DNA of 64,000 nt. It comes from Ensifer sp. IC4062 (lineage in GTDB: Bacteria; Pseudomonadota; Alphaproteobacteria; Rhizobiales; Rhizobiaceae). The stretch is from positions 1 through 64,000 of the forward strand of contig NZ_JADYVD010000006.1 of the NCBI RefSeq assembly GCF_020193575.1, read 5' to 3'. Positions 1 through 64,000 of the stretch are shown here, piece by piece (the first letter of the stretch is position 1; every line of letters begins with the position of its first letter). The position numbers and the translations under genes are program-made. Under the pieces are notes generated by a model that saw nothing but the letters and a program-made list of their open reading frames with translations, was not told the DNA's origin and made no database searches.

Positions 1-93
1 ATGCATTATGATTTGGGATATATCGACCTGGAGCAGAGGACCTTGCAAACCATCGACAACCCGTTCGGCACGAGGTTGTCACCCATGTCTTAG
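1..93 (+). pseudogene. C-terminal tail of an IS481-like transposase (cut by window edge)
   Basis: The first 93 bases are open in the frame beginning at base 1 and end in TAG. The 30 encoded residues contain a DNPFG..LSPMS ending like the last residues of IS481-type DDE transposases as I remember them (NPFGxxxLPMS). Just after and overlapping the stop are two direct copies of a TGTYACCYATGTCTT-type motif (77-91 and 102-116), which resemble insertion-sequence ends. The rest of the element, if present, lies left of the window. Whether it is intact cannot be judged here. Family assignment rests on a short tail. Confidence 0.5.
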
Positions 94-120
94 GTACAAA
101 CTGTTACCTATGTCTTCGGG
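77..120. repeat. Direct repeats at putative IS end
   Basis: Two near-identical tracts at 77-97 and 102-120 share TGT-Y-ACC-Y-ATGTCTT. Their position at the end of the transposase-like frame suggests that they form the terminal or subterminal repeat of the element. They end about 20 bases before the tRNA. Confidence 0.45.
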
Positions 121-140
121 CTGGACACACACTGTTCTGT

Positions 141-217
141 TGGTAGCGGAGGAGGGATTCGAACCCCCGACACAAGGATTATGATTCCTCTGCTCTAACC
201 TACTGAGCTACTCCGCC
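141..217 (-). tRNA. tRNA-Met (anticodon CAT)
   Basis: On the minus strand this folds into a full cloverleaf. The acceptor arm is GGCGGAG with CTCCGCT, the anticodon stem is GAGGA/TCCTT around a seven-base loop ATCATAA with CAT at the anticodon positions, and the T arm carries GGTTCGAATCC. The terminal CCA is encoded (141-143). The first base pair is a G-U wobble rather than the mispair of initiator tRNA, so elongator Met is more likely; a tRNA-Ile whose CAT is modified by TilS (also in this window) cannot be excluded by eye. Confidence 0.93.
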
Positions 218-351
218 GCCGGTGCCGTGAAGCTTCCTCTAGGAAGCCCGTCTCGGCTGGACGGGCGGCTTATAAGGTGCTGTTCCGGCTAGTGTCAAGC
301 AAAGTCTGCGGGAAAATGTGAACTTTTCCTGACGTTCGTGGCCACGCCTTC

Positions 352-1548
352 TCAAGCCGCCGCCGGCGCCTGCAAAAGCTCCTTGAGTGCCGCTTCCGCG
401 CCGGGCTCGCGCTCGGATTTGCGAATGAAGCCGCCGCCATAGACGCGGGCGTCTTCGCCGGTGCCGGAATAGAGTGCGCAGGCCTGGCCGGGCGCGACGC
501 CTGCCTCCCCTTCGGCAAGCTCGACATAAAAGCCTTCAGCGTCGCTTCTTAGGACCGCGGGCATCGGCTGGCGGGTGGAGCGCACCTTGGCGAAGCAGTC
601 GAAGCCGCGGGCGGCCGCCTGCTCGACTTCCTCGTCACCCAGCCAGTTGACGTCGCGCAGATAGACGCGGCGCGTCTCCAGCGCTTCCTTCGGGCCGACG
701 ATGACGCGGCGCGAGCGGGCGTCGAGATAAACGACGTAAAGTGGCTCGCCGGTGGCGACCCCGATGCCGCGCCGCTGGCCGATCGTATAGTGCAGGATGC
801 CATCATGGCTGCCGAGCACGCGGCCATCGAGATGGACGATCTCGCCGGCAAGCGCCGCGTTCGGCTTCAGCTTCGAAACGATGTCGCTGTATTTGCCCTG
901 AGGCACGAAGCAGATGTCCTGGCTGTCGGCCTTCTTGGCGACGATCAAGCCCATGTCTTCGGCAAGCGCCCGCGTCTCGGTCTTGGAAAGGCCGCCCAGG
1001 GGAAAGCGCAGGTAGTCGATCTGTTCCTGCGTGGTGGCGAACAGGAAATAGCTCTGGTCCCGCTCGGCGTCCGTCGGCCGATAGAGAGCGCGCTGACCCG
1101 CGTAACGCGGGTTTGGGCTCGGCCGGGAACGGATATAGTGGCCGGTGGCGAGCGCATCGGCACCGAGTTCCTTGGCAGTCGCAAGCAGGTCGGCGAACTT
1201 GACCGTCTGGTTGCAGGCAACGCAGGGGATCGGCGTCTCGCCGGCAATGTAGCTTTCTGCGAAGGGGTTGATCACCGTCTCGCGGAAGCGCGCCTCATAG
1301 TCCAGCACATAATGCGGAATGCCGAGCGTCTCGCAGACGCGCCGCGCATCGTCGATGTCCTGGCCGGCACAGCAGGAGCCGGCGCGGTGCACCGCCGCAC
1401 CGTGATCATAGAGCTGCAGCGTGATGCCGAGTACGTCATAGCCCTCGCGTTTGAGCAGCCCCGCCACGACGGAGGAATCGACGCCGCCGGACATGGCGAC
1501 GACGACGCGCGTATCTTCGGGCTTGCGGTCAAAATCGAGACTGTTCAC
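352..1548 (-). CDS. mnmA: tRNA-specific 2-thiouridylase MnmA
   Basis: MnmA makes 2-thiouridine at the wobble position 34 of tRNA-Lys, -Glu and -Gln in the cytoplasm. The 398-residue product has the ATP-binding PP-loop SGGVDSS at residues 20-26, the catalytic cysteine in TPIPCVACN, the second cysteine in DICFV, and the conserved GQRRGIGV segment. I chose the GTG at 1548, giving [14 protein letters not shown], because this length and N-terminus match rhizobial MnmA. The frame stays open upstream to 1629, but that 27-residue extension looks non-conserved. It is a single gene downstream of the LuxR-type regulator on the same strand. Confidence 0.93.
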
Positions 1549-1739
1549 GGGATCCAATCCAGCATTGCGGCGCACGCGTCGATCGCTTGCGCCGCCCTGT
1601 TTCACGCTCTTGCCGTGGGTCTTCCGCAAAACGCGGCGCCGGACGGCATTTTTTAAAGCTTACTGTGCCGCGACATATAGAAACTTGTCCGCCTTGCGGC
1701 AAGGGCGGAGGTTTGGGGCGGAGGCGGGCGAACGACGCG

Positions 1740-2486
1740 TCAGATCAGCTTCATCCGCATCGCCCGGGCGATCGCCTGCATGCGGTTGACGGCATCGAGC
1801 TTGCGGGTCGCGCTCTTGAAATAGCTGCTGACCGTATAGGCGGAAATGCCGAGGATGATGGCGATCTCGTCGCTGCTCTTGCCGGCCGCCGCCCAGCGCA
1901 GGCACTCGATCTCGCGGCCGGACAACTTTTCACGCACGGTGCTCCCCGTATCAAAGGTGCGTTCAAGGCACTCGAAAAGTTGCACGAGCGTCAGATAGAG
2001 CATCGCGCATTCGGCACCGACCGGCTCCTCCCGAGCGCCCGAAAGCATGACGACGTAAGGTTCCCCGTAGGTCGTATGCAGCAGCAAGGCAAAATGACGC
2101 GCCATGTCGGGATCGGCCTCGAGGCGGCGGACGGACATTTCTCCTCTGTCCGCGCGTGCCGCGTCCAAAAGCTCCGCGCCGCCAGCGAGCGGCAGCTTCG
2201 TCTGGCGCAGTCGTTCGACAAGGACGCTCGCATGAAAGGCTCCGGAGGCATCGTACTGGCGAACCAGCTCGGCCGGCCAATTGCTGAGCACGAGGCTTTC
2301 GGAAAACCGCTGCTGTTCGGCGAGCGGCAGCCGCGCGATCAGGAAGCGTTGAAAGCGGTAGCGCGCAATCAGTCGCCGCATCAGATGCAGAAGCTCGTAT
2401 TCGGTGCGCACCGATGCCGGATCAAACTCGAAAAACATCTCCACGTCAGCCTCGCGCGGCAAGGCCGGTTCACTCGATTCCTTCAT
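1740..2486 (-). CDS. Orphan LuxR-family transcriptional regulator
   Basis: The protein has 248 residues. Residues about 20-165 resemble the autoinducer-binding domain of LuxR/TraR proteins, and about 187-246 form a GerE-type helix-turn-helix (LSGREIECLRWAAAGKSSDE...). No luxI gene is nearby, so it is an orphan. In the ligand pocket the conserved Trp and Tyr are present (W70, Y78), but the Asp expected about nine residues after the Tyr is replaced by Ser (S87), so it may not bind acyl-homoserine lactone. Orphan LuxR proteins near ctrA are known in Sinorhizobium. The target genes cannot be read from the sequence. Confidence 0.85.
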   Translation of the reverse strand: MKESSEPALPREADVEMFFEFDPASVRTEYELLHLMRRLIARYRFQRFLIARLPLAEQQRFSESLVLSNWPAELVRQYDASGAFHASVLVERLRQTKLPLAGGAELLDAARADRGEMSVRRLEADPDMARHFALLLHTTYGEPYVVMLSGAREEPVGAECAMLYLTLVQLFECLERTFDTGSTVREKLSGREIECLRWAAAGKSSDEIAIILGISAYTVSSYFKSATRKLDAVNRMQAIARAMRMKLI

Positions 2487-2958
2487 ACCTTGTCACCACG
2501 TTGCCAGCGCACCTGGCCGAAATTGAATGCTTCCTTACAACCGGGCATCTTTGGAATGCAGCCGAAATACAACCCGGACCCGCTCCGCTGCCGTGCAAGC
2601 AACGCGGGCGTTCAAGAAACAAGTTGTATCCCTGAGATAGTTCCGGGAGCGTACACGCGAACGCTCATTCTTTGATGGACGCCTCGCTATCAAAAATTTT
2701 AGTCGAAGTGAAATGTGGTAATTGCATGGCTCCCATGTGAAAACCGCGCGAATCCTGGGTTTTCCAAGCTAAGCACAGCAATGACGGAGCAAAGGGGATG
2801 ATGCGCCCTGCCCTGATCTTTGGATCGCGGCGGGATCGCTGCACCGGCCTCGAAGTGTCTCAAATTATGAGCAAATTGTTACCTGCCGCTTAGGCAAATG
2901 TTAAATGTGGCAGGCTAAGGTCGCGTTCATATGGTCTTGAGTTTGTGTAGAGAGTCCC
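2487..2958. promoter_or_regulatory. Divergent control region between LuxR gene and sciP
   Basis: This 472-base stretch has no convincing gene. It must hold the promoters of the leftward LuxR gene and rightward sciP. The only clear signal is the CtrA-type box at 2890-2904, listed separately. The first half is comparatively AT-rich around 2690-2720. Confidence 0.5.
2890..2904 (+). promoter_or_regulatory. CtrA-type box upstream of sciP
   Basis: TTAG-GCAAATG-TTAA matches the CtrA consensus TTAA-N7-TTAA at seven of eight fixed positions and lies 55 bases before the sciP start. In Caulobacter sciP is itself under CtrA control, so the position makes sense. It has not been tested here. Confidence 0.55.
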
Positions 2959-3234
2959 ATGACCGAAATGATGCGACCACGCGTAAAGTATGTCATCGGC
3001 CCCGATGGCAGCCCTCTGACGATTGCGGATCTCCCGCCGGCGAACACCCGGCGCTGGGTTATCCGCCGGAAGGCTGAAGTCGTCGCCGCCGTGCGCGGTG
3101 GCCTTTTGAGCCTTGAAGAGGCATGCGAACGGTACACGCTGACCGTCGAGGAATTCCTTTCCTGGCAGTCCTCGATCAATGACCACGGCCTCGCCGGGCT
3201 GCGGACCACGCGCATTCAGCAGTATCGCCACTGA
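2959..3234 (+). CDS. sciP: CtrA inhibitor SciP (DUF1153)
   Basis: SciP is a small DNA-binding protein that in Caulobacter represses CtrA-activated genes, partly by contacting CtrA and partly by binding promoter DNA. The 91-residue product is typical of the DUF1153 family. It has the N-terminal block PRVKYVIGPDGSPLTIADLP and a helix-turn-helix from about residue 34 (RWVIRRKAEVVAAVRGGLLS...). The gene lies about 1.5 kb from ctrA on the same strand, has a CtrA-type box upstream and is followed by a strong terminator, so it is probably monocistronic. The identification is firm, while its role in this species is inferred from the family. Confidence 0.93.
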   Translation: MTEMMRPRVKYVIGPDGSPLTIADLPPANTRRWVIRRKAEVVAAVRGGLLSLEEACERYTLTVEEFLSWQSSINDHGLAGLRTTRIQQYRH

Positions 3235-3261
3235 TTTCACCCGACAGGGCCATAGTTCGAT

Positions 3262-3300
3262 ACCGGCGGCTCGGGACCTGCCCGCAGCCGCCGGTGTTGT
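3262..3300 (+). terminator. Rho-independent terminator of sciP
   Basis: A 10-base perfect stem (ACCGGCGGCT with AGCCGCCGGT) is extended inward by GGG/CCC and followed by a T-rich tract, 28 bases after the sciP stop. Confidence 0.75.
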
Positions 3301-3319
3301 TTCGAGCGGATGATGCCGC

Positions 3320-3364
3320 CGCAGCGCCGAGCGTCGCATCGGACGCGCAAAGGACGGTAGCGCA
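3320..3364 (+). repeat. Degenerate RIME-like palindrome
   Basis: GCAGCGCCGAGCGTC, a short loop, then GGACGCGCAAAGGACGGTAGCGC is a decayed copy of the first palindrome of the mosaic repeat seen intact at 24331, 30057 and 48155. The second palindrome is missing. Confidence 0.55.
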
Positions 3365-3464
3365 GGGGATCGCCCGCCCCCCTTGAACCGCGTTCGATTC
3401 CGATCTCAGAAAATATGCTGTAGCATCGCCGCCGTTAGCAACAGACGCGGAGCGAAGAGGATCA

Positions 3465-3746
3465 ATGGAAATCGTCCACGAGGAAAACAATTCGAAGGGC
3501 CGCTACTCGGTGGCCGTGGAGGGCTATACCGGCGAGATGACCTATTCCCGGTCTTCGCCGAGACTGATCATCATCGATCACACGCTGGTGCCGGACGAGT
3601 TGCGCGGCAAGGGTGTGGGGCAGGCGCTCGCAAAGCACGCGGTCGAGGAAGCTCGAAAAGGTGGCTGGAAGATCATCCCGCTCTGCCCCTTCATGCGCGC
3701 GCAAGCCATGCGCCACCCGGATTGGCAGGACGTGATCCAAGCGTAG
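3465..3746 (+). CDS. GNAT-fold N-acetyltransferase, short YjdJ-like type
   Basis: This is a 93-residue protein of the small acetyltransferase family often written YjdJ/Gtn-like. The strands ITVSGxxG-type core are represented by GEMTYSRSSPRLIIIDHTLVPDELRGKGVGQALAKHAVEEA, where RGKGVGQAL is the acetyl-CoA pyrophosphate loop (about residues 51-59), followed by the CPFMRA signature. The substrate is unknown. Its length is normal for this subfamily, which lacks the N-terminal GNAT strands. It lies alone between sciP and the FliJ-like gene, with no sign of cotranscription. Confidence 0.8.
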   Translation: MEIVHEENNSKGRYSVAVEGYTGEMTYSRSSPRLIIIDHTLVPDELRGKGVGQALAKHAVEEARKGGWKIIPLCPFMRAQAMRHPDWQDVIQA

Positions 3747-3913
3747 ACGGGCCTGCGCGAGCGGCATCTGGCAGGCTCCTCTTTCCATTTCGACGAAAAG
3801 CTCATCCAAGCCACGCCTTGACCCGCCTGCATCTGGACATGCGAGGCGGGTTCTCTTCAGGCTGTAACAAACGACCATCCGGTCAAGCCGGAGGCGAAAG
3901 CGTTGCCGTTCGA

Positions 3914-4264
3914 TCAGGCGCGCATGCGGGCGCCGGTGTCTCGTTCCTCGAGCGCCGCCGCTTTCGCGTATTCGGCCTGGACCTCCTCGAGCGCAAGTTC
4001 GGCCGCATCCTGCTGCGCCTTGAGCTCGCGAATCGATACCTGGAGATTGTCGGCTCTTTGGCGGGCGGCCTTTGCAAAGGTGGGATAGGCAAAATGCGCG
4101 GGATCGGAAATTCCCGATTTCTTCTCTTCGAATACTATCTGACTTTCCAGATCCTTGGTCATTCGCTCGAATTCAGCCATCATCATCTGAAGCTGGCTCA
4201 ACTGACGCTGCTTCTCCCGGACCTGAAACTCCTTCAGACGGACAAGGCTCTCACGTGTTTTCAT
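3914..4264 (-). CDS. FliJ-like coiled-coil protein
   Basis: A 116-residue, almost wholly helical, charged protein resembling FliJ, the soluble chaperone of the flagellar type III export ATPase. The opening MKTRESLVRLKEFQVREKQRQL and the absence of membrane segments fit that family. The ATG at 4264 is preferred over an upstream TTG because GGGAG sits eight bases before it. It is transcribed divergently from ctrA across a shared 443-base region. The flagellar genes themselves are not in this window, so the function is by family only, and a cell-cycle role is equally possible. Confidence 0.6.
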   Translation of the reverse strand: MKTRESLVRLKEFQVREKQRQLSQLQMMMAEFERMTKDLESQIVFEEKKSGISDPAHFAYPTFAKAARQRADNLQVSIRELKAQQDAAELALEEVQAEYAKAAALEERDTGARMRA

Positions 4265-4707
4265 ACGCAATACTCCCGTGGATAGCGAGACCCCGGTTAC
4301 TGATCCTGACCCGTCGTGCCGGCCCCGTGGTGGCCGGAAACAAAAAATCGAAGCGAGCTTAACAAAGGCCTACCGCTGGTAACCTTTCGTTTACGGGCAT
4401 CGTTAATCATAGGTGTGATGATTTAAGGCTCCGTAAATGCTGAAGCACGAAATGTGGCACTTCACCATTACCGAGTCGGAAGAGTCAGATAGCGGCGTTT
4501 CCTCATGTACTGCATGAGAAGTGTCATTTGAGATTCACCTTTGGAATCAGGAGACTGCTAAAAATATTTAACAATCTCGATACACCTTGCCAGAGTGAAT
4601 CAGAATTTGTTAACCATTTGGTGGCAGCCTCCAAATCAGGCAACGACTGGATCCGTATCGCGTAAGGGGGCCACGGACGACCTTGGGCGGCGGAAAAGGG
4701 GAAAAAA
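4265..4707. promoter_or_regulatory. ctrA control region with clustered CcrM sites
   Basis: This 443-base non-coding region separates the FliJ-like gene and ctrA. It carries five GANTC sites (4473-4477, 4482-4486, 4532-4536, 4544-4548, 4597-4601), the recognition sequence of the cell-cycle methylase CcrM, and a CtrA-type half site TTAACCAT at 4610-4617. Further TTAA tetramers lie near 4354, 4404 and 4568. In Caulobacter the ctrA P1 promoter is controlled by methylation at GANTC and by CtrA itself; the dense cluster suggests similar control here. Confidence 0.7.
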
Positions 4708-5409
4708 ATGCGGGTTCTACTGATCGAAGACGATAGCGCGACAGCTCAAAGCATTGAGCTCATGCTTAAGTCCGAGAGTTTCAACGTTTATACGACCGAT
4801 CTCGGTGAAGAAGGCGTCGATCTCGGCAAGCTTTATGACTACGATATCATCCTTCTCGACCTGAACCTTCCGGACATGTCCGGCTACGAGGTCCTGAGGA
4901 CGCTGCGCCTGTCGAAGGTGAAAACCCCGATCCTCATCCTGTCGGGCATGGCGGGCATCGAAGACAAGGTGCGCGGTCTGGGCTTCGGCGCCGACGACTA
5001 CATGACCAAGCCTTTCCACAAGGACGAACTGGTCGCGCGCATCCACGCGATCGTCCGTCGCTCCAAGGGCCACGCCCAGTCGGTCATCTCGACCGGCGAG
5101 CTGATCGTCAATCTCGACGCCAAGACTGTGGAAGTCGGCGGCCAGCGCGTGCATCTGACCGGCAAGGAATATCAGATGCTTGAGCTCCTCTCGCTGCGCA
5201 AGGGGACGACGCTTACCAAGGAAATGTTCCTCAACCACCTCTACGGCGGCATGGACGAGCCGGAACTGAAGATCATCGACGTCTTCATCTGCAAGCTACG
5301 CAAGAAGCTCGCAAACGCCGCCGGTGGCGCCAACTATATCGAGACTGTCTGGGGACGCGGCTACGTGCTGCGCGAGCCGGATGGCAACGACTACCTGGAA
5401 ACGGCCTGA
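4708..5409 (+). CDS. ctrA: Cell-cycle master response regulator CtrA
   Basis: CtrA is the essential transcription factor and replication-origin silencer of alphaproteobacteria. The 233-residue protein has an N-terminal receiver domain (acidic pair D8/D9, phospho-acceptor D51 in ILLDLNLPD, Lys in MTKPF) and a C-terminal OmpR-type winged helix from about 125 ([12 protein letters not shown] ... [14 protein letters not shown]). It is phosphorylated through CckA and ChpT; chpT lies 0.9 kb downstream on the other strand. The C-terminus ends in Ala, as expected of a ClpXP substrate. ATG at 4708 follows a GGGGAAAAAA tract. A strong terminator follows the gene. Confidence 0.98.
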
Positions 5410-5476
5410 TTTCGGCAGCATCGCGGTCGAGACCCGCATTTCCTCGTCCGCTCGAACAGCTATCACCCGATCGAAG

Positions 5477-5505
5477 AACCCGCCCGCCTCTCGGGCGGGT
5501 TTTTC
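5477..5505 (+). terminator. Terminator of ctrA
   Basis: AACCCGCCCG pairs perfectly with CGGGCGGGTT around a five-base loop, followed by TTTTC. It lies 68 bases past the ctrA stop. Confidence 0.9.
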
Positions 5506-5598
5506 TTTGGGGCGGCCTTCACGGGGGTCGCAGCTGCAAGAAAGGACGGCGGCGCCGTCGTTTCTCCCGTCGAATCGAAATTGGTTGTGCCGCGCGCG

Positions 5599-5628
5599 CA
5601 AAAAAATGGCCGAGGAATTGCCTCGGCC
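5599..5628 (-). terminator. Terminator of the orphan receiver gene
   Basis: On the minus strand GGCCGAGG pairs with CCTCGGCC around a five-base loop and is followed by a seven-T run. It faces the ctrA terminator, so 5410-5711 is a convergent intergenic region containing two terminators and a partial repeat, with no gene. Confidence 0.88.
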
Positions 5629-5635
5629 CGTGTAG

Positions 5636-5704
5636 ATCATGATGCAGCGATTCAGAGTGCTTCAGCGGATCTTTGCGCGTCTCAAAAGACGCGCGGCGCT
5701 GTAA
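5636..5704 (-). repeat. Partial RIME-like mosaic repeat, inverted
   Basis: Reading the minus strand, the ACAGCGCCGCGCGTC ... GACGCGC first palindrome is well kept, whereas the second palindrome is reduced to a GATCATGATGCAG-like remnant. It sits directly after the stop of the receiver gene. Confidence 0.6.
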
Positions 5705-5711
5705 ACGTCCG

Positions 5712-6074
5712 TCAGGCGGCCATCGACTGGCTGGCAAAGACGCTCGTGAGAATCTTGCGGTCGAAGGGCTTCAACAGGAAGTCATCGGCACCGGCGCGCT
5801 TCCCTGCCATCATCTTCTTCAGGTCCGCCTCGACAACGCAATAGTAGATGCGTACCGACGTCCCATTCGGCAAGTGCCGGATATTGGCAATCAGATCAAG
5901 CGCCCCATCCAGCGCCGCGTCGACGATCAGAATGTTTGGCAACTCGGCTTCGCAGCGCACCAGCGCGTCAAGGCTGCTCGGCGCCTCGAGTACCAGAAAT
6001 CCCATGCCCGAAAGGATGCGCTTTCCAACTTTCCTGACAGCATCCGAGCCATCAGCAATCATCAAGCGCCGCAT
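5712..6074 (-). CDS. Orphan single-domain receiver protein beside chpT
   Basis: A 120-residue CheY-like protein with no output domain. Numbered from the ATG at 6074, it keeps acidic residues D8 and D11, the likely phospho-acceptor D52 (ILIVDAALD) and K101 (FLLKPFD), but the expected Thr/Ser of the switch (in the segment IYYCVV) is absent. The start at 6074 is chosen because AAGGAG lies seven bases upstream; a TTG six bases earlier would be too close. It lies between ctrA and chpT, on the same strand as chpT, but each gene has its own terminator. It is not an obvious CpdR or DivK, and its partner is unknown. Confidence 0.8.
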   Translation of the reverse strand: MRRLMIADGSDAVRKVGKRILSGMGFLVLEAPSSLDALVRCEAELPNILIVDAALDGALDLIANIRHLPNGTSVRIYYCVVEADLKKMMAGKRAGADDFLLKPFDRKILTSVFASQSMAA

Positions 6075-6230
6075 CGCCAAACTCCTTTACGCTCTACTCG
6101 CACGCGCAGCCGTATCCACGAAACAAATCCTATACAGATTTGGCAAAGAAACCGTTACGACGGTCACCTAATATATTGGCGAGAAGCTCACCACGTTCGC
6201 AAGAGACGAGCGCAACCAATGCCGGATATG

Positions 6231-6262
6231 AAAAACCCTCCGGCAAACTGACGCCGAAGGGT
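6231..6262 (-). terminator. Terminator of chpT
   Basis: On the minus strand ACCCTTCGGC pairs with GCCGGAGGGT (one G-U pair), followed by TTTTTC, about 50 bases past the chpT stop. Confidence 0.8.
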
Positions 6263-6312
6263 CGGTTCTGTACCGGTGTACATCGCCTGGAGACGGGACG
6301 AAGAGTATGCCG

Positions 6313-6963
6313 CTAGGCGGCCTCGGACTTCGCCGTGAATACAATCTCCTCGCCGGTCGAAACGACATCGATCGTCATTCCCGCCTCCTCGCCCAGCAGC
6401 ACGGTGTAGTAGGGCTGGATCGAATGTGCGTCGACAGACTCTTCCGGGCTGCCTGAGAGCAGTTCCATGAGTTTCGGGTTGACCCGCATCAACCGCCCCT
6501 TGGCGACAAGCGTGAAGGACGCGTCGAATTCGGGATTTTCCAGCGTCACATCGATTGAACCGCCGCGCGGGATCGAGCCATAGGCGATCAGGAACAGATT
6601 GAGGAGGAGCTTGACGCGGTTCTTGGCGATGATCGCGCGCGGGCCGTTCCAATTGATCTCGGTCTTCTTTTCCGCGGCGGCGAAATCCTTTGCCGCTTTT
6701 TCGGCTTCTCCCGTGTCGATCGACGCGCCAACCGAGCCGGAGGCACCAAAAGCAAGGCGCGCGAACTTCAGTCGGACGGAGGCGTTGAGGGCACTGGTGC
6801 GGATCAGGTCCATCGCGTCGGCATCAGCTCCCCCCTCGTCCAGGAGCTCGAGGCCGTTGTTGATGGCGCCGACCGGCGAGATGATGTCGTGGCAAACCCG
6901 ACTGCAGAGCAGTGCGGCCAGATCGGGTCCCGTCAGTGTCAGGTTCGGATTCTTTGCCATCAT
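6313..6963 (-). CDS. chpT: Histidine phosphotransferase ChpT
   Basis: ChpT relays phosphate from the hybrid kinase CckA to CtrA and CpdR. The 216-residue protein has a DHp-like helix with the phospho-accepting histidine in SRVCHDIISPVGAINNGLELL (H25 from the first ATG) and a degenerate ATPase-like C-terminal half without intact nucleotide-binding motifs, as in the family. There are two adjacent ATGs (6963 and 6960); AGGA is better spaced for the second. It neighbours ctrA, sciP and the orphan receiver, which strongly supports the assignment. It is divergent from the EipA gene. Confidence 0.93.
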   Translation of the reverse strand: MMAKNPNLTLTGPDLAALLCSRVCHDIISPVGAINNGLELLDEGGADADAMDLIRTSALNASVRLKFARLAFGASGSVGASIDTGEAEKAAKDFAAAEKKTEINWNGPRAIIAKNRVKLLLNLFLIAYGSIPRGGSIDVTLENPEFDASFTLVAKGRLMRVNPKLMELLSGSPEESVDAHSIQPYYTVLLGEEAGMTIDVVSTGEEIVFTAKSEAA

Positions 6964-7314
6964 TCTTCCTTGTTCGCTATTCGTCTACCGGCGCCGCCGC
7001 CGCACCTTCTTGTCCCGCAACCAAAGCTTCCGCACGACCATGGCATGGGCCATGAATCGCGCGGGCGCGGCCGGTAATCAATAGGCCATAATGACATCAC
7101 ATTTGGTAAACCGATTGTTAAGATGATCGGTTCAAATTGCTGGAGCATCCCGAATTCAGCGCGAATCGCTGGAGGATGCGCGGCCGGAACCAGTTTCCAC
7201 ACTTTTCCGCGCCCGCCCCTGGAAATGGACAAGACCCGCGCCGGACGCGCAACCGATGCAAATACCGGCCATGACAGCCGGCGCAGGTCACTTTCGTGCC
7301 TGACGGAGGAAACG
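6964..7314. promoter_or_regulatory. Divergent control region between chpT and eipA
   Basis: This 351-base region has no convincing gene. TAAA-CCGATTG-TTAA at 7107-7121 matches the CtrA consensus TTAA-N7-TTAA at seven of eight fixed bases and is placed to act on either gene. One GAATC (CcrM site) lies near 7162. In Brucella the EipA gene is reported to be controlled by CtrA, which is why this weak site is worth recording. Confidence 0.45.
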
Positions 7315-7902
7315 ATGCAGCCGTTCATGAAGGCAACCACAGCGGTTGTCCGCGCTATCCTGACGATGATGCTGATAGCCGGCGCCATGTCTGCCGCCCA
7401 CGCCCAGTCCCCGAACAACAGCCAGTACACGATGCAGGAAATCGTCGATGCGGGCCACAGCTTCTTCGGGGAGACCTCGGGCGGACTTGCCAAGGTCGTC
7501 GAGCGTGCCTTCGAGCGCTACGGCCTGCCGAATGGCTACATTCTCGGACAGGAAGGCTCCGGTGCCTTCATCGCCGGTCTCACCTACGGCGAGGGCGAGC
7601 TCTATACCAAGAACGTAGGGCAGCACACGGTCTTCTGGCAGGGGCCCTCGCTCGGGCTCGATTGGGGCGGCCAAGGCAGCCGCGCCATGATGCTCGTCTA
7701 CAACCTCCCCAGCGTTCCGGCCCTCTACAAGCGCTTCGGCGGCGTCTCCGGCTCGGCCTACGTCGTCGCCGGCGTCGGCATGACCGTATTGACGGACGAT
7801 CAGGTTGTCGTTGTGCCGATCCGAACCGGCATCGGCGCAAGGCTCGGCCTCAATGTCGGCTACCTCAAGCTGACGCAGCAGCCGACGTGGAATCCCTTCT
7901 GA
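7315..7902 (+). CDS. eipA: Envelope integrity protein EipA-like (DUF1134)
   Basis: A 195-residue secreted protein of the DUF1134 family. The first ~31 residues form a signal peptide (MQPFMKATTAVVRAILTMML...AAHAQ, cut after AHA), followed by a compact Gly-rich beta-barrel domain (GEGELYTKNVG, GPSLGLDWGGQGSR, RFGGVSGSAYVVAGVGM). In Brucella the homologue EipA is a periplasmic protein needed for envelope integrity and virulence. ATG at 7315 is preferred because GAGGA precedes it by four to five bases; the frame extends further upstream without a good ribosome site. It sits divergently from chpT in the CtrA cluster. Confidence 0.85.
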   Translation: MQPFMKATTAVVRAILTMMLIAGAMSAAHAQSPNNSQYTMQEIVDAGHSFFGETSGGLAKVVERAFERYGLPNGYILGQEGSGAFIAGLTYGEGELYTKNVGQHTVFWQGPSLGLDWGGQGSRAMMLVYNLPSVPALYKRFGGVSGSAYVVAGVGMTVLTDDQVVVVPIRTGIGARLGLNVGYLKLTQQPTWNPF

Positions 7903-8128
7903 GACTTTTCGGGCGGCAGCTTGTTCCGGCAGACCGCTGACCGGGCCTTCTCGAAGCTAGCCTCACCTCTCCGTCTTACTGGAATCTCGGCGCGTCTGAA
8001 AAGGCGCGCTTTCCTGTTGCAGCACTTGCAGCATTCCAGCCATCATGTTTACTGCGGGAGAAAACACTGAGATGGCGCCCGGCTCCACGGCGGGCAGCGC
8101 ATCCGGTCCTGATTGAAACGGCCAGCTC

Positions 8129-9286
8129 GTGATTGAATTTGCGCTCCTCTTTGCCCTGGGTTTTCTGACGGCGATTGTCATTGGCCTGATGATCGCCCCC
8201 GCCATTCAAAGGCGCATCGTGCGCTTTGCGGAGGATCGCCTGAAGGCGACCATGCCGCTCAGCCCCCAGGAGGTACGCGCGCAGAGGGACGCTGTCCGCG
8301 CCACCTATGCTGCGGAAAATGCCAAGGTCCAGCAGGCGCTGCGGCGCGAACGTGACAAGAGCGTCACGCTGATGCTGCAAAACGAAAATACTCTCCGCGA
8401 GGCGCGTAGGCTTGCCGGAGAGAACGCCGATCTGCAGGCCCAACTGGCCGACATGAACGTGGCAGCAGCCGACATGCGTTCCACGGTTCGCCAACTCGAA
8501 CAACGTCTCGAGCAGATGAAGGCAACCTTCGAGACTTCCGAAAAGGACAACGGCACCAAGAGCGACACGATCCGCACGCTCAACGGCAAGGTGGACAAAC
8601 ATACAGCCGATATCGACAACCTCCGGATAGACCTTGCCGCACGCGAAACCGAGATCGAGCATCTGAAGAGCCGGCTCGCCGCGCTGCACGACGAGCGCCA
8701 GGCGCTGCGCGGCGATCTCAAGGCCGAGAATGCCCGCGCAAGGGAAATGGAGTTGCGGCTCAGCAAGGACGAGGCCCGAATACGCCAGCTCGAAGCCGCC
8801 GTCGCACGCGATGCCGCCATCAATGCGCAGCGCGAAAATGCGCTCGCGCGGCGGGCGGAGGAGATCGAAAAACTGAAGGCGCGCCTGAAAGAGTTGAACC
8901 ATGAGATGCGCGAAGCGTCGAAGGTCCTTCGCGCCGCTGGCATCTCCGTTCCGAAAAAAGCCGCCGCCGCGGACGCCACGCATGGCAAGAGTGCTGAACG
9001 GCACGCGAAGGCTATGCGAGACCCCGACACGCCTAGGCTGTCCCAAGACCTGCGCAATCGCGCCACGGCGCTTTCGGAGCGCCTGATAAACGCCAAGTCC
9101 GCCGCGCATGACGAGGCGCTGCGGCAGGAAATCGCCGATATCGCCGCGGGCATGATTGCGCTGACGGCAGCGAACGAAGGCAAGGCCTCGCCGATCCGCA
9201 GCCTGCTCGGCGGGGAGGAGACGGACGCCACGCCAACCCGCAAGAGTCTCGCAAGCCGCGCCAAGGAAATCCTGCCTCCAGAGTGA
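8129..9286 (+). CDS. Membrane-anchored coiled-coil protein of unknown function
   Basis: A 385-residue protein starting at GTG. Residues about 4-24 form one hydrophobic span (FALLFALGFLTAIVIGLMIAP), then 45-270 is a long, uninterrupted charged coiled coil rich in E, R, K, A and Q. The C-terminal 110 residues are less regular, basic, and end in KEILPPE. The layout (N-terminal anchor plus long cytoplasmic coil) resembles envelope scaffold or RmuC-like proteins, but I see no RmuC nuclease domain. I do not recognise the family. The upstream 226 bases contain only a faint repeat remnant (about 7985-8035). Confidence 0.75.
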   Translation: MIEFALLFALGFLTAIVIGLMIAPAIQRRIVRFAEDRLKATMPLSPQEVRAQRDAVRATYAAENAKVQQALRRERDKSVTLMLQNENTLREARRLAGENADLQAQLADMNVAAADMRSTVRQLEQRLEQMKATFETSEKDNGTKSDTIRTLNGKVDKHTADIDNLRIDLAARETEIEHLKSRLAALHDERQALRGDLKAENARAREMELRLSKDEARIRQLEAAVARDAAINAQRENALARRAEEIEKLKARLKELNHEMREASKVLRAAGISVPKKAAAADATHGKSAERHAKAMRDPDTPRLSQDLRNRATALSERLINAKSAAHDEALRQEIADIAAGMIALTAANEGKASPIRSLLGGEETDATPTRKSLASRAKEILPPE

Positions 9287-9312
9287 GCGCTACCGGCCGC
9301 AAAGCGCGAGCT

Positions 9313-10143
9313 TCAAAGTCGCCCGTTGATCAGCGCAACCTGATGCAGTGCTATGCCGGCAGCCATGGCGACGTTGAGGCTGTCGAGACCCCGCCGCTGG
9401 CGGATGCGCGCGGTCTGGATCGCGGACAGGATAGTCTCCGGCAGCCCCTCGCCTTCGGTGCCGACGAGAAGCGCCGTGCGCGACGCCGGCGGAATATCGC
9501 TGATGTCGACCGAGCCGCGGGGCGACAGCCCCCAGACTGTGAAACCGGCGACCTGAAGGCGTTCGATCAGCGCAGCCCCGGTTCCTTCCCGTGCGAACGG
9601 CATCGTCAGTACCGATCCGACGGACACCCGGATCGCTTTGCGGTACATAGGATCGCAGCTCGTTGCATCCATCAGGACGGCATCGACGCCGAAGGCGGCG
9701 GCATTGCGAAACAACGAGCCCATGTTGTCGTGGTTCGAAATTCCGCAGGCGGCGAGGACGAGGCTTTCAGCCGGAAGGCTGGCAACAAGCGCGTCCCTGT
9801 CGGGCATCGCATCGCGGCGCCCGAGCGCCAGCACGCCGCGATGCAGTTTGAAGCCGGCAATCGCGTCGAAAACCCTTTCATCCGCCAGATAGACGGGGAT
9901 ATCGGCCGGGAATTCCGCAAGCACCTCGGTCAGGCCGGCAACACGGCTCTCCAGCAGCAGGATCGCCTCGGCGGCGATACCACGCCGGGCGCGGTGAGCG
10001 GCAGCCAGCATGCGGAGCACGACCGTGCCTTCGGCGATGAACCGGCCCTGCCGCCCGATGAGATCCCGTTCCTTAATTGCGACGAACCCGGCTATACGGG
10101 CATCGGACGGATCATCGATGCGGATGAGGGAGGGCAGCGTCAT
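9313..10143 (-). CDS. SpoU/TrmH-family RNA 2'-O-methyltransferase
   Basis: The protein has the SPOUT signatures: an N-terminal substrate-binding region (FVAIKERDLIGRQGRFIAEGTVVLRML), motif 1 SNHDNMGSLFRNAAAFG, motif 2 ALLVGTEGEGLP and motif 3 SLNVAMAAGIALHQ. These bind S-adenosylmethionine in a trefoil knot. The RNA target (rRNA or tRNA) cannot be told from sequence. The ATG at 10143 gives 276 residues; a TTG at 10158 overlaps the stop of the upstream gene, so the two are probably translationally coupled. A convergent coiled-coil gene ends 26 bases away. Confidence 0.88.
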   Translation of the reverse strand: MTLPSLIRIDDPSDARIAGFVAIKERDLIGRQGRFIAEGTVVLRMLAAAHRARRGIAAEAILLLESRVAGLTEVLAEFPADIPVYLADERVFDAIAGFKLHRGVLALGRRDAMPDRDALVASLPAESLVLAACGISNHDNMGSLFRNAAAFGVDAVLMDATSCDPMYRKAIRVSVGSVLTMPFAREGTGAALIERLQVAGFTVWGLSPRGSVDISDIPPASRTALLVGTEGEGLPETILSAIQTARIRQRRGLDSLNVAMAAGIALHQVALINGRL

Positions 10144-10154
10144 GGCGATGCCGT

Positions 10155-10541
10155 TCAATTGGTCCTGACTGTAATGTCGGCGACAATGCGTCCGGCGGGA
10201 ATGTCGAACACGATCGCACGCGGCTCGGCGCCCGGCAGGCTGCCATAGAAAAGCACCTGCGACCCGGAAAGCGCGACATTGCTCACCGAAAATCCGGCCG
10301 GCAGCGCAGCGATCGCGTTTACCGGCGCGTCGCCCGGCACGCTCACGGCCGCCATCGGCGCTGCCTCCGCGCTGCCGTTCGTGCGGGTCAGCTTGTAGAC
10401 AATCGTCCCAAGGACAGCCATAAGCATGACAAGCATCACGCCGGCCGAGACGAGTTGCAGGCGCACCATCTTGCGACGGACGTTTTCCATCGCTGGATCA
10501 AGCGGCTTTTCTTCCTGTTCATCGGGCTCGAATGCAGTCAT
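10155..10541 (-). CDS. Small single-span membrane protein
   Basis: A 128-residue protein with a basic segment (VRRKMVRLQ) followed by one transmembrane helix at about residues 30-50 (VSAGVMLVMLMAVLGTIVYKL) and a C-terminal periplasmic part rich in A, G, P and V. This resembles the DUF6476 proteins of rhizobia, named from memory only. It lies upstream of, and overlaps, the SpoU methyltransferase, and is divergent from the pseudouridine synthase gene with 29 bases between starts. The function is unknown. Confidence 0.65.
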   Translation of the reverse strand: MTAFEPDEQEEKPLDPAMENVRRKMVRLQLVSAGVMLVMLMAVLGTIVYKLTRTNGSAEAAPMAAVSVPGDAPVNAIAALPAGFSVSNVALSGSQVLFYGSLPGAEPRAIVFDIPAGRIVADITVRTN

Positions 10542-10570
10542 GGCTGGCTTTCTGTCGGAATTGAAACGGA

Positions 10571-11599
10571 ATGAACGATCCCTTTAAACAAGCGACCGGC
10601 AATAGGAAAGTCCTGAAGGCCAACGAGGACGCGGCGGGAAGGCTGGACGCCTTCCTCACGGCCGCGCTATCGGGCGAGTTTTCCCGCAATCGCATCAAAA
10701 GCCTGATCGAGCAAGGCGCCGTCTCGATCAACGGCAGGACGATCGTCGAGCCGAAGCGGAAGGTGCATCCCGGCGACGTGTTCGAGATTGCCTTGCCTGA
10801 GCCCGAGGACCCCGAACCGAAGGGCGAAGAGATCCCGCTCGACGTGCTCTACGAGGACGACGACCTGATCGTCCTGGTGAAGCCGGCCGGCCTGGTCGTG
10901 CATCCGGGTGCCGGTAACTGGACGGGCACGCTCGTCAACGCACTTATCCACCATTGCGGCGACAGCCTCTCCGGCATCGGGGGTGTCAGGCGGCCGGGTA
11001 TCGTCCACCGGCTCGACAAGGAAACAAGCGGCGTCATGGTCGTGGCAAAGAACGATGCCGCCCACCGTCATCTTTCGGACCAGTTTGCCGACCACGGGCG
11101 CACCGGACCGCTCGAGCGCGCCTATCAGGCGGTTGTCTGGGGGCGCCCCCGGCAATTGAAGGGCACGATCAACGCCTCGCTGGGGCGAGCCGCAGACCGA
11201 ACGAAGCGCGCGGTCAAGCACGAGGAGAGCGACGACGCGCGCGAAGCCATCACGCATTATGAAGTGGTTGAGCGTTACCACGAAAAGCCGGATGGCACCT
11301 GCCTCGCCTCGACCGTAGCCTGTCATCTCGAAACGGGCCGCACCCACCAGATTCGAGTCCACATGGCCCATATCGGCCACCCGCTGATCGGCGACCCGGA
11401 ATACGGGGCAGCCTTCCGGACGAAAGCCAATCTGCTGCCCGAGATGGCAAAAGCTGTCGTCAACCGCTTTCACCGGCAGGCGCTGCACGCCTTCATGCTG
11501 CAATTCGAGCATCCGACGACGGGCGAAACGATGCATTTCGAAGCACCCATGCCGTCGGACATGGAGGCGCTGGTTGCGGCCTTGCGCGCCGGAGGGTAA
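10571..11599 (+). CDS. rluD: RluD-type 23S rRNA pseudouridine synthase
   Basis: The enzyme isomerises uridines in 23S rRNA. The 342-residue protein has an N-terminal S4 RNA-binding domain (about 19-75, GRLDAFLTAAL ... RNRIKSLIEQGAVSINGR) and the RluA/RluD catalytic domain with motif HRLDKETSG, where D149 is the nucleophile-like Asp. GRTHQIRVHMAHIGHPLIGD is also conserved. Whether it modifies the same positions as E. coli RluD is not visible from sequence. It is likely monocistronic and is followed by a degenerate repeat. Confidence 0.9.
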   Translation: MNDPFKQATGNRKVLKANEDAAGRLDAFLTAALSGEFSRNRIKSLIEQGAVSINGRTIVEPKRKVHPGDVFEIALPEPEDPEPKGEEIPLDVLYEDDDLIVLVKPAGLVVHPGAGNWTGTLVNALIHHCGDSLSGIGGVRRPGIVHRLDKETSGVMVVAKNDAAHRHLSDQFADHGRTGPLERAYQAVVWGRPRQLKGTINASLGRAADRTKRAVKHEESDDAREAITHYEVVERYHEKPDGTCLASTVACHLETGRTHQIRVHMAHIGHPLIGDPEYGAAFRTKANLLPEMAKAVVNRFHRQALHAFMLQFEHPTTGETMHFEAPMPSDMEALVAALRAGG

Positions 11600-11601
11600 T
11601 G

Positions 11602-11672
11602 CTACGCGCTGGACGTCCTTTGAGACGCGCAAAGGGCCCTGTAGCACTTTGAATTGCTGTATGTTTCCTAAG
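11602..11672 (+). repeat. Degenerate RIME-like mosaic repeat
   Basis: A decayed copy of the window's main repeat: the right half of palindrome 1 (GAGACGCGCAAAGGGCCCTGTAGCAC) and the link TTTGAATTGCTG are clear, while palindrome 2 has decayed after ATGTTTCCT. It lies immediately after the pseudouridine synthase gene. Confidence 0.6.
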
Positions 11673-11765
11673 GCAGCCGCGGTTCAATGAAATATACAAC
11701 AGCCCTTGAATTCCCCGTTCCGGATTCCAATCTTATAGGAGCTTCAACTCGCGATATTCCCTTCC

Positions 11766-11791
11766 CCGGTCTCACGAGAGCGTGAAACCGG
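11766..11791. promoter_or_regulatory. Inverted repeat upstream of the rpoH promoter
   Basis: CCGGT-C-TCACG, loop AGAG, CGTGA-A-ACCGG forms a ten-pair hairpin with one mismatch. It ends five bases before the proposed -35 element. It could be an operator or a weak transcription stop; the sequence does not say which. Confidence 0.45.
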
Positions 11792-11796
11792 AGTCC

Positions 11797-11825
11797 TTGA
11801 ATCATGCTTTCGCCGTACTTATCTT
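11797..11825 (+). promoter_or_regulatory. Candidate rpoH promoter
   Basis: TTGAAT (11797-11802), a 17-base spacer and TATCTT (11820-11825) make a reasonable vegetative promoter 80 bases before the rpoH start. The -35 context CTTGAAT also resembles a heat-shock -35. The rest of 11600-11905 is a degenerate repeat and an unremarkable leader. Confidence 0.5.
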
Positions 11826-11905
11826 CTATCTTTGTGGGGTCTTGACGAAGACCCACAGCCCGGTCTGCCGTCCCGGAGGCCGGTGACGCAAAAAGGGGGT
11901 GCTTC

Positions 11906-12811
11906 ATGGCCCGCAATACTTTGCCGACCATTACCGCTGGAGAGGGCGGTCTCAACCGTTATCTCGACGAAATCCGCAAATTTCCTATGCTCGAACCGCA
12001 GGAAGAGTACATGCTCGCCAAGCGGTATCAGGAGCATGACGACCGCAGCGCCGCGCACAAGCTCGTAACGAGCCATCTTCGCCTCGTCGCCAAGATCGCG
12101 ATGGGCTATCGCGGCTATGGCCTGCCGATCGGCGAAGTCGTGTCGGAAGGCAACGTCGGCCTGATGCAGGCCGTCAAGAAATTCGAGCCCGATCGTGGCT
12201 TCCGGCTCGCGACCTACGCGATGTGGTGGATCAAGGCAGCGATCCAGGAATACATCCTGCGCTCCTGGTCGCTCGTCAAAATGGGCACGACCGCCAACCA
12301 GAAACGGCTGTTCTTCAATCTGCGGCGGCTGAAAGGCCGCATCCAGGCGCTCGACGAGGGAGACCTCAAGCCTGAGCAGGTGAAGGAAATCGCGACGACC
12401 CTGAAGGTCAGCGAGGACGAGGTCGTTTCGATGAACCGCCGCCTTTCGGGCGATGCCTCACTGAACGCGCCGATCAAGGCAAGCGAGGGCGACTCCGGCC
12501 AGTGGCAGGATTGGCTTGTCGATGACCACGACAACCAGGAAGAGATCCTGATCGAACAGGACGAGCTCGACAATCGCCGGGCCTTGCTCGCCAGTGCGAT
12601 GAAGGTGCTGAACGATCGCGAGCGTCGTATCTTCGAGGCCCGTCGCCTGGCCGAGGACCCGGTCACGCTGGAAGATCTCTCGGCGGAGTTCGACATCAGC
12701 CGCGAACGCGTCCGGCAGATCGAAGTCCGTGCATTCGAGAAGGTGCAGGACGCCGTCCGCAAGGCAGCGCTTGAGCGCTCCAGCGCCCTCCGTGTCGTTG
12801 AAGGCGCGTAA
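11906..12811 (+). CDS. rpoH: Heat-shock sigma factor RpoH (RpoH1 type)
   Basis: RpoH directs RNA polymerase to heat-shock promoters. The 301-residue protein has sigma region 2 (about 50-120, with DRGFRLATYAMWWIKAAIQEYILRSW), the RpoH-box segment QKRLFFNLR at 132-140 that distinguishes RpoH from vegetative sigma factors, and region 4 with the helix-turn-helix ERVRQIEVRAFEKVQ. Sinorhizobium has two rpoH genes; this looks like rpoH1 from length and remembered context near purA and ctrA. The gene has its own promoter and terminator. Confidence 0.95.
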   Translation: MARNTLPTITAGEGGLNRYLDEIRKFPMLEPQEEYMLAKRYQEHDDRSAAHKLVTSHLRLVAKIAMGYRGYGLPIGEVVSEGNVGLMQAVKKFEPDRGFRLATYAMWWIKAAIQEYILRSWSLVKMGTTANQKRLFFNLRRLKGRIQALDEGDLKPEQVKEIATTLKVSEDEVVSMNRRLSGDASLNAPIKASEGDSGQWQDWLVDDHDNQEEILIEQDELDNRRALLASAMKVLNDRERRIFEARRLAEDPVTLEDLSAEFDISRERVRQIEVRAFEKVQDAVRKAALERSSALRVVEGA

Positions 12812-12843
12812 GGTCGGCTTCCGAGCGGCCCAGGAATAAACGA

Positions 12844-12877
12844 AAATCCCGGCCGGGTTGCCCCGCCGGGATTTTTT
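12844..12877 (+). terminator. Terminator of rpoH
   Basis: AATCCCGGC pairs with GCCGGGATT around an 11-base loop, followed by a T run. It lies 35 bases past the stop and in front of the convergent gene's end. Confidence 0.9.
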
Positions 12878-12899
12878 GCATCGGTGTCCCCGTTACCCG

Positions 12900-15188
12900 C
12901 TACTGGCTGCTTGCGGCCGTATTGCCGAGCGCACCCCACGCCTGCATAGCCTTGTTGAAAGCTTCGACGCCAGCCGCCCCCTTCTCCAGCGTCAACAGGG
13001 CACGGCGTCCATTCCGGTAGGTAATCGGAATATCTATCCAGCTGCGGCTGCGAAGCAGTTCCGTATTGTTGCTGACTGCTTCGGCAAAGTCGTTAAGCGC
13101 GATCATGTGGAAATCGTCGGTGATCTTCGCCGGAACGGCGATCAGCGGATCACCGCGGTCCTGCTCGGTGCGCTTCATCGAAACGCGCTGGACACCGTCA
13201 ATGGCCCCACCCTCGAAGTTCTCCGGTAGCGAGAACACGAATTCGATTACGTGGCTTGCCGGCAGCGACGGATCGGCATTGCGCTTGATCGTCATCAGGG
13301 CGGTCAAACCTCGATCGGGCACGGTGATCTGGGCCTGGATTGCGGGCTCGGGCTTGGCGTCGCCGCCCGGTGACTCATCCTTGATCGACCACGCGACGGT
13401 GCCTGGGATTGCTGTCGGCGACGACTGGCCGAGCCGCTCCTCGTAAAGGAACATCTTCTCGCCATCGGCGACGGAAACCTCCGCCTGAGGCGCCTGTCCC
13501 GCGTTCTGGCCCTGGTTCTGGCCCTGTGTCGTTGCAGCAACTTGCTCTCCCGCCGGCGGCTGTGGTGCGGCGCCACCAGGTTGCGCCCGCCCTGCCTCCG
13601 TCTGGGGAGCGACGGACTTGCCCTCCTGCGAGACTTCCGTGCCGTTCGCGCCGGCTGGACCGTCATCCACTTCGGAGCCGTTGGCGAGCAGACGCTGGGT
13701 GAACTTGGTCGAGCTGTCCTCGGCTGGCGCCGTATCATCAGGCGCACCGGCTTGCCCGCTTGATTGACCGGACTGGCCGGTGGGCGCGGTCTGCCCCGGT
13801 GGCGTTTCAGTGCCCTCCGGCGCTGCCGGCATAACCTTTGCAATCAGATCCGAAAGCCAGGCGTTGCCCGCTTCCCTGTTCTGCCAATAGGCATAACCGC
13901 CGCCACCGAGGAGAAGCGCAATGACGGCGCCGATCGCCAACCGCTTGAAATTGAACCGGGAAGGTTTGGGCGTCGCGCGGTAGGACGATGGCCGGGCTGG
14001 CGCCGAAACCGGGGGCTGCTCCCGGCCGTGCTCCTTGGCCGTTTCGTTCGCAGCCGTCGCCGTCTCGTTGTTCTCTCCAAAGCCCAGCAAGTCGTCGATG
14101 TGGTCCCAGGCGGTGCTGGCACGCTCTTCCTGGCTCGCTGGCACAGGCGCTTTTTCCACCGGCCACGACCATTCGGAAATATCGTTTTCGGCGGCCTTAT
14201 CCTTTTTGCTCTCGCTTGTCGTTGCAAAAGGATCACTGTCGTCGAACGACCAGGAGCGCGACGGCTCCGCCTCGCCGGCATGTTGCGCGGGCTCGCCCGC
14301 TTCCGGCTCCACTGGATGAATACCCAAAAGCTCGGGTGTCGACGAAGCCGTATCGTCAGGCGCCACCTGGGCGTCGGCCGCCTTGGCCGTCGGAGTTGTA
14401 TCCTCCCACTCTGGCAAGGCCCATTCCGACGCGGCCGATTTCTTCGGCTCTTCCTCGCTCGACAGAGCCTCGGAGTGCGCAGGCTCCACATGATAGGGCT
14501 GTGGCTCAGCCTGCTCGCCGTGGAGTTCGTCTGCGCGCGGTTCAGGTTCCCCGATCTGTTCAACCGGCGGCGCCTGCTCGGCTTCGTGTTCGCGCGCGGC
14601 CGGCTGCTCCTCGGTGGAAGAAGGCCATTCTGCCGCGGCTTCCTCCGTGGGCTCTTCGGTCTCTGCTTGTCGCGCCGGTTCGGACGGAGCGCCGTCGCCA
14701 GAGGCGGCGATCGGCTCGTGTGCTCCAGCCTCGTCGATTGGCGCAGTGTGCAGCTCCTCGTCCCCGGTCCCGGCGCTAACGGCAGGCTGCGACACCGGTT
14801 GCTCGACACTCGGCTCCTCGCTTGCGGGCTCCTCGATCTGCTCTTCCGATGGCGCTTGTTCCGGTTCTGCAGCCGCGCTCGCGGCAGTCTCGGGCTCGAC
14901 CGAAGCTGGCGGCTCTTGCTCGATCGCCGTTTCTATGCCGGGCTCAACCGCTTCGGCTTCCGCGACTGCGGGGAGCGCTTCCGCGTACTCGCTTTCGACT
15001 TCGCCGATTGCCTGTTCCAGCTTGTTCAGCTGGCGATTGATCATGTCGTCCGATGGCCGCGGGCTCATGTTTTCGAGTTGCCGGCGCACGGCACTGCGCG
15101 CCTTCTCGTAAACTTTGCCTCGCATTTCCGGTGTGTTTTCCGACAGGCCGTCAACGGTCCTGCGAATAACTGCAACAAAATCTGCCAT
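12900..15188 (-). CDS. Large single-span protein with acidic low-complexity region
   Basis: The product has 762 residues from the ATG at 15188. The first ~65 residues are a conserved-looking helical head (MADFVAVIRRTVDGL...SAVRRQLENM). Residues about 65-400 are a low-complexity tract rich in E, A, P and S with repeated EPE/EEP patterns. A single transmembrane helix lies at about 415-438 (LAIGAVIALLLGGGGYAYW), then a second Gln/Gly/Pro-rich linker to about 575, then a folded C-terminal domain (SPTAIPGTVAWSIKDES ... KRNADPSLPASHVIEFVF ... ITYRNGRRALLTLEKG). The topology suggests a cytoplasmic acidic arm and a periplasmic sensor or binding domain. I do not recognise the family. It follows purA on the same strand. 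Confidence 0.85.
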   Translation of the reverse strand: MADFVAVIRRTVDGLSENTPEMRGKVYEKARSAVRRQLENMSPRPSDDMINRQLNKLEQAIGEVESEYAEALPAVAEAEAVEPGIETAIEQEPPASVEPETAASAAAEPEQAPSEEQIEEPASEEPSVEQPVSQPAVSAGTGDEELHTAPIDEAGAHEPIAASGDGAPSEPARQAETEEPTEEAAAEWPSSTEEQPAAREHEAEQAPPVEQIGEPEPRADELHGEQAEPQPYHVEPAHSEALSSEEEPKKSAASEWALPEWEDTTPTAKAADAQVAPDDTASSTPELLGIHPVEPEAGEPAQHAGEAEPSRSWSFDDSDPFATTSESKKDKAAENDISEWSWPVEKAPVPASQEERASTAWDHIDDLLGFGENNETATAANETAKEHGREQPPVSAPARPSSYRATPKPSRFNFKRLAIGAVIALLLGGGGYAYWQNREAGNAWLSDLIAKVMPAAPEGTETPPGQTAPTGQSGQSSGQAGAPDDTAPAEDSSTKFTQRLLANGSEVDDGPAGANGTEVSQEGKSVAPQTEAGRAQPGGAAPQPPAGEQVAATTQGQNQGQNAGQAPQAEVSVADGEKMFLYEERLGQSSPTAIPGTVAWSIKDESPGGDAKPEPAIQAQITVPDRGLTALMTIKRNADPSLPASHVIEFVFSLPENFEGGAIDGVQRVSMKRTEQDRGDPLIAVPAKITDDFHMIALNDFAEAVSNNTELLRSRSWIDIPITYRNGRRALLTLEKGAAGVEAFNKAMQAWGALGNTAASSQ

Positions 15189-15251
15189 CAGAACTTTCTC
15201 ATACTCCCAGGCGTGCGCCCGCAATCACGACGCGACTGTCGTTGCGCGACA

Positions 15252-16550
15252 CTAGTCCTCAAAAGGATCCGTCACAAGTATTGTGTCGTCTCGCTCCGGG
15301 CTCGTCGAAAGAAGTGCAACCGGCGCGCCGATCAGTTCCTCGACCTGGCGAACATACTTAATCGCTTGTGCCGGAAGATCGGCCCAACTGCGGGCACCAA
15401 CCGTCGATTCCTTCCAGCCTTCAAGCGTAATGTAGACTGGCTTTACCGAAGCTTGCTGCGCCTGACTTGCCGGAAGGTGGTCAATCTCCTGTCCATCCAG
15501 AGTATAACCGACACAAATCTTCAACTCGTCGAGGCCATCGAGTACGTCGAGCTTGGTGAGCGCAATGCCTGTGATGCCGTTGGCGGCAACCGATTGGCGC
15601 ACGAGCGCGGCGTCGAACCAGCCGCAGCGGCGCTTGCGCCCCGTGACGGTCCCGAATTCATGGCCACGTTCGCCCAGGAACTGACCGATCTCATCGTTAA
15701 GCTCGGTCGGAAACGGTCCTTCGCCGACGCGCGTCGTGTAGGCCTTGGTGATGCCGAGGATATAACCGAGCGACCCCGGCCCCATGCCGGAACCGGCAGC
15801 GGCCTGGCCGGCAACCGTGTTGGACGAGGTGACGAAGGGATAGGTGCCGTGATCGATATCGAGCAGCGTGCCCTGCGCACCCTCGAACAGGATACGAGCG
15901 CCCTTGCGGCGCTCTTTGTCGAGCAGCAGCCAGACCGTATCCATGAACGGCAGCACACGGGCTGCGACGGAGGAGAGTTCGTCCATGATCGCCTTGTGGC
16001 TGATCTCCGCCTCGCCCAGCCCGCGGCGCAGCGCGTTGTGATGCGTCAGCAACCGATCGACCTTCGCCGGCAACGTCTCGAGGTCAGCCAGGTCCATGAC
16101 GCGAATGGCGCGGCGGCCGACCTTGTCCTCATAGGCCGGGCCGATGCCGCGGCGCGTCGTGCCGATCTTGGTGCCGCTGTTCGAGGCAGCGTCCTCACGG
16201 AATCCGTCGAGCTCCCGGTGCAGCGAGAGAATGAGCGTCGCATTGTCGGCGATGCGCAGATTGTCCGGCGTGACCTTCACGCCCTGATTGGCGAGCTTGT
16301 CCATTTCCGCAATGAGCGCATGGGGATCAATCACGACACCGTTGCCGATGACGGCGAGCTTGCCGGGACGAACGACGCCGGAGGGAAGCAGGGACAGCTT
16401 GTAGCTGACGCCGTCGATCACCAGGGTATGGCCGGCATTGTGGCCGCCCTGGAATCGCACGACAATGTCTGCGCGCTCCGAGAGCCAGTCCACGATCTTG
16501 CCTTTGCCTTCGTCGCCCCACTGGGATCCGACCACCACGACATTCGTCAT
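15252..16550 (-). CDS. purA: Adenylosuccinate synthetase
   Basis: PurA joins IMP and aspartate using GTP, the first committed step from IMP to AMP. The 432-residue protein starts [23 protein letters not shown], with the GTP-binding P-loop GDEGKGK at 12-18, and has [46 protein letters not shown] and RKRRCGWFD. The ATG at 16550 gives the standard family length; an upstream extension is open but non-conserved. It is a single-copy housekeeping gene, and the 762-residue membrane protein follows 63 bases downstream. Confidence 0.97.
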
Positions 16551-16741
16551 AATTTTCTTCCTGTTCGCACGCGCACAAGGGATTGCGCCATTCTGAAACC
16601 CGCGCATCTATACTGTGTTGTCCTGCGGAAAGCGACCCCGTTGTAACCGGCATGGCCCCCTTTTTGCATGACAAGCGATGGATTTAGCGCCTATATCTCT
16701 GCTGCCATCCCGCCTCTCCGGCACTCCATTCCCCGTCCCAC

Positions 16742-17644
16742 ATGGATCGCAGCATCGTGAACGCCAGGGCCTATTTCTATCTCGCAATAACTTCGCTTTT
16801 TTGGGGCGGCAATTCAGTCGCGGGCAAAATGGCCGTCGGACACGTCAGCCCGATGATGCTGACGACGCTGCGCTGGACGGTCGCGCTTGCCGTCATCCTG
16901 GCATTGATGACGCCGCAGATCCGTCGCGACTGGGATAAGATTCGTGAGCACTGGCTGCAATTGCTGGCCTATGGAGCCGTCGGCTTCACGATGTTCAATG
17001 GGTTCCTCTATTCCGCCGTGAAATATACGAGCGCCATCAACGCCGTGATCCTGCAGGCCGGCATTCCGATGCTGATCTTCCTCTTCAACTTCGTTCTCTT
17101 TCGCACGAGGGCCTCGGTCGCGCAGATCATCGGTTTCACCGTGACGCTGATCGGTGTCTTGATCACCGCCGCGCATGGCGACGTCGCCAGCCTCTTGCAA
17201 CTGCAGTTCAATTTCGGCGACGCACTGATGATTCTCGCCTGTATCGTCTATGCCGCTTATACCGTTGCTCTGCGCTGGAAGCCGAATCTGCACTGGCAGA
17301 GCTTTATCGCGGCGCCGGCCTTCGGGGCGCTCCTGAGTGCCATCCCGCTCCTCGTGTGGGAATTCTCGAACGGCAGCGCGATCGTGCCCGATGCCAACGG
17401 CTGGGCGATCGTAATCTATGCCGCGATCTTCCCGTCGCTGATGTCGCAGGTTCTCTACGTGCGCGGCGTGGAAATGATCGGCGCCAATCGCGCCGGCCTG
17501 TTCATCAACGCCATCCCGGTTTTCGGAACGCTTCTTTCCGTGCTTCTTGTCGGCGAGACCTTTCATCCCTTTCATCTCGTGGCATTGCTGCTGGTGCTTG
17601 GCGGCATTGCCATCGCCGAACGCGGCCGCCCCAAACTACCGTGA
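16742..17644 (+). CDS. DMT-superfamily (EamA) transporter
   Basis: A 300-residue inner-membrane protein with about ten hydrophobic segments arranged as two EamA repeats. The first begins AYFYLAITSLFWGGNSVAGKMAV, and the second begins near GDALMILACIVYAAYTVALRW. Members export small metabolites or amino acids with a proton or other antiport, but the substrate cannot be inferred. It is divergent from purA and convergent with serA, with a hairpin between them that probably terminates both. Confidence 0.88.
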   Translation: MDRSIVNARAYFYLAITSLFWGGNSVAGKMAVGHVSPMMLTTLRWTVALAVILALMTPQIRRDWDKIREHWLQLLAYGAVGFTMFNGFLYSAVKYTSAINAVILQAGIPMLIFLFNFVLFRTRASVAQIIGFTVTLIGVLITAAHGDVASLLQLQFNFGDALMILACIVYAAYTVALRWKPNLHWQSFIAAPAFGALLSAIPLLVWEFSNGSAIVPDANGWAIVIYAAIFPSLMSQVLYVRGVEMIGANRAGLFINAIPVFGTLLSVLLVGETFHPFHLVALLLVLGGIAIAERGRPKLP

Positions 17645-17692
17645 GAAGAAGGGCGCCGGCGTGCTGGCCCTTTACCCGCCTCCACATCAAAA

Positions 17693-17735
17693 TGCCACAG
17701 CGCCGCACATCTCAAAGACGTGCGGCGCTGTGGCA
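17693..17735. terminator. Bidirectional hairpin derived from a RIME-like palindrome
   Basis: TGCCACAGCGCCGCAC pairs perfectly with GTGCGGCGCTGTGGCA. The sequence is the first palindrome of the mosaic repeat found elsewhere in the window, here alone and symmetrical, between the convergent DMT and serA genes. It may serve as terminator for both, though no long T run follows. Confidence 0.6.
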
Positions 17736-17756
17736 GAGTTTCCGGGCGGGCCCCGG

Positions 17757-19352
17757 TTAATCGATATTGAACACCAGTTGCTTCGCCTGGCGGATTGCAG
17801 CATTCGCGCGCAGTTTGTCGAGCACCTTCTCTGAAACGGGCCCGTCGACGTAGAGCAGCGCGATGGCATCGCCGCCTTCCTTCTCCCGGCCGAGTTGGAA
17901 GTTGGCGATGTTGACGCCGGCGTCACCGAGCGTCGTGCCGATGAAACCGATCATGCCGGGGACGTCGGTGTTGGTCAGATAGACCATGTGCTTGCCGACA
18001 TCGGCGTCGAGATTGATACCCTTGATCTGGATGAAGCGCGGCTTGCCGTCGGAGAAGACCGTACCGGCGACCGAACGGGTCTGGTTCGCTGTCGTCACCG
18101 TCAGCTTGATATAGCCGTCGAAGACACCGGATTTATCGCGCTTCACTTCCGAAAGGATCACGCCCTTTTCCTTGATCATGACCGGCGCGGAAACCATGTT
18201 GACGTCGGCCACCTGCGGGCGGATCAGGCCGGCGAGAACCGCGCTCGTCAGCGCCTTGGTGTTCATGGCCGCCGTAGAGCCGTCATACAGGATTTCGATT
18301 TCCTTGATCGCGCTTTCCGTGACCTGGCCGACAAAGGCGCCGAGAACGTCGGCGAGCCGGATGAAGGGCTTCAAGATCGGCGCTTCCTCCGCCGTGATCG
18401 ACGGCATGTTGATGGCGTTCGAGACGGCGCCATTGACGAGGTAGTCGGACATCTGCTCGGCGACTTGCAATGCCACGTTCTCCTGCGCTTCGGTCGTGGA
18501 AGCGCCGAGATGCGGCGTGCAGACGACGTTCGGCAGGCCGAAAAGCGGGCTTTCGGTGGCGGGCTCAACCTCGAAGACATCGAAGCCGGCGCCTGCGACA
18601 TGACCGGACTTCAGCGCCTCCGCCAGCGCGCTTTCAACGACCAGGCCGCCACGCGCGCAGTTGATGATGCGCACGCCTGGCTTCATCTTGGCGATTGCTT
18701 CTGCGTCGATGATGTTGCGGGTCTTGTCGGTCAGCGGCACGTGCAGAGTGATGAAATCCGCCCGCGCAAAAAGCTCATCGAGCTCGACCTTGACGACGCC
18801 CATCTCCTCGGCGCGTTCCTTCGACAGGAACGGATCATAGGCGACGACATGCATCTTGAGGCCGATGGCCCGGGCGCAGACGATGGAGCCGATATTGCCG
18901 GCGCCGATGACTCCGAGCACCTTTCCGGTGATCTCGACGCCCATGAACTTCGATTTTTCCCACTTGCCGGCCTGGGTGGAACCGTCGGCCGCAGGAAGCT
19001 GCCGGGCGACGGCAAACATCAGCGCGATCGCATGCTCGGCCGTCGTGATCGAGTTGCCGAAAGGGGTGTTCATGACGATGATACCGCGGCGAGAAGCAGC
19101 CGGGATATCGACATTGTCCACGCCGATGCCGGCACGGCCGACCACCTTGAGATTGGTGGCAGAAGCGATCAGCTTTTCCGTCACCTTGGTGGCGGAGCGG
19201 ATGGCGAGACCGTCATAGTTGCCGATGATCTCGGCGAGCTTTTCCTTGTCCTTGCCGAGCTTCGGCTGGAAATCCACTTCAACGCCGCGGTCACGGAAGA
19301 TCTGGACGGCGGTTTCCGACAGTTCATCGGATACGAGAACGCGAGGTGCCAT
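17757..19352 (-). CDS. serA: D-3-phosphoglycerate dehydrogenase (long form with ACT domain)
   Basis: SerA oxidises 3-phosphoglycerate to 3-phosphohydroxypyruvate, the first step of serine synthesis. The 531-residue protein has the NAD-binding GxGxxG at 150-155 (GAGNIG), the catalytic Arg in NCARGGLV, Glu in FDVFEVEPA and His in CTPHLGAS. An intervening ASB domain runs about 320-450 and a C-terminal ACT domain (from about 455, MVYLTNTDVPGMIGFIG) may bind serine. AAGGAGG precedes the ATG. It follows serC by 78 bases on the same strand and is probably cotranscribed behind the serC leader. Confidence 0.97.
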   Translation of the reverse strand: MAPRVLVSDELSETAVQIFRDRGVEVDFQPKLGKDKEKLAEIIGNYDGLAIRSATKVTEKLIASATNLKVVGRAGIGVDNVDIPAASRRGIIVMNTPFGNSITTAEHAIALMFAVARQLPAADGSTQAGKWEKSKFMGVEITGKVLGVIGAGNIGSIVCARAIGLKMHVVAYDPFLSKERAEEMGVVKVELDELFARADFITLHVPLTDKTRNIIDAEAIAKMKPGVRIINCARGGLVVESALAEALKSGHVAGAGFDVFEVEPATESPLFGLPNVVCTPHLGASTTEAQENVALQVAEQMSDYLVNGAVSNAINMPSITAEEAPILKPFIRLADVLGAFVGQVTESAIKEIEILYDGSTAAMNTKALTSAVLAGLIRPQVADVNMVSAPVMIKEKGVILSEVKRDKSGVFDGYIKLTVTTANQTRSVAGTVFSDGKPRFIQIKGINLDADVGKHMVYLTNTDVPGMIGFIGTTLGDAGVNIANFQLGREKEGGDAIALLYVDGPVSEKVLDKLRANAAIRQAKQLVFNID

Positions 19353-19430
19353 GAGAGGCCTCCTTAAGGATCAATTCTGAAAGGATGCGGGATGGCTTCG
19401 CTCGTTGGCGCGCGAAGCTTATCGCTTGGT

Positions 19431-20609
19431 TCAGGCGGCTGCCTGCGACAGCGTCGCCTTCTGGGTCTCGAAAGCCCAGGTGAGCCACGGCATCAACGCT
19501 TCCATGTCGGAGGCCTCGATGGTGGCACCGGCCCAGATCCGCAAACCGGAGGGCGCGTCGCGATAGTGGCCGATGTCGTAGGCGACGCTTTCCCTTTCGA
19601 GCAGGGCAACTACGCCCTTTGCGAAGGCAGCCTGGCCGTCGGCGTCGAGGGCGAGCACGTCCTTGTCGACGATCTTGAGGCAGACGGACGTGTTGGATCG
19701 CGTTTCCGCCTTCGTCGCCAGATTGGCAATCCATGCGTTCGCGCCGACGAACCGATGGATCACGCCGGCATTGGCGTCTGCCCTGGCGATAAGCCCCTTG
19801 AGGCCGCCAACGGACTTCGCCCAAAGGAGCGCGTCGATATAGTCTTCGACGCAGAGCATCGATGGAGTGTTGATTGTCTCGCCGGCAAAGATGCCCTCGA
19901 TCAGCTTGCCGCCGCTGGTCAGGCGGAAGATCTTCGGCAGCGGCCATGCCGGTGCATAGGTGAGCAGCCGTTCGACTGCGCGCGGCGAAAGAATGAGAAC
20001 GCCATGAGCCCCCTCACCGCCCAAGACCTTCTGCCAGGAGAAGGTGACGACGTCGAGCTTGGCGAAATCGAGATCCTGAGCAAAGGCGGCGGAGGTCGCG
20101 TCGCAGATCGTCAGGCCCTTGCGATCAGCTGGGATGAAATCGGCATTCGGCACGCGCACGCCCGAGGTCGTGCCATTCCAGGTGAAGACGACATCGCGGT
20201 CGAAATCGACCTTGGCGAGATCCGGCAGTTCGCCATAGCCGACTTCGAACTTGCGAACATCGGCAAGCCTCAGCTGCTTGACCACGTCGGTCACCCAACC
20301 GGCACCGAAGCTTTCCCACGCGAGCATGTCGACGCCGCGGGCGCCGAGCAGCGACCAGAGCGCCATTTCGACGGCACCGGTATCGGAGGCGGGCACGATA
20401 CCGATGCGATAGTCGGCCGGCACTTCAAGAATTTCACGGGTAAGATCAATGGCCTGCTTGAGCTTCGTCTTACCGATCTTGGCTCGGTGCGAGCGACCGA
20501 GTGCGGCATCGGAGAGAGCGTCGAGCGTCCAACCAGGGCGCTTCGCGCAGGGGCCAGAAGAAAAATGGGTATTCGCCGGACGCACGTCCGGCTTGGCAGG
20601 CTTCGTCAT
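19431..20609 (-). CDS. serC: Phosphoserine aminotransferase
   Basis: SerC transfers an amino group from glutamate to 3-phosphohydroxypyruvate, the second step of serine synthesis; it also acts in pyridoxal phosphate synthesis. The 392-residue protein has the PLP-binding lysine K194 in [26 protein letters not shown], and the N-terminal [13 protein letters not shown]. It is the alphaproteobacterial form. It heads the serC-serA pair, behind a structured leader with its own promoter. Confidence 0.96.
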
Positions 20610-20663
20610 AATGCTATCCTCTCAGATAGAAGCCCCTCGTTGGGGAGGGGTGTCCCGCCGTCG
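20610..20663 (-). ncRNA. serC leader RNA motif
   Basis: The 5' leader of serC folds into CCCCTC/GAGGGG (20633-20638 with 20645-20650), preceded by a possible short CCCG/CGGG hairpin, then CTATC/GATAG (20614-20618 with 20625-20629) whose loop holds the GAGAGG ribosome-binding purines just before the ATG. This matches the serC motif described upstream of serC in alphaproteobacteria by comparative genomics. The ligand or mechanism of that motif is, to my knowledge, not settled; sequestration of the ribosome site in the second hairpin is inferred. Confidence 0.72.
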
Positions 20664-20692
20664 GGAATATTGTGGGTCCGAGAGGAAGTCAA
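20664..20692 (-). promoter_or_regulatory. Promoter of the serC leader
   Basis: On the minus strand TTGACT (20687-20692), a 17-base spacer and TATTCC (20664-20669) make a good vegetative promoter. Transcription would start about where the leader hairpins begin. Confidence 0.6.
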
Positions 20693-20773
20693 GCGGCTTG
20701 AGTCGCTTTTGAAAAAATTTTTGGCGTTCCGGGCAAAGTTCAAAACGCCGAGGGCGGGCGCGCCGAACGATTG

Positions 20774-21622
20774 TTACCAGAGTGAGAAGCGCAGGCCTGC
20801 GCGGATCTCATGACGTGAAAGGCCGTCGTCGTGGCCCTTGGCGCCGCTGGCACCGGCAAGTGCCTCGGCCCCGAACCCGAACATGTCTCCATCCGCTATG
20901 TGTGAATAACGATAGCCGACGTCGAGTTTCAGCCGGTCGGTAATGTCGTAGGAGACACCGGCCATGAGAGCGTAGGTGAAGCGCCAGCTGTCCTCGCCCT
21001 CATAGGAGGTTCCGCCGGACCCGGCGGTGCAGGCGCCGCCGCCGGGAACGCAGGTCGCCGTCTCGCGGACAGTGTTCCAGTTGATGTTCGTAGCGCCGAT
21101 GCCCGCGCCGAGATAGGGCGTGAAGCCGGCGAGCGTCGCCAGGTCGACATAACCGTTCGCCATGAGACCGAGCGCGGAGAAATTGGCGTCATGCGAAAAA
21201 GCACATGACGTTCCGGCGCCCTGACCGGCGCAAGGAGCGGCTGACAGCGACGAGCCGTCGAACCGACCCTCGAAATATTCCGCCGTTAGGTCGGCGCGCA
21301 CGAGGTCGTTAAAGCGATAGCCGATGCCGATCGTCCCGGAGATCGGCTTGTCGAAGCGGGCATGATCGAACCGGACATTGTCGTAGGTGCCTGTTCCAGC
21401 GTCGAAGGTGCGATAGGAGGGATCGCCCTCGTCGCGCCATGGCGCATAGCCAATGTCGCCGCGCAAATAGAGGCCGCCGACATCGCTTTCTTCGGGGGAA
21501 ATGGTGATCTCCGGCGCGTCGAGCAATTCGTCGTCGGCTGCATAGGCCGCGCCGGAAGCGAGCAGACCAGCGCCCAGACCAGCGCCAAGTGCGATCCCGC
21601 AGATCCCGTGCCGCCAGTCCAT
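20774..21622 (-). CDS. Outer-membrane beta-barrel protein, paralogue 1
   Basis: The 282-residue product has a signal peptide (cut after AAYA, about residue 28) and an 8-strand-type barrel of the Omp25/Omp31 class, with strand patterns such as GLYLRGDIGYAPW, GTIGIGYRFNDLVRADLTAEY, PYLGAGIGATNINW and LKLDVGYRYSHI. It ends in RFSLW, the aromatic C-terminal signature for insertion by the BAM machinery. Four cysteines in predicted loops (APCAG, TSCAF, ATCVP, GACTA) are unusual for such a barrel. A perfect CtrA box lies 82 bases upstream. Its neighbour at 21811 is a paralogue. Confidence 0.85.
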   Translation of the reverse strand: MDWRHGICGIALGAGLGAGLLASGAAYAADDELLDAPEITISPEESDVGGLYLRGDIGYAPWRDEGDPSYRTFDAGTGTYDNVRFDHARFDKPISGTIGIGYRFNDLVRADLTAEYFEGRFDGSSLSAAPCAGQGAGTSCAFSHDANFSALGLMANGYVDLATLAGFTPYLGAGIGATNINWNTVRETATCVPGGGACTAGSGGTSYEGEDSWRFTYALMAGVSYDITDRLKLDVGYRYSHIADGDMFGFGAEALAGASGAKGHDDGLSRHEIRAGLRFSLW

Positions 21623-21703
21623 CCGTATGCCCTTTCTTCAATGCAGTCGGACCGACCTTCGTTGGGTCGGCCCAAGCCCGCGTTAACTATTGGCAGGGAC
21701 AAG

Positions 21704-21718
21704 TTAACCGTTGATTAA
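21704..21718. promoter_or_regulatory. CtrA box upstream of barrel paralogue 1
   Basis: TTAA-CCGTTGA-TTAA is a perfect match to the CtrA consensus TTAA-N7-TTAA, 82 bases before the start at 21622. A further TTAA lies at 21683-21686. Confidence 0.75.
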
Positions 21719-21756
21719 GCATGTTTGCTAAACCCCCGATAGGGCCCAAACATAAT

Positions 21757-21783
21757 GCAAAAAGGGCCGCCAAACGGCGGCCC
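21757..21783 (-). terminator. Terminator of barrel paralogue 2
   Basis: On the minus strand GGGCCGCC pairs with GGCGGCCC around a four-base loop, followed by TTTTTGC. It lies 28 bases past the stop at 21811 and isolates the two barrel genes transcriptionally. Confidence 0.9.
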
Positions 21784-21810
21784 GCGAGATCTTCGATGCA
21801 GGGCGGTCCG

Positions 21811-22584
21811 CTATTGCAGCGCGTAGCGCATGCCCAGTTTGAAATCATGCGAGGTGATGTCGTCGAAATGCATCGGGCCGGTGTTCACGGTATCGTCGTA
21901 GCTTCTGATATTGCCGGTTTTGGCGTCGCCGAGATCGAGATAGCTGTAGCCGAAATCGATCGCAAGCCGCTCTGTCGCTTGGTAGGCAACGCCGGCATGG
22001 AGCGCCCAGGCGAAGTTCCAGGTAGAGTCCTCGCCGCCATAAGCAACGCCCTGTGTTGCAACGTTAACGTCACGGAACCGCGAGATAGTGTTCCGCGACG
22101 CGCCAATACCCGCGCCGACATAGGGCTTGACACCGTACCAGTCGCCGATATCGACATAGGCGTTGGCCATCAGCAACCATTCCGACTTGGCGCCATCATA
22201 GTCGTTCGGGGCATCCCAGACGGGGCCAGTCGGTCCGGTGCTGCCGTAACGGTCGAGGGCGGAGAAATCCGCCTTGCCACGATACTCGACGATACCGTCG
22301 AGACGGAGCCAGTCGTTGAACTGGTAACCAACACCGACGCCCGCGAGCGGCGCGCTGTCAAAGCTGCCATCATCGAGAAACTCGTGAAACTCGACGTCAT
22401 CCATCAATTCGTGGTGCATGCTGCCGAGCCGCTGGTTGCTCATGCCGAGATGGCCACGCAGATACCAGCCGCCCGACGCGACGACCGGCACGACCGGCGC
22501 AGGATCTTCGACGTAAAGGTCGGCAGCCAAAGCTGGAGTGCCGCCCAGTAACGCGGCAATGAGTGCAATCAAAGGTCTCTTCAT
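21811..22584 (-). CDS. Outer-membrane beta-barrel protein, paralogue 2
   Basis: The 257-residue product has a signal peptide (cut after ALA, about residue 20) and the same barrel pattern as its neighbour: GGWYLRGHLGMSNQ, GVGVGYQFNDWLRLDGIVEYRG, YVGAGIGASRNTI and LAIDFGYSYLDLGD. Both share the motif in which a Trp-rich strand (SWRFTYALMAGVSY versus TWNFAWALHAGVAY) precedes the penultimate strands. The two arose by duplication and now differ in loops and length. A perfect CtrA box lies 88 bases upstream, in nearly the same position as for paralogue 1. Confidence 0.85.
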   Translation of the reverse strand: MKRPLIALIAALLGGTPALAADLYVEDPAPVVPVVASGGWYLRGHLGMSNQRLGSMHHELMDDVEFHEFLDDGSFDSAPLAGVGVGYQFNDWLRLDGIVEYRGKADFSALDRYGSTGPTGPVWDAPNDYDGAKSEWLLMANAYVDIGDWYGVKPYVGAGIGASRNTISRFRDVNVATQGVAYGGEDSTWNFAWALHAGVAYQATERLAIDFGYSYLDLGDAKTGNIRSYDDTVNTGPMHFDDITSHDFKLGMRYALQ

Positions 22585-22671
22585 AATATGCCCCGCTGAT
22601 ATTCTGACCCGCGCCGCGTTGCCCCGGTCGGATACTGCAACTGTTGTTGCGTCAGAAATCGCATGCGGGGG

Positions 22672-22686
22672 TTAACATCGGATTAA
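22672..22686. promoter_or_regulatory. CtrA box upstream of barrel paralogue 2
   Basis: TTAA-CATCGGA-TTAA is a perfect CtrA consensus, 88 bases before the start at 22584. The flanking GC after the second half (TTAAGC) is shared with the box at 21704. A TTAACAAT half site follows near 22709. Confidence 0.75.
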
Positions 22687-22749
22687 GCATAGAAATTTAC
22701 TATGTTTTTTAACAATTGCTGATGTTCCGCACGTTCAACTAGCCGCAAT

Positions 22750-22776
22750 AGAAAAGCCGGCAATCGATGCCGGCCT
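22750..22776 (-). terminator. Terminator of glmM
   Basis: On the minus strand TGGCCGGCATCGATTGCCGGC folds into a GCCGGCA/TGCCGGC-type stem followed by TTTTC, about 90 bases past the glmM stop. Confidence 0.8.
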
Positions 22777-22867
22777 TCCAAGCTGCTCAGTGTTGCTGAT
22801 TATTATTGTTCCTTGAATCAGCGAATGCCTTAATTCCTTGAAACTACTTCCTGCTGTAGCTCTAAGG

Positions 22868-24220
22868 TCAAGCCGCGCTGCGAACACTGCCGATCACGTT
22901 GACAAGTTCGTCGACGATGCGCTCGACCTGGCTGCGGTCGTCGCCTTCCGCCATGACTCGGATCAGCGGTTCCGTTCCCGACGGGCGGATCAGCAGGCGG
23001 CCATTCTTGGCAAGGCCCGCTTCGGCGTCGGCGATGGCCTGCTGCACGGACGGATGCTCGAGCGGCTTGCCCGCCGACACTCGAACATTCTTCAGGATCT
23101 GCGGCACGGGCTCAAAGCGGTGACACACTTCGCTGACCGACTTGCCTTGCCGCTTGACCACAGCAAGGATCTGCAGCGCAGCCACCAGACCGTCGCCGGT
23201 CGTCCCGAAATCGGAGAGCACGATGTGGCCAGACTGTTCGCCGCCCACGTTGAGGCCGTCCTGGCGCATCTGCTCGACGACATAGCGGTCGCCGACCTTG
23301 GTGCGGTGCAGTCCGATGCCCCGGCCCTTCAGATAACGCTCGAGGCCGAGATTCGACATCACGGTCGCGGCGATGGCGCCACCCTTTAGCATCCCGTCCG
23401 TAGCCCAGCTGTCGGCGATCACCGCCATGAGTTGGTCGCCGTCGACGACTGTTCCGTTTTCGTCAATGATCAGGACCCGGTCGGCATCGCCGTCAAGTGC
23501 GATGCCGATATCGGCCCTGACTTCGTGAACCTTTTTCGACAGGGCGGCCGGATGCGTCGAGCCGCATTCGAGATTGATGTTGACGCCGTTCGGCTCCGTC
23601 CCGATCGTCACCACTTCGGCACCGAGCTCCCAGAGCGCGGACGGCGCGACCTTGTAAGCGGCGCCGTTGGCGCAATCGATGGCAATCCGCAGTCCCTTCA
23701 GCGTGACGTCGCGGGGCAACGTCCGCTTCGCCTGTTCTATATAGCGGTAGATGTCGCCGTCGACGCGCTTCGCCCGACCGATATCTTCGGGCTTGGCAAG
23801 TTGGCCGGACATATCCTGGTCGATGAGTTCTTCGATCTTTTCCTCGATGTCGTCGGAAAGCTTGTAGCCATCGGGTCCGAAGAGCTTGATGCCGTTGTCG
23901 CGGAACGGGTTGTGCGAAGCCGAGATCATCACACCGATGTCGGCGCGCAGCGATCGCGTCAGCATGGCGACGCCCGGCGTCGGGATCGGTCCGAGCAGGA
24001 AGACGTCGAGTCCGGCGGCCGTGAAGCCGGCGACCATCGCGTTTTCGAGCATATAACCGGAAAGGCGCGTGTCCTTGCCGATCACGACACGGTGGCGGTG
24101 TGCTCCATTACGGAAGATCGTTCCGACGGCGATGCCGACACGCATGGCGAGGTCTGGCGTCATCGGGAAAATATTGGACTGGCCGCGAATGCCGTCAGTG
24201 CCGAAATATTTACGCTTCAT
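22868..24220 (-). CDS. glmM: Phosphoglucosamine mutase
   Basis: GlmM interconverts glucosamine-6-phosphate and glucosamine-1-phosphate on the route to UDP-GlcNAc for peptidoglycan and lipopolysaccharide. The 450-residue protein starts [13 protein letters not shown], has the phosphoserine S102 in MISASHNPF, the metal-binding DGDADR loop and the C-terminal [12 protein letters not shown] phosphate-binding loop. GGAG seven to eight bases before the ATG at 24220 supports this start. It lies downstream of ftsH in the conserved ftsH-glmM order, but a terminator and a mosaic repeat lie between them. Confidence 0.96.
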
Positions 24221-24330
24221 AAGAACTCCATGGTCCTGCTCCCGCAGGATCGATTTTACCGGCCGCGTCTGTCTGTGTGTTCCGCGATTTTGTTTCATAT
24301 CGCCGGACCTCGTATCCAGAGTTGACGCTA

Positions 24331-24430
24331 TACAGCGCCGCGCGTCCAATCGGACGCCCGGCGCTTTAGCACTTTGAACTGCTGCATGATTTTGTCCTTA
24401 AATCGATGCCGCTTTAAGGAATCATGCAGT
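24331..24430 (+). repeat. RIME-like mosaic repeat, intact copy
   Basis: This 100-base element has two palindromes. The first is ACAGCGCCGCGCGTCC...GGACGCCCGGCGCT. A GCACTTTGAACTG link leads to the second, CTGCATGATTTTGTCCTTAAA...TTTAAGGAATCATGCAG. The same layout recurs at 30057, 48155, 56215 and 57056. RIME1 (rhizobium-specific intergenic mosaic element, about 108 bases, two palindromes) is the known rhizobial family it most resembles. It lies in the 427-base gap 24221-24647, which holds no gene. Confidence 0.7.
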
Positions 24431-24591
24431 AGCGGCTCCCTCTATTGCTGCAGACTGCTCACCGCAGTTGTCAGGCATATTTGAGTCATCATTGGCATAA
24501 AACCGCAGCAAACGGCAGCAATCCTATCATCAGAAATCATTACATCGCGTTACCAAGTGCGCGAAAGACACTTTGGACGAATATGCCCAAC

Positions 24592-24622
24592 AAAAAGCCG
24601 CCGCTCCTTACGGAGCGACGGC
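24592..24622 (-). terminator. Terminator of ftsH
   Basis: On the minus strand GCCGTCGCTCC pairs with GGAGCGGCGGC (one G-U) around a four-base loop, followed by TTTTT, 26 bases past the ftsH stop. Confidence 0.9.
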
Positions 24623-24647
24623 TTCGATTTCATCTTCCGGACAAGTC

Positions 24648-26585
24648 CTATTGCGGTTGCGGTTCGAAGCCGCCCTCCGGCTCCTCGCCCTTGGCACCGG
24701 CTTCCTTCTTCGTGCCGGCAGAGGGCACGGCCGAGCCACGATGCGGAGGCGTATCGTCTCCGAGGTCGCGTGCAGGCTTCTCGCCGCGGATAAGCGCCTT
24801 GATTTCGTCGCCGGTCAGAGTTTCGTATTCCAGCAGGCCTTCCGCGAGCGCCACGAATTCGTGGTTCTTCTCCGTCAGGATGTGCCGCGCCGTTCCGTAA
24901 GCGTCGTCGATCAGGCGGCGGATTTCGTTGTCGATCTTCTGGGCGGTCGCTTCCGAGACGTTCTTCTGCTGCGCCACGGAGTGACCTAGGAAGACCTCCT
25001 GTTGGTTCTCACCATAGGCGACCTGTCCGAGTTGATCGGAGAAGCCCCATTGCGTCACCATCGCACGCGCAAGCTTTGTCGCCTGCTCGATGTCCGAGGA
25101 TGCGCCGGAGGTGATGTTCTCCTTGCCGAAGGTCAGTTCCTCCGCAACGCGACCACCCATCATGATGGCGAGACGCGAGATCATCCACTTGTAGCTCATC
25201 GAGTAGCGGTCGCCCTCAGGCAATTGCATCACCATGCCGAGCGCGCGGCCGCGTGGGATGATGGTCGCCTTGTGCAGCGGATCGGCGGTGGGAACGTTGA
25301 GCGCAACGATGGCGTGGCCGGCTTCGTGGTAGGCGGTCAGCTTCTTCTCGGCCTCGGTCATGGCGGAGGAGCGACGCTCCGCACCCATCATGATCTTGTC
25401 CTTGGCGTCCTCGAACTCCTGCATGGTGACGAGGCGCTTGTTGCGACGCGCCGCCATCAGCGCAGCCTCGTTGACGAGGTTCATGAGGTCGGCTCCCGAG
25501 AAGCCCGGTGTGCCCCGTGCCAACACCTTGAGGTCGACATTCGGTGCCAGCGGCACATTGCGGACATGCACCTTGAGGATCCGTTCGCGACCGTTGATGT
25601 CGGGATTCGGCACGACGACCTGACGATCGAAGCGGCCTGGGCGCAGCAGTGCCGGATCGAGCACGTCGGGACGGTTGGTCGCGGCGATCAGGATAATGCC
25701 CTCATTGGCTTCGAAGCCGTCCATTTCGACGAGCAGTTGGTTCAGCGTCTGCTCGCGCTCGTCGTTGCCGCCACCAAGGCCGGCACCGCGGTGACGGCCG
25801 ACGGCATCGATCTCGTCGATGAAGATGATGCACGGCGCGTTCTTCTTCGCCTGCTCGAACATGTCGCGGACGCGCGACGCACCGACACCGACGAACATCT
25901 CGACGAAGTCCGAACCGGAGATCGTGAAGAAGGGCACGTTCGCTTCACCGGCCACCGAACGGGCAAGCAGCGTCTTACCGGTGCCGGGGGGGCCGACCAG
26001 CAATACGCCGCGCGGGATGCGCCCGCCGAGGCGCTGGAATTTCTGCGGATCGCGCAGGAATTCGACGATCTCCTCAAGGTCCTGTTTAGCCTCGTCAACG
26101 CCGGCGACATCGTCAAACGTGACGCGGCCATGCGCCTCGGTCAGGAGCTTGGCCTTGGACTTGCCAAAACCCATGGCCCCACGCGAGCCGCCTTGCATCT
26201 GCCGCATGAAGAACAGCCAGACGCCGAGGATCAAAAGCATTGGCAGCAGCGTGCCGATATAGCTCAGGAAGCCCGACGATCCATCCGTTTCCGGACGCAC
26301 GGTGACGGTGACGTCCTTGGCTTCAAGCCGTTCCGTCAAAGCGGTATCGACGGAAGGTGCGTAGGTCTGGAAGGTAGCGCCGCTTTCAGAGTAGCTGCCG
26401 ATCACCTTCGAGCCGGTGATCACGACTTCCTTGACGCGGCTGGCGTCGACGTCCTTCAGAAACTGCGAGAATGGAATTTCGCGTGAACCGGCGCGCTCCG
26501 TCGGCTGCTGGAACATGCTGAACAGCGCAATCAGGAGAAGCGCTATGATTGCCCAGAGGGCAAAATTACGAAAATTAGGGTTCAT
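24648..26585 (-). CDS. ftsH: ATP-dependent zinc metalloprotease FtsH
   Basis: FtsH degrades misfolded and regulatory membrane and cytosolic proteins; in other proteobacteria its substrates include RpoH. The 645-residue protein has two N-terminal transmembrane helices (about 8-25 and 105-125) flanking a periplasmic domain, an AAA+ module with Walker A GPPGTGKT at about 193-200 and Walker B IIFIDEID, the SRH, and the zinc motif HEAGH at about 418-422. It follows tilS in the same order as in many alphaproteobacteria and ends in a Gln/Pro-rich tail. Confidence 0.98.
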
Positions 26586-26642
26586 CGAACTCCCCGGAAC
26601 CTGTCGCAGCTCGGACTTTTTGCCGAGCTACAGTCTTGTTCC

Positions 26643-28043
26643 TTAACATAAGGTTCTGGCATCGCCTTGCCAAGGCAAACCGCCAGGTCCCTCTCCATTT
26701 CTGTCAAAAACATCGTGTACCGGCGGGCCGGGGTAACGTTCGCGCCCGAACAGCAATGCGACCGCATCCGCCATAGTCCGGTCAAAACCGGGCAAAAAGG
26801 TGTCGTAAAGGGCGATGCGGCATTCGACTTTCGCCTGGATCGAACCGGGGACTTCGGTTTGCACCGGAGTGATGTGTGGCGCGGCCCGAGCGGCTCGTTT
26901 GGCGACGCCAGGAGGCAGACCGGCGTCAATAAGCTTTTGATCCCATTGACTATCCTGCTGCGAGGCCGTCACGACCAGCGGGTGGCGTCCGCCGTTCGTT
27001 ACGTTGAAGCGCCCGTCCCACGCGGTGGTCTCGCCGGCATAAATAACGCAAGCGGACAGGCTGCGCGCCTCACGATAGAGGTAGAGACCGTTCGGGCGCC
27101 TGTCGTAGACCACCCCTCCTGCAGTCATTCGTCCCGGCATGTCCGCTCGCAAAAAGCCGGATATGCGTTCGATCGTCGCATGCCCCGGCAAATGGTTGCG
27201 GCCGCCGATTATTGCGGCGACGGACAGAAGCGCACGGCGCCAATCGGCATCGCTCATGTTCACCGCCTGTGTCAACGCAACCTCAGCCGCTATGGTCTCG
27301 TGGACGCGGATATGGCTCTCGATCAAGGTGGCTGCCCGCGCCGATGACGCGGCCCTTTGCGCTGCGCTCCACGGAGCTAGGGGCACCCGTTGCGACTCTT
27401 GGAGCTCGGAACGCACACGAACACGCTCGAACAGGGGATTGGCGTTGCTTGGATCATCGAACCATTCGACATCCCGCGCGGTCAGGAATGCCCGTACGTC
27501 GGCGCGGCTCAGACCAAGGAACGGCCGCAAAACCCAGATGCGGCGCGCGTAAAGCATGGTGCTCGCCATGCCGGCGCTGCCCGGTCCCTCGCCCTCCCCG
27601 CGTGCACTGCGCATCGCGATCGTCTCGCGCTGATCATCTCGCGTATGTCCGGTGGCAATGCAATCGGCGCCGAGCGCGGCGGCAGCATCCGCCAGCAGTT
27701 CATAGCGTTTCTGGCGCGCAGCCGCCTGGATGCCCGTTCGCGGCTTGTCGCCTTGCCAGCGACGGACAAGGTGGGGAATGCCGAGTTCGGCACAGAACGC
27801 CGCCACCGCTGCCGCTTCCGCTGCGGATTCCGGCCTCAAACCATGATCGATCGTGCAGGCGGCAAGTGAGAATCCTTCTCGATCTCCGTTGCCGATAGCG
27901 GAATGCAGGGCGAGAAGAAGGCCCTTGGAGTCGCTGCCTCCGGAGACGGCCGCGAGAATCCGGCAAGGTTTGGCGAAGGAACGCAGGAATTGTCTGGCCG
28001 CGGTAAGGACGGCTTCCGGCACGTGGCGCGCCTCAGCAGCCAA
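26643..28043 (-). CDS. tilS: tRNA(Ile)-lysidine synthase
   Basis: TilS attaches lysine to C34 of the minor tRNA-Ile(CAU), changing its identity from Met to Ile. The 466-residue protein has the PP-loop SGGSDS at 34-39 (AAVSGGSDSKG), the DHGLRPESAAEA and ATGHTRDDQ motifs, and divergent C-terminal domains. Its start overlaps the cpoB stop by 11 bases, which suggests translational coupling with the Tol-Pal accessory gene. ftsH follows 57 bases downstream. Confidence 0.94.
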   Translation of the reverse strand: MAAEARHVPEAVLTAARQFLRSFAKPCRILAAVSGGSDSKGLLLALHSAIGNGDREGFSLAACTIDHGLRPESAAEAAAVAAFCAELGIPHLVRRWQGDKPRTGIQAAARQKRYELLADAAAALGADCIATGHTRDDQRETIAMRSARGEGEGPGSAGMASTMLYARRIWVLRPFLGLSRADVRAFLTARDVEWFDDPSNANPLFERVRVRSELQESQRVPLAPWSAAQRAASSARAATLIESHIRVHETIAAEVALTQAVNMSDADWRRALLSVAAIIGGRNHLPGHATIERISGFLRADMPGRMTAGGVVYDRRPNGLYLYREARSLSACVIYAGETTAWDGRFNVTNGGRHPLVVTASQQDSQWDQKLIDAGLPPGVAKRAARAAPHITPVQTEVPGSIQAKVECRIALYDTFLPGFDRTMADAVALLFGRERYPGPPVHDVFDRNGEGPGGLPWQGDARTLC

Positions 28044-29067
28044 AGCGGCTCTGCTCGCTCGACACCTTTGCCTTCACGGCGGGCGAAGCTTTGGGGTAGC
28101 GCTTGTTCACCTCGCGCAGCGTGGCGCAGGCGGTTTCTTTGTTGTCGAGAGCGCCGAGCGACATGCCGAGCTTCAGCAGCATCTCTGGCGCCTTTGGCGA
28201 TTTGCCGTGCGCCTGATGCGCATTCAGGAAGGTCTTCGCTGCGTCGCTGTACTTGCCCTGCGAATACTGGGCCTCACCCATCCAGAAACTGGCGTCGGCC
28301 GCCTTGTCGCCGTTGGGAAAAACGTCGAGATAGTCACGGAACTCCTGTTCCGCCATGGCGTAATCTCCGGAAAGCACGTGCCCGTAGGCCGACTGGTAGA
28401 GATCGCCGGGATTGTCGAGAGAAGCGGTTTGCTGCTCGGTGCCCGGATTGGCGTTGATACCCGCATCGCCACCGGAATTCGCCGCCCCAGTCTCGACACC
28501 GGGGAGGGTGGCGTTGACGCCTGGCTGTGCGTCAGTGGTGGCCGATATCGGATTGCCGCTCTCGTCGAAAATAATCTGCCCCAATGTTGTCGGGGGCGCA
28601 GCACCCATCGAGCCGGGATTGGCGCCTGTTGCCGCCATGTCGTTGCCGCCCGCAGAAGGCGCCGTCGGTGTCTGGCTATCCGTCACCCCGGGGGTGACGG
28701 ACGCCTGATCACTGGACTTCGGCGTTTCGAGAGCGCCGCTCTTCTTCGAAGAGGATTTGCCGTTTTCGAGATCCTGGAAGCGGAACTCGTTGTCCTCTTG
28801 GAACTTCCGGATCTGTTCCTGCATCTGCAGCAACTGGAAGCTCATTTCCTCGATACGCCCGTTGAGCGAGCGGATCTGTTCCTCGAGTTGACCGATCCGT
28901 CCGAGGTCGGTCGACTGGACCTTAACCACCGGCAAGTCCTGTTTGCTGGCGGCATCGGCATGGGTCGAGCGGGCGAAGAGCCCGGAAAGTGGCATGGCAT
29001 TCGCCGTTGGTCCGAGACCCGAGAGGGCCACAAGACCAATCAGTCCTGCCACGACAAATTTCTTCAT
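28033..29067 (-). CDS. cpoB: Tol-Pal accessory protein CpoB (YbgF)
   Basis: CpoB links peptidoglycan synthesis with Tol-driven outer-membrane constriction. The 344-residue protein has a signal peptide (cut after ANA, about residue 24), an N-terminal coiled coil for trimerisation (about 55-100, GQLEEQIRSLNGRIEEMSFQ), a long low-complexity linker rich in T, P, G and A (about 105-220), and a C-terminal TPR domain from about 222 (DLYQSAYGHVLSGDYAMAEQEFRDYL...). The linker is longer than in E. coli CpoB. It lies between pal and tilS as expected. Confidence 0.94.
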   Translation of the reverse strand: MKKFVVAGLIGLVALSGLGPTANAMPLSGLFARSTHADAASKQDLPVVKVQSTDLGRIGQLEEQIRSLNGRIEEMSFQLLQMQEQIRKFQEDNEFRFQDLENGKSSSKKSGALETPKSSDQASVTPGVTDSQTPTAPSAGGNDMAATGANPGSMGAAPPTTLGQIIFDESGNPISATTDAQPGVNATLPGVETGAANSGGDAGINANPGTEQQTASLDNPGDLYQSAYGHVLSGDYAMAEQEFRDYLDVFPNGDKAADASFWMGEAQYSQGKYSDAAKTFLNAHQAHGKSPKAPEMLLKLGMSLGALDNKETACATLREVNKRYPKASPAVKAKVSSEQSRFGC

Positions 29068-29210
29068 TTCGTTTGTCCTGTTCGAATACCGAATACTCCC
29101 ACCCTGCGATCACGGTCCGCCATACTCGATACTGTTGCCGATTCTAAAGGTGAGTGCCGCACAGTTTTCCAATCGCTGTGAAAAAGCAACGGAGTTCGGC
29201 TAAAGTGTGG

Positions 29211-29242
29211 TAAAAAAGAAGAGGCGGCCCGCGGCCGCCCCT
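29211..29242 (-). terminator. Terminator of pal
   Basis: On the minus strand GGCGGCC pairs with GGCCGCC (plus flanking G/C pairs), followed by TCTTCTTTTTT, about 30 bases past the pal stop. cpoB therefore probably also has its own promoter. Confidence 0.8.
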
Positions 29243-29269
29243 TCAAACTCCACTTCAGTGGCCGGACGA

Positions 29270-29800
29270 TTACATGCCGGCGCCGCCGAGTACGGTAACG
29301 GCACGGCGGTTCTGCGACCAGCAGGAGATGTCGTCGCAGACGGCAACCGGCTTTTCCTTGCCGTAGGAAATCGTGCGCATACGGTTCGCGGGAACGCCGC
29401 GGCTGGCGAGGAAGTCGCGGGTGGCGGCCGCACGGCGGGCGCCGAGTGCCAGGTTGTACTCGCGGGTGCCGCGCTCGTCGGCATGGCCTTCGATGGTGAT
29501 CGCGTAGTTCGGGTACTTTGCCAGCCACTGGGCCTGACGCTCAAGCGTCGCCTGGGCATCGGCGCGGATGGAGCTGGAATCCGTGTCGAAGAAGATGCGG
29601 TCGCCGACGTTGACGGTGAAGTCCTGTTGCGAGCCCGGCGTTGCGGCGCCTGCGCCAAGACCGAGGCCGGCGGCATCATTCGGCAGGTTCTTTTTGGAAG
29701 CACAGCCGGCAAGAGCGAGCGTCATGACGAGAGCGATCATGACAGGATTGCGGGCGATGGTCTGCATGCGGCTCGCGGCCGGGGTGTCAATTCGGCTCAT
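29270..29800 (-). CDS. pal: Peptidoglycan-associated lipoprotein Pal
   Basis: Pal is an outer-membrane lipoprotein that binds peptidoglycan and is moved by the Tol complex during division. The 176-residue protein has a lipobox LAGC with C33 as the lipidated residue, and an OmpA-like domain from about 65 (FTVNVGDRIFFDTDSSSI ... IEGHADERGTREYNLALGARRA) with the residues that hold diaminopimelate. The N-terminus is longer than usual; an internal start at M12 (MQTIARNPV...) is possible. A 471-base gap separates it from tolB, so it is likely a separate transcript. Confidence 0.95.
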   Translation of the reverse strand: MSRIDTPAASRMQTIARNPVMIALVMTLALAGCASKKNLPNDAAGLGLGAGAATPGSQQDFTVNVGDRIFFDTDSSSIRADAQATLERQAQWLAKYPNYAITIEGHADERGTREYNLALGARRAAATRDFLASRGVPANRMRTISYGKEKPVAVCDDISCWSQNRRAVTVLGGAGM

Positions 29801-30056
29801 GGGCCGGGTCTCCTTGGAAGTGTCTGATTCACGGTTGCCAGACTGTAACCGGAAGCGGTTAATTGCTTTTCAACTGTTATGGTTAACAAATCGATAATTT
29901 GCGTGGGGCGCCTGCTAGAACAGCACTTTGCGGCGAGAAAGCGGCATATCGGCCACATTTCCCCCCGCTTCTGTGGACACCCGATCACGATGATCTTGGA
30001 TCGATCGCAAATGTGATCGGTTCTGGTTCACGTTGTCCGGAGTTGCGCAGCGGTCC
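29801..30056. promoter_or_regulatory. pal upstream region
   Basis: Non-coding. AT-rich around 29855-29900 with TTAATTGCTTTTCAA and TTAACAAATCGATAA, each one mismatch from the CtrA consensus. Given the local AT content I regard them as weak. The rest of the tolB-pal gap holds the RIME-like repeat (30057-30154) and the tolB terminator. Confidence 0.35.
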
Positions 30057-30154
30057 CACAGCGCCGCGCGTCTTATCAGACGCGCAAAGGACGCTGTCGC
30101 ACTTTGGATGCTGCATGTTTTGATCTTCGGATAAGATTTAAGGAAATATGCAGT
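30057..30154 (+). repeat. RIME-like mosaic repeat, intact copy
   Basis: Palindrome 1 (ACAGCGCCGCGCGTCT...AGACGCGC, then AAAGGACGCTGT), link GCACTTTGGATG, palindrome 2 (CTGCATGTTTTGATCTT...AAGATTTAAGGAAATATGCAG). It shares the link and both palindromes with the copy at 24331 but with many compensatory differences in the arms. Confidence 0.7.
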
Positions 30155-30169
30155 CGGCTGCGACATAGG

Positions 30170-30215
30170 CAAAAACAAATGAAGCGCGCCAAATGAATCG
30201 GTCGCGGCGCGCTTC
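30170..30215 (-). terminator. Terminator of tolB
   Basis: On the minus strand GAAGCGCGCC pairs perfectly with GGCGCGCTTC around a 15-base loop, followed by ATTTGTTTTTG. It ends the tolQRAB transcript about 60 bases past the tolB stop. Confidence 0.8.
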
Positions 30216-30271
30216 AGCACGTAGAGACGCGGGATGCGGCGGAGAACCGCTCACACTTTTCCTCGTCCGCT

Positions 30272-31582
30272 CTATTCCATCAGAGGGGACCAAGCCGGGT
30301 CGGATGCAAAGCCCTGTGTCTGGACCGGCTGCTCGTTGTAACCCGTGAGGTCGATTGAATAGAGCTGCGGCCCGCCGGCACCGGCGTTCTGGCGGAAGAA
30401 CATCAGCACGCGCCCGTTCGGTGCCCAGGTCGGGCCCTCGTTGTGGAATCCGGTGGTGAGGATGCGCTCGCCCGAGCCGTCCGGCTTCATGACTCCGATC
30501 GAGAACTTGCCGCCCGACTGCTTCGTGAAGGCGATGAGATCGCCGCGCGGAGACCAGACCGGCGTCGAATAGGCGCCGTCACCGAAGGAAATGCGCGTCT
30601 GGCCCGAACCGTCGGCGGCCATGACATAAAGCTGCTGCTTGCCGCCGCGGTCGCTTTCGAAAACGATCCTGCTGCCGTCCGGCGAATAGGACGGCGACGT
30701 ATCGATCGCTGCGGTGTTGGTCAGCCGCGTCGTGGTGCGCGAGCGCAGATCCATCGTATAGATGTTCGCGTTGCCTTCCTGCTGCAGGCTCATGATCACC
30801 CGCTGGCCATCCGGCGAGAAACGCGGTGCGAAGGTCATGCCCGGGAAGTTGCCTACCACCTCGCGCTGCCCGGTTTCGAGCTGCAGCAGGTAGACGCGCG
30901 GCTGCTGGTTCTCGAACGACATGTAGGTGATTTCCTGACGGTTCGGCGAGAAGCGCGGCGTCAGTACGATGTCGTTTGAATTGGTGAGCGCGCGGGCATT
31001 GGCGCCATCCTGATCCATGATCGCGAGCTGGCGTTTGCGCGCCGTCTTCGGACCGCTTTCGGCGACGTAGACGATGCGGGTATCGAAATAACCCTTTTCG
31101 CCGGTGATCCTCTCATAGATCGCGTCGGCGATGATGTGGGCGACGCGGCGCCAGTTTTCCGGCTGCGTGTAGAATTGCTGGCCCAGCATCTGCTGGCCGG
31201 CAAAGGTATCCCACAGGCGGAATTCCGCCTTCAGCCGGCCGTCGCCTTCCTGAGTAACGCGCCCTGTCACGAGCGCCTGGGCATTGATGACCTTCCAGTC
31301 CTCAAACCGCGGCGCAGCGTCGGGATTCGAAATCTTTTCGATGAAGGCGCCCTTGTCGATCGGGGCGAAAAGACCGGAACGCTTGAGATCGGCAGCGACG
31401 ACGTCCGAGATCTTCTGACCGAGTTCCCCCTGCAGGAAATCGGTCACCGCAATCGGCAGCGGCTCGACATTGCCCTTGTTGATGTTGATCTCGACGAGTG
31501 CGTTCGCGGGTGAAACCATGAGCCCACAGCCTGCGAACATCACCATCAGAAGGCGGAAAAAATTGCGTCTCAGCATTTCCAT
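30272..31582 (-). CDS. tolB: Tol-Pal system beta-propeller protein TolB
   Basis: TolB is a periplasmic protein that cycles between Pal and the TolA/TolQR motor. The protein has a signal peptide (cut after ANA), an N-terminal alpha/beta domain and a six-bladed WD40-like propeller with repeats of the form SPxxxxIxFxSxRxG ([48 protein letters not shown]). I place the start at the ATG at 31582, giving 436 residues; the frame is open to 31648, but that extension is encoded by an intergenic palindromic repeat and is almost certainly not translated. It follows tolA by 81 bases. Confidence 0.95.
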
Positions 31583-31607
31583 AAAGCCTTTCAGCCTCTC
31601 ATTTTCT

Positions 31608-31656
31608 GGGCGGGATGAGGAAAAGTGCGCGCGGCTTTCCGCCCGCATCCCGCCCC
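31608..31656. repeat. Palindromic repeat (GGGATGAGGAAAAG type) inside the tol operon
   Basis: GGGCGGGATG-AGGAAAAGTGCGCGCGGCTTTCCGCC-CGCATCCCGCCC is a near-perfect long palindrome, between tolA and tolB. Related copies are at 47931 and 56995. In the mRNA it would form a very stable hairpin inside the operon, without a T run. Confidence 0.75.
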
Positions 31657-31663
31657 AGCCTGT

Positions 31664-32734
31664 TTAGAGCATCGAACTCGGGTCGAAATTGACGACGACC
31701 TCGCTCCATGAATCGTATTTGTCGGCGGGCAATCCCTTGAAGGGTGCGGATTTGAGAATGGCGCGGCGAGCGCCGCCCATGAGGGCCCGGCGCGCCGAAT
31801 CCGAGCCGCCGGTTGCTTCCACTTCCGGCTCGCCGATCAACTCGCCATTCGGATCGAGCCGCATCGTTACCTTGATGCGAACATCCGCCGCGTCGGCCAT
31901 GCCGGGAATGATCGACCAGTTGTTCTGGATCTGCCCGCGAAGCGCGTCCATCTCACTCTGCGAAAGCGTGTTGCCGCTGGTCGTCTTCTTGCCGCCGAGT
32001 GCGGCCTCCTCGGTCGATCGCTTCGCGCCGCCGCCGGACGATTCCTGCTTGTTGAGCAACGCCGCGATCTCGTCGGCATTGAAGTCGCTCTCCTTGGCGG
32101 AGGACGCCTTCTTCTGCTCCTTCTTGGTCTCTTCCTTCTTGCGCTCCGGCGTCTTGGCCGTCTGCGCAGGCTTTTCGACCTTAGGCTTGGCCATTGGCGT
32201 CGGCACCTTGTCGGGCAGCGCCTCGGCCTCGGGATTTTCGGCCGGCTGCTCCTCGGCGGGCGCCGGTTCCGGCTTGGTCTCGGGCTTTACCTCTTGCTTC
32301 GGCTCGGGCAGCGCGGCCACTTCCGTCGCCGGCTCGGAGGCCGGCTCGGGCTCCTCGACCTTCTCGATCTCTTCCTTGACGGGATCCGGTGTCGGCAGCG
32401 CCTTCTCGGTCTTCTCCGGGGCGGCGGCCGATTCATTCTGGACCGGCTTCGTGTTGGGCGTCGGTGGCGTCTTCAGGTCCACGTCGTTATCGCCGATATT
32501 TTCGGCGTTCTCGACGGGCGTCGGCTTCTTGGTCGGAACCGGGGACGCCTTCTCCTTGGCGGGAGCCTTCTTGTCACCCTGCTGGATCTGCGTGATCGAT
32601 TCGATCGGGACGATGTCGACCGGCAGCGCCTCGACATCCGCGACCTCGAAGTCGGCCGGGCTACCGAGCGAAACCAGCGCCCAGGTCAGCACCAGAGCGT
32701 GGAGGACAGCAGATGTTGCGAGACTGCCCTTCAT
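31664..32734 (-). CDS. tolA: TolA-like energy-transducing protein
   Basis: TolA spans the periplasm and links the TolQR motor to TolB-Pal. The 356-residue protein has a single N-terminal transmembrane helix (about 5-24, ATSAVLHALVLTWALVSLG), a long Lys/Pro/Glu/Ala-rich extended region (about 50-240), and a C-terminal TolA/TonB-like domain (from about 265, LRGQIQNNWSIIPGMADAADVRIKVTMRLDPNGEL). The alphaproteobacterial form diverges strongly from E. coli TolA, so position in tolQRAB is key evidence. It starts nine bases after the tolR stop. Confidence 0.92.
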   Translation of the reverse strand: MKGSLATSAVLHALVLTWALVSLGSPADFEVADVEALPVDIVPIESITQIQQGDKKAPAKEKASPVPTKKPTPVENAENIGDNDVDLKTPPTPNTKPVQNESAAAPEKTEKALPTPDPVKEEIEKVEEPEPASEPATEVAALPEPKQEVKPETKPEPAPAEEQPAENPEAEALPDKVPTPMAKPKVEKPAQTAKTPERKKEETKKEQKKASSAKESDFNADEIAALLNKQESSGGGAKRSTEEAALGGKKTTSGNTLSQSEMDALRGQIQNNWSIIPGMADAADVRIKVTMRLDPNGELIGEPEVEATGGSDSARRALMGGARRAILKSAPFKGLPADKYDSWSEVVVNFDPSSML

Positions 32735-32743
32735 GACCGAGGA

Positions 32744-33196
32744 TCACTTTTCCTGTTCTTGAAGCGTGACAAGGCCGAGGTTCTTGAAACCGGCTGCCGA
32801 GATGCGTGCCATCACCTTCATCACCGTACCGTAGTCGGCGTTGGTGTCGCCGCGCACATAGATGCGCTCGTTATAGCCGGTGGTGGCGATTGCCTCGAGT
32901 TTCGGAACAACCTCATCGATCCCGATCGGCGTTTCCTGCAGGAAGATCTCACCGGCCGGATTGACCGAAACGGTAATCGGCTGGGTGTCAGAGTTGAGCG
33001 CCTTGGCCTGCGTTTCCGGCAAATCAATCGGCACACCCACCGTCATCATCGGTGCTGCCACCATGAAAATGATGAGCAGCACCAGCATCACATCCACGAA
33101 AGGCGTGACGTTGATTTCGCTCATGATCGCCTTCTTGCCATTGCGCCGACGACGCCCGCCGCCCGAACCTTTGGCTCCGCCAACTGCCATACCCAT
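32744..33196 (-). CDS. tolR: Tol motor protein TolR
   Basis: TolR is an inner-membrane stator-like partner of TolQ, using proton flow. The 150-residue protein has one transmembrane helix (about 38-58) containing the essential proton-binding Asp in the ExbD/TolR motif [19 protein letters not shown], followed by a periplasmic domain. Its first ~25 residues are Gly/Arg-rich ([13 protein letters not shown]). It lies 27 bases downstream of tolQ. Confidence 0.96.
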
Positions 33197-33223
33197 CAGC
33201 GTGGTCTCCGTGCTCGAGGGTCG

Positions 33224-33943
33224 TTATTGCGCGGCCTGGCGCGATGACTGCAGCTTTTCGTCGATCTGCCGCGAAAGGATGGCGGAAAACTCGTCGGCAA
33301 AAGCCTCCATACGCGCTGTCAGCTTGCCGGCATCGGCGGAAAACTTGTTGTAGGCGATAACGGCCGGAATAGCGGCGAGCAGGCCGATGGCGGTCGCAAG
33401 AAGCGCCTCGGCGATGCCGGGCGCGACGACGGCAAGGTTGGTCGATTTCGAGCCGGCGATTGCCTGGAACGAAGTCATGATACCAACGACCGTGCCGAAG
33501 AGGCCGATGAAGGGAGCGGCCGAGCCGATGGTCGCCAGCGATCCGAGCCTTGCCTCGAGCGTCTCGGATTCACGAGCGAGCGTCACGTCCATGGCGCGGT
33601 CGATACGCATCTGCAGGCCGATCGGCGAGCGGGCTCCGCGCTCGAAGCTCTTCTTCCACTCGCGCATGGCGGAGACGAAGATCGCGCCCATGCCGGCCGT
33701 CTGCCGGTCGGACAGCGTGCGATAGAGCTCCTCAAGCGATTGGCCGGACCAGAAAACCTGCTCAAAATTGTCGAGCTGACGGCGAACACGACCGTAGTTC
33801 AACGTTTTGTCGACGACGATACCCCAGGTCCAGACGGAGGCTGCGATCAACCCCAGCATGACCAGCTTCACGACAAGGCCCGCTTCCATGAACAGCGACC
33901 AGAGGGTCACATCGCTCGTCGCGGCCAATCCAACCTGTTCCAT
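33224..33943 (-). CDS. tolQ: Tol motor protein TolQ
   Basis: TolQ forms the five-subunit ring of the Tol motor. The 239-residue protein has three transmembrane helices: one near the N-terminus (about 20-40, [19 protein letters not shown]) and two after a cytoplasmic domain ([21 protein letters not shown] and [22 protein letters not shown]), with the conserved residues of the MotA/TolQ/ExbB family. I chose the ATG at 33943 (GGAAAC just upstream) over an open extension to 34054. In most relatives ybgC lies just upstream of tolQ; here ku and ligD are in between. Confidence 0.96.
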
Positions 33944-34232
33944 CGTTTCCAGTCCCCGAATCCAAATACCCGGCAAGAGCGGTTCATGCTCATGACCGGG
34001 TCGCCCAAACGTCCTGTTGCAAAAATGCCCCGGCATCGCCGCTGATCGCGGCATTGCGATCTAATGCTTCAGGTTGCCTTCTTGCCGTCAATTTTGGTCA
34101 AAGGATGACGTGCACTGCACAAATCCTAATGCACGGATTAAGACACCATTATGGTTAAAGGAATGTTACCGGGCAGACATTCCTGTGGCGGACGCTCTGG
34201 AACTTCACCGCGCTGTGGCACGTTTTCCTCGC

Positions 34233-34526
34233 ATGACGCTCCAGATGTCCGGAAAAGCCGATGAGAAATCGCCGCCACGGCTCGACCCTCGCGACCGGTT
34301 GATCCTTGCGCTTTACGCGCAATTGAAGGCCGAGCGAGAGACCCGTTGCGCCTTCGAGGAGGCGATCGCAGACGGTGTGCTTTCGAAGGAGGTGCTCCAG
34401 GCGCTGCTCGCCGATCCCGTTCCTGCCGTCACCGGGGAGCACATCGCTGCCATCGAACGCGTGCTTGCCCGTGAGCCTCCTCGCAACGAGCGGGAACCGC
34501 AGCCGCGCCGCAGGCTCGGCCGGTGA
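34233..34526 (+). CDS. Small hypothetical protein before ku
   Basis: A 97-residue frame (MTLQMSGKADEKSPPRLDPRDRLILALYAQLKAERE... written here in part) that is mostly charged and helical with an Arg/Pro-rich tail. It ends 12 bases before the ku start on the same strand, so it could be cotranscribed. No family is recognised. The start is uncertain: there is no good ribosome site at 34233, 34245 is another ATG, and the frame is open back to 34074. It could also be non-coding; codon composition is its main support. Confidence 0.4.
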   Translation: MTLQMSGKADEKSPPRLDPRDRLILALYAQLKAERETRCAFEEAIADGVLSKEVLQALLADPVPAVTGEHIAAIERVLAREPPRNEREPQPRRRLGR

Positions 34527-34538
34527 AGGGGGGGAACC

Positions 34539-35009
34539 ATGGCGGCTCGCGCACTTTGGAAAGGTCAACTTCGTCTCTCGCTAGTTTCGATCCCGGTCGA
34601 GCTGTTCAGTGCGACCCGCTCGGGCGCCAGCGTCTCTTTCCGCCAGATCCACAAGCCTTCGGGAAAGCCGATCCACTACCAGAAGGTGGTGGAAGGCGTC
34701 GGGCCGGTCGGCGTCGGCGACATCGTCAAGTACGAGTGCGAGGACGACAAATACATTCTGCTCGACCCAAAGGAAGTGGATTCGATCAAGCTTGAGACAG
34801 AGAAGACCCTGAAACTGGTCCAAATCCTCGGCGTCACCGACATCTCGCCCCCCGTCGCCGTCGAGGAAGGCGAGCGCCCGGAACGGCACGGCGACAATGT
34901 CGTTGACCTCATGGCGGCGCTGAAGAAGAGCCTCGAAGCAGGCGAGGGCAAGAAATCGCAGCCAAAGGCGCAATCCTCCTCGCGCCGCGGCCGGCGGAAA
35001 TCGGCATGA
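34539..35009 (+). CDS. ku: Ku-like end-joining protein with core deletion
   Basis: Bacterial Ku binds broken DNA ends and recruits LigD. The N-terminal ~92 residues (MAARALWKGQLRLSLVSIPVELFSATRSG, FRQIHKPSGKPIHYQKVV, YILLDPKEVDSIKLETEKTLKLVQ) and the C-terminal tail (NVVDLMAALKKSLEAG, then a basic end) match the Ku family. The total is only 156 residues against about 260-300 normally. The central ~130 residues, which complete the DNA-encircling ring (the PYYLxP...-type core), are absent without loss of frame. It lies just before ligD. It is either a degraded gene or a reduced LigD partner; I lean to degraded or non-ring-forming. Confidence 0.85.
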   Translation: MAARALWKGQLRLSLVSIPVELFSATRSGASVSFRQIHKPSGKPIHYQKVVEGVGPVGVGDIVKYECEDDKYILLDPKEVDSIKLETEKTLKLVQILGVTDISPPVAVEEGERPERHGDNVVDLMAALKKSLEAGEGKKSQPKAQSSSRRGRRKSA

Positions 35010-35018
35010 GGACGATCC

Positions 35019-37616
35019 ATGGCCGCTCGCAATGAATCTCTTTCCGAATACAACCGACGACGCGACTTTACGAGAACGAGCGAGCCCAAAGGAACTGTCG
35101 CCGGGGCACATGCTGGCCGGAAGCGTTTTCTAGTCCAGAAACACGATGCCACCCGGCTGCACTACGATTTCCGCCTCGAATGGGAGGGCGTGCTGAAAAG
35201 CTGGGCCGTAACGCGCGGCCCGAGCCTCGACCCGGAGGACAAGCGCCTTGCAGTGCGCACCGAAGATCATCCCTTGGCCTACGGCGACTTCGAGGGCACG
35301 ATACCGGAAGGAGAGTACGGCGGCGGCACGGTGATGCTTTGGGACACGGGGTGGTGGGAGCCGGAAGACGACCCATCCGAAGGTCTGAAGAAAGGCAAAC
35401 TCTCGTTTCAGTTGCACGGGAAGCGGATGAGCGGTGGCTGGGCGCTGGTGCGCATGCGGCCGCGCGAGGGCGAAAAGCGCGAAAACTGGCTGCTGATCAA
35501 GGAAAATGACAAAGCCGCCTCAGAGGACGGGGAGCATCTCGTCAAAGCGAACCTTACAAGCGTCCGCACCGGCCGTACCATGGATGAAATTGCTGAGGGC
35601 AAGGGCGAAAAACGGGCACGCGTCTGGCATTCGAACAGGAGCACGGCGGCCAATCTCAAGGCTGGCGCGGTTGCCGAGAACAATAAACGACGCAAGCGCC
35701 CAACGCGAAAATCCTCCGGAAAGCTGCCCGCCTTCAAGGCACCGCAGCTTGCGACCCTGGTTGCAAAGGCACCCTCCGGAGACGAATGGCTGAACGAAGC
35801 CAAGTTCGACGGCTACCGCTTGATGGCCGCTGTCGGAGGCGACACCGTCCGTTGCTACACGCGCAATGGTCTCGATTGGACCGAGAAGTTCCCGGCGATT
35901 GCCTCCGCTCTTGCCGAGCTCGATTGTAGCTCTGCCCTGATCGACGGTGAGGTGGTGGCGCTGTCGGAGGAAGGTTCGACTTTTTCGGCCCTGCAAAAAG
36001 CGCTGAGGACCGGCGCCAGCACACGGCTCTACGCCTTCGATCTTCTCGAACTCGACGGCAAGGACCTGAGTCGCAAGCCACTTCTCGAGCGAAAGGAGCA
36101 ACTGAAGGCCTTGCTCGACACGCTCGGCAGCACCTCGACCGTTCAGTACAGCGAGCACGTCCAGGGCAACGGCGAACATGTGCTCGCCGCCATATGCAAG
36201 GCGGGACAGGAAGGTATTATCGCGAAGGTCGCGAATGCTCCCTATCGCAGCGGACGCACTCGAAGCTGGCTGAAAGTCAAATGCACAAAACGCCAGGAGT
36301 TCGTCATTGGCGGTTATACCCCGTCGACAAAAAAAGGGCGCGCTTTTGCATCAATCCTTCTCGGCACTTTCGAGGCTGACAAACTGGTTTACCGGGGCGG
36401 CGTCGGCACCGGCTTCGGGCGAAAGACCATGGAAGAGCTTGCGGTCGCCTTCGCGAAGCGCAGGCGCAAGACGTCACCGTTCGATAGCGTGCCAAGAGAA
36501 AGGGACCGTGATGCCGTCTGGCTGATCCCCGATCTTGTGGCAGAGGTGGATTTCGCAGAATTTACGGCTGACGGACATATCCGCCATGGCTCATTCGAGG
36601 GATTACGCGAGGACAAGGAGGCCAAGGCCGTGAAACTGGAAAGACCGAAGCCGACGGACCCCACGGCCGAGACCGGGAAGGGCAAACGCGCGACCAGGGC
36701 ACGGACAGTGGCGCCCGCCAAGGGCGATGCCGATGTTTTCGGGATTCGCATCTCGCATCCGGACCGCGTTCTCTTTGCAGGCCAAGGCGTCACCAAGATC
36801 GATCTCGCCCGCTACTATGCCGTCGTCGCGGACAGGATGCTGCCTTCCGCGGCCGATCACCCTCTTTCGCTGGTCCGATGCCCGCAAGGCGGACAGCGGC
36901 AATGCTTCTACCAAAAACATGCCAGCGACGGCTTTCCGCAGGAGATTCGCGAAGTCCCGATCAAGGAGGCCTCGGGCGAAACCGAGAAATATATGTACGT
37001 TCGCGATGCCAAAGGCCTTATTGCAGCGGTGCAGATGGGCACGCTGGAGTTTCACATCTGGGGTGCATCGATCGACCGGCTGGAAAAGCCCGATCGCCTG
37101 GTCTTCGATCTCGACCCAGATCCGAGCGTCGACTTCGCCACGGTCAAGGCGGCTGCCGGCAGCCTTCGGGATGAACTAGCCGATATCGGCCTCAGAACAG
37201 TTGCCATGGTAACCGGCGGCAAGGGCGTTCACGTGATTGTGCCGCTTCGGCCGCACGCCGAATGGGACGAGGCCAAGGGATTTGCCAAGAAGATGGCGCA
37301 GCGTTTCGCGGATCGCGACCCGGACCACTTCGTTGCCACGATGTCGAAGGCGAAGCGAAAGGGGCGGATCTTCATCGATTGGCTCAGGAACGACCGCGGC
37401 GCGACCGCGATCGCTCCCTACTCTACCCGCGCCCGTGCAGGTGGCCCCGTCGCCACTCCGGTCAGTTGGGAGGAACTCGAAGACCTCGAAGCCGCCAACA
37501 CATTCCACATCCCGGACATCCTCGAACGCATCGAATCCGGCACAGATCCATGGGCGGATATCAGCGAAATCAAGCAGTCGCTGACGAAAAAGATACTGAG
37601 CTCTGTCGCCGACTGA
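35019..37616 (+). CDS. ligD: Multifunctional DNA repair ligase LigD
   Basis: LigD trims, fills and seals DNA double-strand breaks in bacterial non-homologous end joining. The 865-residue protein has the order phosphoesterase (about 10-190, QKHDATRLHYDFRLEW ... DFEGTIPEGEYGGGTVMLWD), ATP-dependent ligase (about 235-530, with nucleotidyl lysine K262 in EAKFDGYR), and primase-polymerase (from about 571 with the metal-binding FDLDPDP near 695). All key motifs appear intact. It starts nine bases after the shortened ku. Both run opposite to the tol genes and split ybgC from tolQ. Confidence 0.96.
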   Translation: MAARNESLSEYNRRRDFTRTSEPKGTVAGAHAGRKRFLVQKHDATRLHYDFRLEWEGVLKSWAVTRGPSLDPEDKRLAVRTEDHPLAYGDFEGTIPEGEYGGGTVMLWDTGWWEPEDDPSEGLKKGKLSFQLHGKRMSGGWALVRMRPREGEKRENWLLIKENDKAASEDGEHLVKANLTSVRTGRTMDEIAEGKGEKRARVWHSNRSTAANLKAGAVAENNKRRKRPTRKSSGKLPAFKAPQLATLVAKAPSGDEWLNEAKFDGYRLMAAVGGDTVRCYTRNGLDWTEKFPAIASALAELDCSSALIDGEVVALSEEGSTFSALQKALRTGASTRLYAFDLLELDGKDLSRKPLLERKEQLKALLDTLGSTSTVQYSEHVQGNGEHVLAAICKAGQEGIIAKVANAPYRSGRTRSWLKVKCTKRQEFVIGGYTPSTKKGRAFASILLGTFEADKLVYRGGVGTGFGRKTMEELAVAFAKRRRKTSPFDSVPRERDRDAVWLIPDLVAEVDFAEFTADGHIRHGSFEGLREDKEAKAVKLERPKPTDPTAETGKGKRATRARTVAPAKGDADVFGIRISHPDRVLFAGQGVTKIDLARYYAVVADRMLPSAADHPLSLVRCPQGGQRQCFYQKHASDGFPQEIREVPIKEASGETEKYMYVRDAKGLIAAVQMGTLEFHIWGASIDRLEKPDRLVFDLDPDPSVDFATVKAAAGSLRDELADIGLRTVAMVTGGKGVHVIVPLRPHAEWDEAKGFAKKMAQRFADRDPDHFVATMSKAKRKGRIFIDWLRNDRGATAIAPYSTRARAGGPVATPVSWEELEDLEAANTFHIPDILERIESGTDPWADISEIKQSLTKKILSSVAD

Positions 37617-37637
37617 TTCGCGATCGTTTGGCCGGGC

Positions 37638-38105
37638 CTACTCGACTCGGGTCGGAGCCTTGTGTCCCGCCGCCAGGAACTTTATCGCCAGCGCTTCCGG
37701 CAAACGGCGTGGTCGGGCCTGCCCGTTGATGACAGCGATGATGACCTTGGCAGCGATCAGCAGCACGCCATCGCGGCGGATCTCCTGCTGCAGCACCATT
37801 TTGGCGCCGCCCGCCCTCTCGGTCGTCGTTTCGATGGTCAGTATATCGTCCATGCGGGCAGGCAACTTGAAGTCAATCTCCATGCGATGGACGACGAAGA
37901 CGAGGCCTTCCGTATCGCCTTCGATGGCAAGCGATGCCTGTTCGACGCCGAGCAGCCGCAGGTAGTCGGTTCTGGCCCGCTCCATGAAGTGCAGATAGCG
38001 CGCATGATAGACGACCCCAGAAAAATCGGTGTCCTCATAATAGACCCGCTGCACGAGTCGGTGGCCGTTTTCGGTCAGTTCGCCCGCGAGCGAAATCAGT
38101 GACAT
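37638..38105 (-). CDS. ybgC: Tol-Pal-associated acyl-CoA thioesterase YbgC
   Basis: YbgC is a cytoplasmic hot-dog-fold thioesterase always found with tol-pal genes. The 155-residue protein has VYYEDTDFSGVVYHARYLHFMERARTDYL, with the catalytic Asp in EDTDFSG. Its stop faces the ligD stop (21 bases apart, convergent). Its usual place is just before tolQ; here about 3.7 kb of ku/ligD sequence intervenes, so it must be transcribed separately from tolQ. Confidence 0.92.
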   Translation of the reverse strand: MSLISLAGELTENGHRLVQRVYYEDTDFSGVVYHARYLHFMERARTDYLRLLGVEQASLAIEGDTEGLVFVVHRMEIDFKLPARMDDILTIETTTERAGGAKMVLQQEIRRDGVLLIAAKVIIAVINGQARPRRLPEALAIKFLAAGHKAPTRVE

Positions 38106-38234
38106 CTTCTCATTCTCCGGGAGGGTTTTCTTTTCCTGTGCAGGAACAAAAAGCCATTTGCAAGCATTGCAGCTTTGTCACAATCCTATCCTATCACCTC
38201 ACCATGTCCTTCTTCGCGATCAGGAGAACCGTGC

Positions 38235-39455
38235 ATGAAGATTGCAATCCTCGGCGGTGATGGTTTCGTCGGCTGGCCCACCGCGCTGCATCTATCCGAT
38301 GCGGGCCACGACATCCACATTCTCGACAATCTTTCCCGCCGCTGGATCGATACGGAGCTGGGCGTCCAATCGCTGACCCCGATGGACTCCATCCAGGAGC
38401 GCACCCGCATCTGGCACGCCGAGACAGGCCGGCGCATCCACTTCAACCTGATCGATCTCGCCCGCGACTACGAGCTCCTCAAGAACTGGCTCGCCGAGCA
38501 CCGGCCGGATGCGATCGTCCATTTCGCCGAACAGCGCGCCGCGCCCTATTCGATGAAGAGCGACCGGCACAAGAACTACACGGTCAACAACAACGTCAAC
38601 GCCACGCACAACCTCCTCAATGCGCTGGTGGAATTAAGCCTCGACGCCCACCTCGTGCATCTCGGGACCATGGGCGTCTATGGCTATTCGACCGTTGGCG
38701 CGGCGATCCCCGAGGGCTATCTGCCGGTCGGGATCGAGACGATGAATGGCGGGACTGTGAGCCAGGAGATCCTTTATCCGTCGAATCCCGGCTCGATCTA
38801 TCACATGACGAAGTGCCTCGATCAGCTTCTCTTCCAGTTCTATGCCAAGAACGACAGCCTCCGGATCACCGACCTGCACCAAGGCATCGTCTGGGGCACG
38901 CATACCGAGCAGACGCGCCGGCATCAGCAGCTCATCAACCGCTTCGACTATGATGGCGATTACGGCACCGTGCTTAACCGCTTCCTGATTCAGGCGGCGA
39001 TCGGCTACCCTCTGACGGTTCACGGCACCGGTGGCCAGACTCGCGCCTTCATCCATATCCAGGATTCGGTCCGCTGCATCGAGCTCGCGCTCAACAATCC
39101 GCCGGCGCGCGGCAGCCGCGTCGAGATTTTCAACCAGATGACCGAGACGCATCGGGTCCGTGATCTCGCCGAAATGATCGCCGCGATGACCGGCTCCCGG
39201 ATCGCCTGGCTGCCCAATCCGCGCAAGGAGGCCGCAGAGAACGACCTGGTGGTCCACAACGAGAAATTCCTGGCGCTCGGCCTCGATCCGATCCGTCTTC
39301 AAGATGGGCTGCTTTCGGAAATCGTCGATGTCGCAAAGAAATTCGCCTACCGCGTCGATCGTTCGCGTGTCCCGGCCGTCTCCGCCTGGACGAAGGACAT
39401 TGCGCCGTTGATCAATCACGATCCGGAAGGCAAGCGGCTGAAATCCGTTTCATGA
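38235..39455 (+). CDS. sqdB: UDP-sulfoquinovose synthase
   Basis: SqdB makes UDP-sulfoquinovose from UDP-glucose and sulfite, the head-group donor for the sulfolipid SQDG. The 406-residue SDR-family protein starts MKIAILGGDGFVGWPTA (NAD-binding GxxGxxG) and has catalytic T145 (LGTMGVYG) and Y189/K193 (YHMTK), plus the HFAEQRAAPYSMKS block typical of the family. The ATG at 38235 follows GGAGAACC. It heads an operon in which each of the next two genes overlaps by ATGA. Confidence 0.95.
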   Translation: MKIAILGGDGFVGWPTALHLSDAGHDIHILDNLSRRWIDTELGVQSLTPMDSIQERTRIWHAETGRRIHFNLIDLARDYELLKNWLAEHRPDAIVHFAEQRAAPYSMKSDRHKNYTVNNNVNATHNLLNALVELSLDAHLVHLGTMGVYGYSTVGAAIPEGYLPVGIETMNGGTVSQEILYPSNPGSIYHMTKCLDQLLFQFYAKNDSLRITDLHQGIVWGTHTEQTRRHQQLINRFDYDGDYGTVLNRFLIQAAIGYPLTVHGTGGQTRAFIHIQDSVRCIELALNNPPARGSRVEIFNQMTETHRVRDLAEMIAAMTGSRIAWLPNPRKEAAENDLVVHNEKFLALGLDPIRLQDGLLSEIVDVAKKFAYRVDRSRVPAVSAWTKDIAPLINHDPEGKRLKSVS

Positions 39456-40330
39456 CCCCTGCGACGCCTCAGCCGGGGGGGCTCCGCCCCTCCTCGTCTC
39501 CTGCTGCCCGCCACGCCTTCGTGACGCTCGTCACCAATGCCGACTATGCGCTCGGCGCACGCGCACTGCTGCGGTCGATCCGCCTGACCCGAACGCCCGC
39601 GGATATCGTCGTGCTCTACACCGGCGGGGTGGACGCCGTCGCGCTGGAGCCGCTCACGGATTTCGATTGCCGCCTCGTCGAAACGGAACTCCTGCCTCTC
39701 TCGGACGATTTCAACGCCCGCCATGCGCGCCGCAACGTCCACGAGAAGGCGCCCTTCACCAAGGGTCGGAAACCGGATTTCCACTCGCCGCTCGACAACT
39801 TCTGCAAGCTCCGGCTCTGGCAGCTCGTCGAATACGAGCGGTGTGTCTTCATCGACGCCGATGCTATCGTCCTGCGCAACATCGACAAGCTCTTCCGCTA
39901 CCCGGAATTTTCCGCCGCGCCGAACGTCTACGAGGGCCTGGGCGATTTCCATCGGCTGAACTCCGGCGTCTTCGTCGCGGAACCGTCGATCGAGACATTC
40001 GACAAGATGCTCGCGGTTCTGGACGCGCCGGGGGCCTTCTGGCCGCGCACCGACCAGACGTTCCTGCAGAACTACTTTCCCGACTGGCACGGCCTGCCGG
40101 TGACGATGAACATGCTGCAATATGTCTGGTTCAATCTGCCGGAGCTCTGGGACTGGCGCTCGATCGGCGTGCTGCATTACCAGTATGAGAAGCCGTGGGA
40201 GGCGGATCACCCGCGCGCCGACGCTCTTCGGCCGCTCATCGAGCTCTGGCATACCTACCTGACCGGAGAGAATATTCCGGACCTCGACACGCTCGACAAT
40301 CCGCCGCAACCCGGCACAGTCACCCCATGA
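39452..40330 (+). CDS. sqdD: Sulfolipid biosynthesis glycosyltransferase SqdD (GT8)
   Basis: The 292-residue protein is a glycogenin-like GT8 transferase with the metal/nucleotide-binding DxD at D135-A-D137 (VFIDADAIVL), SPLDNFCKLRLWQL and an RLNSGVFVAEPS block. In Sinorhizobium meliloti the middle gene of sqdBDC encodes such a protein and is thought to transfer sulfoquinovose to diacylglycerol. The ATG overlaps the sqdB stop (ATGA at 39452-39455). The short Pro/Ser-rich N-terminus is variable. Confidence 0.9.
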   Translation: MTPATPQPGGLRPSSSPAARHAFVTLVTNADYALGARALLRSIRLTRTPADIVVLYTGGVDAVALEPLTDFDCRLVETELLPLSDDFNARHARRNVHEKAPFTKGRKPDFHSPLDNFCKLRLWQLVEYERCVFIDADAIVLRNIDKLFRYPEFSAAPNVYEGLGDFHRLNSGVFVAEPSIETFDKMLAVLDAPGAFWPRTDQTFLQNYFPDWHGLPVTMNMLQYVWFNLPELWDWRSIGVLHYQYEKPWEADHPRADALRPLIELWHTYLTGENIPDLDTLDNPPQPGTVTP

Positions 40331-41256
40331 CGGGCGTCCTTGTTTCCGGCGGCACCGGCTTCGTCGGCCGTTTCATCGTCGAGCACCTTATCGCCCACGG
40401 CTACAAGGTTACGGTCGCCGGTCGCATGCCCCCGACCACCGGATTCTTCTCGCAGCCGGTAGCCCATGTTCCGCTCCGCCTCGATCCGGAGGCAGACCAG
40501 ATCGCTGCTTTCGACGACGTCTATTATTTCGTCCACGCCGCCTTCGAGCACGTCGAGGGCAAGTATCGTGGCGGCGAAGGCGCGGACCCAGAGGGCTTCC
40601 GCCGCGCCAATCTCGACGGATCGGTCCGACTGTTCGACGAGGCGCGCACTGCCGGGGTTCGCCGCTGCGTGTTTCTGTCTAGCCGTGCCGTCTATGGCGA
40701 AACGCCGGCCCCCGTTTACGACGAAACGTCGCCCGCCATGCCCGACACGCTCTACGGGACGGTGAAACTAGCCTGCGAAGATGCCTTGAAAGCAATAACA
40801 GGCCATGGCTTCGCCACGACCAGCCTGCGCGTGACCGGCGTCTACGGGCCGGCGGGTCCCGGGCGGAAACACAAGTGGAGCAGCCTCTTCACCGACTATC
40901 TCTCAGGCAAAGCGGTTCCGCCACGCGCCGGCACGGAAGTGCACGGCGACGACGTGGCCCAAGCTGTGAGGCTCGTGCTGGAGGCGGAGACAGGCAAGAT
41001 CTCCGGCAAAGTATTCAACGTCTCGGACGTGCTCACCGACAACCGTGAAATCCTTTCGATTCTCCAGAAGGCAACCGGCTGCTCCCATCCGTTGCCGCCT
41101 GCGGCGGCGACGGCCGCTTTCAAGGCAATGTCGACGGACAGGCTGCGTGCGCTCGGCTGGATGGCCGGTGGATCCGAACGACTGGCGGCGACGATCCGTG
41201 AATTGGCGGGATACCGGACCGCGAACGCCGACGATTGCCCCTCTCCTCGGCCTTAA
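40327..41256 (+). CDS. sqdC: NAD-dependent epimerase-like protein SqdC
   Basis: The 309-residue extended SDR protein starts MTGVLVSGGTGFVGRFIVEHL (GxxGxxG) and has SSRAVYGETP and the catalytic pair in LYGTVKLACED (YxxxK). It is the third gene of the sulfolipid operon; its exact reaction is not established. The start at 40327 overlaps the sqdD stop (ATGA). An open extension back to 40195 lies inside sqdD and is ignored. Confidence 0.9.
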   Translation: MTGVLVSGGTGFVGRFIVEHLIAHGYKVTVAGRMPPTTGFFSQPVAHVPLRLDPEADQIAAFDDVYYFVHAAFEHVEGKYRGGEGADPEGFRRANLDGSVRLFDEARTAGVRRCVFLSSRAVYGETPAPVYDETSPAMPDTLYGTVKLACEDALKAITGHGFATTSLRVTGVYGPAGPGRKHKWSSLFTDYLSGKAVPPRAGTEVHGDDVAQAVRLVLEAETGKISGKVFNVSDVLTDNREILSILQKATGCSHPLPPAAATAAFKAMSTDRLRALGWMAGGSERLAATIRELAGYRTANADDCPSPRP

Positions 41257-41433
41257 CCTGAGGACCAGCCCCTTTCGCGCATACGGGGCGAGGGACGAGA
41301 AGGTGCGGGAGATCTTTCTCTATCAAGGGCGTAAGGTCGCAGAGGCGGCGCCGCGAGTCCCCCGCCCCGCCGGCGGGAGAAGGTGGCGGCAACCGGATGA
41401 GGAACCCAGCGCGAGCCGGACGCCGCAACCTGC
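41257..41433. other. Gap between sqdC and a convergent gene, with repeat fragments
   Basis: No gene. About 41359-41411 contains CGCCGGCGGGAGAAGGTGGC and CGGATGAGG, fragments of a GC-rich intergenic repeat common in rhizobia as I remember it. No clear terminator is visible. Confidence 0.4.
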
Positions 41434-42336
41434 CTACCCTAGATCTACCACCACGATCTCCGGCGGTACCCCAAATCGGATCGGCGCGATCGAACAGCCG
41501 AGGCCGCCGGAGACGATGAGATTGCGATCCTCTTCGACGATATGGCCATAGGCATACCGGTCGCCAAAGCGGGAAGGCACGACTGGCGCGAGACCCCCGA
41601 ACCGAACCTGTCCGCCATGGGTGTGGCCGGAGAGCGTCAAGGAGACGCGCGCCGGCACTTCCGGAAAGATATCGGGCTCGTGTGCCAGAAGAATGACCGG
41701 CGCGTTGTCGTTCACCTGCGCCAGCGTGCCGCCCAGATCATCAAGACCCGTCATGGCGCGCCGGCCCCATTTCTTGCCGGGCAGAAGGGCAAGCTGGTCC
41801 TCAAGGCCGGCAAGCCAGAACCCGTATCCGTCCTTTTCCAGGCGGATGGCACGGTTGCTGTGGACCGCAATGCCGACATTCGCCAATGCCCGGTGGCCGA
41901 AGGTCTCGCCGCCGCCATTCTTCTGCGCGGTTCTGTCTTCCCACCAGTCGTGATTGCCCATGATCGCATGGACACCGAGCGGGGCCCTCAGCGTCCCGAG
42001 CGCCTTCGACCATTCGCTGGAGTGGACATAGCGTGTGACAAGGTTCATGCCGGAGGCATAGTCCCCGAGCAGGACCGTGATGTCGCCGCCGAGGTCGTTC
42101 GCCTGCGCGCAGATGGAGGCGATACGTCTGGTCGACATCCACGGCTCGCAAGCGTGAAGGTCGGCAAGTGCGACGACGCGAAGCTTCAGACCCGGCGTCC
42201 AGCCGCGCGGCGTGAATGTGTAGCGTGCAATATTCAGTCGCGCGAGCGGCTCGATGGCAAAGGCATAGCTGCCGAGTGCCGCGACACTTGCGAAACCGCC
42301 ACCGAGCGTCTGCAGAAATCCTCGGCGCGTGAACAT
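41434..42336 (-). CDS. TAT-exported metallophosphoesterase
   Basis: The 300-residue product has a twin-arginine signal (TRRGFLQTLGGGFASVAALGSYAFA) and calcineurin-like phosphoesterase motifs in order: ALADLHAC (D-x-H), LLGDYAS (GD), IMGNHDWW (GNHD), and GHTHGGQVRFGG (GHxH). It probably acts in the periplasm or at the membrane; substrate unknown. It resembles the YkuE/LpxH-like group with TAT signal. It lies one base downstream of ruvB on the same strand and is likely cotranscribed. Confidence 0.87.
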   Translation of the reverse strand: MFTRRGFLQTLGGGFASVAALGSYAFAIEPLARLNIARYTFTPRGWTPGLKLRVVALADLHACEPWMSTRRIASICAQANDLGGDITVLLGDYASGMNLVTRYVHSSEWSKALGTLRAPLGVHAIMGNHDWWEDRTAQKNGGGETFGHRALANVGIAVHSNRAIRLEKDGYGFWLAGLEDQLALLPGKKWGRRAMTGLDDLGGTLAQVNDNAPVILLAHEPDIFPEVPARVSLTLSGHTHGGQVRFGGLAPVVPSRFGDRYAYGHIVEEDRNLIVSGGLGCSIAPIRFGVPPEIVVVDLG

Positions 42337-42337
42337 T

Positions 42338-43378
42338 TCAGTCTTCCTCTAGCGTCAGGCGGAATTGCGTCGCCTCAACATCCTTCGGCGGGTTGAGGCC
42401 GAGGTGCTTCCAGGCGTTCGCCGTTAGCACACGGCCGCGCGGCGTGCGCTGTATGAAGCCCTGCTGGATCAGGTAGGGCTCGATAATATCCTCGATCGCA
42501 TCGCGCGGCTCCGAGAGGCCCGCCGCAATCGTGTCGATGCCCACCGGGCCACCGCCGAAATTGTGGGAGATCATGGTCAGATAGCGACGGTCAAGCTGGT
42601 CGAGACCCATATTGTCGACCAGCAACCGCGTCAGCGCCTCGTCGGCAAGCTCCCGCGTCACCGCCTCGACCCGCGCCACTTCGGCGAAGTCGCGCACCCG
42701 GCGCAGGAGCCGACCGGCGATGCGCGGCGTGCCGCGGGCGCGCCGGGCAATTTCGCGCGCGCCTTCGTCGGTCATGCCGAGGCCCATCAGCCGCGCCCCA
42801 CGGCGCACGATCAGCTCCAATTCCTCGACCGTGTAGAAATTGAGACGGACCGGAATGCCGAAGCGGTCGCGCAACGGCGTCGTCAAGAGGCCGAGGCGCG
42901 TGGTCGCCGCCACCAGAGTGAATTTAGCAAGGTCGATCTTCACCGAGCGCGCCGCCGGTCCCTCGCCGATGATGAGATCGAGCTGGAAATCCTCCATGGC
43001 CGGATAGAGAATTTCCTCAACTGCCGGATTCAGACGATGGATCTCGTCGATGAACAGCACGTCGCGCTCTTCGAGATTGGTGAGCAGCGCCGCCAGATCG
43101 CCAGCCTTGGCGATCACTGGTCCGGATGTGGAGCGGAAGTTGACGCCGAGTTCCTTGGCCATGATCTGCGCCAGCGTCGTCTTGCCGAGGCCGGGCGGAC
43201 CGACAAAGAGCACGTGGTCGAGCGCCTCGCCGCGATTGCGCGCCGCCTCGATGAAGATCTTGAGGTTGGCACGCGCCTCCGCCTGGCCGGTGAACTCGTC
43301 CAGTGACTGCGGACGCAGCGTCGCGTCGAGGTCCTCGCCCCGCTTCTCCGGCGCGATCAGGCGTGCGGCTTCACTCAT
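42338..43378 (-). CDS. ruvB: Holliday junction helicase RuvB
   Basis: RuvB is the AAA+ motor that drives branch migration of recombination intermediates. The 346-residue protein has Walker A GPPGLGKT, Walker B LFIDEIHR, the arginine-finger region [21 protein letters not shown] and a C-terminal winged helix ([14 protein letters not shown]). It is the last ruv gene in the order ruvC-ruvA-ruvB. A 171-base gap without a gene separates it from ruvA. Confidence 0.98.
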
Positions 43379-43549
43379 CTCAAATGTTCCATTCGGGCTG
43401 AACCGCAGTCATGGGAATGCTGACGGCAAAGCCCATCATCGCCACGGCTGCGACGCTCAACCATACCGTGAGCGCGGCAGCCGATCCAGTGAGATCGGCT
43501 CGCGATCCATGTACTCCGATGTCATTGTGGCTGCAGAAAGGCCTGCCAT

Positions 43550-44167
43550 TCACCGAGAGAGTTCCTTCAGGCCCAGGCGGATGAGCTTGGCGCTGTCGGC
43601 GCCCTCTCCACCATTGTTCAACGCAGCCGCGACGGCGTTTGCCGCCTGATCGCGCGAATAGCCGAGATTGGTGAGCGCCGAGACCGCATCGGAAACCGGC
43701 GCCGGGGCAACGCCTTCGCCGAGTTCCTGCTTCAGGCCGATCGACGGGGCCATCTCGCCGGCAAACGCCGGAGCCTTATTCTTGAGTTCAGTGACGATGC
43801 GAACGGCCACTTTCGGCCCGACACCCGGTGCTCGGGAAATCGACGTCTTGTCCTGCAAGGCTATAGCATTGGCCAGCTCGCCGGGCGTTAACGTCGAAAG
43901 CACGGCCAATGCGACCTTGGAGCCCACGCCCTGAACGCTCTGAAGCAGGCGGAACCACTCGCGCTCCAGCGCGCTCATGAAGCCGAAGAGCTTCAATTGG
44001 TCCTCACGCACATAGGTCTCGATGAAGAGGACCACCGCCTCCCCGGCCCGCCCAAGCTTTGCCAGTGTTCGCGCCGAACAATGAGCGACGTATCCGACGC
44101 CGTGGACGTCCAGAACCACGTGATCTTCGCCAATCTCGTCTATGGTGCCCTTGAGCTTACCGATCAT
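43550..44167 (-). CDS. ruvA: Holliday junction DNA-binding protein RuvA
   Basis: RuvA binds the four-way junction and loads RuvB. The 205-residue protein starts [29 protein letters not shown] (OB fold), has two helix-hairpin-helix motifs ([14 protein letters not shown] and [13 protein letters not shown]), and a C-terminal RuvB-binding domain ([17 protein letters not shown]). All three RuvA domains are present. Confidence 0.97.
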
Positions 44168-44228
44168 CTAGCTTCCGTCTTTCTGTGTGCCTGAACTCGA
44201 CCGCCCTTGCAGTCGCGCTCCCTCCTAT

Positions 44229-44397
44229 CCCCTCTGGCCTAGCGGCCATCTCCCCCACAGGGAGGAGACCAGATGTGGGACGATCTGTATCTCCACCGGA
44301 GCTTTCCGCTTGCTGACATCTTTCGGTCGGAGCGAGGAGTAAGCGTGGCATTACTCTCCCCCCTTGTGGGGGAGATGGCCGGCAGGCCAGACGGGGA
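44229..44397. repeat. Facing inverted repeat copies between ruvC and ruvA
   Basis: CCCCTCTGGCCT..CGGCCATCTCCCCCACAGGG (44229-44268) is repeated in inverse orientation at 44355-44397 (TCTCCCCCCTTGTGGGGGAGATGGCCGGCAGGCCAGACGGGGA, positions only in part). Together they could form a large stem-loop inside the ruvC-ruvA spacer (44168-44436), which holds no gene. Confidence 0.7.
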
Positions 44398-44436
44398 TAG
44401 ACTTCGTCACCATCATTCCGCTCTCCGATATCCGGC

Positions 44437-44949
44437 CTACCCCGCAAGTGCGGCAAGACGACTCGTCACCGCCTGCCTGTTGTGCGCATGGCAGATGGCG
44501 ATCGCAAGCGCGTCGGCGGCGTCATTGCCCTTAAACTCGACTTTCGGCATCAGCACCTTCAGCATCATGTGGATCTGCTGCTTCTCGCCGTGGCCGACGC
44601 CGATGACGGCCTTTTTGACGGCGTTGGGCGCATATTCGGCGACACGCAGGCCCGCCCGCGCCGGAACCAGCATGGCGATGCCGCGTGCCTGGCCGAGCTT
44701 CAGCGTCGCTGTCGCGTCCTTGTTGACGAAGGTCTGCTCCACTGCCGCCTCATGCGGCCGGTAGCTGTGCACCACTTCTGCAAGACCGTCGTGCAACTGG
44801 CAAAGGCGCGAGGCGAGGTCCATCTCGCCGTCCGAGGTAACCGTGCCCGAAGCAACGAAACGCAGCGAATTGCCGAGCGTCTCGATGATCCCCCAGCCGG
44901 TGCGCCTCAAGCCCGGATCGATGCCAATGATGCGAATCGTGTTCTGCAT
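44437..44949 (-). CDS. ruvC: Holliday junction resolvase RuvC
   Basis: RuvC cuts the Holliday junction. The 170-residue protein has the RNase H-like fold with catalytic acids in [13 protein letters not shown] (first Asp), the VEQTFVN Glu and C-terminal [14 protein letters not shown]sp. It heads the ruv cluster and is divergent from the luciferase-like oxidoreductase. Confidence 0.97.
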
Positions 44950-45117
44950 GTCTCACCCTATGTCGGTCACCTGGACGCTGCCAGCAAAAAGTGAACAAAA
45001 CAAAAACATTGCACAGAAATGGCGGACCTTCGCCGAAAACCGCCGGGTCGCCCTTGGCTTTAACAAACTTGAACCTACATTGCGATCGATCAATTTCTCT
45101 TAATTTAAGGTCTCGCC

Positions 45118-46116
45118 ATGATCCCTTTCTCCATTCTCGACCTGTCGCCGATTACCGAGGGCGGCAGCGTCGCCCAGTCGCTCGAAAACTCGCGCCGGCT
45201 GGCGATTGCCGCGGAGGAGAACGGTTACAAGCGCTTCTGGCTCGCTGAACATCACGGAATGAAGGGAATCGCCAGCGCAGCGACGTCGCTGGTCATTTCC
45301 CACGTCGCATCGGCGACACGATCGATCCGCGTCGGCTCGGGTGGAATCATGCTGCCCAATCATTCGCCCCTAGTCATCGCCGAGCAATTCGGCACGCTCG
45401 CCGCGCTGTATCCAGGCCGCATCGACCTTGGCCTCGGCCGCGCGCCCGGCACCGACATGAGGACGGCACAGGCACTCCGGCGCAATATGGAGGCGAGCGC
45501 CAACGATTTTCCGAACGATGTCGTGGAGCTCCAGGCGCTGCTCGGGCCAGTGACTGAAAACCAGAAGGTCATCGCGGTGCCCGGTGCCGATTCCAATGTG
45601 CCGATCTGGCTGCTCGGTTCCAGCCACTTCAGCGCTCACCTCGCCGGCATGCTTGGCCTTCCCTTCGCTTTCGCCTCGCATTTCGCACCCGACATGCTGC
45701 TCACCGCCCTCGAGATCTACCGCGAGCGCTTCACGCCGTCGCCTGAGCTCGACAAGCCGCATGTGATGGTCGGCGTCATGGGCGTCGCCGCCGATACCGA
45801 CGAGGAGGCGAATTATCTCTTCACCTCGATGCAGCAGTCCTTCGTGGCACTGCGCCGCAACGGGCGCGGCCGCTTTCCGCCGCCGGTCAAATCCATGGAG
45901 GGGCTATGGAGCGACGACGAAAAGATCTTCGTGGATCACGCGATGACCTACGCGGTGGTCGGCGGTCCTGAAACGATCCGCCGCAAGATCCGGACGTTCA
46001 TCGAGCAGACCAACGCCGACGAACTGATCATATCCATGCCGATCTTCGACATGGAGGCTCGGCTGCATTCCTTGAAGCTGTTTGGTGACGCGCAGCGGGG
46101 TCTCGCGGCGGCTTGA
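45118..46116 (+). CDS. Luciferase-like (LLM class) flavin-dependent oxidoreductase
   Basis: The 332-residue protein is a bacterial-luciferase-like monooxygenase of the YhbW/MsnO8 type: [63 protein letters not shown], and [14 protein letters not shown]. It should use FMNH2; the substrate is unknown. It is convergent with yebC across a shared terminator. Confidence 0.9.
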
Positions 46117-46130
46117 AGCAGAGACAGAAA

Positions 46131-46163
46131 GACCCGCGTTCCATCTAGAACGCGGGTCCTTTC
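46131..46163. terminator. Bidirectional terminator
   Basis: GACCCGCGTTC pairs perfectly with GAACGCGGGTC around a six-base loop, between the convergent oxidoreductase and yebC genes. There are A-rich bases before it and CCTTTC after it. Confidence 0.85.
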
Positions 46164-46180
46164 ATCAGATCAAAGAAACG

Positions 46181-46927
46181 TCAGGCGGAAAGCTTGGCGA
46201 GAATCTCGTCGGAAACTTCGAAGTTCGAATAGACGTTCTGGACGTCATCGTCGTCTTCGAGGTTGTCGATCAGCTTCATCAACGACTGTGCCTTTTCCTC
46301 GTCCACCGGCACGGTGTTCTGCGCCTTCCAGATCGCCTTGACGGTTTCTGCCTCGCCAAGAACCTCTTCGAGAGCCTTCGATACCTCGCCGATATTTTCA
46401 AAGCCGCAGATGATGGTGTGTCCGTCCTCGTCCGTCGTCACGTCATCGGCACCTGCTTCGATGACCGCTTCCATGACCTTGTCGGCATCGCCGACGGAAA
46501 GCTTGTAGGTAATTTCGCCAACACGATCGAAGGAGAAGGAAACCGACCCGGTTTCGCCAAGTGCGCCACCAGCCTTGGTGAAGGTCGAGCGGACATTGGA
46601 GGCGGTGCGGTTACGGTTGTCGGTCAGCGCCTCGACGATGACGGCGACGCCGCCCGGTCCGTAGCCCTCGTAACGGACTTCCTCGTAGTTCTCCGCATCG
46701 CCACCCGACGCCTTCTTGATCGCCCGCTCGATGTTGTCCTTCGGCATCGACTGCGCCTTGGCGTTCTGGATCGCCAGCCTGAGGCGCGGGTTCATTGCCG
46801 GATCAGGCATGCCCGATTTTGCAGCGACGGTGATTTCGCGCGCGAGCTTGGAAAACATTTTCGAGCGCACCGCATCCTGACGGCCCTTGCGGTGCATGAT
46901 GTTCTTGAACTGTGAATGGCCAGCCAT
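46181..46927 (-). CDS. yebC: YebC/PmpR-family protein
   Basis: The 248-residue protein starts [19 protein letters not shown] and has the family blocks [37 protein letters not shown] and [14 protein letters not shown]. YebC proteins were long called transcription regulators; recent work links them to translation of proline-rich stretches. Both remain by-family inferences here. The ATG at 46927 gives the standard length. Confidence 0.94.
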
Positions 46928-47073
46928 GGCACCCTCTGCATGCATGAATTTAGTGAGATGGGGCGCCTTATAGTTTTATTGCCGCGCCCCGTCCAGCAGG
47001 GGCGCGTCTTTTCAATGCGCGGAAATCCGGCGTCGTCAAAGCGCCGCGAGCATCTCTCGCCGGGGCAGACGGC

Positions 47074-47907
47074 TCAATCGCCGCGGAGAACGTAGATCAG
47101 CGGCTTGCTCGGCAGCGAGCGCAGCGAGACCTTCACGCTCGACCCCATGGCAAAGCTCTTGTCGTAGTCGTCGCCGAACATGGCCAGAAAGTCGTTGATC
47201 AACGGCGGCCTGTGCATCGGCAGGATCAGCGCGGCGCGCAGGCGGGATACGACGCGGCTCATGCTTTCAGCCCCCATGGTCAAGCCGCCATCAACCGGTA
47301 CCATCAGCACATCGAGCCGCCCAATCTGGCGGTAGTGGCTGTCGTCGAGTTCGTAATGCAGGTGACCGAGATGGCCGATGCAGAGGCCTGCAACCTCAAA
47401 GATGAAGATCGAATTGCCGTTGAGTTCCATGCCTCCGTAGCCGGAGCGTATGTCCGTGGTGACATTGCGGATATAAGCGTCGCCCACGACGAGATCATGA
47501 TCGGCCGGCTGTCCATCATCGCTCCAGCCATGCAGAACGTGCCGGATGGCAGGGTCCGGCGTCAGAGTATAGTGGCTGGAATGGGCCTTGTTCATCGTGA
47601 CCACAGTCGGCGTGGCGGGGGGGCGGAACCAGCCGTTGTAGTCGGTGGCCATCGAAATTCCGCCCGGCGTTTCGATCAGGAACGTCGAATGGCCGAGGTA
47701 GGTTATGTTGACCTCGCTGTCAGCCGCGCTCACCCGCATTGCCCCCGGAACCGTGAAGCTCGCGAATGTCGCCTTCGGTGTGGCTTGCGCGATCGCCTGG
47801 CATTGGCTTACGGGTGGCGAAGGCTGCTGCGCATGCGCATGTTCAGGCCAGAACGTATGGATCAGCCAGATGGCGGCCAGAGTGTAGGCAAGGTATCGGA
47901 GCAGCAT
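47074..47907 (-). CDS. Exported metallo-beta-lactamase-fold protein with altered metal motif
   Basis: The 277-residue product has a signal peptide (cut after AHA, about residue 26) and a UlaG-like MBL fold: VNITYLGHSTFLIETPGGISMATDYNGWF, then MNKAHSSHYTLTP where the zinc motif HxHxDH is expected, GLCIGHLGHLHYELDD, and VDGGLTMG. The HxHxDH signature is changed to HSSHY, so two usual metal ligands are missing. It may bind metal differently or be non-catalytic. The neighbourhood gives no hint: a repeat-rich gap and efflux genes lie upstream. Confidence 0.8.
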   Translation of the reverse strand: MLLRYLAYTLAAIWLIHTFWPEHAHAQQPSPPVSQCQAIAQATPKATFASFTVPGAMRVSAADSEVNITYLGHSTFLIETPGGISMATDYNGWFRPPATPTVVTMNKAHSSHYTLTPDPAIRHVLHGWSDDGQPADHDLVVGDAYIRNVTTDIRSGYGGMELNGNSIFIFEVAGLCIGHLGHLHYELDDSHYRQIGRLDVLMVPVDGGLTMGAESMSRVVSRLRAALILPMHRPPLINDFLAMFGDDYDKSFAMGSSVKVSLRSLPSKPLIYVLRGD

Positions 47908-47930
47908 CCTTCACCTCTCACACGCGTTCC

Positions 47931-48043
47931 TAGAGCGGGGATGAGGAAAAGTGTGCGCGGGTTTCCGCCGCATCCCCTCTAACTCATGAGAATCGATCAC
48001 GATGACTTCAGGTCCATGAGACCCAAGTCATAAACGTGATCTA
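47931..48043 (-). repeat. Composite palindromic repeat (TAGAGCGGGATGAGG type)
   Basis: TAGAGCGGGGATGAGGAAAAG...CTTTCC-type GCATCCCCTCTAA palindrome, followed by AATCGATCACGATGA...TCATAAACGTGATCTAG, which forms a second, interrupted palindrome. The first part is shared with 31608 and 56995. It lies in the 365-base gap 47908-48272, where no gene is seen. Confidence 0.65.
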
Positions 48044-48154
48044 GCGGGTGGCAGGATCATTCAAGCTCGCAGCCCCGTCCAGCACCAAACTGGCGCGGGC
48101 GCTCACAATCGCGTCATTGTCCGCACTTGTCGAACGCACGGATCGAAGGCGTCC

Positions 48155-48256
48155 TACAGCACCGTGCGTCTTTCGGACGCACAAAGGACGCTGTGGCACT
48201 TTGAATTGCTGCATGTTTTTTCCTTTCAACCGGAGACGATCCAAGGAAACATGCAG
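48155..48256 (+). repeat. RIME-like mosaic repeat, intact copy
   Basis: Palindrome 1 (ACAGCACCGTGCGTC...GGACGCACAAAGGACGCTGT), link GCACTTTGAATTG, palindrome 2 (CTGCATGTTTTTTCCTTTC...AAGGAAACATGCAG). It lies between the efflux pump stop and the palindrome at 47931, so two repeat types are adjacent. Confidence 0.7.
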
Positions 48257-48272
48257 TGGGCGCGGGACGCAC

Positions 48273-51200
48273 TCACTCGGCAGGGGCGCCCGGTGCTTCC
48301 TCGACGGCCTTCACGCGTTTTCGGCCAAGCGAGCGCAGCGTCACATAGAAGACCGGCGTCAGGAACAGACCGAGGAGCGTAACCCCCAGCATGCCGGAAA
48401 AGACCGCCGTACCGAGCGACTGGCGCATTTCGGCGCCAGGACCCGTCGCGATCACCAGTGGCACGACGCCGAGGATGAACGCGAAGGCAGTCATCAGGAT
48501 CGGCCGCAGCCTCAGCCGGCTTGCGTCGATCGCGGCTTCCGCCGGCGTTTTGCCTTCCTCCTCACCCTGTCTGGCGAATTCGACGATCAGGATCGCGTTC
48601 TTCGCCGCAAGGCCGATCAGCACGACAAGACCAATCTGCGTGAGCACGTTGTTGTCGAAGCCCCGGATGGCAACGCCGAGAAGCGCAGCGAGAACAGAAA
48701 GCGGCACGATCAGGATGATCGCCAGCGGCAGCACCCAGCTTTCATATTGAGCGGCGAGCGCGAGGAAAACGAAGATCACCGAGAGCGTGAAGATGAAGAC
48801 GGCGGTATTGCCGGTCTGGCGCTCCTGGAAGGCAAGCTCAGTCCACTCGAAGCTCGTGCCCTGCGGCAGGATCTGGGCGGCGAGTGCCTCCATCTTGTCA
48901 AGCGCAGTGCCAGTCGAGACGCCGGGCGCCGGATTGCCCTGAAGCGGCACGGAAACATACATGTTGTAGCGCTGGACAAGCGAAGGCCCGCTGGTATCGC
49001 GGATCTCGACGAGCGTCCCGAGCGGTACCAGCGCACCTGACGCGGAACGAACCTTCAGGGCGAGTATATCGTCCCGTTCCACGCGATATTGCTGATCGGC
49101 CTGGGCGCGGACCTGGTAGACGCGACCGAATGCGTTGAAGTCGTTGACGTAGGACGTGCCGAGATTGATCGAGAGCGTCTCGAAGATGTTCGGGATCGGC
49201 ACGTTCAATGCCCGCGCCTTGTCGCGGTCGATTGCCAGGAAGAATTGCGGGCTCGACGCCGAGAAGGTGGTGAAGACCCCGGTCAAGCCCTCCGTCTGGC
49301 TGGCCATGCCCATCATCTGGCGGGCAAGCCCGAGGGCGCGACGCATGTCGGCGCTCTGACGGTCCATGATCTGCATCTTGAAGCCACCGGCGTTGCCGAT
49401 ACCCCGCACGGACGGCGGCGGAATCGCGATGATGAAGGCCTCTTGCAGGCTCTGCATCGTGCCGAAGATCTGGCCGATGATCTGGGTGGCGCTTTGCCTG
49501 TTCCTCAGCCGCTCCTCGAAACTGTCGAATGGCGTGAAGATGACGCCAGCGTTGGACGCATTGGTGAATGTCGCGCCGCTGAAACCGGCAAAGGCGACGG
49601 CATCCCTGACGCCGGGCACCTCCCTGATCATCTCCGATGCCCGCCGCACCACCGCGTCGGTCCGTTCGAGCGCCGCGCCGTCCGGAAGCTGGATGACGAC
49701 GATGGCATAGCCCTGGTCCATCGTCGGGATGAAGCCGCGCGGCACCACCTGCGCCATGTACCAGGTGGCCCCGAGAAGACCGGCGAAAACGATGAGCGCG
49801 GCCGCGAGCGCCGGTCGTGTCTTGACGAGATGGCGCACCACCCACCCGTAGCCATCGGCCATGCGATCAAAGCCACGGTTGAAGCCATTGCCGAGCGCCC
49901 GGCCGAACCGCGTGATCGGATTGCGGCTCTCATGCTCGTGGTTTTCGTGTGGACGCAAGAGAACGGCTGCAAGCGCCGGCGAAAGCGTCAGCGAATTGAT
50001 CGCCGAGATCACGGTCGCGACCGCGATCGTCACGGCGAACTGCAGATAGAACTGACCGGCTATGCCCGGAATGAAGGCGGTCGGCACGAACACCGCGGTC
50101 AAGACGAGCGAAATCGCGATGACTGCCGCGCCCACCTCGTCCATCGTCACATGCGCCGCCTCCCTCGGCGTCATGCCTAACGCGAGATTGCGCTCGACGT
50201 TCTCGACAACGACGATAGCGTCATCGACGACGATGCCGATCGCAAGCACCAGCCCGAAGAGGGTCAACATGTTCAGCGAGAAGCCGAATGCGAAAAGCAG
50301 CGCAAAGGTGCCGATCAGCGAGACGGGAATGGCCACGATCGGGATGATGGCCGTGCGCCAGGATTGCAGAAAAACGATCACCACGAGGGCCACGAGGATC
50401 GCGGCCTCGCCGATCGTCTTGTAGACCTCATTGATCGATTCAGCGATGAACTCCGTCGGATTGTAGATGATTCGGTATTCCAGCCCGTCCGGAAAATCCT
50501 TCGAAAGCTCCGACATCGTGGCCTGGATCGCTTCCGCCGCGGCAAGGGCGTTGGTGCCGGGGCGCGAGAATATGCCGAGCGCGACGGCGGGGCTGCCGTT
50601 CAGATAGCTGTTGGTGACGTATTCGCGGGCGCCAAGCTCGACGCGAGCGACATCCTGCAACTGAACGAGCCTGCCATCTTCCGTGGCCTTGACGATCACG
50701 TAGCGGAATTGCCTTGGGTCGCTGAAACGCCCGTCGGTCGTAACCGTATACTGGAAAGCGCTGTCGCCCGAAATAGGTGGCCCGCCGATGGAACCACCCG
50801 AAACCTGGACGTTCTGCTCGCGCAGCGCCTCGACCACGTCGCCGGACGTCATACCGTAGGCGGATAGCTTCTGCGGATCGAGCCACACGCGCAGCGCATA
50901 TTCACGTTCGCCAAACAGGGTAACGTCGCCGACGCCGTCCAGCCGAACGAGGAGATCGCGGATGCGCGTGCGGGCGTAGTTCGAGACATAGAGTTGGTCG
51001 TAACGATCGTTCGGCGACAGCAGATGAACGACCATCATCAGGTCTGGCGAACTCTTGGTGGTCGTGACGCCGATGCGCCGGACTTCCTCCGGCAACCGGG
51101 GCTCGGCTACCGAAACGCGGTTCTGCACCAGCACCTGCGCCTGGTCGAGATTCGTGCCTAGCTTGAAGGTGATCGTGAGCGCCATCGAGCCGTCGGCGGT

Positions 51201-51452
51201 CGAATAGGAGGACATGTAGAGCATGTTCTCGACGCCGTTAATTTCCTGCTCGAGCGGAGTGGCGACAGTATTGGCGACGGTCTCGGCGTCCGCTCCCGGA
51301 TAGGAGGCGCGTACGACGATGGTGGGCGGCGCGATTTCCGGATATTGCGCGACCGGAAGCTGGAAATAGGCGATGCCGCCGACGATCAGCAGTACGATTG
51401 AAAGCACCGAGGCGAAGATCGGCCGGTCGACGAAGAAATGCGCGAACCTCAT
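48273..51452 (-). CDS. RND efflux pump inner-membrane transporter (AcrB/MexF-like)
   Basis: The 1059-residue protein is a hydrophobe/amphiphile efflux-1 RND transporter with twelve transmembrane helices and two large periplasmic loops. It has the N-terminal MRFAHFFVDRPIFASVLSIVLLIVGG, the proton-relay Asp pair in helix 4 (IGIVVDDAIVVVENVER) and QLPDGAALERTD in loop 2. Proton flow drives drug export through the adaptor encoded upstream and an outer-membrane channel not present in this window. The start overlaps the adaptor stop (ATGA at 51449-51452). Substrates unknown. Confidence 0.95.
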   Translation of the reverse strand: MRFAHFFVDRPIFASVLSIVLLIVGGIAYFQLPVAQYPEIAPPTIVVRASYPGADAETVANTVATPLEQEINGVENMLYMSSYSTADGSMALTITFKLGTNLDQAQVLVQNRVSVAEPRLPEEVRRIGVTTTKSSPDLMMVVHLLSPNDRYDQLYVSNYARTRIRDLLVRLDGVGDVTLFGEREYALRVWLDPQKLSAYGMTSGDVVEALREQNVQVSGGSIGGPPISGDSAFQYTVTTDGRFSDPRQFRYVIVKATEDGRLVQLQDVARVELGAREYVTNSYLNGSPAVALGIFSRPGTNALAAAEAIQATMSELSKDFPDGLEYRIIYNPTEFIAESINEVYKTIGEAAILVALVVIVFLQSWRTAIIPIVAIPVSLIGTFALLFAFGFSLNMLTLFGLVLAIGIVVDDAIVVVENVERNLALGMTPREAAHVTMDEVGAAVIAISLVLTAVFVPTAFIPGIAGQFYLQFAVTIAVATVISAINSLTLSPALAAVLLRPHENHEHESRNPITRFGRALGNGFNRGFDRMADGYGWVVRHLVKTRPALAAALIVFAGLLGATWYMAQVVPRGFIPTMDQGYAIVVIQLPDGAALERTDAVVRRASEMIREVPGVRDAVAFAGFSGATFTNASNAGVIFTPFDSFEERLRNRQSATQIIGQIFGTMQSLQEAFIIAIPPPSVRGIGNAGGFKMQIMDRQSADMRRALGLARQMMGMASQTEGLTGVFTTFSASSPQFFLAIDRDKARALNVPIPNIFETLSINLGTSYVNDFNAFGRVYQVRAQADQQYRVERDDILALKVRSASGALVPLGTLVEIRDTSGPSLVQRYNMYVSVPLQGNPAPGVSTGTALDKMEALAAQILPQGTSFEWTELAFQERQTGNTAVFIFTLSVIFVFLALAAQYESWVLPLAIILIVPLSVLAALLGVAIRGFDNNVLTQIGLVVLIGLAAKNAILIVEFARQGEEEGKTPAEAAIDASRLRLRPILMTAFAFILGVVPLVIATGPGAEMRQSLGTAVFSGMLGVTLLGLFLTPVFYVTLRSLGRKRVKAVEEAPGAPAE

Positions 51453-52606
51453 TGGGCGCTCTCCGCCGATTGCGCCGCTTCCTGCGGCAGCGCAACGAGC
51501 TCAGGCTTCACCTTCACGCCGGGCCTGACGCGCATGAGACCGTTGACGATAATCGTCTCCTCGCCCGTCATGCCGCTGCGAATAACCCGATAGCCATGCA
51601 GACGCGGCCCGAGACGCACGGGCTTGGTGACGACGCTGCCGTCCTCCTTGACCTCGTAGACAATACGCTCGTTCTGATCGGCGCCGATCGCGTCGTCGGG
51701 GATGAGGATCGCCCTATAGGTATTGGAGCCTTCGACCTCGACACGGCCGAATAGACCCGGCTGCAGAATGAAACCGGGGTTGGGGAAGCGGGCACGCACA
51801 CGCATCGTGCCCGTCTGGTTGTCTACCCTGTTCTCTGAGAAATCGAGCTTCCCTTCGAAGGGCGGTTCGGTGGCGTCGGCGATCGTCACCCGCACGGGGA
51901 GCGCTCCGCCACCCTCCTGAAGCGCACTGCCGCGCTCTCGCGCGGTCCTGGCGTAGGAAAGCAGGCGACGCTCGTCGACATCGAAATAGAAGTCGATCGG
52001 ATCGAGCGAAACGATGGTCGTCAACACCGTCTGGTCGGCCTGGACGAGGTTGCCCGGCGAGATCAGGCGTCGATCGACGCGACCGCTTAGCGGCGCCGTA
52101 ATCGTCGTATATTCGAGATCGAGCTTGGCCCGCTCGACCGCTGCCTCCGAGCCACGCACATTGGCCTGCGCCGCGAGCAGTGCGCGGCGGTCGTCGTCGA
52201 GCCGGGACACGGAGAGCGTGCCCGTGCCCGTTAGCGACTGCGTTCGCTTGAACGTGGTCTCCGCAAATTCAAGTGTCGAGCGCGCCGCTGCAAGCGAGGC
52301 CTCGGCCTGAGAGAGAGCGGTACGGAACGGTCGCTGGTCGATAACGAAAAGTTTATCGCCTTTCTTCACCAATGCCCCGTCGGTAAAGAAGACCTCATCG
52401 AGATAACCGCCGACGCGAGACCGGACAGCGACTTGGTCGACGGGTTCGAAGCGACCAATGAATTCGTCAGCGTCGATCACATCGCGCACGACCGGCTTAG
52501 CGACGGTCACCGTCGGCAACTGCGCATCCTGAGCAACCGCAGGCAACGCGATAAAGAGAAAGAACGGAACGCCGAAAACCGCGGGCAAACGCCACATTCG
52601 CAACAT
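51449..52606 (-). CDS. RND efflux periplasmic adaptor (MFP/HlyD family)
   Basis: The 385-residue protein has a signal peptide (cut after AVA, about residue 25) without an obvious lipobox, a biotinyl-lipoyl-like half (VAVRSRVGGYLDEVFFTDGALVKKGDKLFVIDQRPF), an alpha-hairpin (about 100-165), the second half (LEYTTITAPLSGRVDRRLISPGNLV), and a beta-barrel domain (LPVRVTIAD...FEGKLDFSENRVDNQTGT). It joins the RND pump to an outer-membrane channel. No repressor gene is adjacent, which is unusual for such pairs. Confidence 0.94.
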   Translation of the reverse strand: MLRMWRLPAVFGVPFFLFIALPAVAQDAQLPTVTVAKPVVRDVIDADEFIGRFEPVDQVAVRSRVGGYLDEVFFTDGALVKKGDKLFVIDQRPFRTALSQAEASLAAARSTLEFAETTFKRTQSLTGTGTLSVSRLDDDRRALLAAQANVRGSEAAVERAKLDLEYTTITAPLSGRVDRRLISPGNLVQADQTVLTTIVSLDPIDFYFDVDERRLLSYARTARERGSALQEGGGALPVRVTIADATEPPFEGKLDFSENRVDNQTGTMRVRARFPNPGFILQPGLFGRVEVEGSNTYRAILIPDDAIGADQNERIVYEVKEDGSVVTKPVRLGPRLHGYRVIRSGMTGEETIIVNGLMRVRPGVKVKPELVALPQEAAQSAESAQ

Positions 52607-52721
52607 GCACGTCCTCCGAAAGCACTTGAAACCAAATCACTCGACGCGGATCTGACAGCCCGTGCTGGCGACACTGAAACGCGAAGCAGGAGCGTACAGG
52701 GGCACTAAATGGAAAACTTGC

Positions 52722-52747
52722 AAAAAGCGGCCGCATCCGCGCGGCCC
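52722..52747 (-). terminator. Terminator of the YmdB-like gene
   Basis: On the minus strand GGGCCGCGCGG-A-TGCGGCCGC (overlapping GGCCGC/GCGGCC stems) is followed by TTTTTGC. It lies within 52607-52894, the gap upstream of the efflux adaptor, and would separate it from the folate/phosphoesterase genes. Confidence 0.65.
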
Positions 52748-52894
52748 TGATTTTGGCGCTAACCTGCCACCATTTGGCGGGGCTGTCACTTGAAAAGAAC
52801 GCAATTCCGGGAAGGCGATACCGCAGGACGGGGAAGCTGGCTGCAAGCGCTAGAACAGGCTGGGAAGCGCATGCTCGCGCCGGCTGCGCCCCGT

Positions 52895-53719
52895 TTACGA
52901 CCAGAACGCAGGGATCGTTTCGTCGAGCCTCGGGCCGAGCCGGAGCGGCGCGATCTTCTCCGCAAGGCCGGTGCGATCGGAAATCTCGACACCGACGCCG
53001 CAGAGGGTCGCAGGGCCTGACGCCGCCTCGAAGCGGCCCTTCGGCATCTTGGAGATGAACCGGTTGAGCGGCTCCTCCTTGTCCATGCCGAGCGATGAGT
53101 CATAGTCGCCGCACATGCCGGCATCGCTGATATAGGCGGTGCCGCCGTTGAGGATCTGGTGGTCGGCGGTCGGGATATGGGTGTGGGTTCCGACCACCAG
53201 ACTGGCACGACCATCGACGAAGTGTCCGAAGCACTGCTTTTCGCTGGTGGCCTCGGCATGGAAGTCGAAGACGATGGCGTCGGCCTGCTCCCCGAGCGGA
53301 CAGGCGCCGAGGATCGCCTCGGCGGCCTTGAAGGGATCATCGAGCTCGGGATGCATGAAAACCCGCCCCATGATGTTGGCGACCAGCACGCGGGCGCCGT
53401 TGCGGGCAAAGAAGAGATTGGAGCCACGCCCGGGCGTCCCGGCCGGGTAGTTGGCAGGGCGGAGGAACTGGTCGTGCCTCTCGCAGAAAACCACGGCTTC
53501 CTTCTGGTCCCAGACATGATTGCCGGTCGTCACCACGTCGGCGCCGGCATTGATCGTTTCCAGGAAGATGTCTTCGGTGATGCCGAAGCCCCCTGCGGCG
53601 TTCTCGCCGTTGACGATGACGAAGTCGAGCTTCAAGTCGCTGACCAATCCGGGAAGGCGCTCCCAGACCGCCGTGCGGCCCGTCTTGCCAACCATATCTC
53701 CCAGAAAAAGAAGCCGCAT
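52895..53719 (-). CDS. YmdB-like metallophosphoesterase (TIGR00282 family)
   Basis: The 274-residue protein starts MRLLFLGDMVGKTGRTAVWE (LGDMVG motif) and has NGENAAGGFG, TTGNHVWDQKE, FHAEATSEKQ and VVGTHTHIPTAD, which hold the two-metal site. Relatives in Bacillus (YmdB) hydrolyse cyclic nucleotides and affect biofilm formation; the substrate here is not known. It starts six bases after the cyclo-ligase gene on the same strand, so the two form an operon. Confidence 0.92.
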   Translation of the reverse strand: MRLLFLGDMVGKTGRTAVWERLPGLVSDLKLDFVIVNGENAAGGFGITEDIFLETINAGADVVTTGNHVWDQKEAVVFCERHDQFLRPANYPAGTPGRGSNLFFARNGARVLVANIMGRVFMHPELDDPFKAAEAILGACPLGEQADAIVFDFHAEATSEKQCFGHFVDGRASLVVGTHTHIPTADHQILNGGTAYISDAGMCGDYDSSLGMDKEEPLNRFISKMPKGRFEAASGPATLCGVGVEISDRTGLAEKIAPLRLGPRLDETIPAFWS

Positions 53720-53725
53720 GCCCGT

Positions 53726-54307
53726 TTAATCCTGTCTGAAATGCCGAAAACCGCTCTCCGTCAGCACAGCGTCCAGCGCGACGTCGTGCGGTTCAGCCGG
53801 CACTGATGCCACTTCCTGGCAGTCAAAGGCAATCCCGATCAGTCGCGGCATGTGACCTTTGCGGCGCAATCGATCGATGGCGCGGTCATAATAGCCCGCG
53901 CCGTAACCGATCCGGTGCCCGACGGAATCGAAGGCCGACAACGGCACGAGCATGATATCGGGATCGAGTTCGGGCGCCTCCGGTCCGGGGCCGGTCGTAC
54001 CGAACCCGGTCGAGACCACCGCCACGCCGTCGACAAGTTCGCGGAACACGATGGTCTTCTTGTCCACGATCACCGGCAGGCAGAGCCTTGCGCCGCGGTC
54101 CTTGAGCCGCACCATCAGCGGACGGATGTCCGCTTCAGAGCGGATCGGCCAGAAACCGGAAACGACATGGCCGGGATCGAGCGCGATGATATCGCCGGCA
54201 TGATCGGCCATGGACAGGCTCGCCTCGATGCGCACCTCCAACGGCATTTCATCACGCAAAGCCAGGCGTTCCTTTCTAAGCGCTGCCTTCAAATCTTTCG
54301 GTGACAT
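53726..54307 (-). CDS. 5-formyltetrahydrofolate cyclo-ligase
   Basis: The enzyme converts 5-formyl-THF to 5,10-methenyl-THF using ATP. The 193-residue protein has a basic N-terminus (LKAALRKERLALRDEMP), GFWPIRSEADIRPLM, and the C-terminal signature DIMLVPLSAFDSVGHRIGYGAGYYDRAI. In many proteobacteria this gene (ygfA/fau) follows 6S RNA and zapA. Here the 6S RNA lies about 1.7 kb upstream on the same strand, with a foreign-looking regulatory segment between them. Confidence 0.93.
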   Translation of the reverse strand: MSPKDLKAALRKERLALRDEMPLEVRIEASLSMADHAGDIIALDPGHVVSGFWPIRSEADIRPLMVRLKDRGARLCLPVIVDKKTIVFRELVDGVAVVSTGFGTTGPGPEAPELDPDIMLVPLSAFDSVGHRIGYGAGYYDRAIDRLRRKGHMPRLIGIAFDCQEVASVPAEPHDVALDAVLTESGFRHFRQD

Positions 54308-54588
54308 CCGACGCCCTTTTCATGCGGGGTTTTCGCCTTCATAGCGCAACGCGCCCCGTAGCTGGAACCACGCCGCCGCTGCTTTTGCAACACCTCACGA
54401 CAATCGCGCGCGTCTTTCCCATTTTGGCACAGCCTTGGCGCTGCATTCATCATTGCACGCGGATCCGCTTTCACGCGTTAGCTTCGGCGTGCAAATAAGT
54501 TCACGTTTTCAAATGATTAGCATGGTCTAATTCGCGCTGGTAATGCGGCGGCGCGGCCTCGACAGGCGAGAGCGGGCGGGCAGACAAG

Positions 54589-54804
54589 ATGAACCAACTC
54601 GATTCCCTCGAACTGCGTTGCCTCACGCTGGCCGCCTGCGGCAGGACCAGACAGGACATGGTGCGCAAGACCGACATTCCGATGGAGCGCATCAACAAGG
54701 CGCTTGATGAGGCGATGCGGAAGCTTCAGGCAAGCAACCTCGCGCAAGCCATTTTTCGCGCTGCAAGGCTCGATCTGCTTCATAACATCCAGTGGGAACG
54801 ATAG
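54589..54804 (+). CDS. Stand-alone LuxR-type helix-turn-helix protein
   Basis: A 71-residue protein consisting only of a GerE-type HTH domain: LDSLELRCLTLAACGRTRQD, then MERINKALDEAMRKLQASNLAQAIFRAARL. The spacing LxxxExxCLxLAAxGRT...KLQASNxAQAI matches LuxR C-terminal domains such as that of the regulator at 1740. No receiver or ligand domain is encoded upstream in frame. The ribosome site is weak (AGACAAG). Single-domain LuxR-type proteins exist but are little studied. The 281 bases upstream (54308-54588) show no other gene. Confidence 0.7.
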   Translation: MNQLDSLELRCLTLAACGRTRQDMVRKTDIPMERINKALDEAMRKLQASNLAQAIFRAARLDLLHNIQWER

Positions 54805-55013
54805 ACCGCATCGAGACGCGTGGCGTCGCGGTCCGCTGGCCAGTCGCGCTCACTCGGAAGTCCAGCGTCGCTAAGCAATCGCGCATTGTGCCATGGCGCC
54901 TCGCAGCACGGCACGCCGTACGAAGCCCGCCACACGCGCCAGCGCACGATGAGACCGCGCAGTTGCGTGGCGAAGGAGGGGCCGGCGGAACCGGCGAGGA
55001 AGGGCACACTCAT
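54780..55013 (-). CDS. Small DUF1127-like protein, divergent from LysR
   Basis: A 77-residue basic protein with TQLRGLIVRWRVWRASYG and a C-terminal LLSDAGLPSERDW, reminiscent of the YjiS/DUF1127 pattern (arginine-rich helix, then LLxDIGLxRxD). GGAG sits eight bases before the ATG at 55013. Small DUF1127 genes are often divergent from LysR genes in rhizobia. Its last 25 bases overlap the end of the convergent HTH gene. The family call is tentative because the match is short and divergent. Confidence 0.5.
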   Translation of the reverse strand: MSVPFLAGSAGPSFATQLRGLIVRWRVWRASYGVPCCEAPWHNARLLSDAGLPSERDWPADRDATRLDAVYRSHWML

Positions 55014-55124
55014 GAGCGGAACTCCGGCTGGCGTTCGACAGTGTTGAATTCTCCCCGCTCCGTTGACATCCGACAAACGAATTGCGAACATAACTACCAT
55101 CAGATTTTCTGATGGCTACAAAAG

Positions 55125-55991
55125 ATGTCCCTTCCGCTCGACAGCGACCTCCTGAGAACCTTCCTTGCGGTTGCGGACGCCGGCAATTTGACTAAGGCGG
55201 CCGACAGCGTCGGGCGCACGCAGTCGGCCGTAAGCATGCAGATCAAGAAGCTTGAAGATGCGCTCGGCGATACGCTTTTCGACCGGCATTCGCGCGGGGT
55301 GGCTCTGACGACGCAAGGCCGGCGCCTTGTCGACAATGCGCGGCGCATCGTGGCGCTCCTCGATGATACCGCGGCGGCCATGCGCCAGCCCGCGCTGGAC
55401 GGTTCGGTCAGGATTGGGATTCCCGAGGAGTATATCAATTCCACCCTTCCAAGAGCGTTGGGTGCATTCGCCGCCATACACCCCGGTGTGGAGGTCACGG
55501 TGCAACAGGGTACCTCGATGTCCAATCGGGCGGCCCTTGACGCAGGCGAGATCGACATTGCTGTCGTTTTCGAGCCCGGCGGGCGAACCAAGAACGAAAT
55601 CCTCATGGTGGATCCGACGGTCTGGGTAACCTCGGATTATCACGGCACACATGAGCGGCAGCCTCTGCCGATAGCCACATACACGTACGCCACGGGCGGA
55701 TGGTGCGATGACCTGGCGATGCAAAATCTGAGGAGGCGTGGAAAACGCAGCCGCGTCGCCTATGTCAGCCGAACGAGCGGCGGCCTGATCGCGGCCGTCG
55801 TTTCCGGTCTTGCGATTGCACCGCTGTCGCGCAGCGCCATACCGCCCGGCTGCCGCGAACTGACCGAGGACGACGGTTTCGGCATCATCGACATGTCGAA
55901 CGTCGTGCTGCGCACCAGGTCGGAAAGCAGGTCACCGACGATCGATGCTATGGCTGACGCCATCCGCAGCGCCTTTTTGGGCACATGGTAA
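55125..55991 (+). CDS. LysR-family transcriptional regulator
   Basis: The 288-residue protein has an N-terminal winged HTH (LLRTFLAVADAGNLTKAADSVGRTQSAVSMQIKKLEDALGDTLFDRHSRGVALTTQG) and a substrate-binding domain (SVRIGIPEEYINSTLPRALGAFAAIHPGVEV). By family practice it should control the divergent small gene at 54780-55013 from the 111-base gap between them. The inducer is unknown. Confidence 0.9.
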   Translation: MSLPLDSDLLRTFLAVADAGNLTKAADSVGRTQSAVSMQIKKLEDALGDTLFDRHSRGVALTTQGRRLVDNARRIVALLDDTAAAMRQPALDGSVRIGIPEEYINSTLPRALGAFAAIHPGVEVTVQQGTSMSNRAALDAGEIDIAVVFEPGGRTKNEILMVDPTVWVTSDYHGTHERQPLPIATYTYATGGWCDDLAMQNLRRRGKRSRVAYVSRTSGGLIAAVVSGLAIAPLSRSAIPPGCRELTEDDGFGIIDMSNVVLRTRSESRSPTIDAMADAIRSAFLGTW

Positions 55992-56034
55992 GCCGCAACG
56001 AAGGGAAAAGTGCGATCCACGACGACCGGTGGAT

Positions 56035-56175
56035 AGTTTACGATCCCGGGTGCCTACTAAGTAGGTGGGCGCCGTGTGTCCGAACCCACGAGTTCGGCCA
56101 GGGACAGCTCCCTTGAGATCGTGTATGGCCCCGGGGATTGTGGTTCCTGTCGGGAAGCGCAGACCGCGCCCTCAG
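56035..56175 (-). ncRNA. ssrS: 6S RNA
   Basis: 6S RNA binds the housekeeping RNA polymerase and mimics an open promoter. On the minus strand this region has the long imperfect rod with an internal bubble: CCCCGGGGCC... and GGGAGCUGUCCCUGG near the centre, a CGAACUC-GUG-GGUUCG hairpin, and the GCGCCCACCUAC block near the 3' end that is typical of alphaproteobacterial 6S RNA. A CTATAT -10 element lies at 56176-56181, which sets the approximate 5' end. It follows zapA on the same strand, as in most proteobacteria. Both ends are approximate. Confidence 0.82.
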
Positions 56176-56214
56176 ATATAGAGGCTCTTTTCCCTTTTCG
56201 CCAGAGGCGTTTTT

Positions 56215-56313
56215 TGCTGCAGGATTCATTAAATCGGAATCGATTTAAGATCGTGCAGCGATTCAAAGGGCAACAGCGACATATGCTCGTCCGATTGGAT
56301 GCGCGGCGCTGTA
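56215..56313 (-). repeat. RIME-like mosaic repeat, inverted
   Basis: On the minus strand: ACAGCGCCGCGCATCC...GGACGAGCATATGTCGCTGTTG, the link CCCTTTGAATCG, then CTGCACGATCTTAAATCGATTCCGATTTAATGAATCCTGCAG. It fills the space between zapA and the 6S promoter. Confidence 0.65.
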
Positions 56314-56321
56314 GAAGACGG

Positions 56322-56699
56322 TCAGCTGGCAGGAGCAGCGGCGCGACCATTGAGCTTGGCAGCGATGCTTTGGATCTGCGCCGTTACTTCTCCGAGTGCC
56401 GAGGCCAGTGCCTCCTCGCTCCTCGCCTGTTCGGACAACGCGACGTCGCGGCCGCTCTTCAGGTTGCTGAGCTCCGTCTCTAGGCTCTTGAGCCGGCGGT
56501 TGACCTCGCTCAATTCGTCCATGACCATAATACCGGCCATCACGGTCAGCCGCAGATCACCGATTTCTCCAAATTGTCCCTTGAGATGGCCCACATATTG
56601 ATCGAATCTCGCCGCGAGATCGCTGAGGTGATCTTCCTGCCCTTCCTCGCAGGCCATCCGGTAAGCCTTGCCGTCGATCGTTACTGTTACCTGCGCCAT
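56322..56699 (-). CDS. zapA: Cell division protein ZapA
   Basis: ZapA bundles FtsZ filaments at the Z ring. The 125-residue protein starts MAQVTVTIDGKAYRMACEEGQEDHLSDLAARFD (the ZapA head domain), followed by GDLRLTVMAGIMVMDELSE and a coiled coil to about residue 100. It lies ten bases downstream of the DUF4164 gene and upstream of 6S RNA, a conserved context. Confidence 0.93.
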   Translation of the reverse strand: MAQVTVTIDGKAYRMACEEGQEDHLSDLAARFDQYVGHLKGQFGEIGDLRLTVMAGIMVMDELSEVNRRLKSLETELSNLKSGRDVALSEQARSEEALASALGEVTAQIQSIAAKLNGRAAAPAS

Positions 56700-56709
56700 C
56701 GCGTAAACC

Positions 56710-56979
56710 TCAACGATCCAGCACCGCTCGAATGGTTTCCATCGCCGTCACCAGGCGACGGGAGACTTCGCGGTTGACCTCTTCCAGCCGGTTGGCCCGG
56801 AACTGGGACTGGTCGAGTTCCTGTGCCAGTCGCGCCCGATCGGTATTGACCCGCCGCACCTCGCCTTCGAACTCGCTCAAATCCCTTTCCTTGTCGAAAC
56901 GACCGTCGATCGCGCCCTCGAGCGATTGAACCGCGTTCCGTAGCTCCTCGATCGCCGCTTTGACCGTCTTTGCCGGCAT
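56710..56979 (-). CDS. Small coiled-coil protein (DUF4164) upstream of zapA
   Basis: An 89-residue, wholly helical protein (ELRNAVQSLEGAIDGRFDKERDLSEFEGEVRRVNTDRARLAQELDQ in part) typical of DUF4164. It is translated just before zapA with a ten-base gap, so a shared role in Z-ring assembly is likely but unproven. Its repeat-dense upstream region separates it from tkt. Confidence 0.85.
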   Translation of the reverse strand: MPAKTVKAAIEELRNAVQSLEGAIDGRFDKERDLSEFEGEVRRVNTDRARLAQELDQSQFRANRLEEVNREVSRRLVTAMETIRAVLDR

Positions 56980-56994
56980 GCTCCGATACCTCTC

Positions 56995-57044
56995 TAGAGC
57001 GGGATGAGGAAAATGTATGAAGCGGATTTCCGCCCCGCCCTAAA
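56995..57044. repeat. Palindromic repeat (TAGAGCGGGATGAGG type)
   Basis: TAGAGCGGGATGAGGAAAATG...GGATTTCCGCCCCGCCCTAA, the same palindrome family as 31608 and 47931. It abuts an inverted RIME-like copy, so the two types are stacked in the DUF4164-tkt gap. Confidence 0.65.
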
Positions 57045-57055
57045 TCAACCTGCCA

Positions 57056-57158
57056 CTGCATGATTCCTTAAATCGAAGCCGATTTAAGGACAAAATCATG
57101 CAGCATTTCAAAGCCCTTCAGCGACCTTAGCGCGTCCGATTGGACGCGCGGCGCTGTA
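57056..57158 (-). repeat. RIME-like mosaic repeat, inverted, intact
   Basis: On the minus strand: ACAGCGCCGCGCGTCCAATCGGACGCGC (palindrome 1), a spacer with GCTGAAGGGCTTTGAAATG, then CTGCATGATTTTGTCCTTAAA...TTTAAGGAATCATGCAG (palindrome 2). Palindrome 2 is nearly identical to that at 24331. Confidence 0.7.
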
Positions 57159-57402
57159 GAGTCGTCTGCACGTTCCCCGAACGCGGCGCTCCGAAGGAGC
57201 CGAATCGCCAGACGCAGTCCGCTGCTTCGCCTCATTTCTTTTTTAAACCCATTATATAAGCCTCAACAATGCCCCATGCGGCAAAACGCCGTCGGAAGCT
57301 GTGGATCATTGCTCCCGAGCAATCGCACTCATACTGTAGGCTGCCGCACAAGAACGATACCGAAAAGCACGTCGCCATTTGGCCGCGGAAGGCCCGTATT
57401 TA

Positions 57403-57430
57403 TTGACTCGCGTGGAGCACCTGCTATGTG
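57403..57430 (+). promoter_or_regulatory. Candidate tkt promoter
   Basis: TTGACT (57403-57408), 16 bases, TATGTG preceded by C (CTATGT) fits the rhizobial vegetative pattern. A perfect 7-base hairpin (ACGGTCT 57446-57452 with AGACCGT 57463-57469) follows in the leader. The rest of 57159-57402 shows no gene. Confidence 0.5.
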
Positions 57431-57499
57431 TCTGCCGCTTCTCACACGGTCTTGGAGGATTGAGACCGTCCCTGACCACCGAACTCAAACGGAACAGTC

Positions 57500-59482
57500 A
57501 TGATCTCTCGCGAAAAACACGATCGGATGGCAAATGCGATCCGCTTCCTTTCCATGGACGCCGTCGAGAAGGCAAATTCCGGTCATCCAGGTCTCCCGAT
57601 GGGCGCTGCCGATATCGCAACCGTCCTTTTCACGCGGTACCTGAGCTTCGACCCCAAGAACCCCGCTTGGCCCAACCGCGACCGCTTCGTTCTTTCGGCC
57701 GGTCACGGCTCGATGCTGCTGTACTCGCTGCTCTATCTCACGGGCTACGAGGACATCACCATCGACGAGATCAAGAACTTCCGCCAGCTTGGCTCTCGCA
57801 CGGCCGGCCACCCGGAATATGGCCATGCGGCCGGCATCGAGACCACCACGGGTCCGCTCGGCCAGGGAATCGCCAATTCGGTCGGCATGGCAATCGCTGA
57901 ACGCAAGCTGCGTGACGAGTTCGGCAGTGACCTGATGGAGCACTATACCTACGTGCTCGCCGGCGACGGCTGCCTCATGGAAGGCGTCAGCCAGGAAGCG
58001 ATCGCGCTTGCCGGCCACCTCAAGCTCAACAAGCTGATCGTCTTTTGGGACGACAACAACATCTCGATCGACGGCCCGATCTCGATTGCGGATTCGACCG
58101 ACCAGCACGCGCGCTTCCGCGCCTGCAACTGGAACACCATCGCAGTCGACGGCCATGATCCGGATGCGATTGCCGCAGCGATCGAACAGGCCCAGAAATC
58201 CGACAAGCCGACGATGATCGCCTGCAAGACCGTCATCGGTTTCGGCGCCCCGAACAAGGCCGGCACGCACAAGGTCCATGGCTCGCCGCTCGGCGCCGAT
58301 GAAATCGCCGCCACCCGCAAAGCGCTTGGCTGGGAAGCCGAGGCCTTCACCGTTCCCTCGGACGTGCTCGACGCCTGGCGCCTCGCCGGCCTTCGCTCGA
58401 CCAAGGCGCGGAAAGATTGGGAAGAGCGCCTCGAAAAGACGGAGACCGAGAAGAAGGCCCAGTTCATCCGTCGCTTCGCCGGCGAACTCGAAGGCAGCCT
58501 TGCCTCCGCAATCAGCACCTACAAGCAAAAGCTCGCCGAGACCAAGCCGTCGCCCGCAACCCGCAAGGCCTCCGAGGACGCGCTCGAAGTCATCAACGGC
58601 GTCCTCGCCGAGACGATCGGCGGCTCTGCCGACCTCACCGGCTCTAACAACACCAAGACCAGCCAGACCCATTCGATCACGCCGGACAACTTCTCCGGCC
58701 GCTACATCCACTATGGCGTGCGCGAGCATGGCATGGCGGCGGCGATGAACGGCATGGCGCTGCACGGCGGTCTCATCCCGTATTCTGGCGGCTTCCTGAT
58801 CTTCTCGGATTATTGCCGTCCGTCGATCCGCCTTGCCGCGTTGATGGGCATCCGTGTCATCCACGTGCTGACGCACGATTCCATCGGTCTCGGCGAAGAC
58901 GGCCCGACCCACCAGCCGGTCGAACACATGGCCGCACTCCGCGCCATTCCGAACCTGTTGATGTTCCGTCCCGCCGACGCGACCGAAACGGCCGAGTGCT
59001 GGCAGCTTGCGCTCGAAAACCACAACCGTCCGTCCGGCATTGCGCTGACGCGCCAGAATCTGATGGCGGTGCGCACGGAATATGAGGAAGCAAACCTCTG
59101 CGCCCGCGGCGCCTATGACCTCATCTCCGCAAGCGATGCCCAGGTGACGATCTTCGCCACCGGCTCGGAAGTCGAGATCGCCGTCAAGGCCTGCCAGACG
59201 CTTACCGCCAAGGGTGTCTCGACGCGCGTGGTGTCGGTTCCCTGCTTCGAGCTGTTCGCAGAACAGAGCGAAGATTACCAGCAGGCGATCATCGGCAATT
59301 CGCCGGTGAAGATCGCCGTCGAAGCCGGCATCCGGCAGGGATGGGATCACTTCATCGGCAGCGACGGCACGTTCATCGGCATGTCGAGCTTCGGCGCTTC
59401 CGGTCCCTACAAGGACCTCTACAAGCATTTCGGCATCACGCCGGAAGCCGTTGTAGCGGCCGCGGAAGCCAAACTGTCCTGA
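57500..59482 (+). CDS. tkt: Transketolase
   Basis: Transketolase moves two-carbon units between pentose and hexose phosphates with thiamine diphosphate. The 660-residue protein has the N-terminal block [22 protein letters not shown], the TPP motif GDGCLMEG...DDNNIS, and the pyrimidine-domain blocks [17 protein letters not shown] and [24 protein letters not shown]. It is the first gene of a sugar-phosphate cluster with gap and pgk, all on one strand. Confidence 0.97.
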
Positions 59483-59552
59483 TCAAGCCGGAGGGCGCTT
59501 CCCACGGCGCCCTCTATTCGTAAAACGCCATTCTGACAGGGAAGGACCAGAC

Positions 59553-60563
59553 ATGACAGTGAAAGTCGCCATCAACGGTTTTGGCCGCATCGGCCGCAAC
59601 GTGCTCCGCGCGATCGTCGAATCCGGCCGTACCGACATCGAAGTCGTCGCCATCAACGACCTCGGGCCGGTCGAGACGAACGCCCACCTGCTGCGTTTCG
59701 ATTCCATCCATGGCCGCTTCCCGGCGGACGTGAAGGTCGACGGCGACGCCATCGTCATCAACAACGGCAAGCCGATCAAGGTCACCGCCATCCGCAACCC
59801 GGCGGAACTGCCACATAAGGAACTCGGCGTCGACATCGCGATGGAGTGCACCGGCATCTTCACCGCGCGTGACAAGGCAGCCGCCCACCTCGAAGCAGGC
59901 GCCAAGCGCGTCATCGTTTCGGCCCCGGCCGACGGCGCTGACCTGACCGTCGTTTACGGCGTCAACCACGACAAGCTAACGAAGGACCACCTCGTCATCT
60001 CCAACGCATCCTGCACGACCAACTGCCTCGTGCCGGTCGCCAAGGTGCTGCACGATGCTATCGGCATCGATCACGGCATGATGACGACGATCCACTCCTA
60101 CACCAACGACCAACCGTCGCTCGACCAGATGCACAAGGATCTCTACCGCGCCCGCGCGGCCGCCCTGTCGATGATCCCGACCTCTACGGGTGCTGCGAAG
60201 GCTGTCGGCCTCGTCCTGCCCGAACTCAAGGGCAAGCTTGACGGCGTCTCCGTGCGCGTGCCAACGCCGAACGTCTCGGTCGTCGATCTGAAGTTCGTCG
60301 CCAAGCGCGAGACGACCAAGGAAGAGGTCAACGCCGCCATCAAGGCTGCCGCCGACGGCCCGCTCAAGGGCATTCTCGGCTATACGCTTCAACCGAACGT
60401 CTCCGTCGACTTCAACCATGACCCGCATTCCTCGATCTTCCACATGGATCAAACCAAGGTCATGGAAGGCAAGTTCGTGTCGATCCTGTCCTGGTACGAC
60501 AACGAGTGGGGCTTCTCGAACCGCATGGCAGATACGGCGGTCGCCCTCGGCAAGCTCCTCTAA
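59553..60563 (+). CDS. gap: Glyceraldehyde-3-phosphate dehydrogenase
   Basis: The enzyme makes 1,3-bisphosphoglycerate with NAD. The 336-residue protein has [13 protein letters not shown] (NAD binding) and the catalytic Cys C154 in [10 protein letters not shown], with the partner His in [16 protein letters not shown] precedes the ATG. The next gene starts five bases after its stop. Confidence 0.97.
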
Positions 60564-60568
60564 GACCG

Positions 60569-61144
60569 ATGTTTCGGGCCCTTTCCTCAACGACGGTGCG
60601 GTGGCGCCCGCTCGAAGGGGAAGGGCTCGAACATCTTAGCCTCAGGGCTCTTAAAGCAACAGCCGGCGCGGCTATCCGCGCCGAAAGCGTCGTCATCGGC
60701 GAGCGCGGCAGCCGTCCTTATGGCCTGCGTTACCGGATCGATTGCGACGCGCACTGGCAGGTGATGTCGTTCTTGATCGAAACGACGGACGGCAGGACGT
60801 TGCATCTGCTCTCGGACCGCCAGGGGCATTGGCGCGACGTCAGCGGCGTCGCCCTTCCTGAATTCGACGGCTGCATCGACATCGATCTCGCCGGCACGCC
60901 TTTCACCAACACGCTCCCGATCCGCAGGCTCAATCTCAATCGGACGGCCGGTACGGCAAAGCTTAAGGTGCTTTACGTGCCGTTCGACACCTTCCAACCG
61001 GTGACCGATAGGCAGCACTACACCTGCCTCGAAGACGGCGGGCTCTATCGTTACGAGGCCGAGGACAGGAGCTTCGCCGCCGACCTTCCCGTCGACGAGG
61101 ACGGGCTCGTCACCGACTATCCCACACTTTTCCGTAGACTTTGA
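60569..61144 (+). CDS. Putative glycolipid-binding-domain protein
   Basis: A 191-residue protein of the family annotated as putative glycolipid-binding (DUF1089): [71 protein letters not shown], and [21 protein letters not shown]. It has no signal peptide. A sugar or lipid ligand is suggested by the family name only. It is embedded between gap and pgk with short gaps (5 and 13 bases), so it is cotranscribed with glycolysis genes. Confidence 0.82.
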
Positions 61145-61157
61145 CCGGAGACACCTG

Positions 61158-62357
61158 ATGACTTTCAAGACCCTCGACGACCTGACCGACATTGCCGGCA
61201 AGCGCGTGCTCGTGCGCGTCGACCTCAACGTACCGGTCAAAGATGGTCAGGTGACCGATACGACCCGCATCGAGCGCGTTGCCCCGACGATCCGCGAGCT
61301 TTCCGAAAAGGGGGCCAAGGTCATCCTGCTTGCCCATTTCGGCCGCCCGAAAGGTGAGCCGGTCGCCGACATGTCGTTGAAGGCAATCGCGCCCGCCGTT
61401 GAGGAAATTCTCGACCAGCGCGTTCATTTCGCCGCCGACTGCATCGGCGACAAGGCCGCCAATGCCATTGCCGAAATGAACGACGGCGATGTGCTTCTGC
61501 TCGAGAACACCCGCTTCCATAAGGGCGAGGAAAAGAACGATCCGGCTTTCGTTACGGCACTGGCGGCCAATGGCGACATCTACGTGGACGACGCCTTCTC
61601 CGCCGCCCACCGTGCTCACGCCTCCACAGAGGGTCTCGCGCATCACCTCCCGGCCTATGCGGGCCGCACCATGCAGGCCGAGCTCGAAGCGCTCGAAAAG
61701 GGTCTCGGCAATCCGAAGCGCCCGGTGGTCGCGATCGTCGGCGGCGCCAAGGTCTCGACCAAGATCGACCTGTTGCAGAACCTGGTGAAGAAGGTCGACG
61801 CCCTCGTCATCGGCGGCGGCATGGCCAATACCTTCCTTGCCGCTCAGGGCATCGACGTCGGCAAGTCGCTCTGCGAGCATGACCTTGCGGACACGGCGAA
61901 GTCGATCGTTGCCGCCGCGTCTGCCGCCGGCTGCGCCATCGTGCTGCCCGAAGACGGCGTTGTCGCCCGCGAGTTCAAGGCCGGCGCTGACAATGAGGTC
62001 GTCGACATTAAGGCGATCCCAGCCGACGCCATGGTGCTCGATGTCGGCCCGAAATCGGTCAGCGCAATCAACGACTGGATCTCCCGCGCCGAAACGCTGG
62101 TGTGGAACGGTCCGCTCGGCGCCTTCGAAATTGCACCCTTTGACAAGGCAACCGTCGCCGCCGCCAAACATGCGGCGGCCCGCACGCGTGCCGGCTCACT
62201 TGTCTCCGTCGCCGGCGGCGGTGATACCGTCGCAGCCCTCAATCATGCCGAAGTCGCGGAGGATTTCACCTATGTTTCGACGGCAGGCGGCGCCTTCCTT
62301 GAATGGATGGAAGGCAAGCCGCTGCCCGGCGTCGAGATCCTGCACCAGCAGAAGTGA
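61158..62357 (+). CDS. pgk: Phosphoglycerate kinase
   Basis: Pgk makes ATP from 1,3-bisphosphoglycerate. The 399-residue protein has [14 protein letters not shown], the substrate loop [22 protein letters not shown], and the C-terminal nucleotide-binding [14 protein letters not shown]. It is the last gene of the tkt-gap-pgk run. Confidence 0.97.
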
Positions 62358-62363
62358 AGCAGC

Positions 62364-62397
62364 CTCCGACCCGGGCGACGCAGCGCCCGGGTCGGAG
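62364..62397 (+). terminator. Hairpin after pgk
   Basis: CTCCGACCCGGGCG pairs perfectly with CGCCCGGGTCGGAG around a six-base loop, only six bases past the pgk stop. No T run follows on the plus strand (ACGCAAAAATAA), so it may act as a Rho-assisted stop or mRNA end protector. Confidence 0.65.
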
Positions 62398-62421
62398 ACG
62401 CAAAAATAATTGTGATATTTC

Positions 62422-62448
62422 AAACGATTAAAATAATTTAAATCGTTT
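62422..62448. promoter_or_regulatory. Operator-like palindrome upstream of fbaB
   Basis: AAACGATTAAAA and TTTAAATCGTTT are inverted 12-base arms (11 of 12 paired) around three bases. The AAACGATT/AATCGTTT halves resemble sites of LacI-type sugar regulators. It lies 151 bases before the fbaB start. No such regulator gene is in the window. Confidence 0.45.
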
Positions 62449-62598
62449 CAGTCGATTTTCGCGCCATTTTCCCGGACAATTTCTTCTGTTATCGCGCCAT
62501 TATTCGGAACGCGGCGGACGCATCTGCGCCTCAGACCGAACTTGTTTTCATTCGTTGCCCGCTCCGTTGGTGATCGGCGCTGTCTAAGGAGAAAAAAC

Positions 62599-63624
62599 AT
62601 GAGCGATAGACTGGAAGATATTGCGGTTGCGATGGTTGCCAACGGCCGGGGCCTGCTCGCCGCTGACGAGTCGACCGCAACAATCAAGAAGCGCTTCGAC
62701 AGCATTGGACTGGAATCCACCGAGACCTCGCGCCGCGATTATCGCGAGATGCTGCTGCGCTCGGACGAGGCGATGCGCGAATATATCTCCGGCGTCATAC
62801 TCTATGAGGAAACCCTGTTCCAGAAGGCGGCCGATGGCACGCCGCTCGTTGAAATCATCCGCTCGTCCGGCTCGATCCCCGGCATCAAGGTCGACACGGG
62901 CGCAAAGCCGATGCCCTATTTCGCTAAGGAAACGATCACCGAAGGCCTCGATGGTCTCGCTGCGCGGCTTGCGAAGTATTACGAGGCCGGTGCCCGCTTT
63001 GCCAAATGGCGTGGGGTCATCGCCGTCTCCGACGCCCTTCCAACGTGGGGTGCGGTCAAGGCGAACGCCCATGCACTGGCCCGCTACGCCGCGCTCTGCC
63101 AGGAAGCCAAAATCGTGCCGATCGTCGAGCCCGAAGTGCTGATGGACGGCGCGCCGGGCGACCATTCGATCGAGCGCTCGGAAGAAGTGACCGAATGGGT
63201 GCTGCGCACCGTCTTCGAGGAACTCGGCGACGCACGTGTGAAGCTCGAAGGCATGGTCCTGAAACCGAGCATGGTGATCGACGGCAAGAAGGCACGCAAG
63301 GCGTCCGTCAGCGAAGTTGCCGAACGTACGGTCAAGGTGCTGAAGCGCACCGTACCTTCTGCCGTTCCCGGCATCGCCTTCCTCTCCGGCGGCCAGTCGA
63401 CGGAAGAAGCAACCGCGCATCTCTCCGCAATCAACACGGCACACGACCTGCCCTGGAAGCTCACCTTCTCCTATGGCCGCGCCCTGCAGCAGGAGGCGCT
63501 TAACGCCTGGAAAGGAAAGGCGGAAAACGTCGCCGCCGGCCAGCGCGCCTTCACCCATCGCGCGAAGATGTGCAGCCTCGCTGCCAAGGGCAGCTGGAAA
63601 AAGGACCTCGAAAAGGCTGCTTGA
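62599..63624 (+). CDS. fbaB: Class I fructose-bisphosphate aldolase
   Basis: The enzyme cleaves fructose-1,6-bisphosphate through a Schiff-base lysine. The 341-residue protein is of the eukaryote-like class I type: NGRGLLAADESTATIKKRF, PGIKVDTGAKPM, FAKWRGVI, VEPEVLMDGAPGDH, KLEGMVLKPSMV (Schiff-base Lys) and GIAFLSGGQS. AAGGAGAAAAAAC precedes the ATG at 62599. It has its own upstream region and terminator. Confidence 0.95.
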   Translation: MSDRLEDIAVAMVANGRGLLAADESTATIKKRFDSIGLESTETSRRDYREMLLRSDEAMREYISGVILYEETLFQKAADGTPLVEIIRSSGSIPGIKVDTGAKPMPYFAKETITEGLDGLAARLAKYYEAGARFAKWRGVIAVSDALPTWGAVKANAHALARYAALCQEAKIVPIVEPEVLMDGAPGDHSIERSEEVTEWVLRTVFEELGDARVKLEGMVLKPSMVIDGKKARKASVSEVAERTVKVLKRTVPSAVPGIAFLSGGQSTEEATAHLSAINTAHDLPWKLTFSYGRALQQEALNAWKGKAENVAAGQRAFTHRAKMCSLAAKGSWKKDLEKAA

Positions 63625-63656
63625 GCGGCGTCAGCATCGTTAGAGGGAGAGAGAAG

Positions 63657-63688
63657 AAGCCCGGCGGCAGCTATGTCGCCGGGCTTTT
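63657..63688 (+). terminator. Terminator of fbaB
   Basis: AAGCCCGGCG pairs with CGCCGGGCTT around a ten-base loop, followed by TTTTGC, 33 bases past the stop. Confidence 0.9.
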
Positions 63689-63801
63689 GCATAGGCGCCG
63701 TCCGCCTTGAGGCCCGCAGCGATTGTCATGGAGACAAGTTCGGTGTTTCAGGCGACCGGTCAAGGCTCTAAATCCTTGCTTCGATCGAGCAGGAGCCTGC
63801 A

Positions 63802-64000
63802 ATGACAACCGTTCCCTTCGTCACTGTCGATGTTTTCACTTCCGAACGCTTCGTCGGAAACCAGCTTGCCGTGATCCCGGACGCACGCGGACTGAGGGAT
63901 CGTCAGATGCAGGCGATCGCCACGGAATTCGGCTATTCCGAAGTCACCTTTGTTCTCCCGCCAGACGATCCCGCAAACACCGCTCGCGTGCGCATTTTCA
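63802..64000 (+). CDS. PhzF-family protein, 5' part (cut by window edge)
   Basis: The first 66 residues begin MTTVPFVTVDVFTSERFVGNQLAVIPDARGL and continue IATEFGYSEVTFVLPP, the N-terminal half-barrel of PhzF isomerase-like proteins, including the GNxLAV motif and the catalytic-Glu region SEVTF. AGGAG lies eight to nine bases before the ATG. The rest lies outside the window. The substrate is usually unknown in this family. Confidence 0.88.
   Translation, partial: MTTVPFVTVDVFTSERFVGNQLAVIPDARGLRDRQMQAIATEFGYSEVTFVLPPDDPANTARVRIF

Follow-up and report, generated by a model that had tools for sequence, protein, structure and literature searches.

The 156-codon open reading frame that precedes ligD in the 64,000-nucleotide stretch of DNA analyzed here from Ensifer sp. 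IC4062, a soil bacterium with legume symbionts among its relatives (contig NZ_JADYVD010000006.1, positions 1 to 64,000; hereafter the window) is very probably the decaying relic of a ku gene that was once paired in cis with this ligD, with LigD itself kept, most likely through a Ku acting in trans. An in-frame deletion of 381 bp removed half of the Ku core, including the counterparts of the arm residues that contact DNA, and LigD, an apparent LigD4 orthologue, has stayed under normal selection, most likely serving a Ku3/Ku4-like pair in trans. The frame would stay open because ligD expression suffers least from deletions that leave ribosomes able to translate as far as ligD, be it through coupling by termination-reinitiation or through avoided polarity. 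That LigD works in this strain with the trans pair, and that coupling accounts for the open frame, are our inferences. Known biology accounts for most of the finding, and the in-frame bias is the part that goes beyond plain decay; the observations that argue against plain decay are the stop-free frame, an omega below 1 over the whole branch, the complete tail motif, and the fact that all measurable deletions are multiples of three.

Relative to the 284-aa full-length cis ku of Ensifer sp. IC3342 (L035/G027), with which its position, start, tail, stop, and spacing to ligD agree, the stop-free frame at 34539..35009 (+) has lost 127 codons and, separately, the codon for Gly65 (Table 1); the 381-bp gap was obtained each time in DNA alignments to G027, G032, and G005. 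A preliminary description of this DNA, made from the letters alone, had correctly seen an intact frame with Ku at both ends and an in-frame central loss, although the retained parts, put there at about 92 and 45 residues, are in fact 104 and 52 residues long and the loss of "about 130" residues is exactly 127 codons plus Gly65. The joint that it read, KTLKLVQ-ILGVTDIS, must be discarded, for ILGVTDIS belongs to the N-terminal part (FVGVTDIS in the full-length orthologue) and the real joint is TDISP/PVAVEEG. The match to the Pfam Ku family (PF02735) covers positions 2-88 of 190 and exceeds that family's own cut-off of 25 bits, whereas the match to TIGR02772 (Ku_bact; positions 1-102 of 259) reaches 105.6 bits and falls below the cut-off of 150. 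Among the 32 full-length Ku proteins aligned, out of 65 available, Gly65 and Phe97 are invariant; the window ku has the former deleted and the latter changed. All eight tail residues that are invariant in this set are present in the short form, so that the conservation previously ascribed to the tail holds for the LigD-binding motif but not for residues 57-105, which carry eight amino-acid changes relative to the nearest relative, G027 (Phe97 among them), as opposed to none in residues 1-56.

Table 1. Coordinates of the ku remnant, ligD, and neighboring features in the window.
Feature	Position	Strand	Description and basis
tolQ, divergent neighbor	33224..34054	-	tblastn at eight loci including the window's; name in line with synteny
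Small ORF upstream of ku	34233..34526	+	97 aa from a chosen start; ends 12 bp before ku
ku remnant, N part	34539..34850	+	104 codons = orthologue residues 1-105 minus Gly65; alignment to L035/G027; PF02735, 53.2 bits
Gly65 codon absent	between 34730 and 34731	+	alignment to the full-length orthologue L035/G027
Deletion junction	34850..34851	+	381 bp (residues 106-232) gone, in frame; DNA alignment; joint TDISP/PVAVEEGERPER by alignment to the full-length orthologue
ku remnant, C part	34851..35009	+	52 codons (residues 233-284) and stop TGA at 35007-35009; alignment
C-terminal motif GDNVVDLMAALKKSLE	34890..34937	+	putative minimal C-terminal region for LigD interaction, judging from its position and published work
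ku stop overlapping Shine-Dalgarno-like TGAGGA	35007..35012	+	9 bp from ku stop to ligD ATG
ligD (putative LigD4 orthologue)	35019..37616	+	865 aa; phosphoesterase, ligase, and primase-polymerase domains
ybgC, convergent neighbor	37638..38105	-	contains DTDFSGVVYHARY; translation; synteny

What such a protein could still do may be gauged from Bacillus subtilis Ku, for which passages of two reports distinguish a core, a minimal C-terminal region, and an extended C-terminal region (PMC13201618; PMC12784961). As described in part of the former, interaction with LigD falls to the minimal C-terminal domain, and the core acts in threading and final ligation (PMC13201618), and an excerpt of the latter gives much less DNA binding for an R126/R161/R188 triple mutant (PMC12784961). 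Like B. subtilis Ku, the window ku retains the region matching the LigD-interacting tail; unlike it, the window ku has lost the counterparts of these three arginines (K110, R146, and R173, matched by alignment with an inferred chain-numbering offset of 17), which fall in the deleted stretch. Judged by sequence, the minimal C-terminal region is thus present and the complete core (bsKu 18-244), which forms the DNA-encircling homodimer, is missing; with half of that core deleted, including the counterparts of the arm DNA contacts, the short protein should be unable to build a DNA-threading ring. Structure prediction (pTM 0.21 and mean pLDDT 56.6 for the short form) supports neither side, since the full-length control, made from a similarly shallow alignment, was also poor (pTM 0.46, mean pLDDT 55.3).

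The adjoining LigD, by comparison, retains the phosphoesterase, ligase, and polymerase domains that had been noticed at the outset. Its gene lies between tolQ and ybgC in the window and at the other seven loci compared, including that of G015, which matches S. meliloti, and a passage of PMC12794305 names the S. meliloti LigD that interrupts the tol-pal cluster as LigD4. Because these flanks mark the LigD4 slot of S. meliloti, the window LigD is placed, by synteny, as the orthologue of S. meliloti LigD4. The latter is reportedly also the subject of work by Dupuy et al. from 2019.

The region in front of this ligD was surveyed in 33 genomes of the genus, in 32 of which ku could be scored (G030 being the exception). 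A full-length cis ku is present in 15 of the 33 and absent from 17; the latter comprise four with an in-frame internal deletion (the window genome G000, G026, G008, and G020), two with a frameshift (G021 and G031), and 11 with a stub or no ku (G001, G002, G009, G012-G017, G023, and G025). LigD is intact in all 15 genomes with a full cis ku and in 14 of the 17 without it, the damaged cases being G002, G009, and G025. In the family at large, the matches listed include a stop-free one of full length, with an identity of at least 59%, for at least 63 of 394 genomes, a count made by match alone and not by neighbors. On the LigD protein tree, the full-length state requires 10 changes, at least seven of which fall on well-supported branches, and the four in-frame short forms represent four separate events. 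To the question of which form came first, raised in the preliminary description, related strains give a clear answer: full-length ku is ancestral and the short form derived, and the cis ku has been lost repeatedly and independently while LigD has mostly been retained. A close parallel is the 148-aa short Ku of Ensifer sp. MPMI2T (P0002, G026), which likewise adjoins an intact LigD and has lost an internal stretch in frame, although its deletion (408 bp, edges at residues 63-198) is a separate event. Unlike the full-length cis ku of other Sinorhizobium, the window gene is devoid of 381 bp of core and of Gly65 and is under relaxed selection; unlike the S. meliloti-matching G015 and the two genomes closest to it, G014 and G023, none of which has a cis ku, the window keeps a core-less relic. 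Other core-less Ku proteins occur in the database (P0004, P0015, and P0048, with deletions of about residues 106-238, 96-245, and 45-198, respectively); these come from the best 120 of 331 matches and were detected via open frames, and hence constitute a biased sample.

Selection was assessed with a branch model (codon model, F3x4, LigD topology) written for this analysis, in which the ku omega of the whole branch includes the time before the deletion. On the window ku branch, omega is 0.365 against a background of 0.051 (2dlnL 17.5, p=2.8e-5), and yet fully neutral evolution over the whole branch is weakly rejected (omega below 1, p=0.029); the dN/dS comparison that had been proposed earlier returns relaxed selection. 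An omega below 1 over the whole branch fits a deletion that occurred part-way along it: with an omega of 0.051 up to the deletion and of 1 thereafter, about a third of the branch would postdate the event by our own arithmetic. Relaxation is most pronounced in residues 57-105 (0.474 vs 0.015, p=9.5e-5; p=0.29 against omega=1) and extends to the tail (0.326 vs 0.083, p=0.046), whereas LigD on the same branch gives 0.122 vs 0.113 (p=0.73). The short ku of the window is therefore under relaxed selection and the window LigD is not. The other in-frame short forms are less uniform: in G026 the short ku has an omega of 0.287 (p=0.065) and LigD is somewhat relaxed (0.235 vs 0.110, p=0.015), in G020 the values are 0.171 (p=0.046) for ku and 0.111 (p=0.43) for LigD, and in G008 relaxation is seen neither in ku (0.068 vs 0.059, p=0.7) nor in LigD (0.091, p=0.96). 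With G008 unrelaxed, the G026 and G020 effects weak, and the G026 LigD itself relaxed, the contrast between ku and LigD is clear for the window and not for every short form. Full-length comparison branches behave like the background (G027, p=0.38; G022, p=0.072) or are more constrained (G032).

A Ku partner elsewhere in the genome, which the preliminary description had surmised, is readily available, as the window genome holds three intact ku genes besides the short one. One, of 291 aa, is on contig C121 next to an 824-aa LigD, and the other two form an adjacent pair on C164 (L177; 302 and 273 aa), with no LigD match within 10 kb around them. This pair is 80% and 88% identical to the ku pair on pSymB of S. 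meliloti 1021, beside which no LigD was found in the 8 kb read. The pSymB pair is what we take to be Ku3/Ku4; in strain ml47, both genes of the pair are annotated merely as "Ku protein". Two pathways, Ku2-LigD2 and Ku3/Ku4-LigD4, are attributed to S. meliloti in a passage of PMC12844678 (citing Kobayashi 2008). The window genome resembles this LigD4-Ku3/Ku4 arrangement in having its LigD in the tolQ/ybgC slot, a ku pair orthologous to that of pSymB with no LigD beside it, and a second ku-ligD locus, and the window LigD thus most likely serves the Ku3/Ku4-like pair on C164; the pair is preferred over the C121 ku as a candidate partner because the latter has its own LigD. Nevertheless, an excerpt of PMC10932983 ascribes a role after ionizing radiation to each of the four S. 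meliloti ku genes, the greatest to sku2, and LigD partners besides the pair are thus also possible.

Across the genus, every one of the 17 genomes that have no full cis ku carries ku matches beyond ku2, compared with 10 of the 15 that have one (Fisher p=0.015), as counted by match and not by individual reading; when kinship is taken into account, about 2.5 independent pairs are in agreement and none in disagreement, which is the right direction but carries no power. In an exploratory comparison of four genomes (G004, G011, G019, and G027), LigD adjoins the ku pair and the cis ku is full length. The pair of G027 (C29, L183) has its own ligase-polymerase LigD, and none was found beside the pair in the window genome; in G026, a LigD fragment adjoins the pair.

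Why the frame of a relic should have remained open is addressed by the idea that the translated stretch matters and not its protein, through delivery of ribosomes to ligD or protection from Rho. We would put this component of the favored explanation at somewhat under an even chance. Internal deletions whose lengths could be measured amount to 381, 408, 123, 36, 303, and 333 bp, all six of them multiples of three (P=0.0014, taking one chance in three per deletion); the addition of the 736-bp deletion of G016 leaves six of seven in frame (P=0.007), and the strictest count is four of five (P=0.045). In G001, which is too eroded for measurement, the N- and C-terminal remnants share one frame. The Shine-Dalgarno-like sequence that overlaps the ku stop is consistent with coupling, as is the stop-to-ATG spacing, which is 8-9 bp at all 19 of the compared loci where ku is in frame. 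In G016 (L120), six ku codons are left, followed by a TGA that overlaps an ATG in the frame of the tail, from which translation could restart and run up to ligD. The events are few, however, and the true weight of the in-frame count is smaller than it appears, since the 36-bp and 123-bp deletions both lie in the G008 gene and the G021 deletion was measured against a distant relative, in a gene that also has a 1-bp frameshift. Nor can coupling be strict, given that ku is frameshifted and LigD intact in G021 and G031; LigD also persists in G012-G015, G017, and G023, where no ku was found, and in G025 the deletion runs into ligD and leaves out-of-frame pieces. Coupling is, moreover, described in part of PMC10666635 as acting mostly at overlaps and as almost abolished at about 20 nt, which makes 9 nt borderline. 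The multiple-of-three deletions hint that selection maintains translation as far as ligD.

The second alternative of the preliminary description, a functional minimal Ku that builds no DNA ring and whose LigD-binding tail tunes, chaperones, or recruits LigD, or which perhaps joins other Ku proteins through its N-terminal strands, is improbable in our estimation. Its appeal lies in the open frame, the eight retained tail residues, the unchanged residues 1-56, and the separate origins of in-frame short forms in G026, G008, and G020 (that of G008 unrelaxed), to which the short database forms P0004, P0015, and P0048 may be added with the caveat of their biased detection. A minimal Ku would indeed be expected to keep frame and tail, yet it leaves unexplained both the relaxed selection in the window, strongest in residues 57-105, and the complete loss of the gene in relatives with intact LigD; the invariant Gly65 and Phe97 are gone, and the parts retained differ from one relative to the next. 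Of the observations that had suggested it, the intact tail motif and the in-frame character of the measurable deletions stand, but they lend it little positive support because a frame running into ligD can explain both. The related proposition that core-less fragments consisting of N-terminal strands and LigD-binding tail recur in the genus and are kept temporarily as small LigD adaptors appears, if anything, slightly less credible still; if true, a DNA-binding Ku in cis would not be needed to hold or tune LigD. An assembly artefact, in which the missing stretch would have been collapsed in this single assembly, is very unlikely, even though the protein-database cluster of the exact window form has a single member on a single contig. 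The deletion edges have at most a few bases in common and no repeats, so that a repeat collapse is not suggested, the retained DNA carries substitutions of its own and the separate 3-bp deletion, and the assemblies of relatives show different deletions. The first alternative of the preliminary description, namely a decayed ku and a LigD working with Ku from elsewhere, is by comparison well supported by the full-length ancestor, the independent losses with LigD kept, the relaxation of ku and not of LigD, the three other ku genes, and the S. meliloti precedent.

The decayed-ku reading portrays a repair operon that is changing partners, its ligD mostly kept and its own ku lost several separate times within one genus, in genomes with other ku genes. 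The multiple-of-three deletions can serve as a natural experiment on whether the frame of an upstream relic is kept open to benefit the gene that follows. For annotators, a "Ku" beside LigD may be a relic, and counts of ku genes can overstate repair capacity.

Several minor features of the locus and its relatives were also recorded. The small frame upstream of ku, which has no match in Pfam or NCBIfam, possibly belongs to the same operon; among 29 loci examined, 19 have no match to it, eight near relatives match it at 88-93%, and G017, where it precedes ligD without a ku, matches it at 62%. In G012-G015 and G023, where ku is likewise absent, ligD follows a leader stretch that the window has upstream of the small frame and ku, and the conservation of this stretch may be due to tolQ, since it also precedes that divergent gene. 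The synonymous divergence (dS) from G027 is 0.05 in residues 1-56 (34539-34706) and 0.17 in residues 57-105 (34707-34850), a step that may be a recombination edge. Elsewhere in the window genome, contig C109 (L179 1104-2059) carries an ATP-dependent ligase that is of the same type as the ligase domain of LigD and is divided between two frames. Lastly, the LigD4 orthologues of G002 and G009 (L180 and L181), beside which no cis ku was found, lack the ligase domain (about residues 231-518 or more) and retain the phosphoesterase and polymerase parts, and in G025 (L182), where pieces of ku in two frames run into a truncated ligD, the orthologue is reduced to residues 518-865, mainly the polymerase part.
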